Source of the DNA: Candidatus Methylomirabilota bacterium
GTDB taxonomy: Bacteria > Methylomirabilota > Methylomirabilia > Rokubacteriales > CSP1-6
Length of the DNA stretch: 33,290 nucleotides
Assembly (NCBI GenBank): GCA_025922915.1
Contig: JAICGY010000002.1
Span: 1-33,290, forward strand
Reading direction: 5' to 3'
In this document: positions 1 to 33,290 of the stretch, piece after piece
How positions within the stretch are numbered: the first letter of the stretch is position 1
How the letters are laid out: the number at the start of each line of letters is the position of its first letter
Translations under genes and position numbers: made by a program
The notes under the pieces: model-generated
Databases searched by the model: none
Seen by the model: the letters and a program-made list of their open reading frames with translations, nothing else
What the model was told of the DNA's origin: nothing

Positions 1-435
1 CAAGCGCGTCCGGCGGAGCGCCGGCTCGCGGTAGCCGGGCGCGAGGGGGTCGAGGCGCCGGGTCGGCTACGCGGCCGGGCTGGCGGGGCTCGGGGCCTGC
101 GTGGCGGGCGGGCCATCCGGCGGCGGGGTGGAGCTTCCGACCGCCGCCGCCGGCACGTCACCGGGACGAGCGCCGGCCGTGCGACCGCTGGCATCCGCGC
201 GCGATGTCACACGCGGGCAGGCCATCGTCTCGTCCCGTCCCCCGTAGTTCTCGTAGCGCACGCGGTCCGGTTGAGCAACCGCCACGCCAGATGCGCGGAC
301 ACCGTTCCGGCGCCCACTTGCGCGACGGCAGCAGTCCGCCGGACCGCGGGCGCGAGCAGCCCGTGACCAGGGGGTGGCCACGGTGTGCCCGGATCGGTGA
401 GCCGCCTCAGGGCCGGCGCCCGGCGGGCGCGGGCG

Positions 436-1068
436 TCATGGCGCGCCCCGGCCGCGACGGGCGTGGGCCGACAGCCCGCGCTCCCAGAGGTACTCGGTCT
501 CGCCGAGGTGCTTGCCCACCCACCGGCCCAGGACGAAGAAGAGGTCGCTGAGCCGGTTCAGGTAGCGGATCGTCCACTCGCCGATCGGCTCCACGCGGGA
601 GAGGGCCAGGCAGTCGCGCTCGGCGCGGCGACAGACCGTGCGCGCCTGGTGCAGGAAGCCGTGGATGCGGCCGCCGCCGGGCAGGATGAAGGACCGGAGC
701 GGCTGGAGGTCCTTCTGGCACTCGTCCATCAGGCGCTCGAGCTCGGTCACCTCGCCCTCGCCCATCCGGAACATGCCCTCGTAGGCCGCGTCCGGCGGCG
801 TGGCCAGCTCGCTGCCGAGGTCGAAGAGCTGGTTCTGGACCTTCTGCAAGACCTCGTCGAGCCAGCGGTGCCGCTCGGCGCCGGCTCCCCCGCTCGCCGC
901 GCGCTCGGCGTTGAAGACGCGCACGAGCCCGACGACCGCATTGAGCTCGTCGACGGCGCCGTAGGCGACGATGCGGGGCGAGTCCTTCGGCACCCGCTTG
1001 CCCCCGACGAGCGAGGTCTCCCCGCGGTCGCCCGTGCGCGTGTACACGCGCGTGATGCTGATCGTCAT
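436..1068 (-). CDS. pduO: PduO-type ATP:cob(I)alamin adenosyltransferase
   Basis: Protein from ATG at 1068: MTISITRVYTRTGDRGETSLVGGKRVPKDSPRIVAYGAVDELNAVVG... with the family signature (TRTGDxGxTxL, YGxVDELN) and C-terminal RTVCRRAER...YLNRLSDLFFVLGR. The track ORF (436..1542) extends too far upstream. Confidence 0.93.
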   Translation of the reverse strand: MTISITRVYTRTGDRGETSLVGGKRVPKDSPRIVAYGAVDELNAVVGLVRVFNAERAASGGAGAERHRWLDEVLQKVQNQLFDLGSELATPPDAAYEGMFRMGEGEVTELERLMDECQKDLQPLRSFILPGGGRIHGFLHQARTVCRRAERDCLALSRVEPIGEWTIRYLNRLSDLFFVLGRWVGKHLGETEYLWERGLSAHARRGRGAP

Positions 1069-1203
1069 CGCTGCGCGCCTCCCGGGGCTACGGTCCCGCC
1101 GGTATTCTACCGCTTCGGGACGCGTGGGCCGGGGGACGCGCCCGCGGGCGGCCGCAGCGCGCAGCGCTTGCGGCTGGCCTCGGCCCCGCGCGATGATCGG
1201 GCC

Positions 1204-2388
1204 GTGATCCCCCGCGCTCGCGCCGTCCTCCTCGCCGCCTGCGCCGTCCACTTCCTGCACGATGGGTTCGCGGACCTGCTCTACGTCTTCTTCCCGATCC
1301 TGGCCGCCGAGCTGTCGCTCTCGCTCTGGCAGGTGGGCCTCATGCGCACGGCCTACACCGGGGGCATGGCGCTCTTCCAGCTGCCGGCGGGGCTGCTCGC
1401 CGAGCGCTGGGGCGAGCGCCGCCTGCTGGCGGCGGGGACGGCGGTGACGGCGGCGGGGTTCGTGGCCGCGGGCGCGGCCGGCGGCTTCGCGGCGCTGCTC
1501 GGGCTCCTGCTCCTGGCGGGCCTCGGCTCCGGCGTCCAGCACCCGCTCTCCTCGACCCTCGTCTCCACGGCGTACGAGGGAGGGGCCCGCCGGACGGCGC
1601 TGGGCACCTACAACTTCTCGGGGGACCTCGGCAAGGTCGCGATCGCCGCCGCCGCCGGCGTGGCGGTGGCGCTGGTCGGCTGGCGGACCACGGCCACCGC
1701 GGTCGGGCTGCTCGGCCTGGCCGCCGCCGTCGTGGTCGGCATCGGGCTCGCGGGCCTGGGCGCCGGCGGCGCCCCGCCGGCGCGCGCCGCGCGCGCGGAC
1801 GCCGTGCGCGGTGGCTGGGGCGTGCGCGACGCGCGCGGCTTCCAGGCGCTCTCGGCGATCGGCATGATCGACAACTCCACCCGCACGGCCCTCCTCACCT
1901 TCCTGCCGTTCGTGCTCATGGCCAAGGGGCTGGGCGCCGCCGGCGTGGGCGGCGCCCTCGCGCTCGTCTTCGCCGGCGGGGCCGCGGGGAAGTTCGTGTG
2001 CGGGCTCGCCGCGGAGCGGGTCGGGATCATCCGGACGGTGCTGCTCACGGAGGCGGCCACGTGCGTGGGGATCCTGGCCGTCCTGTTCTCGCCGCTGCCC
2101 GTCGCCCTGGCGTGCCTGCTGCCCCTGGGCATCGCCCTGAACGGCACGTCGTCGGTGCTCTACGCCACGGTGGCCGATCTCGTCACCGCCGACCGGCGGT
2201 CGCGGGCCTACGGCCTCTACTACACGCTCAGCATGGGCGCCTCGGCGCTCGGGCCGACCGTCTACGGCGTGCTGGGCGACGCCGTCGGCGCGCGCGCGAC
2301 CGTGGCCGTCGTCGCGCTGGTCGTGCTGCTGACGCTCCCGCTCTGCCTGGCGCTCCGCCCGTCCGTGGCCGCTCCTGCCAGCGCCTGA
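1204..2388 (+). CDS. MFS transporter
   Basis: In-frame GTG at 1204 gives VIPRARAVLLAACAVHFLHDGFADLLYVFFPILAAELSLSLWQVGLMRTAYTGGMALFQLPAGLLAERWGERR..., a many-TM hydrophobic protein with an MFS-like loop (LLAERWGERR). The N-terminal part of the track ORF is antisense to pduO and not plausible coding. Confidence 0.85.
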   Translation: MIPRARAVLLAACAVHFLHDGFADLLYVFFPILAAELSLSLWQVGLMRTAYTGGMALFQLPAGLLAERWGERRLLAAGTAVTAAGFVAAGAAGGFAALLGLLLLAGLGSGVQHPLSSTLVSTAYEGGARRTALGTYNFSGDLGKVAIAAAAGVAVALVGWRTTATAVGLLGLAAAVVVGIGLAGLGAGGAPPARAARADAVRGGWGVRDARGFQALSAIGMIDNSTRTALLTFLPFVLMAKGLGAAGVGGALALVFAGGAAGKFVCGLAAERVGIIRTVLLTEAATCVGILAVLFSPLPVALACLLPLGIALNGTSSVLYATVADLVTADRRSRAYGLYYTLSMGASALGPTVYGVLGDAVGARATVAVVALVVLLTLPLCLALRPSVAAPASA

Positions 2389-2406
2389 CCGGCGCCCGGG
2401 CGCCGG
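2389..2406 (+). terminator. Possible terminator hairpin after MFS gene (perfect 18-nt palindrome CCGGCGCCCGGGCGCCGG)
   Basis: Perfect inverted repeat immediately after the TGA at 2386-2388. Only a weak T run (cccctttt) follows. Confidence 0.35.
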
Positions 2407-2444
2407 AGGCTCTCCCGGGTCCCCTTTTCCGGATTCCCCCCTTG

Positions 2445-2473
2445 TTGACAGGCGGGATCTCCTGTAACGTTAG
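2445..2473 (+). promoter_or_regulatory. Candidate sigma70-like promoter for the ABC transporter operon
   Basis: TTGACA at 2445-2450, then 17 nt, then a weak -10 (CGTTAG). About 300 nt upstream of the SBP start. The -10 is poor. Confidence 0.25.
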
Positions 2474-2771
2474 CGGCCAACCAGGCAGTCCCATCTCGCG
2501 TCAGCCCGAATCTCGGAGGTGCAGCTCGATCGACTGAGTCGTATCGCTTCGGGACCCGGCCCCGCGACCTTCGAACTTTGGAAGGGGACAGTCGCTGAAC
2601 ACGCCCACGGCGCGGACAGCCCTTCGCTCCGGCCCGATCACCGAAGGCGGCGCTCCGTCGCCTGGTGGACTGCGGCCGCCGTGCGTCCCCTCCGCCCCCC
2701 ATGTCCTGCCCACGAGCGGGCATCGCCCGCCATCGGGGGCCACCGAGACCCATCCGGAGAGGAGAAAGCCC

Positions 2772-4388
2772 ATGCGGACGAGACACGCTCTGATCGGCCT
2801 CCTGCTGGGGACGACCGCGCTCCTCGGCTCGACCCTCGTGCTGCCGTCCACCTCCACCGCGGCGGAGCCGAAGCGGGGAGGCACCCTGCGTGTCGCCTAC
2901 GGCAACAGCATCGCGCACCTCGATTTCCACACCGCGCCGGGCTACGAAATGATGTGGGTCGCCATGAACGTCGGCTGCGGCCTCGTCAACATCACGCCCG
3001 ACGGGAAGTTCGTGGGGGACGCCGCCGAGTCGTGGGAGGCCTCGCAGGACAACAAGACCTACACCTTCAAGCTCCGGAAGGGCGTCATCTTCCACGACGG
3101 CACCCCGGTCGACGCCCAGGCGGTCAAGTTCAGCATCGACCGCCTCATGGACCCCGCGACGAAGTCGGGGATGCGGAGCTTCTACTCGTCGGTCCGGGCG
3201 GTGGAGGTGGTCGACCCGCAGACCGTGCAGATTCAGCTGAAGGAGCCCTACGCCTTCCTTCTCCACATGCTCGCCGCCTACCGGACCGGTCTGGTCATCT
3301 ACTCGCCCACGGCGACCCAGAAGTACAGCCTGGACGACCGGAAGAGGGGCAAGCCCGAGGCGGTGGTCGGCTGCGGGCCGTTCAAGCTGGTCGAGTGGGT
3401 CAAGGGCAGCCACCTCGTGATGGACAAGTTCGACAAGTACTACAAGCAGGGGCAGCCGTACCTGGACCGCGTCCACATCCGCGTGATCAAGGACCCGGTC
3501 ACCCAGATGGCGGCGTTCAAGGCCGGGGAGATCGACTTCATCGCCTCGTTCTCGCCGGAGCACGTCTCGACCCTCAAGGCCCAGAACCCGAACGCCCAGA
3601 TCCTGACCGGCAAGGAGACGACCCCGCTCAAGGTCGCGATGAAGGTCACCGTGCCGAAAGACGGGAAGCCGATGTCGAAGGAGCGCGTGCCGCACCCGAA
3701 GTTCGGCGATCTGCGCGTGCGCAAGGCCCTCGGCTGCTACGGGATGGACCGCAAGGAGATCGTGAAAATCGCTTTCAAGGGCGAGGCCACGCCGTGGGCG
3801 GGCATGATCCCGCCAGGCACGATGGACACGGTGGACGTCAACGACAAGTGCCCCTACGACCCGGCCAAGGCCAAGGCCCTGCTCGCCGAGGCCGGCTACG
3901 GCCCGTCGAACCCCCTCACCTTCCAGATCATGGCGAACACCGAGAAGTCGGTGTTCAACGTCATCGCCACCGTGGTCAAGGAGCAGATGGCCCGGATCGG
4001 CGTGAACGCGAACATCCTGGTGACCGACAAGGTGACCTGGATGAACACGACGCTCCAGGACGCCCCCTGGGACATGTTCGTGGAGGACCTGCTGTCCCTG
4101 CTGACGCCGGACAGCAACGGCTACCTCTCGAACTCGTCGTCGTCCTGGGCCCAGGAGCGGCACGGCGATACCCGCGTCGATGAAATCTACGCGCGGTACG
4201 CCCGGGAGACGGACCCGGCGAAGCGGAAGGTCATCGCCGCCGAGCTCCAGAACTTCATGCTCGACAACATGTACTGGAACAACGTGTCCGGCTCGCCCTT
4301 CTACCAGGTGGCGCAGCCGTGGATGAAGGGTTACACGTACAACGCGGAGTTCGAGGTCCACTACCACACCGTCTGGCTCGACAAGTAA
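2772..4388 (+). CDS. ABC transporter substrate-binding protein (SBP_bac_5, peptide/nickel family)
   Basis: Signal peptide (MRTRHALIGLLLGTTALLGSTLVLPSTSTAA) then RGGTLRVAYGNSIAHLDFH...; YTFKLRKGVIFHDGTPVDAQAVKFSIDRLMDP is classic for the family. RBS-like gagaggagaaa upstream. Confidence 0.95.
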   Translation: MRTRHALIGLLLGTTALLGSTLVLPSTSTAAEPKRGGTLRVAYGNSIAHLDFHTAPGYEMMWVAMNVGCGLVNITPDGKFVGDAAESWEASQDNKTYTFKLRKGVIFHDGTPVDAQAVKFSIDRLMDPATKSGMRSFYSSVRAVEVVDPQTVQIQLKEPYAFLLHMLAAYRTGLVIYSPTATQKYSLDDRKRGKPEAVVGCGPFKLVEWVKGSHLVMDKFDKYYKQGQPYLDRVHIRVIKDPVTQMAAFKAGEIDFIASFSPEHVSTLKAQNPNAQILTGKETTPLKVAMKVTVPKDGKPMSKERVPHPKFGDLRVRKALGCYGMDRKEIVKIAFKGEATPWAGMIPPGTMDTVDVNDKCPYDPAKAKALLAEAGYGPSNPLTFQIMANTEKSVFNVIATVVKEQMARIGVNANILVTDKVTWMNTTLQDAPWDMFVEDLLSLLTPDSNGYLSNSSSSWAQERHGDTRVDEIYARYARETDPAKRKVIAAELQNFMLDNMYWNNVSGSPFYQVAQPWMKGYTYNAEFEVHYHTVWLDK

Positions 4389-4400
4389 CCCACCCACACA

Positions 4401-4445
4401 CGCCGGGGGGTGCCACCGCGCAGGCGGCGGTGGCCCCTCCCGGCG
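4401..4445 (+). other. Strong intercistronic RNA hairpin between SBP and permease genes
   Basis: CGCCGGGGGGTGCCACCGC-gcaggcg-GCGGTGGCCCCTCCCGGCG: near-continuous ~19 bp stem with one wobble, one mismatch and a 7-nt loop. It ends 11 nt before the permease ATG at 4457. Confidence 0.7.
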
Positions 4446-4456
4446 CGGAGTGACGG

Positions 4457-5434
4457 ATGCGAACCTACATCCTCCGACGGCTGCTCCAGATCGTGCCGAC
4501 CGTGCTGATGATCACCCTGGTGGTGTTCGTCATGATGCAGTCCATCCCCGGCGACCCGGTGGTCGCCCTCCTGGGCGACGCCTACACCGAGGAAGACGCG
4601 ATCAAGATGCGCGAGCAGTACGGCCTGGACCGGTCGGTCGCGGTCCAGTACCTGATCTGGCTCGGCCGGCTCGTGCAGGGCGACTGGGGCACGTCGGTCC
4701 TCAGCGGGCAGCCCGTCCTCAAGGAAGTGCTGATCCGCCTGCCGGTCACGATCGAGCTGATCATCCTCGCCATGGTGGTGGCGCTGATGATCGCCATCCC
4801 GGCCGCGATCATCGGCGCCCTGCGCCAGAACCGGTGGCAGGACTACACCGCCACCTCGGCCGCCCTGGTCGGCATCTCGATTCCGGAGTTCTTCCTGGGG
4901 GTCCTGCTCCTGCTCCTGTTCTCGTTCGGCCTGAAGGGCCTGCTCCCGAGCTCGGGCTGGGTCTACCTCCCGGGGACCTGTCCCACCATCATCTGCAACT
5001 CGGGCGTGTGGGGGAATCTCCAGCACGTGCTGATGCCGGCAATCGCCCTGGGGGTGGCGCGGGCGGCCCTGCTCACCCGGCTCCTCCGCGCCAGCATGCT
5101 CGAGGTGATCCGGACCGAGTACGTCACGAGCGCCCGGGCCAAGGGCCTCGGTGAGTGGAAAGTGGTGTTCAAGCACGGGCTGAAGAACGCGCTCATCCCG
5201 ACGGTGACCGTGATGGGGCTGCAGATCAGCTTCCTGATCGGCGGGGCCATCGTGATCGAGACCCTGTTCGCCCTGCCCGGGCTCGGGACCTTCGGCATCG
5301 ATGCGATCATCGCCCGCGACTACCCCCAGGTCCAGGGGTTCGCGCTGCTCACGGCGTGCGCCTTCGTCGTCATGAACCTCGTCGTCGACCTCACGTACTC
5401 GCTCCTGGATCCGCGGATCCGATACGGAGGGTGA
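4457..5434 (+). CDS. dppB: ABC transporter permease (DppB/OppB family)
   Basis: MRTYILRRLLQIVPTVLMITLVVFVMMQSIPGDPVVALLGD...; EYVTSARAKGLGEWKVVFKHGLKNALIPTVTVMGLQ (EAA loop). Confidence 0.94.
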   Translation: MRTYILRRLLQIVPTVLMITLVVFVMMQSIPGDPVVALLGDAYTEEDAIKMREQYGLDRSVAVQYLIWLGRLVQGDWGTSVLSGQPVLKEVLIRLPVTIELIILAMVVALMIAIPAAIIGALRQNRWQDYTATSAALVGISIPEFFLGVLLLLLFSFGLKGLLPSSGWVYLPGTCPTIICNSGVWGNLQHVLMPAIALGVARAALLTRLLRASMLEVIRTEYVTSARAKGLGEWKVVFKHGLKNALIPTVTVMGLQISFLIGGAIVIETLFALPGLGTFGIDAIIARDYPQVQGFALLTACAFVVMNLVVDLTYSLLDPRIRYGG

Positions 5435-6411
5435 GCGTGGCCCATCACCGCGACGCGAACGACCCGAAGCCCCGGTCCCTCGGCGCCGCCGCGCTGCGCG
5501 AGGCCGACTTTCCCATACCCACGGGGGTGCTGCCGGCCGACGCCCGGAGTCGGCGCACGGAATCGCCGACCATGCAGGCGCTGCGCCGGCTCCGCCGGAG
5601 CACGACCGCCCTCATCGGGCTCGGCATCGTGGTGGCGCTGCTGCTGGTGGCCGCCCTCGCCGACGTGCTGGCCCCGCAGAGCCCGATCGTCAGTGACCAG
5701 ACCCAGACGTTCCGGCTCCCGAGCGCCGAGCACCCGATGGGGACGGACCAGCTCGGCCGCGACATGCTGAGCCGCGTGATCCACGGCTCGCGGGTCTCCC
5801 TGGCCGTCGGCGTGTCCTCCGTGCTGCTCGCCCTCTTCGTCGGCGTCCCCATGGGCATGATCGCCGGGTTCTACGGCGGGCGGGTGGACACGATCGTGAT
5901 GCGGGTGATGGATCTGATCCTCGCGTTTCCCGTCTACCTGCTGGCCATCATCATCATGGTGATCTTCACGCCGACGGCGGGCTGGCTCGGCACCATCAAG
6001 GTGATCGGCGCCATCGCCATCGTGCGCATTCCGATCTACGCGCGCCTGGTCCGGGGCAGCGTGCTCTCGATCAAGGAGAAGGAGTACATCGAGGCGTGCC
6101 GGGCCCTCGGGCAGCGCGGTCCCTCCATCCTCCTGCGCCACGTCCTGCCGAACAGCCTGGCTCCCGTCATCGTGGCCACGACCCTGGGGATCGGCACCGC
6201 CATCATCGTGGAGGCGACCCTGTCCTTCCTCGGCCTCGGGACCCAGCCCCCGACGCCGAGCTGGGGATGGGATCTCAAGGCCAACGTGGCCTTCATCCAG
6301 GCCAACGCCTGGCTGACGATCTTCCCCGGGCTGGCGATCTTCGTCACCGTGCTCGGGTTCAACCTGTTCGGGGACGGGTTGCGGGACGCCCTCGACCCGC
6401 GGCTCAAGTAA
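5431..6411 (+). CDS. dppC: ABC transporter permease (DppC/OppC family)
   Basis: GTG at 5431 overlaps the dppB stop (GTGA). LRRSTTALIGLGIVVALLLVAALADVLAP...HPMGTDQLGRDMLSRVIHGSRVSL...EYIEACRALGQRGPSILLRHVLPNSLAPVIV is diagnostic. The track ORF starts too early. Confidence 0.93.
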   Translation: MSVAHHRDANDPKPRSLGAAALREADFPIPTGVLPADARSRRTESPTMQALRRLRRSTTALIGLGIVVALLLVAALADVLAPQSPIVSDQTQTFRLPSAEHPMGTDQLGRDMLSRVIHGSRVSLAVGVSSVLLALFVGVPMGMIAGFYGGRVDTIVMRVMDLILAFPVYLLAIIIMVIFTPTAGWLGTIKVIGAIAIVRIPIYARLVRGSVLSIKEKEYIEACRALGQRGPSILLRHVLPNSLAPVIVATTLGIGTAIIVEATLSFLGLGTQPPTPSWGWDLKANVAFIQANAWLTIFPGLAIFVTVLGFNLFGDGLRDALDPRLK

Positions 6412-7441
6412 CCGGCCGGCGCTGCCGGGTCTCCGACCCGGGCGCCGGCGCGCCGCGAACGGAGAGTCGCCACAGCGCCAGCCAGGCGCCGAGTCCCATC
6501 GCCGTGAAGGTGACGAGGCTTCCGACGGCGAGGGTGGCCGCGTTGGTGAGGCCCTGGCTGATGTTGCAGCCGTCCCCGAGCAGCGCCGCGCCGCCCATGA
6601 GCAGGCCGCCGGCGAAGAGCTTCACGAGGCTCCATCCCGGAGGGAGCTTCCAGCGGAACTCCCCCGCGAGCCAGGCGCCGCCCCCAGCACCGGTCACCAC
6701 CCCGACGAGCAGGAGCATGCTCCAGGTGATCCGGTTCGGGAACCCCACCATGACGTACGTGAGCCAGTGGCCCGTGTTGGCGCTGAAGGTGATGCCGACC
6801 GGCGAGTCGGCGAGGCTCGAGGCCCACCAGCCCGCCGCGATCAGGAGGCCGACGGCGACACCGGTCAGCGGCCACGGCCACCTGCCGGGCGCGGGCGCGG
6901 CCCGCGCCCGGAGAAGCCAGAGGCCACCCGCCAGCACCAGCGCTGCGACCGCGATCCACGGGGGCACGCCGATGACGCTCGCGAGCGTGGGGGACGCCCC
7001 GTCCACGGAGAGCGTCGGCGCCTGGAGTGTCCGGCGCAGCGGCGCGAGCGCGCCGATCCCCACGACGCTGGCGCCGACGGCGAAGCCGAACAGGACCACG
7101 AGGGCGCCGATGGCGCCCTCACCGACGCGGTACCACGTGCTGGCCGCGCATCCACCCGCGAGGACCATGCCGACTCCGAAGAGCAGCCCGCCCAGTCCGT
7201 TGGCCAGCCAGCGAAACGGGCGGACAGGAAGCTCCACCACGCCCAGGCCCGACAGCAGGTGGACGCCGACGACGGCCACCAGCAGCGCCAGGATCCAGGC
7301 CCGGAGCAGCGTGGCGTCCCCCGCCAGCACGAGGTTCGCCAGCGCCCGGGTCAGACAGAACCCGCCGCGCTGGATGACGTAGCCGAAGAGCGCGCCCAGC
7401 GCCAGCGCGGAGGGGACCATGGCCCAGGGGGGCTCGTCCAT
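6404..7441 (-). CDS. YeeE/YedE family transporter, thiosulfate transporter (TsuA)-like
   Basis: Multi-TM protein with family motifs carrying conserved cysteines: QRGGFCLTRA, LAGGCAASTWYRVGEG, LLGDGCNISQGLTN. Confidence 0.88.
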   Translation of the reverse strand: MDEPPWAMVPSALALGALFGYVIQRGGFCLTRALANLVLAGDATLLRAWILALLVAVVGVHLLSGLGVVELPVRPFRWLANGLGGLLFGVGMVLAGGCAASTWYRVGEGAIGALVVLFGFAVGASVVGIGALAPLRRTLQAPTLSVDGASPTLASVIGVPPWIAVAALVLAGGLWLLRARAAPAPGRWPWPLTGVAVGLLIAAGWWASSLADSPVGITFSANTGHWLTYVMVGFPNRITWSMLLLVGVVTGAGGGAWLAGEFRWKLPPGWSLVKLFAGGLLMGGAALLGDGCNISQGLTNAATLAVGSLVTFTAMGLGAWLALWRLSVRGAPAPGSETRQRRPVT

Positions 7442-7459
7442 GCGTGCCTCGATCGGCGA

Positions 7460-8347
7460 TCAGGTGCGCCGCCAGCCCACGACGGGCTCCGATGGCTCGA
7501 CCGGCTCCTGGCGGTCGAGCACCCGGAAGACGAGGACGAGCACGGCCAGCATGTCGATGGCGCCGCCGGCGCTCCACATGATGACCCCACCCCACCACTG
7601 GTCCTCCAGAGCGCTCACCCCGGCTCCGGCGGCCAGCGCGGCGTACGTCGGATACAGCACCCATGGACTCATGGTCAGCAGCAGGCCCAGCACGGCCTCC
7701 TGGAAGGCCCCCAGGAGGAGATACGCCATCTGCGCGCCGGGATGGGCGGCCGGACGGAGCCGCGGTGCCGCCCCCAGCAGCGGCCACCAGAAGAGCACGC
7801 CGGCGCCGAAGAGGACCACGTGCTCGAGATCGTGCACGAGCCGATCGCCGAGCGCCGCTTCCCAGGCCACGGGGGCGTGCCAGAGCCAGAGCGCCAGCGC
7901 GGAGAGCAGCCAGGCCACCGGCATGGCGGTGAGCGCCCGCCACAGCCCCCGCAGGGAGCCGCCCGGACGGAGCGGTGCGCCGCCCCAGAGTCGCGCCGGC
8001 CGCGGAAGCCCCCACAGGACGACCGGCAACGGGTTGGCGAGGAGGAGGGCCGGGGCCGCCAGCTTCAGCAGGAGGAGATGCTGGACCTTGTGGGCCGAGA
8101 AGCGCGCGTGCGCCCACTGATCCAGCGGAGAGAGGAGCGCGCCGGCGATCGACGCCACGCCCGCCACCGCGGCGGCGAGACGCCAGGGCGGCGCCAGCGC
8201 CGGCCGCCGCGTCCGCAGGCGCCACCAGCCGAGCGCGTAGAGGCCGAGGGCGACGGCCAGGGGAGCGGCGACCTCGGGCCGCCATCCGCCGGTCAGGGCG
8301 GTGGTCGACTCGGCGAGCGTCGGAAGCGAGCCGGCCGGGTGCGCCAT
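7460..8347 (-). CDS. ctaG: Cytochrome c oxidase assembly protein, CtaG (caa3-type) family
   Basis: From ATG at 8347: MAHPAGSLPTLAESTTALTGGWRPEV...; SPLDQWAHARFSAHKVQHLLLLKLAAPALLLANP, LWHAPVAWEAALGDRLVHDLEHVVLFGAGVLFWWPLLG are CtaG_Cox11/caa3_CtaG-type motifs. Confidence 0.88.
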   Translation of the reverse strand: MAHPAGSLPTLAESTTALTGGWRPEVAAPLAVALGLYALGWWRLRTRRPALAPPWRLAAAVAGVASIAGALLSPLDQWAHARFSAHKVQHLLLLKLAAPALLLANPLPVVLWGLPRPARLWGGAPLRPGGSLRGLWRALTAMPVAWLLSALALWLWHAPVAWEAALGDRLVHDLEHVVLFGAGVLFWWPLLGAAPRLRPAAHPGAQMAYLLLGAFQEAVLGLLLTMSPWVLYPTYAALAAGAGVSALEDQWWGGVIMWSAGGAIDMLAVLVLVFRVLDRQEPVEPSEPVVGWRRT

Positions 8348-8360
8348 GCCGCAGCGCGCC

Positions 8361-8453
8361 TCACTTGCGCCAGGTGAGCACCACGACCCAGGCAAAGAAA
8401 ACCAGCGTGCCCACGAGGAAGATCCCGAACGCCAGCATCTCGATCCCCGGCAT
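8361..8453 (-). CDS. Very small single-TM membrane protein (30 aa), possibly CcoQ-like
   Basis: MPGIEMLAFGIFLVGTLVFFAWVVVLTWRK*: one TM followed by a basic tail, packed between oxidase genes (13 nt before ctaG). Confidence 0.5.
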   Translation of the reverse strand: MPGIEMLAFGIFLVGTLVFFAWVVVLTWRK

Positions 8454-8464
8454 CGCGGCTCCCT

Positions 8465-8569
8465 TCACGGGCCCTGCACGACGACCGCCACGACGTTGAA
8501 CAGGGCGTCGCTCGCGAGGATGAGGAGATTCAGCACCGCCAGCCCGAGGAGCAGCCAGACCGCCCTCAT
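8465..8569 (-). CDS. Very small single-TM membrane protein (34 aa)
   Basis: MRAVWLLLGLAVLNLLILASDALFNVVAVVVQGP*, read directly from the minus strand. Its ATG overlaps the TGA of the upstream 71-aa ORF. Confidence 0.5.
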   Translation of the reverse strand: MRAVWLLLGLAVLNLLILASDALFNVVAVVVQGP

Positions 8570-8781
8570 CGCGCCAGCCCCGGCCCCAGTCCGCCCCAGA
8601 ACTTGACCAGGTAGTAGACGCCCCAGATGGTGAGCACGGCGTACACGAGCAGCAGCCAGCGGTTGACGAACCCGTGATAGCTACGGATCTCGCCCTGGGC
8701 AAACTCCTCGATGTGGCCACGCTCGCGCTCGTGCTCGGCGATCACCCGGTCCCGGTCGGGTCTATCCTCGGCTGTCGTCAT
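8566..8781 (-). CDS. Small membrane protein (71 aa), candidate stand-alone CcoP-like N-terminal anchor
   Basis: MTTAEDRPDRDRVIAEHERERGHIEEFAQGEIRSYHGFVNRWLLLVYAVLTIWGVYYLVKFWGGLGPGLAR: single TM. Resembles the NxLPRWWLxLFYxTIxxxxxYLVxYPGLG anchor of CcoP by eye only. Confidence 0.6.
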   Translation of the reverse strand: MTTAEDRPDRDRVIAEHERERGHIEEFAQGEIRSYHGFVNRWLLLVYAVLTIWGVYYLVKFWGGLGPGLAR

Positions 8782-8938
8782 GCTCGATGCCCTCGCTCCG
8801 CAGTACCTGGTACCTCGCCCCCTCGACGTGGCGGAGCGCCCCTGAGGCCACCCCCCACAGGAACAGGCACAGGGCGGCCAGGCCCATCAGGAGGGAGACG
8901 AGGAATTCTCCGATCACGAGATAGATCAGCTCCTGCAT
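8762..8938 (-). CDS. ccoS: CcoS-like cbb3 oxidase maturation protein (58 aa)
   Basis: MQELIYLVIGEFLVSLLMGLAALCLFLWGVASGALRHVEGARYQVLRSEGIEHDDSRG*: FLWxVxSGxxxxxEGxxxxxL matches the CcoS pattern. Not in the ORF track (short). Located immediately after ccoO. Confidence 0.72.
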   Translation of the reverse strand: MQELIYLVIGEFLVSLLMGLAALCLFLWGVASGALRHVEGARYQVLRSEGIEHDDSRG

Positions 8939-8941
8939 CGG

Positions 8942-10582
8942 CTACCTGCCCTCCCCCACGATCCCCTTGTGGAAACGCACCAGCGCCTTGGCGTCCGTCC
9001 GGTCCGGCGCCGCGGGGTCCAGGGCCAGCCGGGAGCTGCGATGGGCTTCCTGGTCGGGCCGGTTGAGTCGCTCGAGGACGTCGGGGGCCAGCTTCAGCCG
9101 CTCGCCGGTCAGGGGGTCGTTGAACGCGGAGAAGGACAGCACGAAGTAGCTGATGGCCCAGCGATCCTCCTCGCCCAGCGCATCGGCGAAGGAAGGCATC
9201 GGCGTCCCGTCCAGCCCGGTGGTCATGGTCCGGAAGATGTCGCGCACGTCGGCCCCGCCCTTGAACTGGCCCTTCGTGAAGTCGGCGGGCAGGATCGGGA
9301 AGCCCAGGTCGTCCTCGAGCTGGTCCGCCGACGGGCCGTCACCCTTTCCGGTATCGCCGTGGCACTGGAAGCACTTGGCCTTGACGTACCACTCCTTGCC
9401 CCGGGCCAGCAGCTCCGGCGTGGCCGGCGGGGGCTGACCGATGAGGACGGGCGTCTCCGGCTTCTCCTCCTTCCAGCGCTCGGAGAAGGTCTTGATGAAG
9501 GTCAGCACGGCCAGGCGGTCCTTCTCGTGAAGCTCGTGCCAGGTGGGCATGGCCGTGAACCGGACTCCCGTATTGACCGTCCGGAAGAGGTCGCCGTCGG
9601 TGGGCAGCGATCCCGACGGCGTCGTCCGGAACTTGAAGGCGCCCACGACGAAGTTGCGGGGCCGGGGGTTGAGGAAGGTCGCCACGGGTCCGTTGCCGTC
9701 GCCCTTGACGCCGTGACAGCCCACGCACCGACGCTCGTAGACCTCCCGCCCGCGCGCCTCCAGCTCCTCGGTGCGCGGGATCGACATCACGCTGGCCGAG
9801 AGGTTCTGGGGCTCGAAGACGTCCCGCCAGGCCCCCCGGTTCATCCCGAGCTTCTGGATGTAGGCCACGAGCCCGCGGAGCTCCTCGGTGGGCACGACGA
9901 CCGTCAGGATCTTGCCCTTCCAGGTCTCCAGCGCGTTGTAGGGCTCGGGGAGATTCTCGACGTCCAGCACCGGCGTGCCGTCCGTCTGCTCGGCGAAGGC
10001 GAGCCCCTCGGGATTCGGATGGAGCCGGATCGCCCGGTCGGCCCGGCCGCTGAACAGGGCCGCCAGCGCGGGCGAGTCGCCCAGCGCGGCCTGCCCCTCC
10101 TTCTCGACGACCGGCACGCGGGCGGTCCGGAACAGCCAGGGGAAGCGCGGCATGATCGAGTCGGGCACCACCATGGTCGGATCCCAGTGGTGGGCGTAGT
10201 GCCACTGGTCGGAGTACTTGAGGCCCACGCGCGTGAGGTCGGGGCCGATGCGCCGGGTGGACAGCAGATGGGGCCGGTCGTGCGCGTACTCCCCGACCTG
10301 GGAGACCGGCCCCCAGCGGAATTCCTCGCCGGTGACCGGACGCACGAACTGGCTGTGACAGTACCAGCACCCTTCGCGCTGGTAGACGTCGCGGCCCAGC
10401 TGCTCCAGCGGCGTGTACGGCGTGGCGTCGTACCAGACCCACTTGACCTGCCCGAGCTCGTTGCGCACGGCGCGGGTGGCGCGCGTCTCCCGCGACTCGG
10501 GAATGGCGATCGGCAGGATGCCCTGGACGAAGATGGCCAGCGAGATGAAGAAGAACCCGGCGCCCAGAGCGTAGGTCCTCAC
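8942..10582 (-). CDS. ccoO: cbb3 oxidase CcoO subunit fused to a C-terminal diheme (CcoP-like) cytochrome c region; three CxxCH motifs
   Basis: N-terminus: REGCWYCHSQFVRPVTGEEFRWGPVSQVGEYAHDRPHLLSTRRIGPDLTRVG (CcoO/FixO). Then CVGCHGVKGDGNGP and CFQCHGDTGKGDGPS domains. Heme motifs at 10355-10369, 9713-9727 and 9359-9373 (minus strand). Confidence 0.93.
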   Translation of the reverse strand: MRTYALGAGFFFISLAIFVQGILPIAIPESRETRATRAVRNELGQVKWVWYDATPYTPLEQLGRDVYQREGCWYCHSQFVRPVTGEEFRWGPVSQVGEYAHDRPHLLSTRRIGPDLTRVGLKYSDQWHYAHHWDPTMVVPDSIMPRFPWLFRTARVPVVEKEGQAALGDSPALAALFSGRADRAIRLHPNPEGLAFAEQTDGTPVLDVENLPEPYNALETWKGKILTVVVPTEELRGLVAYIQKLGMNRGAWRDVFEPQNLSASVMSIPRTEELEARGREVYERRCVGCHGVKGDGNGPVATFLNPRPRNFVVGAFKFRTTPSGSLPTDGDLFRTVNTGVRFTAMPTWHELHEKDRLAVLTFIKTFSERWKEEKPETPVLIGQPPPATPELLARGKEWYVKAKCFQCHGDTGKGDGPSADQLEDDLGFPILPADFTKGQFKGGADVRDIFRTMTTGLDGTPMPSFADALGEEDRWAISYFVLSFSAFNDPLTGERLKLAPDVLERLNRPDQEAHRSSRLALDPAAPDRTDAKALVRFHKGIVGEGR

Positions 10583-10585
10583 CCG

Positions 10586-12001
10586 TCACACTCGGGCCAG
10601 CCGCTCGAGCGGCTGATGGCGGGCCGGCAGGCTCGGCAGGGGCGTGCCGGCCAGGGCGGTCCGCATGAAGTTGTAGACCAGGAGCGACATGCCGACGTCC
10701 ATCGAGATGCCGGCGAAGGTCCGGATGAGCCAGAAGGGCTTCAGGGTGACCATCGTGTCGACCCACTCGGCGCCCCCGATCAGCATGTAGCCCTGTTGCA
10801 GCCCTTGTGAGGAGAGGACCAGCCCCATCGTGGAGATGCCGAGCGTGATGAGCCAGAAGCTCCAGTTCCCGAGCCGGAAGCTCCAGAGGTCGCGGCCCCA
10901 CAACCGCGGCCACACGTAGATGGCCCCGGCCATCGCCCAGACCACGAAGGTCCCGAACACGGTCAGGTGCGAGTGCGAGATCACGAAGTCCGTGAAATGG
11001 GTGGGGCGCTGGATCCACCGAAGGGCTTCCGTCGAGCCCTGGAAGCAGCCGACGAGGTACATGATGGCCCCCATCATCAGGAACTTGGCCGGGAGGTTGC
11101 GAGAGAAGCCCTGCCAGTGCCCGATCATGGTCCCGAAGAAGTTCTGGAGCACGGTCCACACCGGGATGATGAGCATCATCGAGGCGACGATGGCGATGGT
11201 CTCGGCCCAGTCGGCGATCGGGCTGAAGAGGTAGTGGTGGATCCCCACGAACGGGTAGAAGAACGCCAGCGACCAGAAGCCGATCAGCGAGAGCTTGTGG
11301 CTGTAGATCGGAGCCCGCACCGACGCCGGCAGGAAGTAGTAGATCAGCACGTAGCCCGCGGGGGTGATCCAGAGGCCGACCACGTAGTGGATGAACAGCC
11401 CGTGCAGCGCCGCGTTGTTGATCCCGGCCGCGGTCCAGTAGGGCCCGACCACGAGGAGCACGAGGTTGATGCTGGTCCAGACCAGCGCCCCGATGAGGTA
11501 CCAGAGACTCACGTAGAGCTGGCGCTGCACGCGGCGGCCGATGGTCATGAGGTGCTGCAGGGTCAGCAGCCAGACCAGTGCCACCACCACGACCAGGTTG
11601 GGCAGGGGGATCTCCCCCGCCTCCCAGCCGCGGTTGGCGCCCAGCACCGAGAAGGCCAGGAAGGTGGCGGCCAGGTTGAGGTTCCAGATCCAGAGCAGCG
11701 GATAACCCCAGCGCTCCTTCCACATCGGCACCCCGGCCAGACGCGGGGTCACGTAGTAGATGAGCCCGATGAACAGCGTGGAGAAGGCCCCCCAGATGAC
11801 GCCGTTGACGTGCACGGGCCGGAGCCGGCCGAAGGTGAGCCACGACTGCTCGCCGAGGAAGGCGGGGTAGTTGAACTTCGTGGAGACGATCACCCCGATG
11901 GTCGGTGCGAACATCAGCCAGAAGAAGCCCCAGAGGAGCCATCCCCGGATCAGCCGGGGATCGATGAGCTCGTCGTTCCGGGTTCTCGCAACCTCGTTCA
12001 T
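10586..12001 (-). CDS. ccoN: cbb3-type cytochrome c oxidase catalytic subunit I (CcoN)
   Basis: From ATG at 12001: MNEVARTRNDELIDPRLIRGWLLWGFFWLMFAPTIGVIVSTKFNYPAFL..., RPVHVNGVIWGAFSTLFIGLIYYVTPRL, YPFVGIHHYLFSPI, FVISHSHLTVFGTFVVWAMAGAIYVWPRL. Confidence 0.95.
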   Translation of the reverse strand: MNEVARTRNDELIDPRLIRGWLLWGFFWLMFAPTIGVIVSTKFNYPAFLGEQSWLTFGRLRPVHVNGVIWGAFSTLFIGLIYYVTPRLAGVPMWKERWGYPLLWIWNLNLAATFLAFSVLGANRGWEAGEIPLPNLVVVVALVWLLTLQHLMTIGRRVQRQLYVSLWYLIGALVWTSINLVLLVVGPYWTAAGINNAALHGLFIHYVVGLWITPAGYVLIYYFLPASVRAPIYSHKLSLIGFWSLAFFYPFVGIHHYLFSPIADWAETIAIVASMMLIIPVWTVLQNFFGTMIGHWQGFSRNLPAKFLMMGAIMYLVGCFQGSTEALRWIQRPTHFTDFVISHSHLTVFGTFVVWAMAGAIYVWPRLWGRDLWSFRLGNWSFWLITLGISTMGLVLSSQGLQQGYMLIGGAEWVDTMVTLKPFWLIRTFAGISMDVGMSLLVYNFMRTALAGTPLPSLPARHQPLERLARV

Positions 12002-12027
12002 CGGTGTGTCTCCGTCCGCAGCCCGGA

Positions 12028-12945
12028 TCAGGCCAGGGGCAGGTCCCGGCTGGCCTCGAACCGCTCGCCACGACTGCTGGTGACCACCACGCGGAGGGGC
12101 CCGCGGTGCCGGGCGCGCACCCGGAAGCCGATGAAGGGGTTGTCGCTGAGCGCCGAGGTCAGCTCGAACCGGCTCAGCGGCTCCGCGCCGTAGCGCACCT
12201 CGATCGTCTGCACGTAGAGGGGCTCGGACTCCTGGACGAACCGGCCCTCGCGAAGGGCCAGGCCCGTGCGGCTGGGATGCCGCATGAGGATCTGGACCAG
12301 CACGAGGGCGTCCCGGCGGACGAGGCCGCGCTTGAGCAGCTCGGGCACCCGGATGACCGGGGCACCGACCTCCTGGGGGGCCACCCGCGTCGGGGCCGGG
12401 CTGGCGCAGCCGCCCACGCCGTCCGGGATGGTGATGGGACGGCTCGCCGACCACCGGCCGTCCCGTGTGCACTCCGCCGTCGCCGTCACCACCGAGCGCC
12501 CCGTGTGCATGCGGCACTGGAACGAGAGGTAGACCTGCCCGTTGGCCGGCGAGAGGTGAAACACTCCCTTGGAGGGAACGGGATCGCTCTCGTTCGTGAC
12601 GTGAATGGTCGTGATGTGATGCGAGGGCTCCATCGGGTGATCCATCCTGATCACGACGGGGACCTTGGCGCCGTCGCCGGCCACGATAGGCACCTCGAGC
12701 CGGGGCCGGTGCAGCCGCTCGAGCGGAGAGGCGGCGTCCCGGTCGTCCAGCGCCCCGGAGTGGCGGCGCGGCGCCGCCGCCCCGGCCGGGCGGGGCGTCT
12801 CGCCGAGGAGCCAGATCGCCCCGGCGGCGAGGCCCAGGAAGCGGCGTCGCGAGCCGAGCCCATCCGGGCGAGACCGGGCCAGGTCGGGCGGCATTCGCGT
12901 GCCCCCGCCCGCCGCCGTCCCGGGCTCGCCCCACCATCGGGTCAT
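12028..12945 (-). CDS. SoxY-SoxZ fusion / SoxYZ-like sulfur carrier with Tat signal
   Basis: SRRRFLGLAAGA Tat signal. SoxY-like region (VPIVAGDGAKVPVVIRMDHPM...GQVYLSFQCRMHTGRSVVTATAE...DGVGGCAS; carrier Cys codon 12406-12408). SoxZ-like region (VLVQILMRHPSRTGLALREG...EVRYGAEPLSRFELTSALSDNPFIGFRVRARHRGPLRVVVTSSRGE). Confidence 0.85.
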   Translation of the reverse strand: MTRWWGEPGTAAGGGTRMPPDLARSRPDGLGSRRRFLGLAAGAIWLLGETPRPAGAAAPRRHSGALDDRDAASPLERLHRPRLEVPIVAGDGAKVPVVIRMDHPMEPSHHITTIHVTNESDPVPSKGVFHLSPANGQVYLSFQCRMHTGRSVVTATAECTRDGRWSASRPITIPDGVGGCASPAPTRVAPQEVGAPVIRVPELLKRGLVRRDALVLVQILMRHPSRTGLALREGRFVQESEPLYVQTIEVRYGAEPLSRFELTSALSDNPFIGFRVRARHRGPLRVVVTSSRGERFEASRDLPLA

Positions 12946-12972
12946 CGTCGGGTCACGTCCGCGCCGATCGGC

Positions 12973-13440
12973 TCAGTGCCGGCCGGTGTCGAGCTTGGAG
13001 CCGCGGTTGGCCCAGTAGATGTAGGCTTCCAGGGCCTTCATCGCCGGCCCGTCCGGATCGATCTTGACGCCCTCGTTGGGCTTCTCGATGCACCAGTTGA
13101 TCATGTCCCGCAGCGTGGCGAACGCGTTCATCTGCTCCTGGAACTTCGGGAACTCGTGCGGATGACTGTCGGAGGCGAAGGGATGGCACATGGCGCACGC
13201 CATCCCGGTGTTGGACAGCTTGATGTTCATCTGCTTCTCGGTGTCGGCGTCCCCGTGAAACAGGAGATCGCCGAGCCGGACCTGCTCCATCAGGACCTGC
13301 TGGAACGCGTCGAGCTGCTCCTGCGAGTGCTTCGCCTTGTGGGCGAGGGCCGGCGCCGGGCCCCAGAGCGAGCTGGCACCAGCCCCCAGCAGTCCGAGCA
13401 GCCCCGCTCCCAGCGCGGCCAGCGCGAGTTTCCCCTTCAT
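12973..13440 (-). CDS. Exported monoheme cytochrome c, SoxA-like
   Basis: Signal peptide, CAMCH at 13183-13197, then EFPKFQEQMNAFATLRDMINWCIEKPNEG...AMKALEAYIYWANRG, which resembles the SoxA pattern (FP..., LexxInxCxxxP, ALxxYixxxsRG). Confidence 0.7.
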   Translation of the reverse strand: MKGKLALAALGAGLLGLLGAGASSLWGPAPALAHKAKHSQEQLDAFQQVLMEQVRLGDLLFHGDADTEKQMNIKLSNTGMACAMCHPFASDSHPHEFPKFQEQMNAFATLRDMINWCIEKPNEGVKIDPDGPAMKALEAYIYWANRGSKLDTGRH

Positions 13441-13459
13441 GGCTCTTCCCCCGGCTCTC

Positions 13460-14602
13460 CTAGTAGGGCCACATGCGATCGGCGATCCTGGGATGCAGGA
13501 TCTGGTTGACGTTGTCCGCCGTGCCGGAATCCACCACGGACTCGGCGAAGACCTCCTTGCGGCCCCACATCACGTACTCGTTCTCGATCCGGCCGGCCGC
13601 GCCGGCCGTGAGCTTCGAGTAGCCCACGCCGTCGAAGTGGTCCCCGGGGTCGGCCCGGATCATGGGCTTGGTCAGCGGGGGCACGCCCTGCGGCGCATAG
13701 GGCCACGGCCAGGACGTGGCCAGCATCCCGATGGAGCGCATCGAGCCGAGCTCGTTGTACAGCACCTGATGCGTGTGGCCGTGGATGTTGGTGACGTTGC
13801 TGAAGGGCTTGAGGATCTCGTTGACCTCCCGCCAGTCGCGCGTCCAGAAGTTCCATGGGGGGTAGTACTCGTAGAGGGGCGTGTGGGTGAAGACCACGAG
13901 CGGCCGGTCCTTGGCCCAGCCCGACACCGTCTGCTGGAGCCACTGGCGCTGCTCGTCGCCGACGCCGGCCCAGGGCCCGGCCACGCTGCCGTCCAGCGTG
14001 GCCATGTGGCCCATCCGCTCCTTCGGCGACATCTTCTTGGCGGACCAGTAGTCGGGGGCGAACCCCACGGTGTTGAGGCCGATGAAGCGCACGCCGTTGT
14101 GGTCGAACGTCCAGGGGGTCTTGCCGAACATCCGTTCCCACTTGGCGCCCATGTCCAGGTACCAGTCGTGCTCACCGGGGATGAAGTGCTTCTTGATGGT
14201 GAGCTCCTTGAGGATGTCCGCTCCCAGGTCTATCTCCACGGGATCCCCGAGCTGCGCCAGGTCCCCGCCGAAGATGAGGAAGTCCGCGGGCGGGCTCATG
14301 GCCTTGATCTCCTTCACGGCCCGCACCGTCTTGTCCACGAACCGGGTGTTGACGTCCTTGGGGTACAGATGGGTGTCCGAGAGCCAGGCGAACTTGAAGG
14401 CGGCCTGCTGGCCGAAGGCCAGGTCGAGCGTGTTGATGACGGGGAACCATCCGACCGAGGCCACGCCGGCCGCGGTGCCGGCCAGGATGGCCTTGTTGAT
14501 GAACAGCCTTCGAGTGATCGCCAGGGATCCATCCGGGCGCCCGCCCGTGTCGATCTCCATGGCGACCTGCCGCGGGTCGAGGTCGACCTCCCGTGGCTCC
14601 AT
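13460..14602 (-). CDS. Tat-exported calcineurin-like metallophosphoesterase
   Basis: From ATG at 14602: ...ITRRLFINKAILAG (Tat motif). Metal-site motifs SDTHLYP, FGGDLAQLGDP, PGEHDWY (GNHD variant), FTHTPLYEYYP, NIHGHTHQ. Confidence 0.88.
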   Translation of the reverse strand: MEPREVDLDPRQVAMEIDTGGRPDGSLAITRRLFINKAILAGTAAGVASVGWFPVINTLDLAFGQQAAFKFAWLSDTHLYPKDVNTRFVDKTVRAVKEIKAMSPPADFLIFGGDLAQLGDPVEIDLGADILKELTIKKHFIPGEHDWYLDMGAKWERMFGKTPWTFDHNGVRFIGLNTVGFAPDYWSAKKMSPKERMGHMATLDGSVAGPWAGVGDEQRQWLQQTVSGWAKDRPLVVFTHTPLYEYYPPWNFWTRDWREVNEILKPFSNVTNIHGHTHQVLYNELGSMRSIGMLATSWPWPYAPQGVPPLTKPMIRADPGDHFDGVGYSKLTAGAAGRIENEYVMWGRKEVFAESVVDSGTADNVNQILHPRIADRMWPY

Positions 14603-14619
14603 GGCCGCTCCTTTCTCGG

Positions 14620-15339
14620 CTACTTCTTCTTGGCCAGATCGATGGTGACGGTAGCGGTCTCCTTGGCCTTGACGGTGACGGGCGTCTCCACCTCCTCGGT
14701 GTGCTCCTGCCAGGCCACCAGCGTGTACGCTCCCGGCGGCACGTCCTTGATGGTGAACGAGCCATCCTTCCCGGTGACGGCATAGTAGGGGTTGTCGGCC
14801 ACGTAGACCCAGGCCAGCATCCAGCCGTGGGCGTCGCACTCGACGCGCATGATGCCGGTCTTCTTGATCGGCTTCTTGATGGTCTGGCCCTGGATGGGCA
14901 GGGCGACGTTGAAGGCCGTCAGCTTGCCGAAGAAGCCGTGAGTGTTGTGGAGCACGGGATCCGAGTTGTGGATGGCCACGTCGCCCATCCGGATCACCTG
15001 GACGTGGGGCAGGAACCGGCAGTCCTTGTTGTCGATCACCGGGGGCTGGGCCGGTTTCTCCCAGGCCTTCCCCCTCTCCACGCCCTTGAGATACACGAAG
15101 CTGCCTTCCACCGCCTTGTCCGGGCCCAGCAGGATGCGCGCCTGCTCGCGAATGCCACCGCACACCTCCTTGTCCTTGGTGGGGATGATCTTCCGGGGCG
15201 ACGGGACCGCTCCGGTGAACGTCACCGTGCCCTTGATGGTCCCCCCATCGGTGACCGAGATCGCCTGATAGCTCGCGGCCGGCCCGCTCGACAGCAGCAG
15301 GCCGGTCAGCAGGGTGACGGGTCCGATGAGCCGACGCAT
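14620..15339 (-). CDS. Exported carboxypeptidase-regulatory-like / cupredoxin-like protein
   Basis: From ATG at 15339: signal peptide MRRLIGPVTLLTGLLLSSGPAASYQA, GTIKGTVTFTGAVPSPRKI, VLHNTHGFFG, MRVECDAHGWMLAWVYV (Cys/His/Met cluster), then DGSFTIKDVPPGAYTLVAWQE. Confidence 0.8.
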   Translation of the reverse strand: MRRLIGPVTLLTGLLLSSGPAASYQAISVTDGGTIKGTVTFTGAVPSPRKIIPTKDKEVCGGIREQARILLGPDKAVEGSFVYLKGVERGKAWEKPAQPPVIDNKDCRFLPHVQVIRMGDVAIHNSDPVLHNTHGFFGKLTAFNVALPIQGQTIKKPIKKTGIMRVECDAHGWMLAWVYVADNPYYAVTGKDGSFTIKDVPPGAYTLVAWQEHTEEVETPVTVKAKETATVTIDLAKKK

Positions 15340-15358
15340 GAAGCGGTCTCCTTTTCGA

Positions 15359-15378
15359 CCCGGCCGCCGGCGGCCGGG
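15359..15378 (-). other. Perfect 20-nt palindrome between anti-sigma stop and next start codon (attenuator or processing hairpin?)
   Basis: CCCGGCCGCCGGCGGCCGGG is exactly self-complementary. It lies 4 nt after the anti-sigma stop and just before the RBS (aaaggaga) of the downstream gene; no U-tract. Confidence 0.5.
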
Positions 15379-15382
15379 CACG

Positions 15383-16213
15383 TCAGAGCTGGTCGTGAGC
15401 GCGCGAGCCGGGCGGCAGATCGATGCGGTCCTCGCGCGAATGGCAGACGAGGCACGAGCGGCCGCCGATCTCGGACACCAGCGAGTAGGCGATGCCGTGG
15501 GAGGCCCAGACGATGACGTCGTAGCCCTGGTGCGTGACCATCTTGAACTTCGGAGCGGCGTCGATGCCGAGGTCCCGGTATTTCTCGAACGGGATGACGA
15601 AGAGGGAGATGTCCCGTCCATCCATCTTGAAATGGAGAGCGGCGACCTCCAGGTCGCCCAGGTTGGCGATTCGCCCGCCGACCAGGTTGAGGTCGTCCCG
15701 CGTGAGCGTGGGCAGGTTGACGTTGAAGTTGAGCCGGGCCTTGAACCATTCCTCGGCGGCCCGGGGCGTGACCTCGCTGATGTCGAGGGGGAGGGTGCCG
15801 AGGGCCAGCTTGCGGTGCTGCTCGACGGAGGCGGCGGCCAGGTGCACGAGCGGCGATCGGTCCAGCCGCCAGAGCTGCACGCCGTCGGACGTCAGCCCGG
15901 TCTGGACCCCGAACCCGGCCAGGAGGCCGGCGACGAACAGCGCGCCGCCGGCCACGAGGTGCCGTCCCCACCGCCAGGCCGGCGCCACCGGCACGGTGTC
16001 GAGCATCTGGAGGACCCGAGCCCGCAGCCGCTCGGGCACCGGGTCCGGCCGGAGGGGGGCGATGTACTCGTCGGCGAAGCTCCGCTCCAGGTCCACCAGC
16101 CTCTGGCAGCCCCAGCAGCCGGCGAAGTGGTCCTCCAGGAGCGCGCGCTCCTCGTCCGGAAGCTCGCCGTCCAGATACTCGAAGAGACGGGCGCGCGCCT
16201 GCTTACAGAGCAT
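15383..16213 (-). CDS. Membrane-anchored zinc-finger anti-sigma factor with C-terminal CxxCH
   Basis: N-terminal ZAS motif (HFAGCWGC), single TM (HLVAGGALFVAGLLAGFGV), C-terminal sensor region ...VWASHGIAYSLVSEIGGRSCLVCHSRED. Start overlaps the sigma stop by 11 nt. Confidence 0.88.
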   Translation of the reverse strand: MLCKQARARLFEYLDGELPDEERALLEDHFAGCWGCQRLVDLERSFADEYIAPLRPDPVPERLRARVLQMLDTVPVAPAWRWGRHLVAGGALFVAGLLAGFGVQTGLTSDGVQLWRLDRSPLVHLAAASVEQHRKLALGTLPLDISEVTPRAAEEWFKARLNFNVNLPTLTRDDLNLVGGRIANLGDLEVAALHFKMDGRDISLFVIPFEKYRDLGIDAAPKFKMVTHQGYDVIVWASHGIAYSLVSEIGGRSCLVCHSREDRIDLPPGSRAHDQL

Positions 16214-16775
16214 GGCCGTTCCGGGCGCGCGCCGAGATCGCCGGGGCCGCCTCCTGGAGCGCGAGCCGGACGAGATTGCGGCCCCGGAAGAGGCGTGACA
16301 TGACCGTGCCCACCGGTGCGCCGACGACGGTCGCGATCTGCTGGTACGACAGTCCCTCGATCTCGCGCAGCTCGACGACCTCCCGGAGGACGACGGGCAG
16401 GCGCCGGATGGCGTCCCGCACCTCCTGCAGGGCCGCCCGCCGCAGCAGGATCTCCTCCGGGTTCAGCGGGACCGGGTAGAGCAGCACGTCCCGGACCGCA
16501 TCCGCAGCGACCCCCTCCTGGGAATCACGGTCCTCGAGCGGGCGCGCCCGGCGGCGGCGCATACGGTCGATCTCGGCGTTCTTCATGATCGTCAGCATCC
16601 AGACCTTGAAGCTCAGCTGAGGCTTGTAGGAGGAGAAGGCTTGCAGGGCCTTGAGGAGCGATTCCTGAAGGAGATCCTCGGCTTCCGCGTCGTTCCGGCT
16701 CAGCAGCCGGGCGTACCCGTAGAGCGTGGGCAGATGGCTCAGAGCGAGGTCCTGGAACGCCGATTCGTGCTCCAT
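16203..16775 (-). CDS. ECF (sigma-70 family) RNA polymerase sigma factor
   Basis: Region 2 (YARLLSRNDAEAEDLLQESLLKALQAFSSYKP...FKVWMLTIMKNAEIDRMRRRR) and region 4 (LPVVLREVVELREIEGLSYQQIATVVGAPVGTVMSRLFRGR). Confidence 0.95.
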   Translation of the reverse strand: MEHESAFQDLALSHLPTLYGYARLLSRNDAEAEDLLQESLLKALQAFSSYKPQLSFKVWMLTIMKNAEIDRMRRRRARPLEDRDSQEGVAADAVRDVLLYPVPLNPEEILLRRAALQEVRDAIRRLPVVLREVVELREIEGLSYQQIATVVGAPVGTVMSRLFRGRNLVRLALQEAAPAISARARNGHAL

Positions 16776-16804
16776 CAGGTGCCCCGGTGCAAGGCCTCCG
16801 TATG

Positions 16805-16836
16805 AGAGTAGTACGTATCGGCGGGCAGCTTATTCC
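16805..16836 (-). promoter_or_regulatory. Candidate ECF-type autoregulatory promoter (GGAATAA -35, CGTACT -10)
   Basis: Minus strand reads GGAATAAGCTGCCCGCCGATACGTACTACTC about 30-60 nt upstream of the sigma ATG (16775). GGAA.../CGT... fits the general ECF promoter shape. Single site only. Confidence 0.4.
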
Positions 16837-16866
16837 AGCGGCCCGAGGCTGCGTGGCGGCGGCGAC

Positions 16867-17553
16867 TCAGCGGGGCGCGCGCCCTCCCCCGGGCTGGAGG
16901 GAGGCGAGCGTCGCCAGGAGCACCGGGAGGGGCAGGGCGGCCAGGGACGGGAGGTGGAGGTCGGCGGCCGTGAAATCGAGCGCCGCGGTGACCCCGTTGG
17001 GCACGGCGACGCAGGGAAGGCCGGCGGCCTTGGCAGCGCGGATGCCGTTCGGGGAGTCCTCGAAGGCCACGGCCTCCGTCGCCGCCACGCCGGCGGCGTC
17101 GAGGGCGGCCCGGTACAGGGCGGGGTCGGGCTTCACGCGGGCGACGTCGTCGGAGGTGCGGACGACGTCGAAGTGGGCGAGCAGGCCCAGCCGCTCGAGG
17201 TGGCCGCAGACCCAGGCGCGATCCGACGACGAGGCAACGGCCAGCCCGAGGCCCAGGCGCCGGGCCGTGTCCACGTAGTCCCGGACGCCGGGAAGCGCCT
17301 CCTGCCGGGCGATCAGCTCGGCCACCCTCGCCGCGCGGCGGGCCCGCACGGCGGCGGCGTCGATGGGCCGCTCCAGCAGCGTCTCGAGGTGACGACACGG
17401 ATCGAACGTGTCGTCGGTGCCGATGTTCGCGGCCCACAGGCCGGGGTCGAGCGTGCAGCCGTGCTCCGCGTAGATCTCGCACCAGGCCTCGAAGGCGGGC
17501 GCCTCCGTGTCGAGGATCAGGCCGTCGAAGTCGAAGACGAGGAGCCGCGTCAC
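16867..17553 (-). CDS. HAD-superfamily hydrolase (beta-phosphoglucomutase-like)
   Basis: GTG at 17553: VTRLLVFDFDGLILDTEAPAFEAWCEIY..., LAVASSSDRAW, KPDPALYRAALDAAGV, AFEDSPNGIRAAKAAGLPCVAVPN. GTGA overlap with the upstream gene. Confidence 0.93.
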   Translation of the reverse strand: MTRLLVFDFDGLILDTEAPAFEAWCEIYAEHGCTLDPGLWAANIGTDDTFDPCRHLETLLERPIDAAAVRARRAARVAELIARQEALPGVRDYVDTARRLGLGLAVASSSDRAWVCGHLERLGLLAHFDVVRTSDDVARVKPDPALYRAALDAAGVAATEAVAFEDSPNGIRAAKAAGLPCVAVPNGVTAALDFTAADLHLPSLAALPLPVLLATLASLQPGGGRAPR

Positions 17554-18668
17554 GTGAGGTCGAGCGGCCGGGCCCCCTCGCGCTGGTAGGCGTGGCGCGC
17601 CAGCACGCCCGGATCGGGATCCGCCCCGAGCCCGGGCCCCGCCGGCGGCGCGACGTGGCCGTCGAGGCAGACGATCGGCTGCTGGAGGAGCGGCGGGTCG
17701 AGCCGCCCGGGCGGGAACTCGATCCACGGCACGCCGGGGGTGGCCGCGACCACGTGCAGCGTCGCGGCGAGCCCAGGACCGAAGTAGAACGAGTGCGGGA
17801 CGAGGGTCACGTTCGCGGCCGCCGCCACCGCTGCCGCCCGCCGCATCTCGATCAGCCCGCCCACCTTCGTGATGCTCGGCTGCACGATGTCGGCGGCACC
17901 GGCCTCGACGATCTGCCGGAAGGCGACCGCCGTCGCCTCGTTCTCGCCGCACGCGATCGGCACGCGGACGGCCGCCCGCACGCGGGCGAGGCCCGCGTAG
18001 TCCTCGGGAGGCCACACCGGCTCCTCGAGCCACGCCAGATCGTACTTCTCCAGGCGCCGGCCGATCCGGATCGCCGCCTCGACGCTCCAGGGACAGTTGG
18101 TGTCCAGCATCAGGGCGACGTCGTCGCCCACCGCCTCCCGCGCGACGGCGACCGATTCCACGTCCGTCTGGTGGAGCTTGATCCCACGGAAGCCCGCGCT
18201 CGCCATGGCGGTCGCCGCCCGCCCGACCTCCGACGGCGTCGCGTACCGCAGGAGGCTGGCGTAGGCCGGCACGCGCACGCTGCCGTTCCCGCCCAGCAGC
18301 GCCCACACGGGCGCGCCCCGCGCCTTGCCGGCCAGGTCCCACAGGGCGAGCTCGACGCCGCTCACCGCCATCATGGCGAGGCCGCGGCGGCCCCAGATCA
18401 TGAGCAGCCGCTCCATCCGGTCGAGCAGCGGCTCGATGGCGGTCGGGTCCTGCCCCACGAGGACGGGAGCGAGGGCGTCGTCGACGACGTTGGCCACGGC
18501 CAGGGTCGCGCCGTACGCGAAGCACTCGCCCCAGCCGACGAGCCCCTCGTCGGTCGTCACCCGGACCAGGAGCTGGCGGGCGAGCCCGGCGGCCCAGGCC
18601 GAGGCGACGGGCGCGGATTCCCGCATCGGGACGGCGAGCGGGACGGCGCGGACGTCGGCGATCTTCAT
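17550..18668 (-). CDS. Enolase superfamily (mandelate racemase / muconate lactonizing enzyme family) protein
   Basis: MKIADVRAVPLAVPMRE..., GFRGIKLHQTD, ALMLDTNCPWSVEAA, LAWLEEPVWPPEDYAGLARVR, PIACGENEAT, IVQPSITKVGGL. Confidence 0.92.
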   Translation of the reverse strand: MKIADVRAVPLAVPMRESAPVASAWAAGLARQLLVRVTTDEGLVGWGECFAYGATLAVANVVDDALAPVLVGQDPTAIEPLLDRMERLLMIWGRRGLAMMAVSGVELALWDLAGKARGAPVWALLGGNGSVRVPAYASLLRYATPSEVGRAATAMASAGFRGIKLHQTDVESVAVAREAVGDDVALMLDTNCPWSVEAAIRIGRRLEKYDLAWLEEPVWPPEDYAGLARVRAAVRVPIACGENEATAVAFRQIVEAGAADIVQPSITKVGGLIEMRRAAAVAAAANVTLVPHSFYFGPGLAATLHVVAATPGVPWIEFPPGRLDPPLLQQPIVCLDGHVAPPAGPGLGADPDPGVLARHAYQREGARPLDLT

Positions 18669-18669
18669 C

Positions 18670-20160
18670 TCAGAGGTCCCCCAGCCCGTACTCGTCCCAC
18701 CGGGCGCGCACGCGCGCCTCGTCCTCCGGCGCCGGGCGGACGGTGGGCGGGAACGGCTGGCCGTCCCACTCCGCCCGCCGCTCGAAGGTCCAGTTGCGGG
18801 TGGCGTCGATCAGCACCCGGTTCCAGAGCCCGGTGCCCAGCCGCGTGGTGTCCCGGTCGTGCAGCGGCGTGGAGGGATCGATGGGCGAGCCGAAGATGCC
18901 CGGGAACACGACCAGCCCCCCGGCGCCGGCGTTGACGCGGTGGGCGATCGCCCAGTCGATCTGCTCGTAGGACGAGATGTCGATGTCGTCGTCGACGACG
19001 ATCACGTGCTTGTAGCGGTACTGGGCGGCGCTCGAGCCCCACAGCGCGGCCGCGATCTGCTTGGCCTGGCCCTGGTACGCCTTGCGGATCTGCACGCAGA
19101 TGTTCACCCCGTTGGTGATCGGATGGATGTAGACGTCGCGGACCCCCGGGATGCCGGCGGCGGTGAGGATGTTCCAGGCGATCGCCGCCCGCTGGACCGA
19201 CGACATGACGCTGTTCTCGCTGTAGGAGCCGGGGAGCGTGCCTTCCAGGCAGCCCTGGAAGATGGGGTCACGCCGGTGCGTGATGGCGGTGATCTGCATC
19301 GTGGGCCGGGGCGTCGGCACGTCGGAGACGTAGCCCGTGAACTCGCCGAACGGGCCCTCCGTCTCGTACGTCGCGGGGTCGTCGGAGATGACCCCCTCGA
19401 TGACGATCTCGGCGGCGGCCGGGACCTCGAGGTCCACCGTCTCGCAGCGCACCAGCTCGGCGGGCTCGCCCCGGTAGGCGCCCATGACGTCCCACTCGCA
19501 GACGCCGGCCGGGATCGGCGAGCCGGCGAGGAAGGGCATGATCGGGTCCCACCCGATCACGCAGGCGACCGGCATGGGCTCGCCCCGCTGCGCGTATTTC
19601 AGGAAGTGCGCGCCCCAGTGCTGGCCGCCCTTGATGAGCAGGAAGGGCGTCGTGTCCTTGCGCCCGATCATGCCCCGGTAGATGCCGACGTTCATCACCC
19701 GCGTGTCGGGATCCCGCGTGACGACGCCCGAGAAGGTGTGGATGTAGCGTCCGCCCTCCCGGAAGTTCCAGCGCGGCACGGGGAACTGCGTCTGGTCGAT
19801 GGCGGCACCGGTGACGACGACCTCCTTGACGGGTCCCGTCGGCACGATCCGCGGGGCGATCGTCTCGCGGTTCTTGCGCATCACGTGCTGCACCAGCTCG
19901 GGGTTCGCGACGTCCCGGGGGAAGCCGAGCGCCATGGCCAGGAGGCGCCGGTCGCCCAGCACCCCCGTGACGAGCTTCGTGCACCGCCCGGTCCGGTAGC
20001 CCTTGATGCGCTCGAAGAGGAGCGCCGGCCCCTTCTTCTCCAGCGTCCGGCGGGCGATGGCGCCCAGCTCGCGGTCCCAGTCCACCTCGGCGGTGACGCG
20101 GCGGAGCTCGCCTTCCTTCTCCAGCCGCGCGAGCCACTCGCGCAGATCCACGAATCCCAT
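18670..20160 (-). CDS. UbiD family (prFMN-dependent) decarboxylase
   Basis: ATG at 20160: MGFVDLREWLARLEKEGELRRVTAEVDWDRELGAIARRTLEKKGPALLFERIKGY...; RVMNVGIYRGMIGRK, YETEGPFGEFTGYVSDV (catalytic Glu-rich motif), ITHRRDPIFQGCLEG. Confidence 0.94.
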   Translation of the reverse strand: MGFVDLREWLARLEKEGELRRVTAEVDWDRELGAIARRTLEKKGPALLFERIKGYRTGRCTKLVTGVLGDRRLLAMALGFPRDVANPELVQHVMRKNRETIAPRIVPTGPVKEVVVTGAAIDQTQFPVPRWNFREGGRYIHTFSGVVTRDPDTRVMNVGIYRGMIGRKDTTPFLLIKGGQHWGAHFLKYAQRGEPMPVACVIGWDPIMPFLAGSPIPAGVCEWDVMGAYRGEPAELVRCETVDLEVPAAAEIVIEGVISDDPATYETEGPFGEFTGYVSDVPTPRPTMQITAITHRRDPIFQGCLEGTLPGSYSENSVMSSVQRAAIAWNILTAAGIPGVRDVYIHPITNGVNICVQIRKAYQGQAKQIAAALWGSSAAQYRYKHVIVVDDDIDISSYEQIDWAIAHRVNAGAGGLVVFPGIFGSPIDPSTPLHDRDTTRLGTGLWNRVLIDATRNWTFERRAEWDGQPFPPTVRPAPEDEARVRARWDEYGLGDL

Positions 20161-20186
20161 GGGTGACGTCTCCTTGGTCCCCGCGC

Positions 20187-22052
20187 TCACGGGGGCGACA
20201 CGACGGGCGGGGCCGTCACGGCGACCCGTCCGCGCTGGGCGAGCCAGACGGCCACGAAGGCGGCGGCGCCGACCACGTCGGCCACCACGCCGGGGAAGAT
20301 GAGCAGGCAGGCCCCGAGCAGCAGCAGCCCGCGCTCCCACGGCCGCACCGGCGCGCGCAGGTAGCCGATCAGCCCGGCGCCGAGCATGAGGATGCCGAGG
20401 GTGGCGGCGACGGTCCGCGCCGTGATGTGCAGCAGGGAGTCGCTCACCAGCAGCAGCGCGGGATCGTACAGGAAGCTGTACGGGATGATGAAGCCGGACA
20501 GCGCGAGCATCATGGCCGTCCACTGCGTGCGCCACACGTCGCTGCCCGCGATGGCCGACGTCGCGTAGGTCGAGATGGCCGTCGGCGGCGTGAGGTCGGC
20601 GAGGATGCCGAAGTAGAACACGAACATGTGGGCGGCCAGCACGGGCACGCCGAGCTGGGTCAGCGCCGGCGCGGCCATGATGGACGTGATGATGTAGGTC
20701 GCCGAGGTCGGCAGCCCCGTCCCGAGGATCAGCGCCGCCACCATGGTGAGCAGGGCGGTGACGAGCAAGCTGCCCCCGGCCAGGCCGACGATGCCCGTGG
20801 CGAGCTTCAGCCCGAGCCCGCTGATCGAGACCACGCCCACCACGATGCCGACGGTGGCGGTGGCGAGGGCGACCGGCATGGCGTTCTGGGCGCCGTCCAC
20901 GAGGACGGTCAGCAGCTTGGCCGGGCCCAGCCGGGTCTGGGCCCGCACCCAGCTCGTCATGACCGCCACCACGAGCGCCCAGAATCCGGCTCGCTCGGCG
21001 GTGGAGCCCGAGGCGAGGAACCAGACGAGCACGACCGGGCCGGCCAGGAGGTGGAAGTCGCGCAACAGCACGGCGCCCAGGCGCGGCAGCGCCGCGCGGT
21101 CGAGCACGGCCAGCCCGGCCCGGGCGGCCTCGAGGTGGACCATGACGCCGACCGCCACGAAGTAGAGCACGCCGGGGATGGCGGCGGACACGGCGATGGA
21201 CCAGTACGAGACGCCCAGGGTCTCGGCCATGATGAAGGCCGCCGCCCCCATGACGGGCGGGATCAGCTGCCCGCCCATCGAGGCCGTCGCCTCGACGGCG
21301 GCCGCGAACTCGCCACGGTAGCCGGCCCGCTTCATCAGCGGGATGGTGAAGGCGCCCGTCGTCACGGCGTTGGCAATGGCGCTGCCGTTCACCGTGCCGA
21401 ACAGGCCGCTCGAGATGACGGCGACCTTGGCGGCGCCGCCCCGGGTGGAGCCGGCGACGGCCAGCGCCACGTCGGTGAAGAAGCCGAGCAGCCCCCCGTG
21501 GAGCATGACCGAGCCGAACACCACGAACAGGAAGATGAAGCTCGCCGACACCAGGGTCGGGATGCCGAAGACCCCCTCCGTCGTGAGCATCTGGAGGTCC
21601 ACGAACCGCACGGGCAGCACGCCGCCGTGGGCCAGGAAGCCCGGTAGCCAGGGCCCGGCGAACCCGTAGACGACGAAGGCGAGGGCGAGCACCACGAGCG
21701 CCCCCCCGACGTGCCGGCGCGAGGCCTCCAGCAGGAGCAGCATGAAGAGCACGCCCACGCCGACATCGACCAGGCGCGGGTCGTCGACCATCGGCATCCG
21801 GGTGACCAGGTGCTGGTTCCAGACCACGTAGTGGGCGCCGCAGGCCAGCGCGAGGAGCGCGCCGGCGCCGTCCCACCAGCGCACGCGGACGGAAGCGCCC
21901 GCCGGCGGCGTGAGGAACCCGAGCGCGGTGGCGAAGGCCACGTGCAGGGGCAGCTGGATCATCAGGTCGTACATCCCGCCGTACGCCGTCCAGAGCTGGA
22001 ACAGGCACCAGACGAGGGCGAGCCACATGCGCGGGCTGCGCAGGTCAGGCAC
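20187..22052 (-). CDS. TRAP transporter fused permease (small + large subunits, TAXI/4TM-12TM type)
   Basis: 621 aa, highly hydrophobic: FGTVNGSAIANAVTTGAFTIPLMKRAGYRGEFAAAVEATASMGGQLIPPVMGAAAFIMAE; GTGLPTSATYIITSIMAAPAL; FYFGILADLTPPTAISTYA. Confidence 0.95.
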   Translation of the reverse strand: MPDLRSPRMWLALVWCLFQLWTAYGGMYDLMIQLPLHVAFATALGFLTPPAGASVRVRWWDGAGALLALACGAHYVVWNQHLVTRMPMVDDPRLVDVGVGVLFMLLLLEASRRHVGGALVVLALAFVVYGFAGPWLPGFLAHGGVLPVRFVDLQMLTTEGVFGIPTLVSASFIFLFVVFGSVMLHGGLLGFFTDVALAVAGSTRGGAAKVAVISSGLFGTVNGSAIANAVTTGAFTIPLMKRAGYRGEFAAAVEATASMGGQLIPPVMGAAAFIMAETLGVSYWSIAVSAAIPGVLYFVAVGVMVHLEAARAGLAVLDRAALPRLGAVLLRDFHLLAGPVVLVWFLASGSTAERAGFWALVVAVMTSWVRAQTRLGPAKLLTVLVDGAQNAMPVALATATVGIVVGVVSISGLGLKLATGIVGLAGGSLLVTALLTMVAALILGTGLPTSATYIITSIMAAPALTQLGVPVLAAHMFVFYFGILADLTPPTAISTYATSAIAGSDVWRTQWTAMMLALSGFIIPYSFLYDPALLLVSDSLLHITARTVAATLGILMLGAGLIGYLRAPVRPWERGLLLLGACLLIFPGVVADVVGAAAFVAVWLAQRGRVAVTAPPVVSPP

Positions 22053-24456
22053 CCCGGCCCTCCCCCGCGCGCGTCATGGCCTCCCAGAGCCGCGCGGGGC
22101 TCAGGGGCAGGGCAGTCACGCGGACCCCCAGCGGGGCCAGCGCGTCCTCGACGGCGTTGGCGATGGCGGCCAGCGACGGGATCGCGCCCCCCTCGCCGAC
22201 CCCCTTGGCCCCCAGCGGCGTCCGTGGCGACGGCGACTCGAGCGAGACCACCTCGAACGGGGGCACGTCGAGCGCGGTCGGCTTGAGGTAGTCCATGAAG
22301 GTGGTCGTCAGCAGCTGGCCCTCGGCGTCGTAGACGAACTCCTCGAGGAGCGTGGCGCCGATGCCGTGCGCGGTCGAGCCGTGCACCATGGCCTCGACGA
22401 TCCGCGGGTTGATCTCCCGGCCGCAGTCGTGGACGATCGCGTACTTCGCGATCCGCACCGCGCCGGTGGCGCGGTCGACCTCCACCGCCGCCACGTGGAC
22501 CGAGTTGCTGAAGGTGAGCTGGACCGCCACCCGCCGGTCGGCGTCCGGCACGTCGGCGAGCGGGCTCACGTAGTAGTGCCGCGCCTCCAGGCCGCCTGCC
22601 ATGCCGGGCGGCAAGGCCAGGAGGTCGCGGTAGGCGACGGTGGCGACCTCGGCGACGGTCACCTGCCGGCCCGGCGCGCCGCGGACGCCGAGGACGCCGT
22701 CGCGGACCACGACGTCGCCGGGCGCGGCCTCGAGCAGGTGGGCGGCGACGGTGACGAGCTTGTCGCGCACCGCGCGAGCGGCCCCCAGGATGGCGCCGGT
22801 GTCGGTGCCCGAGAACTTGTTGGAGAACGAGCCGGAGGAGAACATCCAGGGGTTCTCGTGCGAGTCGAACCAGGGGCTGACGCTCACCGCCGAGGGCGCG
22901 ACGCCCAGCTCGTCGGCGACGATCTGCGCGATCGCCGTCGGGTACCCCTGGCCGCTCGCCACGTTGCCGGTGGCCACGCGCACGCTGCCGTCGAGCTCCA
23001 CCCGGACGAGTGCCGCCTCCCCCACCCCGGAGGTCCCGGGCCGGCGGGTCGCCAGCATGTAGGACGACAGGTTGGAGGTGGAGGGCTCGATCGCCGCCGC
23101 GATCCCGATCCCGATCAGCCGCCCCTCGGCCCGGGCGGTCGCCTGCGTCCGTCGCAGCCCCTCGTAGCCGGCGAGCGCCAGCGCCCGGCGCAGCGTCTCC
23201 GGATAGTCGCCGCTGTCGTAGATGGCGCCCACCGGGGTGCGGTACGGCAGGGCGGACGCCGGGATCAGGTTGGCGGCGCGGAGCGCCGCGGGATCGCGGC
23301 CCAGCCGGCGGGCCGCCACGTCGACGATCCGCTCCAGCGCGAAGCACATCGCCGGCTTGCCGATGCCGCGGTTGGCGCCCGACGGGCACTTGGTGGTGAG
23401 CACGGCGGCGGCCTCGAAGCGCACCGCCTCGATCCCGTAGCAGCCGATGATGTTCGAGAGCTTGAGCAGGCTGTGCAGCGTGGGGTTCTGGAGGTTGCAG
23501 CCCTCGTCGACGACGTCGCGCACGTGGACGGCGAGGAAGCGGCCGTCGGCGTCCAGGGCCAGCGCGATGTCGATCACGCCGTTGGCCGCGTGGCAGAGGG
23601 CGGCGAGGCTCTCGCGCCGGTCCTCCACGTACTTGACGGGCCGGCCCGTGGCCCGGGCCAGCATCGCGGCCACGATGAGGTACGGCGCCTTGCGCTTGTT
23701 GCCGAAGCCACCGCCGATGTCGGGCGCGATCAGCCGCAGGCGGGACTGCGGGATGCCGAGCGCGGCCGCGACGACGCCGGACGTGAGCCCGGGGCGCTGG
23801 TCGTTGCTCCAGATCGTCACGAGCCCGGTCCCCGGCTCCACCTGCGCCATCACCCCGAAGGTCTCGAGCGGCGTCGACACGTAGCGGTGGATCGTGAAGC
23901 GCTCGCGCACCACGTGGGCCGCCCGCGCGAACGCGCCCTCGACGTCGCCGTAGGTGAGGACGTCGCGCCAGAGCGCGTTGCTCTCCATCTCCTCGAACAG
24001 CCGGGGCGCACCGGGGTCGAGCGCCCGCTCGGGATCGACCACCGCCGGCAGCGGCTCGTACTCCACCCGCACCCGCTCGAGCGCGTCCTCCGCGGTCGCC
24101 CGGTCGCGGGCGGCCAGCGCCACCACCGGCTCGCCGACGTAGCGCACCTTGCCGACCGCCAGCGGATAGGTCCGCGGAGGGTTCGGGATCGGGATCAGGG
24201 GGCGCAGCGGCTCCATCGCGCCCGCCACGTCCTCGCCGGTGAGCACCGCCGCGACGCCGTCCATGGCGGCGGCCTCGCGCACGTCGACGGCGGCCAGGCG
24301 CGCGTGGGCGTGGGGGCTGCGCAGCATCGCGACGTGCAGCAGGTCCGGCAGGCGGAGATCGTCGAGGTACGACGCCCGCCCCCCGAGGAACCGGGGGTCC
24401 TCGACGCGCCGCAGGGGCCGGCCGACCCAGCCGTCGGTGGCGGCGTGCAGGGTCAC
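22045..24456 (-). CDS. Xanthine dehydrogenase family molybdopterin-binding subunit (CoxL/XdhA-like)
   Basis: GTG at 24456: VTLHAATDGWVGRPLRRVEDPRFLGGRASYLDDLRLPDLLHVAMLRSPHAHARL...; DIGGGFGNKRKAPYLIVAAMLARATGRPVKYVEDRRESL; GAKGVGEGGAIPSLAAIANAVEDA (catalytic Glu). Confidence 0.94.
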   Translation of the reverse strand: MTLHAATDGWVGRPLRRVEDPRFLGGRASYLDDLRLPDLLHVAMLRSPHAHARLAAVDVREAAAMDGVAAVLTGEDVAGAMEPLRPLIPIPNPPRTYPLAVGKVRYVGEPVVALAARDRATAEDALERVRVEYEPLPAVVDPERALDPGAPRLFEEMESNALWRDVLTYGDVEGAFARAAHVVRERFTIHRYVSTPLETFGVMAQVEPGTGLVTIWSNDQRPGLTSGVVAAALGIPQSRLRLIAPDIGGGFGNKRKAPYLIVAAMLARATGRPVKYVEDRRESLAALCHAANGVIDIALALDADGRFLAVHVRDVVDEGCNLQNPTLHSLLKLSNIIGCYGIEAVRFEAAAVLTTKCPSGANRGIGKPAMCFALERIVDVAARRLGRDPAALRAANLIPASALPYRTPVGAIYDSGDYPETLRRALALAGYEGLRRTQATARAEGRLIGIGIAAAIEPSTSNLSSYMLATRRPGTSGVGEAALVRVELDGSVRVATGNVASGQGYPTAIAQIVADELGVAPSAVSVSPWFDSHENPWMFSSGSFSNKFSGTDTGAILGAARAVRDKLVTVAAHLLEAAPGDVVVRDGVLGVRGAPGRQVTVAEVATVAYRDLLALPPGMAGGLEARHYYVSPLADVPDADRRVAVQLTFSNSVHVAAVEVDRATGAVRIAKYAIVHDCGREINPRIVEAMVHGSTAHGIGATLLEEFVYDAEGQLLTTTFMDYLKPTALDVPPFEVVSLESPSPRTPLGAKGVGEGGAIPSLAAIANAVEDALAPLGVRVTALPLSPARLWEAMTRAGEGRGA

Positions 24457-24968
24457 GGCGTGGCGCTCCGCTCCCGCAGCCGGGCCGCCGCCCAGGCGAC
24501 GGCGGCGACGATGTTCTGGTAGCCGGTGCACATGCAGAGGTTGCCGGCGAGGGCCTCGCGGATCTCGATCTCGGTGGGCGCCGGATTCGTCTCCAGCAGG
24601 TGCACGGCCGTCAGCACCATCCCCGGCGTGCAGAACCCGCACTGCAGCCCGTGGCACTCCCAGAACCCCTCCTGAACCGGGTGGAGCCGGTCGCCCTCGG
24701 CCAGCCCCTCGATGGTCGTCACCCGCGCGCCGTCGGCCTGGACGGCGAGCGTGAGGCACGCCCGCGCCGGGCGGCCGTCGAGCAGCACGGTGCAGGCGCC
24801 GCAGACCCCGTGCTCGCAGCCCGCGTGGGTGCCCGTCAGCGCCCACTCCTCGCGCAGGCAGTCGAGCAGGCTGGTGCGCGCCGCCACCGTCGCCCGGCGC
24901 GGGACGTCGTTGACGGTGATGGCGATCGCGTGACGCCCCGCCACGGCGGCCCCGCCCGTCACGCTCAC
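24453..24968 (-). CDS. (2Fe-2S)-binding subunit of molybdenum hydroxylase
   Basis: GTG at 24968: TSLLDCLREEWALTGTHAGCEHGVCGACTVLLDGRPARACLTLA...HGLQCGFCTPGMVLTAVHLLETNPAPTEIEIREALAGNLCMCTGYQNIV. Confidence 0.96.
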   Translation of the reverse strand: MSVTGGAAVAGRHAIAITVNDVPRRATVAARTSLLDCLREEWALTGTHAGCEHGVCGACTVLLDGRPARACLTLAVQADGARVTTIEGLAEGDRLHPVQEGFWECHGLQCGFCTPGMVLTAVHLLETNPAPTEIEIREALAGNLCMCTGYQNIVAAVAWAAARLRERSATP

Positions 24969-25834
24969 GGGGCGGCCAGGCGCGCCGCCGCCAGGCCGAG
25001 GGCGCGGGCCGTCATCGTACGGACGAGATGGCGGCGGTACTCGGCGCTGCCGTGGACGTCGGAGGCGGGCTCGAGGCCGGCATCGGCCACCGCGGCGGCG
25101 GCGTCCAGCACGCTCGCGGTCGGCGGCTCGCCGTGCAGGCGCGCCTCGGCGGCACGCGCCCGGTGGCAGCGGTCGGCGCTGCCGAGCACGACGATGCGGC
25201 TGGCGGGGCCGAGGCGACCGTCCTGGAGCGCCAGCACGACGGCGGCGCCGGCGAGCGCGAAGTCGCCGTGACGGCGGCTGAACTCGACGAAGGCCCAGCC
25301 GCGGCCGGCGCACGCGGGGATCTCGATCTCGGTGAGGATCTCCCCCGGCGCCGCCGCCGTGGCCAGGAAGCCCTGGAAGAAGTCCTCGGCGGCGACCCGG
25401 CGGACGCCGTCCGGCCCCGTCAGCGTGAGCGTCGCGTCGAGCGCCAGCGCCGCCGCCGGCACCTCGGCCAGGGGATCGGCGTGGGCGAGGCTGCCGCCGA
25501 CCGTGCCCCGGAAGCGGATCGCCGGATGGCCGACGTGGGCGAGCGCCGCGGCGAGGAGCGGCGCACGCTCGCGCACCAGCGGGGCCGTCTCCGCATCCGC
25601 CTGCCGTGTCATCGCGCCGATCGCCACGCCGTCGCCGGCCGCCCGGACGCCGGCGAGGCCGGTGAGGCGCCGCAGGTCGACGAGGAGCCGCGGGCGCACC
25701 AGGCGCAGGTTGAGGAGCGGGATCAGGCTCTGGCCACCGGCGAGGACCCGCCCGTCCTCGCCCGCCGAGGCGAGGACCGCCACCGCCTCCTCGAGGACGG
25801 GCGGCGCCACGTAGTCGAAGTCGACGGGCTTCAC
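24965..25834 (-). CDS. FAD-binding subunit of molybdenum hydroxylase (CoxM-like)
   Basis: GTG at 25834: VKPVDFDYVAPPVLEEAVAVLASAGEDGRVLAGGQSLIPLLNLRLVRPRLLVDLRRL...RFRGTVGGSLAHADPLAEVPAAALAL. GTGA overlaps on both sides. Confidence 0.95.
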   Translation of the reverse strand: MKPVDFDYVAPPVLEEAVAVLASAGEDGRVLAGGQSLIPLLNLRLVRPRLLVDLRRLTGLAGVRAAGDGVAIGAMTRQADAETAPLVRERAPLLAAALAHVGHPAIRFRGTVGGSLAHADPLAEVPAAALALDATLTLTGPDGVRRVAAEDFFQGFLATAAAPGEILTEIEIPACAGRGWAFVEFSRRHGDFALAGAAVVLALQDGRLGPASRIVVLGSADRCHRARAAEARLHGEPPTASVLDAAAAVADAGLEPASDVHGSAEYRRHLVRTMTARALGLAAARLAAP

Positions 25835-26832
25835 GGGACGTCTCCCAGGCGGAAGAGCGCGCGCGCCGTGTCCCGGAGGATCGCCGTCTCGGCCGCTGCC
25901 CCGAGGCCGGCCGCCTCCACCGCTCCCACGGGGTCGGGATCGCCCACGTCGAACGGGTAGTCGGTCCCGAGCACGATGCGCCCGGCGCCGGCGACCTCGG
26001 CGAGGTAGCGCAGCGGCGGCGCCCAGTGCGTGATCGTGTCGTAGTAGAACCACCGGAGCGCGTCCAGCGGGGCGCGGGCGGCGCTCGCCTGCTCGAGTTG
26101 GTGGCCGCGCGCGAGCCGGCCCGCCTGGTACGGGAAGAACCCGCCGGCGTGGACGAGGATCACCCGGAGGTCGGGGAAGCGCTCGGCCACGCCGTCGAGG
26201 ACGAGCGACGCGGCGGCCAGCGTGGTGTCGAGCGGGTAGCCGAGGAGCTGCAGGAACGCGTGCGACGTCAGGCGCTCCTCGCCGGGCACGTGCCAGGGAT
26301 GGAGGATCACCGGCGCCCGCGTCGCGACGGCCGCCTGCCAGAACGGGTCCAGCTCCGGCCGGGACAGCGGCGCCCCCATCACGTTGGTGCCGATCTGGAC
26401 GCCGCGCAGGCCGAGGTGCCCCATGGCGTGCTCGAGCTCGCCGGCGGCGGCCTTGCCGTCCTGCAGCGGCACCGTCGCGATCCCGGCGAACGCTCCGGAG
26501 CCCTCCTCGCGGAGGGCCGCGGCCAGCGTCTCGTTGAGGAGGCGGCTCCACCGCCGGCCGGCCTCCGGCGAGAGCGCGTAGCCGACCACGTCCATCCACG
26601 GGGCGAGGAGCTGCGCGCCCAGCCGGGCGGCGCTCATGCTCCGTCGCCGCTCCGCCAGGTCGAGCAGCTTCGGCGCGAGCGGGCGCGTGTAGCCCGTGCG
26701 GGGGAAGAGCAGGCGCACACGGCCCTCGCCCACGGTCTCGACGCCCACCCCGTAGCGGTCCGCGTGCGCGCCGAGCTCGGCGAGCGCCCGGGGCGGCACG
26801 AAGTGCGCGTGGACGTCCAGCGGCTCAGGCAT
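25831..26832 (-). CDS. Amidohydrolase family protein (ACMSD-like decarboxylase/hydrolase)
   Basis: MPEPLDVHAHFVPPRAL..., GVQIGTNVMGAPLSRPELDPFWQAAVATRAPVILHPWHVPG, VILVHAGGFFPYQAGRL, RIVLGTDYPFDVGDPDP. Confidence 0.92.
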   Translation of the reverse strand: MPEPLDVHAHFVPPRALAELGAHADRYGVGVETVGEGRVRLLFPRTGYTRPLAPKLLDLAERRRSMSAARLGAQLLAPWMDVVGYALSPEAGRRWSRLLNETLAAALREEGSGAFAGIATVPLQDGKAAAGELEHAMGHLGLRGVQIGTNVMGAPLSRPELDPFWQAAVATRAPVILHPWHVPGEERLTSHAFLQLLGYPLDTTLAAASLVLDGVAERFPDLRVILVHAGGFFPYQAGRLARGHQLEQASAARAPLDALRWFYYDTITHWAPPLRYLAEVAGAGRIVLGTDYPFDVGDPDPVGAVEAAGLGAAAETAILRDTARALFRLGDVP

Positions 26833-28498
26833 CGCCGTGGACGATCTCGCCGCCGACCATGGTGAGCCGCACGGGCATCGCGCCCAGCTCGTCGAGGCCC
26901 ACGGCGAGCGGGTCGGCCTCGAGCACGGCCAGATCGGCGCGCCGCCCGGGCACGAGGGCGCCCGCCTCGCGCTCGGCGAACGTCAGCCAGGCGCCGCCCT
27001 GGGCCAGCGCGCGCAGTCCGTCCAGCCGGCTCAGGCGCTCGCCGGGGCCGAGCACCTCGCCGGACGTCATGTCGCGGCGGCCGACGACGGCGGCCAGGGC
27101 CAGCCAGGGATCGGGCGGCTTGTTGTCCGTCGCCAGGGCGACGGGCACGCCCGCGCGCACGAGGCTGCGGTGGGGCATGAGCGTCTCGGCCGCGCCGCCG
27201 GCGCGGGCGACCTCCTCGGCGGCCGAGCGCCAGAGGTAGGAGATCGGGTTCGTGGTGACGACGGCGCCCAGGCGCCGGATCCGCGCCACGTCGCGCGCGC
27301 TCGCGACGTTGAGGTGCACGAGCACCCAGCGCAGCGCGCGGATCGGCGTCTCGGCGTCGATCGCCTCCCACACGTCCAGCACCTCGGGCAGGCACCGGGT
27401 GATGAGCGTGCTCACGCGCAGGCCGTGCCGGGCGGCCAGCCGGGCCTGGGCGTGATAGCTCGCCGCGTCGTTCGCGGACTCGACGAAGCCCGCCCAGCCG
27501 GTGTCCGGCTGCGCGGCGTGGAGGATGCGCGCGACCTCCGGGTCGCCGCCCCAGTGCAGGCACAGCCCTCCGACGCGCAGCCGGTCGTCGCCGAGCCCGG
27601 CCCCGCCCGCCCACGCCGCCAGGTCGGGGATCGCCCGCTCGGCCGCCGCCGCGCCCTGCCACGTCGCGCTCAGCGCCAGCATGCAGCGCAGGCGCAGCCG
27701 CCCGGCCGCGTGCGTCTCGCGGTACACGCGCAGCACCTGGGGCGCGACGCCGTGGCCCTCGTAGACCGCCGTCACCCCGCGTGCCGCGTATCGCCGCTGG
27801 GCGTCGGCGAGCGCGCGCATCCGGTCGGCGTGCGTGAACCGGGGCACGGCGCGCAGCAGCGTGTGCTCGAGCACCTGGATGAGGTTGTGCTCGACGAAGA
27901 GGCCGGTCGGCTCCCCCGCCGCGTCGCGCACGATGTCGACCCCCTTCGGCGCCGTCGTCTCGCGCGTGACGCCGGCGGCGCGCAGGGCGGCCGAGCTCGC
28001 CACGGAGTGGACGGGGGGCTTGTTCCAGTAGCCCCAGATGCCGCGGACGTACGCGGGGCGATCGCCCACGGCGGCGTCGAGGTCGGCGCGGGTGGGCCAG
28101 CGCCCCTCCGCGAGGCAGCCGGGGGCGTCCCGGTAGAAGGGCGGGGTGCCGAGGGGCATGGTGACGAGCCACTCGCCGGGCGGGCGGCCGGCCGCCAGCC
28201 GCCGGAGGCGGGCCTGCAGGTCGGCGATCGAGCGGCAGCCGGCGAGCGACGGGCAGAGGTGCTTCAGGCCCTCGCGGTCCAGGTGGGCGTGGGCATCGAC
28301 GAGCCCGGGCACCACGGTGGCCCCGCCCAGGTCGACCACGCGGGTCCGCCGGTCACGCCAGGCGCGCATCTGCCCCCGGCCGCCGACGGCGGCGACACGC
28401 CCGCCGGCGACGGCGAGCGCGGGCGCCACCGGCCGCCGGCGGTCGAGCGTGAGGATGCGCCCGTCCTGGAGGATCCAGTCGGCCGCTATTTCATCCAC
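26825..28498 (-). CDS. Amidohydrolase (YtcJ-like metal-dependent hydrolase)
   Basis: GTG at 28498: VDEIAADWILQDGRILTLDRRRPVAPALAVAGGRVAAVGG...GATVVPGLVDAHAHLDREGLKHL; C-terminal EAGALVPGRRADLAVLEADPLAV. Confidence 0.9.
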   Translation of the reverse strand: MDEIAADWILQDGRILTLDRRRPVAPALAVAGGRVAAVGGRGQMRAWRDRRTRVVDLGGATVVPGLVDAHAHLDREGLKHLCPSLAGCRSIADLQARLRRLAAGRPPGEWLVTMPLGTPPFYRDAPGCLAEGRWPTRADLDAAVGDRPAYVRGIWGYWNKPPVHSVASSAALRAAGVTRETTAPKGVDIVRDAAGEPTGLFVEHNLIQVLEHTLLRAVPRFTHADRMRALADAQRRYAARGVTAVYEGHGVAPQVLRVYRETHAAGRLRLRCMLALSATWQGAAAAERAIPDLAAWAGGAGLGDDRLRVGGLCLHWGGDPEVARILHAAQPDTGWAGFVESANDAASYHAQARLAARHGLRVSTLITRCLPEVLDVWEAIDAETPIRALRWVLVHLNVASARDVARIRRLGAVVTTNPISYLWRSAAEEVARAGGAAETLMPHRSLVRAGVPVALATDNKPPDPWLALAAVVGRRDMTSGEVLGPGERLSRLDGLRALAQGGAWLTFAEREAGALVPGRRADLAVLEADPLAVGLDELGAMPVRLTMVGGEIVHGDA

Positions 28499-29478
28499 CC
28501 CTTCTCGCGGTACGCGCGCTCGGCCCCGGGGTGGAGCGGGATCCCGACGTTCTCGGGCTTCCAGGCGGTCTGGGGATCGAACGCGGCGAGGCCGGCGTGG
28601 CCCCGCACGAGGGCGTCCTTGCTCTCGATGATCGTCTTCGTGATCGTGTACGCCACGGGCTCGGGGAGCGCCGTGTTGGTGATGAGCACGGTCGGGAAGC
28701 CGACGGTGCTGACCGGCTGCGTCTGCCCCTTGAAGACGTCGGCGGGCATCGTGGCCGGCTGGTACCCGAGCTCCGCGAGCCCCTTCACCCGCTCCGCCTC
28801 CACGCTCAGGAACTTCACGTCGGAGAACGTGGCGATCTCGGTGATCGACGGGTGCTTGGGCGTGATGACGGCGATGAGGAGGTCGGCGCGCCCGTCCTTG
28901 AAGGCGTCGACGATGATCTTGTAGCCCTGGTGGGCGGCGGCGCCGCCCCACGACTTGAGGTCGTCGTACGAGATGCCGTACTCGCGGAGCAGCTGCTTGG
29001 CGCCCAGCTCGCCCAGCGACCCCACGGGCAGGGTGTAGAGGCGGACGGGGAGCTTGCGCTCCTTGATGTCCTTCAGCGAGCTGGCGTCGAGCTTCTTCGA
29101 CGCGATGGCCACCAGGTAGTAGTCGTCGAGCCCGCCCACGAGGCCCCGGAGGTTCTCGAGCTTGCTATCGTAGGCCTCCTGGCCCTGGGACGCCCACCGG
29201 TTCGTCACCGTGAACGACAGCGCCAGCGGCGTCTCGTTCTTGGCCACCAGCTTGGCGTTGCCCACGCCTCCCGAGAAGGGCTTCACGTCGATGTTCGAGC
29301 CGGCGGGCAGGGTCTTGCGCAGCAGCTCGGCCATGGTGGCGCCGTAGACGTACCAGGCGGTGCCCTGGCTGAGCGTGGCGAAGGCCAGGTTCACCGGCGC
29401 CGACTGGGCGGCGGCGCCGAGCGCGCCCGCGGCCAGCAGCACGACCGCCAGGATCGCGGTGAGGGAGCGTCGTGTCAT
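28486..29478 (-). CDS. TAXI family TRAP transporter solute-binding protein
   Basis: Signal peptide then VNLAFATLSQGTAWYVYGATMAELLRKTLPAGSNIDVKPFSGGVGNAKLVAKNETPLALSFTVTNRWASQG; typical TAXI SBP. Confidence 0.92.
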   Translation of the reverse strand: MTRRSLTAILAVVLLAAGALGAAAQSAPVNLAFATLSQGTAWYVYGATMAELLRKTLPAGSNIDVKPFSGGVGNAKLVAKNETPLALSFTVTNRWASQGQEAYDSKLENLRGLVGGLDDYYLVAIASKKLDASSLKDIKERKLPVRLYTLPVGSLGELGAKQLLREYGISYDDLKSWGGAAAHQGYKIIVDAFKDGRADLLIAVITPKHPSITEIATFSDVKFLSVEAERVKGLAELGYQPATMPADVFKGQTQPVSTVGFPTVLITNTALPEPVAYTITKTIIESKDALVRGHAGLAAFDPQTAWKPENVGIPLHPGAERAYREKGWMK

Positions 29479-29497
29479 CGTGGGTCTCCTTTCGAGA

Positions 29498-30505
29498 TCA
29501 GCGGGTGGCGAACGCCGGCGCCACCTCGGCCAGGAAGCGCGTGAGCTGCCCGCGCTGGTCCCACGAGGACAGGCGGAGCGCCATGTGGCCCAGCCCGGCG
29601 CCGAAGTAGGCGCGCAGCTGCTCGATGCAGTCGGCGGGGCGGCCCGCCACCGTCCACTGCTCGACGAACTGCGGCGTGAACTTCGCGGTGTAGTACGCGT
29701 CGAGGAAGGCCTTGGACTCCTCCAGGGCGGCCTGCCGGTCCTCGTTGATGTTGATGTTGTGGTAGAGCGCGCTGCCGAGGGCGGCCGGATCCCGCCCCTC
29801 CTCGCGCGCCATCGCCTGCACGCGGCCGAACTGCTCGCGGAATTCCGCGGGGCTCAGCTTGTTGGTCATCCAGCCGTCGGCGAACCGCGCGATCCGGCGG
29901 AAGGAGCGCTCCACGACGGCCTCCGAGGCGCTCGCCCCGCCCTTCCAGGTGAGGCCGGTCGGGTTCGAGGCGATCCAGATCGGCACCGGGCGCTGCACGG
30001 GCCGCGGCTCGAGCGTCACGGACTCGAACCGGTAGAAGCGGCCTTGGTGGCTCACCTTGGTCTCGTGGAAGAGCCGGCGCAGGATCTCGATTCCCTCCTC
30101 GAGCCGCCCCACCCGCTCGCCGGAGGGGATGCCCATGACCGCGTGCTCGGCGGCCTGGGCGGCGTTGGCGTCGCTCGGCCCGCCCAGGCACACCGCGAGC
30201 CAGGCCCGCCCCTCGGACAGCACGTCGAGGCTCGCCCACTGCTGGGCGAGGAGCACCGGATGGCGGTGCACGAAGGTGGCCATGCAGCCGACGGCCAGGC
30301 GGACCCGGGAGGTCACCGCCGCGAGCGCCGACAGGAGCGCGATGGACTCCAGGCGCGGCTTGGCGAGCAGGCTGTCGCCCACCCAGACGGCGTCGAAGGC
30401 GCCCGACGTCTCGCCGGCGGCGGCGAGGTCGAGCAGGTCGCGGGCCGTGAGGGCGCCCAGCACGACGGCCCGGTTGGCCAGGATCAGGCCGAACGACGCC
30501 GGCAT
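29498..30505 (-). CDS. LLM class flavin-dependent oxidoreductase (luciferase-like)
   Basis: FGLILANRAVVLGALTARDLLDLAAAGETSGAFDAVWVGDSLLAKPRLESIALLSALAAVTSRVRLAVGCM...HPVLLAQQWASLDVLSEGRAWLAVCLGG. Confidence 0.92.
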   Translation of the reverse strand: MPASFGLILANRAVVLGALTARDLLDLAAAGETSGAFDAVWVGDSLLAKPRLESIALLSALAAVTSRVRLAVGCMATFVHRHPVLLAQQWASLDVLSEGRAWLAVCLGGPSDANAAQAAEHAVMGIPSGERVGRLEEGIEILRRLFHETKVSHQGRFYRFESVTLEPRPVQRPVPIWIASNPTGLTWKGGASASEAVVERSFRRIARFADGWMTNKLSPAEFREQFGRVQAMAREEGRDPAALGSALYHNININEDRQAALEESKAFLDAYYTAKFTPQFVEQWTVAGRPADCIEQLRAYFGAGLGHMALRLSSWDQRGQLTRFLAEVAPAFATR

Positions 30506-30509
30506 CCGC

Positions 30510-31277
30510 TCACCTCCCCCGGTACGTGGGCGGGCGCCGGTCGAGGAACGAGCGCACGCCTTCCTCGTAATCGTGCGTGGAGCGCAGCCAGGCGTACGCC
30601 TTGCGCTCCAGCTCCAGCGCGGTCTCCAGCGGCGCCTCGGCGCCGCGGTTGAGCACGGTCTTCAGCGTCCGCATGGCGAGCGGCGCCCGCTCGGCCAGCT
30701 CCGTGGCCAGCGCGCGCACCGCCGCATCCAGGCCGTCGTCGGGGACCGCCTGGGTCACGAGCCCCCAGGCCTCCGCGCGCGCGGCCGGGATGCGCTGGCC
30801 GGTCATGATGAACAGCTTGGCCCGCGTCATCCCCATCAGCCGGAGCGCGCGCTGGGTGCCGCCGCTGCCGGGGATCATCCCGAGCCGGACCTCGGGGAAC
30901 GCGAACTCCGAGCGCAGCGTGGCGATGCGGAAGTCGCAGGCGACCGCCAGCTCGAGGCCGGCCCCCATCGTATACCCGTCGATGGCGGCGATCACCGGCT
31001 TCCGGCAGCGCTCGGGGGCGCTGCAGGTGTCGCCCCACTGCTCGAGGTCGGCGGGGGCGAGCGTGAGGAACTCGGCCACGTCGCCGCCGGCGCTGAACGC
31101 CTTGCCCCCGGCGCCGCGCACGACGACGACCCGGACCGTCTCGTCGGCGTCGAAGCCCTGGAAGAGCGCGGGCAGCTCGCGCCGCATCGCCACCGTCAGC
31201 GTGTTCATCTTCGGCTGGCGGTCGATCCAGAGGGTCACTACCGGCCCGTCCTGCTCCACCCGGAGGAACTCGCTCAT
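30510..31277 (-). CDS. Enoyl-CoA hydratase/isomerase family protein
   Basis: ATG at 31277: MSEFLRVEQDGPVVTLWIDRQPKMNTLT...KAFSAGGDVAEF...KPVIAAIDGYTMGAGLELAVACDFRIATLRSEFAFPEVRLGMIPGSGGTQRALRLMG. Confidence 0.95.
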   Translation of the reverse strand: MSEFLRVEQDGPVVTLWIDRQPKMNTLTVAMRRELPALFQGFDADETVRVVVVRGAGGKAFSAGGDVAEFLTLAPADLEQWGDTCSAPERCRKPVIAAIDGYTMGAGLELAVACDFRIATLRSEFAFPEVRLGMIPGSGGTQRALRLMGMTRAKLFIMTGQRIPAARAEAWGLVTQAVPDDGLDAAVRALATELAERAPLAMRTLKTVLNRGAEAPLETALELERKAYAWLRSTHDYEEGVRSFLDRRPPTYRGR

Positions 31278-32821
31278 GCCTCGCTCTCCACGTAATCGCC
31301 GTCGCGCAGCAGGCGCCGGAGGATCTTGCCCGACGCGGTCTTGGGGATGTCGCGCACGAGCACGAGGCGCCGCGGCCGCTTGAAGCCCGCGAGGTCGGCG
31401 CTCGCGCGACAGTGGGCGTCGAGCGCCTCGAGCGTCAGCCCGGGGCCGGCGGGGACGACGAACGCGACGACCCGCTGCCCCCAGCGCTCGTCCGGCTCCC
31501 CGACCACGGCGACGTCGCGCACCAGGGGATGCCGCGCCAGCACCTCCTCCACCTCCACCGGGTGGATGTTCTCGCCGCCGCTGATGATCATGTCGTCGAC
31601 GCGCCCGGAGACCCAGAGCTCGCCCGCCTCGTCGATCCAGCCCATGTCGCCCGTGAAGTACCAGCCGTCGCGGAGGGCCTTCGCGTCGGCGTCGGGGCGG
31701 TTCCAGTAGCCCGCGAACGCCTCCTCGGAGTCCAGGCGCGCGACGATCTCCCCCCGGTCGCCGGCGGCCACGACCTCGTCGGGCCCCACCCGGCGCTCGG
31801 TCGACGCCGTCACCACGCGCAGGGCGGAGTGCAGGCCAGGGCGCCCCGCGCAGCCGGGCTTCTCGTGGACGTCGGGGCGGACGGAGAAGGTGTAGATCTC
31901 GGTGGAGCCGTAGTGGTTCACGAACGTGCGGGGCCGGAACGCCTTCACGCAGGCCTCTGTGAGCGACGCGAGCATGGGCGCCCCCGCGTAGGCGAGCTTC
32001 GTCACCGAGCCGACGGCCGCGGGATCGAACGCGGGCGCGTGGACGAGGTCGTAGAAGAGCGTGGGGATCAGGTAGAGCGCCGTGATGCGCTCGTCGCGGA
32101 TGCGCTCGAGCGCGCCCGCCGCGCTCCACTCCGGCTGGCAGACGAAGCAGCCGCTCACCGCCACCATGCTGGTCAGCGCGTGGATACCCATCGTGTGGTA
32201 GAGGGGCATGACCCCGAGCGTCCGCTCGCCCCCGGCGTAGCCGCACTGCAGCGCGTGCGCGACCGCCCCCGCGTAGTGGTTCCGGTGCGTCCGCGGCACC
32301 CCCTTCGGCCGCCCGGTCGTCCCCGACGTGTAGAGAATGAGCGACAGATCCCGCTCGCCGGGCGGCGGGAAGGCGGGGACGGGCTTGGCCGGCTCCTGCA
32401 TCAGGGCTTCGAAGGGCTGCGTGCCGGACGGGGCGTCGGGGCCGACGAAGACCAGGTGCACGTCGCGGCCGTCGGCGGCGGCGAGGACGGCGGGGGCGGT
32501 GTCGGGCTCGAGGAGGACGACGCGGGCGCCGGAGTCGGCGAGGACGTAGCGCATCTCGCCGGCGGCCAGGCGGAAGTTGACGGGCGTCGGGACACCGCCC
32601 AGGATCTGCAGCGCCCAGTAGGCGAGCACGTGCTCCAGGCGGTTGCGGAGCGCGACGAGGACCCGATCGCCCCGGCCGACGCCGAGCCGCGCCAGGCCAC
32701 CCGCGAGCGCGCGGGCGCGGGCGTGGAGGCCGGCGTACGAGAGCCGGCGGCCGCCGTCGACGACGGCGTCGGCGTCGGGCGCGCGGAGGGCTGCGAGCTC
32801 GAGCAGCCGGGCGAGCGTCAC
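31274..32821 (-). CDS. AMP-dependent acyl-CoA ligase
   Basis: LILYTSGTTGRPKGVPRTHRNH, NHYGSTEIYTFSVRPD, GWYFTGDMGWIDEAGELWVSGRVDDMIISGGENIHPVEVEEVLA, KTASGKILRRLLRDGD. GTG start with GTGA overlap. Confidence 0.95.
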   Translation of the reverse strand: MTLARLLELAALRAPDADAVVDGGRRLSYAGLHARARALAGGLARLGVGRGDRVLVALRNRLEHVLAYWALQILGGVPTPVNFRLAAGEMRYVLADSGARVVLLEPDTAPAVLAAADGRDVHLVFVGPDAPSGTQPFEALMQEPAKPVPAFPPPGERDLSLILYTSGTTGRPKGVPRTHRNHYAGAVAHALQCGYAGGERTLGVMPLYHTMGIHALTSMVAVSGCFVCQPEWSAAGALERIRDERITALYLIPTLFYDLVHAPAFDPAAVGSVTKLAYAGAPMLASLTEACVKAFRPRTFVNHYGSTEIYTFSVRPDVHEKPGCAGRPGLHSALRVVTASTERRVGPDEVVAAGDRGEIVARLDSEEAFAGYWNRPDADAKALRDGWYFTGDMGWIDEAGELWVSGRVDDMIISGGENIHPVEVEEVLARHPLVRDVAVVGEPDERWGQRVVAFVVPAGPGLTLEALDAHCRASADLAGFKRPRRLVLVRDIPKTASGKILRRLLRDGDYVESEA

Positions 32822-33290
32822 GGGACGAGCAGGACCTTGCCCTTGTTCTTCCGGTCGAGCACGTGCTGGACCGCGGCCCGGGCGTCGGCGAGCGGGAAGG
32901 CCCGGTCGATCACCGGCCGCAGCCGGCCAGCCACCACGTGCTCCAGCACCGTCTTCAGCTCCACGATCGAGCCCAGGTTGGTCCCCACGATGCGGAGGTT
33001 CTTGGAGTAGAGGTGCCGGAGGTCGATGCGCCCCCAGTGGGTGTCGTGGGAGCCGATCGAGACCAGGGTGCCGAGCCGGGTGAGCGCCTGGACCGAGCGC
33101 TCGAAGGTCTCGCCGCCGATGTGCTCGACGACGACGTCCACGCCGCGCTTACCCGTCCACGCCTTCGTGGCCTCCACGAAGTCCTGCGTCCGGTAGTTCA
33201 CCACGTGGTCGGCCCCGAGCGACCGCGCGAGCTCCATCTTGTCGTCGCTGCCGACGGTGGCGATGACGCGGGCTCCCGCCAGCCGGGCGA
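32818..33290 (-). CDS. Zinc-type alcohol dehydrogenase/quinone reductase-like (MDR family), 5' truncated by window edge
   Basis: Reading frame open to the window end: ARLAGARVIATVGSDDKMELARSLGADHVVNYRTQDFVEATKAWTGKRGVDVVVEHIGGETFERSVQALTRLGTLVSIGSHD... Confidence 0.93.
   Translation of the reverse strand, partial: ARLAGARVIATVGSDDKMELARSLGADHVVNYRTQDFVEATKAWTGKRGVDVVVEHIGGETFERSVQALTRLGTLVSIGSHDTHWGRIDLRHLYSKNLRIVGTNLGSIVELKTVLEHVVAGRLRPVIDRAFPLADARAAVQHVLDRKNKGKVLLVP

Follow-up and report, generated by a model that had tools for sequence, protein, structure and literature searches.

A putative autoregulated ECF sigma operon of Rokubacteria with a cbb3-like oxidase, a probable sulfur supply and a CxxCH-tailed anti-sigma factor

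The window analyzed here, a 33,290-nt stretch of DNA from an uncultured soil bacterium (Rokubacteria; MAG of 3.97 Mb, 89% complete), contains 14 genes on one strand (-), running from 16775 to 6404 (Table 1). Re-calling the genes from the sequence upheld the sequence-only reading, which had described them as co-oriented and tightly packed: spacing ranges from -20 to +43 nt, with an 11-nt overlap of the sigma and anti-sigma genes followed, from the anti-sigma to the YeeE gene, by gaps of 43, 17, 19, 27, 26, 3, and 3 nt, overlaps of 20 and 4 nt, and gaps of 11, 13, and 18 nt. The start of the CtaG gene was corrected to the ATG at 8347. Gene family identities were confirmed by Pfam/NCBIfam profiles, and the proposed ECF sigma/anti-sigma pair likewise held, with sigma regions 2 and 4 in one protein and an HxxxCxxC motif plus a TM segment in its partner.

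Table 1. Features of the locus, listed in the direction of transcription (positions in the window)
Feature	Position	Strand	Basis
ECF-type promoter GGAATAA-N14-CGTAC (candidate)	16811..16836	-	motif in 11/11 Rokubacterial loci
ECF sigma factor, regions 2 and 4	16203..16775	-	PF04542, PF08281
Membrane anti-sigma factor	15383..16213	-	zf-HC2, alignments, predicted model and fold match
Exported type-1-copper-like protein with carboxypeptidase-regulatory-like domain	14620..15339	-	PF13620, CDAHGWM
Tat-type metallophosphoesterase, GpdQ/CpdA-like	13460..14602	-	PF00149, alignment
Monoheme SoxA/TsdA-like cytochrome c	12973..13440	-	PF21342, alignment to SoxA 1h31 and TsdA
Fused SoxY-SoxZ carrier, internal GGC arm	12028..12945	-	PF13501, PF08770
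CcoN-like heme-copper oxidase subunit I	10586..12001	-	COX1; alignment to 3mk7
CcoO fused to diheme CcoP-like part, three CxxCH	8942..10582	-	FixO and two cytochrome c domains
CcoS/FixS-like small membrane protein (small ORF 1)	8762..8938	-	PF03597, E=2e-4, just under cut-off
Small ORF 2, membrane protein resembling CcoP N-terminal anchor (FixP_N)	8566..8781	-	PF14715, E=0.0095, under cut-off
34-aa membrane ORF	8465..8569	-	position conserved, tblastn in relatives
30-aa membrane ORF	8361..8453	-	position conserved, tblastn in relatives
CtaG-like (Caa3_CtaG) oxidase assembly protein	7460..8347	-	PF09678
YeeE/TsuA-family transporter	6404..7441	-	PF04143; synteny

The promoter motif lies 61 nt ahead of the sigma start and occurs once in the window, in line with the earlier claim that an ECF promoter lies upstream of the sigma gene only; it is also the single match in the whole MAG. 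In all 11 Rokubacterial loci the motif lies at -42 to -73, the chance of its occurrence being 7.5e-5 per 130 nt. This conservation supports an autoregulatory promoter, from which the ECF sigma factor would drive its own operon. As to signals that might split the locus, no sigma-70-like promoter was found; three weak terminator-like sites lie on the coding strand within ccoN and ccoO, the region holding 6 such sites (both strands) versus 2.4 +/- 1.8 in shuffles.

Across Rokubacteria, with synteny in at least 11 genomes, the same order recurs: sigma, anti-sigma, cupredoxin, metallophosphoesterase, SoxA-like cytochrome, SoxYZ, CcoN, CcoO/P, four small ORFs, and CtaG. The core of cupredoxin, phosphoesterase, cytochrome, and oxidase is also found in Rhizobiales, Cupriavidus, Thauera, Thiocapsa, SAR324, Tectomicrobia, Binatia, and Nitrospirota, and among 61 long loci spanning many phyla, core components lie near the phosphoesterase in 57 to 61. 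Small gaps occur in any compact genome, but the preservation of order between genera and phyla rules out that unrelated genes came to lie together on one strand by chance, a reading to which we assign next to no probability. Conservation of all 14 genes as a unit, as envisaged in the sequence-only reading, did not hold; the co-directional array is kept, whereas YeeE, sigma/anti-sigma, and SoxYZ are variable. Only the closest relative shares YeeE at its place in the cluster, and module loci frequently lack SoxYZ; hence, there is no fixed 14-gene unit. The sigma/anti-sigma pair was seen at the module only in loci of Methylomirabilota, Binatia, and Tectomicrobia, and in Rokubacteria, Binatia, and Tectomicrobia the fused SoxYZ gene stands between those of the cytochrome and CcoN. 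Elsewhere, the trio of cupredoxin, phosphoesterase, and cytochrome is paired with MauG-type diheme enzymes or another cbb3-like oxidase, so that calling the module "self-contained" was too strong; in Ca. Methylomirabilis, the trio and SoxYZ stand alongside MauG-like diheme enzymes with no oxidase partner. The gene order, previously thought unfamiliar, is new in its details only, the core order being common in Proteobacteria. The module is thus widespread, yet apparently undescribed: the open-access literature, to which the search was confined, yielded neither a functional description of it nor heme-bearing anti-sigma factors, an absence that carries little weight.

Alignment of CcoN to 3mk7 places the heme b/b3 and CuB histidines and the cross-link tyrosine of helix VII, and the metal ligands and the tyrosine are conserved in 28/28 module CcoN sequences, with the helix-VI CuB histidine read from the 3mk7 alignment. 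The presence of this tyrosine disfavors a NO reductase. At the same time, the module CcoN proteins form a clade apart from canonical CcoN (SH-aLRT 99), none of the NCBIfam CcoN, CcoO, and CcoP equivalog cut-offs is reached (for CcoN, 194 bits against 583), and one fused three-heme protein is found where a monoheme CcoO and a diheme CcoP would be separate. Membership of the canonical cbb3 class is therefore rejected, and the likeness is kept in the sense of an enzyme that works like cbb3.

A link to sulfur metabolism is suggested both by the proteins themselves and by what adjoins the module in other lineages. SoxYZ scores above cut-off for PF13501 and PF08770 and carries its cysteine in an internal rather than C-terminal GGC arm, GGC(A/V) being retained in nearly all homologues; it falls short of the SoxY_true and SoxZ_true equivalog scores (43 versus 125 and 41 versus 76 bits), while a rhizobial SoxZ adjoining the module passes SoxZ_true (77 versus 76 bits). 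The cytochrome contains a SoxA-type heme domain (PF21342) and aligns with SoxA (1h31) and TsdA, including the column of the cysteine, a predicted axial ligand; this axial-type cysteine (INWC) is present in 21/22 homologues, the exception being a mis-framed extract. In the copper-like protein, the motifs are LHNTHG...CDAHGWM, with CDAHGWM in 18/18 homologues. The phosphoesterase matches only PF00149, has an invariant GEHD motif, and is nearest in fold to GpdQ and Rv0805; being GpdQ-like and devoid of a 5'-nucleotidase C domain, it is ruled out as SoxB. SoxB itself (TIGR04486) has no match in the 89% complete MAG or in the closed Ca. Methylomirabilis genome (G025), and module genomes differ in whether they carry it; inspection of the operon showed no gene of its own for SoxX or SoxCD. 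YeeE scores above cut-off for PF04143 and has its best NCBIfam matches to TsuA, whose cut-off of 400 bits it misses with a score of 165; missing from most module loci, it is rejected as a conserved cluster component. In Rhizobiales and SAR324, a flavocytochrome-c sulfide dehydrogenase (FccB, with PF21706 and PF09242, and FccA) together with SoxZ and SoxY adjoins the module, and in Methylobacterium an FccB and an SBP56/MtoX-like gene lie by it. Because FccAB and SoxY/SoxZ adjoin the module in these lineages and the cytochrome keeps its axial cysteine, the sulfur reading is strengthened, and the module is probably fed by sulfur compounds. Among 18 module genomes without linked SoxYZ, 13 encode SoxY elsewhere and five lack it (Nitrospirota, Syntrophobacterales-like, and Ignavibacteria); the core therefore cannot need SoxYZ everywhere. 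Of the earlier claims of a Sox-like pathway and a cbb3-type oxidase, the sulfur link finds support, whereas a canonical Sox system and a plain cbb3 oxidase do not.

The anti-sigma factor combines a cytoplasmic HxxxCxxC zinc finger, one TM segment, a periplasmic domain that weakly resembles RseB/MucB in the predicted model, and a C-terminal CxxCH (residues 254-258). The CxxCH had been overlooked in the sequence-only reading. It is present in every module-linked anti-sigma factor checked, in three phyla, and missing from nearly all unlinked family members, the carriers away from the module coming from three genomes (G041, G042, and L248); one CxxCH anti-sigma factor is flanked by MauG-like enzymes. 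Invariance across proteins of 28% identity from three phyla rules out an accident. We tentatively propose, with the balance leaning slightly against it, that this class of anti-sigma factors are c-type cytochromes, in which covalent heme on a disordered tail by the RseB-like domain would sense redox, gas, or cytochrome maturation and switch on the sulfur-fed cbb3-like operon. Alternatively, the tail could be a dithiol or metal switch (Zn, Cu, disulfide, or persulfide) for oxidants or reactive sulfur, a credible possibility that we nonetheless consider somewhat improbable. The CxxC pair is a classic thiol switch, and the short tail is predicted to be disordered (pLDDT about 33-45) with no second axial heme ligand evident; however, a dithiol switch would not need the histidine, which is invariant in every CxxCH member, receiver-domain fusions included, and the operon encodes four further c-type hemes, implying that maturation machinery exists.

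Taken together, we see an even chance that the locus as a whole encodes, as one autoregulated ECF operon, an O2-reducing chain fed from the periplasm, with sulfur chemistry and a heme-type anti-sigma factor. For the substrate and electron route, we infer that sulfur in reduced form (as sulfide, sulfane sulfur, or thiosulfate) would be bound by SoxYZ through its GGC arm and oxidized at the Cys-ligated heme of the cytochrome, with electrons passing via the copper protein, the three hemes of CcoO, or both to the CcoN site, where O2 would be reduced; the phosphoesterase may hydrolyze or process an intermediate, standing in for SoxB. The RsiW-like anti-sigma factor would hold the sigma factor until the redox, ligand, or maturation state of a covalent heme c, carried by the CxxCH tail with the RseB-like domain, releases it to activate the single GGAATAA/CGTA promoter.

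A chain for oxidant response or O2 scavenging not dedicated to sulfur, with SoxYZ, FccAB, and YeeE added in individual lineages and with the copper protein and cytochrome serving only as relays of respiratory electrons, whether to the oxidase or to a diheme peroxidase, appears rather unlikely. It could account for the MauG-like enzymes flanking the trio in Methylomirabilis and one CxxCH anti-sigma factor, for the module genomes devoid of SoxY, and for the missing SoxB in the MAG, but not readily for the repeated independent linkage to FccAB/SoxYZ or the SoxA/TsdA-type heme site with its conserved cysteine. OxyR-like regulators, which lie near the module in 11 loci and flank it in Proteobacteria, suggest an oxidant signal, although sulfane sulfur, too, can act on OxyR. 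Still less probable is a SoxB-less Sox pathway specifically for thiosulfate, imported for the same pathway by YeeE. A YeeE/TsuA family gene does adjoin the cluster here, and in other Rokubacteria YeeE lies beside fused SoxYZ and alternative complex III genes. Yet YeeE would deliver the substrate to the cytoplasm, whereas the enzymes are exported; its absence from most module loci and the patchy occurrence of SoxB speak against such a pathway, and the FccAB linkage suggests sulfide.

The favored reading, that of a sulfur-fed chain under its own sigma factor, would make this a widespread respiratory module of soil, rhizobial, marine, and groundwater bacteria, culturable strains included, in which sulfur oxidation may feed high-affinity oxygen reduction directly, with no SoxB involved. 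In Rokubacteria, the module is coupled to an anti-sigma factor bearing a heme-attachment motif; if this protein indeed binds heme, periplasmic redox state would act directly on transcription, a respiratory chain being switched on by a cytochrome-like sensor. With homologues in Sinorhizobium and Cupriavidus, the module is genetically testable.

Among known systems, the C-family cbb3 oxidases (CcoNOQP) share with the module the CcoN heme/CuB ligands, helix-VII tyrosine, FixO domain, three c-type hemes, a CcoS-like protein and, in Proteobacteria, DsbD_2-type and CcoI-like copper ATPase neighbors; the module differs in its separate clade, in bearing the CcoP hemes on CcoO with a small membrane anchor apart, and in its fixed partners, the copper protein, phosphoesterase, and SoxA-like cytochrome. 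As in Sox (SoxXA-YZ-B-CD), there are SoxY and SoxZ domains with a GGC arm, a SoxA-type heme domain with a cysteine, and an exported metallophosphoesterase, as SoxB is; unlike in Sox, SoxYZ is fused with the arm internal, the SoxA-like protein is monoheme and single-domain, and the GpdQ-like phosphoesterase lacks the 5'-nucleotidase C domain, in a MAG without SoxB. TsdA resembles the cytochrome in heme domain and axial-Cys column but has two heme domains rather than one, and the cytochrome gene lies in an oxidase operon. The transporter has PF04143 in common with TsuA/YeeE and finds its best NCBIfam matches in TsuA, but it scores well below the cut-off and is not conserved in the cluster. Finally, the anti-sigma factor recalls the zinc anti-sigmas RsiW/RsrA and the RseA-RseB and MucA-MucB pairs in its zf-HC2 domain, single TM segment, and periplasmic domain weakly matching RseB/MucB, but departs from them in that the RseB-like domain lies within the anti-sigma factor itself and is accompanied by an invariant C-terminal CxxCH.

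The array combines a widespread core (cupredoxin-type protein, metallophosphoesterase, SoxA/TsdA-like cytochrome and cbb3-like oxidase; hereafter the module) with lineage-specific additions, namely the ECF sigma/anti-sigma pair, the SoxYZ fusion, CtaG and YeeE, as judged from a comparison of gene order and from counts in 61 long loci. It lies on one contig of a Methylomirabilota-lineage MAG (3.97 Mb, 509 contigs, 89% complete), with Candidatus Rokubacteria as the nearest named matches. The sequence-only reading had described closely packed genes joining a sigma/anti-sigma pair to Sox-like, cbb3-type oxidase and thiosulfate transporter genes, and this description proved accurate when genes were re-called: 14 minus-strand genes run from 16775 to 6404, spaced by 3-43 nt or overlapping by 4, 11 or 20 nt, and the family scans agree.

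Features of the array, with window positions where available
Feature	Position	Strand	Basis
ECF sigma and zf-HC2 anti-sigma		minus	family scans
Carboxypeptidase-regulatory-like protein with cupredoxin-type ligands		minus	family scan
Metallophosphoesterase	13460-14602	minus	family scan
SoxA/TsdA cytochrome; SoxY+SoxZ fusion		minus	family scans
COX1; FixO plus two more cytochrome c domains		minus	family scans
Caa3_CtaG; Sulf_transp		minus	family scans
Small ORF 1, FixS/CcoS-like			
Small ORF 2, FixP_N-like (weak)			

SoxYZ homologues occur in 64 of 95 genomes of the phylum, and the neighbourhoods examined retain, across Rokubacterial genera, the order sigma, anti-sigma, cupredoxin, phosphoesterase, cytochrome, SoxYZ, CcoN, CcoO, four small ORFs and CtaG. 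Only the window and its nearest relative have YeeE after CtaG; one other locus has a weak partial match. In Ca. Methylomirabilis, which includes a single-contig 2.75-Mb genome (G025), the cupredoxin-phosphoesterase-cytochrome trio and SoxYZ are flanked on both sides by MauG-like diheme cytochrome genes, with no oxidase (loci L055 and L056). In general, absences carry less weight where MAGs are incomplete. The best 80 loci recovered with the phosphoesterase as query against 85,462 species genomes belong to Rhizobiales, Burkholderiales, Thauera, Thiocapsa, SAR324, Tectomicrobia/Entotheonella, Binatia, Nitrospirota, Ignavibacteria and others; among the 61 spanning at least 15 kb, the cytochrome is present in 61, the cupredoxin in 60, CcoO in 59 and CcoN in 57. 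As the literature searched was open access, the novelty of the module, like that of the anti-sigma factor described below, is provisional.

In three loci, the sigma gene is immediately preceded on its own strand by a second, tandem CcoN-CcoO-small-ORF array (L042, 15228-18800; L045, 7000-10700; L086, 3939-7600). On a plasmid of S. meliloti RCAM1115 (L158, 10876-13280), the phosphoesterase gene has an IS66 element immediately before it, and GroEL, hemA and SCO separate this part from the oxidase half of the module.

In the window and in all 10 other Rokubacterial loci examined, the start of the sigma gene is preceded at 42-73 nt by GGAATAA and CGTA elements ~13-15 nt apart; one locus (L058) has CCGTA and a spacer one base longer. 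The array region showed no sigma-70-like promoter. Since the motif is conserved before the sigma gene, occurs once in the whole MAG and has a chance expectation of ~7.5e-5 per 130 nt, it supports autoregulation of the whole array from an ECF-type promoter. The array is putatively transcribed as one unit.

The anti-sigma protein has an HxxxCxxC motif and one transmembrane segment, and its periplasmic domain ends in CxxCH, a presumed site of heme attachment. This motif is found without exception in 11 Rokubacterial proteins and in Binatia/Tectomicrobia homologues at 28-31% identity. The L097 genome has it in a sigma/anti-sigma pair adjoining a MauG-like gene. Further members of the family, from those genomes as well as others, have ends like VSDLxxEEL and lack CxxCH. 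An AlphaFold model (14 sequences, mean pLDDT 74), confident for the periplasmic domain and not for the tail, gave RseB and MucB as best Foldseek matches, at modest significance. Proteobacterial loci often have, in place of the sigma/anti-sigma pair, an OxyR-like LysR regulator beside the module. This, together with the CxxCH sensor, suggests that the signal may be an oxidant, redox state or reactive sulfur. The Rokubacterial genomes G041 and G042 also have the sensor domain at sites distant from the module; in two cases, a CheY-like receiver takes the place of the zinc-finger anti-sigma part (L192, 9007-10212, minus strand; L193, ~8800, plus strand).

The cytochrome's profile matches SoxA (1h31) and TsdA, and the Cys of its INWC motif falls in the column of their axial Cys ligand. 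The profile of the phosphoesterase matches GpdQ, and a low-confidence model of it matches GpdQ/Rv0805 best. Its usual GNH(D/E) metal-ligand motif is invariably replaced by GEHD (24 of 24 sequences).

SoxY/SoxZ or FccB lies within ~10 kb in 43 of the 61 long loci, many of which are Rhizobiales and so not independent. In Rhizobiales, the module accompanies SCO1, FccB (FCSD_central and FCSD-flav_bind), FccA, SoxZ and SoxY; S. meliloti plasmid CP050559.1 is annotated with soxZ, SoxY, hemA and GroEL at this site. In SAR324, SoxY, SoxZ, SCO and FccB follow the oxidase; in Methylobacterium planeticum, FccB and an SBP56/MtoX-like gene accompany the module. Among 18 module-bearing genomes that lack SoxYZ at the locus, SoxY is encoded elsewhere in 13 and none was found in five (Nitrospirota, Syntrophobacterales-like, Ignavibacteria). 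SoxB was not found in the 89%-complete MAG of the window or in Methylomirabilis, and is present in many other Rokubacteria. What the comparisons show is gene content, order, conservation and motifs; the probable substrate and electron route of the module are inferred. Separately from the module, the phylum has another set of fused SoxYZ carriers (L062, L064, L066), whose neighbours are a YeeE/TsuA-family gene and alternative complex III genes.

In Arenicellales-type gammaproteobacteria (L142, L145, L148, L149, L153), the trio is paired with a different COX1, ~29% identical, plus extra cytochromes. Module CcoN aligns with cbb3 oxidase (3mk7) along its length, and all 28 module sequences share the helix-VII Tyr and the residues at every ligand column checked, consistent with reading the enzyme as an O2 reductase. 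In a tree built by a quick method, module CcoN forms its own long-stemmed clade, outside of which fall the canonical CcoN of Thiocapsa, Cupriavidus and Sinorhizobium. The module enzyme is read as cbb3-like, yet not a canonical member of the cbb3 oxidases.

Follow-up and report, generated by a model that had tools for sequence, protein, structure and literature searches.

Do three consecutive genes for exported proteins in a Methylomirabilota genome encode a minimal Sox cycle, or do they belong to a different and larger unit? The question is raised by a window of 33,290 nucleotides (the whole stretch of DNA that was analyzed) from a soil-dwelling Candidatus Methylomirabilota bacterium, whose genome assembly consists of 3.97 Mb in 509 contigs and is 89% complete. 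A sequence-only reading of the window proposed that a metallophosphoesterase (MPE), a cytochrome (here called CytA) and a fused SoxY-SoxZ carrier form a three-protein reduced Sox cycle, with MPE in the place of SoxB. The trio at 14602-12028 is real, in that Pfam searches recovered the domains of all three proteins (Table 1). The genes run in the order MPE-CytA-SoxYZ on the minus strand, separated by 19 bases (MPE/CytA) and 27 bases (CytA/SoxYZ), and the gene for a cbb3-type oxidase, a low-oxygen enzyme, starts 26 bases downstream of SoxYZ. The operon order is ECF sigma factor, anti-sigma factor, cupredoxin, MPE, CytA, SoxYZ and cbb3-type oxidase, followed by genes for CtaG and a YeeE/TsuA-like transporter. 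The window also encodes a UbiD-type decarboxylase with all three UbiD domains (18673-20139, minus strand), which is unrelated to the cluster.

Table 1. Genes of the cluster, with positions in the window.
Feature	Position	Strand	Domain evidence
ECF sigma factor, cluster head	16203..16775	-	Pfam Sigma70_r2/r4_2
Anti-sigma factor (zf-HC2), C-terminal CLVCH	15383..16213	-	Pfam zf-HC2
Exported cupredoxin-like protein with carboxypeptidase-regulatory-like domain	14620..15339 (start inferred)	-	CarboxypepD_reg
Tat-exported metallophosphoesterase (MPE), GEHD variant	13460..14602	-	Metallophos
CytA, monoheme SoxA/TsdA-type cytochrome c	12973..13440	-	SoxA-TsdA_cyt-c
Fused SoxY-SoxZ carrier, internal GGC (Cys180), Tat signal	12028..12945	-	SoxY+SoxZ
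cbb3-type oxidase catalytic subunit (CcoN-like)	10586..12001	-	COX1 E=1.6e-65
CcoO fused to two further cytochrome c domains	8942..10582	-	FixO + two Cytochrom_C stretches
CtaG-like oxidase assembly protein	7460..8395	-	Caa3_CtaG E=5.5e-53
YeeE/TsuA/SoxT-like sulfur-compound transporter	6404..7441	-	Sulf_transp E=4.4e-66

The carrier matches the Pfam SoxY (E=7.5e-18) and SoxZ (E=1.8e-14) models, and Gly179-Cys180, internal rather than C-terminal, are kept in 24 of 24 relatives, so that the proposed SoxY-SoxZ fusion with an internal GGC carrier cysteine is borne out. An invariant Tat-type RR is present as well. When compared with TIGR04557, the model for the quinoprotein-dehydrogenase-associated carrier, the protein fails the cut-off of 140 with a score of 99.6 bits, and the other fused SoxYZ proteins tested also fall under it (83-109 bits). 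The SoxY half additionally matches desulfoferrodoxin/superoxide reductase models (E=5.8e-9), probably by virtue of a shared beta-sandwich fold. Another type of fused SoxYZ, with an identity of about 42%, occurs at three loci (L126, L127 and L128, in genomes G020, G016 and G014), where its neighbors are NrfD-like membrane subunits, a MoeA-like gene or a YeeE/SoxT-like transporter and, in L126, a YncE-like propeller.

CytA has a single heme site, CAMCH, and passes the Pfam SoxA-TsdA_cyt-c model (PF21342; E=9.7e-9, 35.6 bits against a cut-off of 27). Compared with solved structures, its profile hit SoxA and TsdA alone (E=2e-11 and 6e-6), and a fold search ranked TsdA first and SoxA next, at a weak E of 0.014. 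The extra cysteine, Cys117 of an INWC motif, is conserved in 35 of 35 relatives and aligns with Cys96 of TsdA and with the matching cysteine of the first SoxA heme domain (SoxA 1h31, TsdA 4wq7). Cys96 is an axial ligand of the catalytic heme of TsdA, and conjugation of thiosulfate to the axial cysteine is the proposed first step in both TsdA and SoxAX (PMC6879331). By its alignment and its conservation across the family, Cys117 is the predicted axial heme ligand of CytA, and the description of a CAMCH cytochrome with an extra INWC cysteine can now be sharpened to a SoxA/TsdA-type protein. Some cautions apply to this assignment. The arginine four residues before Cys96 of TsdA is replaced by methionine in CytA, and the match to the SoxA equivalog model TIGR04484 fails, reaching 29.6 bits against a cut-off of 110 and covering only positions 12-96 of 212. 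The second heme domain of SoxA is the catalytic one, whereas CytA fits the N-terminal SoxA heme domain better (30.6 versus 13.1 bits). CytA was absent from the phage records searched.

MPE matches Pfam Metallophos (E=1.9e-12) and no further Pfam domain, the 5'-nucleotidase C-terminal domain expected of a SoxB included, and its Tat RR is conserved in 47 of 47 sequences, in agreement with the earlier assignment of a Tat-exported calcineurin-like phosphoesterase. Residues D76, H78, D114, E144, H145, H240, H276 and H278 are likewise conserved in 47/47. These include all of the usual metal ligands except the Asn of GNHD, which is replaced by Glu (GEHD) throughout, even in distant paralogues whose neighbors are an ECF sigma pair and not CytA. 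The neighbors of MPE in both sequence and fold are GpdQ, Rv0805 and the purple acid phosphatases, with GpdQ as the first fold match and SoxB absent among the 50 best. We rejected MPE as a SoxB homologue on the grounds that the source genome has no TIGR04486 match and that the nearest sequences and folds are of the GpdQ type. A SoxB-like role for the protein is plausible as a hypothesis. Two apparent leads were set aside: a 643-aa ORF in L036 that looks like a cupredoxin-MPE fusion is likely a frameshift, because the C-terminus of the cupredoxin is disrupted at the junction, and an MPE found by text search in a paper on arsenite stress belongs to an arsenic locus and is uninformative for this cluster.

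Is there another Sox system that could serve the same cell? The SoxB model TIGR04486 found no match in the source genome (89% complete), nor in any Methylomirabilis genome searched, including a closed one (G045). A complete sox operon elsewhere in the source genome had been named as evidence against a reduced cycle; none was found, and SoxB, a second SoxYZ and any SoxA/TsdA-type cytochrome other than CytA were all undetected there. CytA is also the sole PF21342 match in the closed Methylomirabilis genome. No SoxX gene was seen within the locus, and a weak SoxX match in CcoO (TIGR04485, 30.5 versus 61 bits) was judged to be a partial cytochrome match. More broadly, true SoxB is absent from 17 of the 21 genomes that have a SoxYZ-bearing cluster and present in four, and in at least two of these four (G012 and G031) SoxB has its own SoxYZ genes on the same contig. 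The idea that the cluster strictly replaces SoxB finds no support in the window's own family, where SoxB occurs in 5/9 genomes with the cluster and 19/27 genomes without it (Fisher p=0.44).

When an MPE alignment was used to scan genome contigs, at least 476 relatives were confirmed, and among the 80 loci kept from these, CytA was detected in 74 (several of the remaining loci are cut by contig ends), cupredoxin in 63, the oxidase subunit CcoN in 53 and a di-heme peroxidase (CCP/MauG) in 15. The constant unit across many phyla is MPE plus CytA, normally with cupredoxin and oxidase, while SoxYZ is optional; the trio is not the stable unit. Two main arrangements recur. The cupredoxin-MPE-CytA-oxidase type is found in Methylomirabilota, Proteobacteria, Nitrospirota and others. 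The CCP-MPE-CytA type is found in myxobacteria, Kryptonia, Acidobacteria and Nitrospinae, and its members group together as a single clade with support of 95/100. A CCP/MauG di-heme protein (L130:10905-11930) stands directly after SoxYZ, in the position of the oxidase, in the closed Methylomirabilis genome. A multiheme protein that by eye resembles a photosynthetic reaction-center cytochrome lies near the cluster in two alphaproteobacteria (L082 and L075), hinting at a different electron acceptor there.

The accessory genes show conservation of their own. His132, Cys169, His172 and Met175 of the cupredoxin are conserved in 82 of 82 sequences, the ligand pattern of a type-1 copper site (His...Cys-x2-His-x2-Met), which the protein upstream of MPE is accordingly predicted to carry. 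In Methylomirabilota the ECF sigma gene adjoins the MPE cluster; in Tectomicrobia, Kryptonia and Acidobacteria the two are divergently oriented. The anti-sigma factor ends in a C-terminal CxxCH in all 22 cluster copies listed, from Methylomirabilota to Kryptonia and Acidobacteria, and this motif is missing from the one copy listed beside a distant MPE paralogue; it is possible that the cluster anti-sigma factor is a heme- or metal-sensing regulator. The CcoN-like subunit scores 194 bits with the ccoN model, below the equivalog cut-off, and the CcoO with extra cytochrome c domains has full-length relatives in rhizobia, gamma- and betaproteobacteria. The YeeE-type transporter scores 165 bits with the TsuA model, again below the cut-off.

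The addition of SoxYZ to the MPE-CytA cluster has taken at least two different forms. In Methylomirabilota, Tectomicrobia, Entotheonella and a number of unclassified lineages, a fused gene is part of the operon. In rhizobia (Bradyrhizobium, Mesorhizobium and Sinorhizobium) the cluster ends instead in convergent fccB-fccA-soxZ-soxY genes, as annotated on a plasmid of S. meliloti; here SoxY keeps its C-terminal cysteine in an NGC motif (DGC in one case), and FccB has the domains of flavocytochrome c sulfide dehydrogenase (FccAB: PF21706/PF09242). One Xanthobacteraceae genome has soxYZ without fccAB, and in SAR324 soxYZ-SCO-fccB lie upstream of the cluster. The fused SoxYZ state changes at least three times on the MPE tree, changes that may be gains and losses. 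Genome-wide searches found no SoxY in genomes of the CCP type or of the Nitrospirota/Syntrophobacterales type, and the existence of such clades implies that SoxYZ is a partner in some lineages and is not required by MPE-CytA.

How, then, should the trio be interpreted? In the strict form of the original proposal it is a closed cycle, in which CytA would load thiosulfate onto the SoxYZ cysteine and MPE, as a SoxB analogue dedicated to this task, would accept the SoxY arm. The tight gene order, the invariant carrier cysteine, the lack of SoxB in both the source genome and the closed Methylomirabilis genome, and the standing of CytA as the only cytochrome of its type in the source genome are all consistent with such a cycle, as is the known occurrence of fused SoxYZ beside SoxH, which has been reported as a stand-in for SoxB in Sulfurimonas (PMC11237559). 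However, whole clades have MPE and CytA without any SoxY, so MPE cannot be purely a hydrolase of the SoxY arm; moreover, SoxB co-occurs with the cluster in several genomes, in at least two of which it has separate SoxYZ genes next to it, and MPE lies outside the SoxB family. We regard the closed cycle as unlikely, but it may still hold as a derived use in the SoxYZ-bearing subset. The three-protein cycle fares unevenly: a SoxA/TsdA-type cytochrome that is the only one of its type in the source genome, an invariant carrier-type cysteine, the repeated addition of SoxYZ to the cluster and the absence of SoxB in 17/21 genomes support it, while the clades without SoxY, the family of MPE and the p value of 0.44 do not, and the earlier reading of the cluster is reasonable but too narrow.

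Perhaps MPE performs no sulfur chemistry at all, being an ordinary periplasmic phosphodiesterase or phosphatase, with CytA as an electron carrier for the oxidase and SoxYZ as a hitch-hiker. This would fit the GpdQ, Rv0805 and purple acid phosphatase relatives, the peroxidase-type cluster without SoxY, and a PhoX phosphatase gene that is also found in the L129 region. The earlier reading had itself named a clustering of MPE with phosphodiesterases that lack Sox neighbors as a point against it, and this is partly the case. Yet the near-constant pairing of MPE with a SoxA/TsdA-type cytochrome over many phyla, the invariant Glu at the position of the metal-site Asn in GpdQ, and the recruitment of SoxYZ in different arrangements make such a reading improbable. 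In many genomes the trio has genes for an oxidase, the FixI copper ATPase, SCO and CtaG around it, and so one might also suppose that MPE, CytA and cupredoxin serve the adjacent cbb3-type oxidase in its maturation or in copper delivery. We consider this very unlikely, considering that the peroxidase-type clusters and the closed Methylomirabilis genome have MPE-CytA with no adjacent oxidase, that CytA belongs to the SoxA/TsdA type, and that SoxYZ and FccAB recur.

The reading that we favor, with a confidence approaching an even chance, is that the cluster encodes a sulfur-linked respiratory module with MPE and CytA as its core. It is favored because CytA points to SoxA and TsdA only, in both sequence and fold, and its putative axial cysteine is invariant; because the adjacency of MPE and CytA is near constant, the cupredoxin ligands are fully conserved (82/82) and the oxidase is present in 53 of the 80 loci kept from at least 476; because at least two arrangements reflect a recruitment of SoxYZ, which in rhizobia comes together with FccAB; because the operon includes a SoxT-like YeeE transporter; because the precedent of TsdA with SoxB needs no SoxYZ (PMC7608252); and because 17 of the 21 genomes whose cluster includes SoxYZ lack SoxB. 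Arguing against the module are the phosphodiesterases that are the nearest solved relatives of MPE, the better fit of CytA to the N-terminal SoxA domain and its Arg-to-Met change relative to TsdA, the peroxidase-type (myxobacteria, Kryptonia, Acidobacteria) and Nitrospirota-type clades without SoxY, and the distant MPE paralogues that stand by an ECF sigma pair without CytA.

From the gene content we infer a substrate, an order of reactions and an electron route for the sulfur-linked module. CytA, with its predicted His/Cys heme, would oxidize a reduced sulfur compound or accept it as a conjugate of Cys117, with thiosulfate as the leading guess, or would hand the compound to a partner; in lineages with SoxYZ this partner might be the SoxYZ cysteine, and in those that lack it a small molecule. 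The dimetal MPE would then hydrolyze an oxidized end group, a step carried out by SoxB elsewhere. Electrons would flow via CytA and cupredoxin to the adjacent cbb3-type oxidase or, in other lineages, to the di-heme peroxidase. A more specific version of this module is possible but doubtful: a SoxB-independent route of sulfur oxidation, in which the Glu-substituted GpdQ-type MPE would be the sulfate-releasing hydrolase and would act, together with the monoheme SoxA/TsdA cytochrome, on intermediates that are either free or bound to SoxYZ. Such a route would supply its own dedicated cbb3-type oxidase in Methylomirabilota, on rhizobial symbiotic plasmids, in purple sulfur bacteria and in Nitrospirota. 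If true, many bacteria scored as thiosulfate-negative for lack of soxB would have another route, sulfur oxidation would gain a new hydrolase fold, and SoxYZ genes without SoxB would be explained. Carriers include nodule rhizobia (for example, on the Sinorhizobium meliloti plasmid) and relatives of the nitrite-dependent methane oxidizers. The thing to study is the module, rather than the trio.

A search of the open-access literature returned no description of this cluster and nothing relevant on an MPE with cbb3 or thiosulfate, only precedents for fused SoxYZ, and the cluster is apparently uncharacterized. The closest published parallel is in Erythrobacter flavus 21-3, where TsdA and SoxB turn thiosulfate into zero-valent sulfur via tetrathionate without SoxYZ (PMC7608252). 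Both systems would combine a SoxA/TsdA-type cytochrome with a His/Cys heme (predicted here) and a dimetal hydrolase, and SoxYZ is dispensable; however, TsdA is di-heme and its partner is a true SoxB, whereas the pathway proposed here would use a monoheme CytA and a GpdQ-type MPE. A second parallel is the fused SoxYZ found with SoxH, an unrelated metallohydrolase, as in SoxYZ-S2/S4 (PMC11237559) and PP_2677/PP_2678 (PMC12997753). Such pairs beside PQQ dehydrogenases (TIGR04557) share with our cluster the placement of fused SoxYZ next to a non-SoxB metallohydrolase, but here MPE is not SoxH, the carrier scores below the family cut-off (99.6 versus 140 bits), and the partners are a SoxA/TsdA-type cytochrome and an oxidase rather than an alcohol dehydrogenase. 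The truncated Sox system (SoxYZ, SoxAX and SoxB without SoxCD) has a similar carrier cysteine and a SoxA-type heme domain; in our cluster, by contrast, SoxB was not found, no SoxX was seen in the locus, the cytochrome has a single heme domain, and a fused SoxYZ with an internal cysteine is tied to cupredoxin and a cbb3-type oxidase. Finally, MPE has the fold and metal-ligand pattern of the class III phosphodiesterases GpdQ and Rv0805, from which it differs in being Tat-exported, in the change of Asn to Glu within GNHD (GEHD), and in its genetic tie to a cytochrome.
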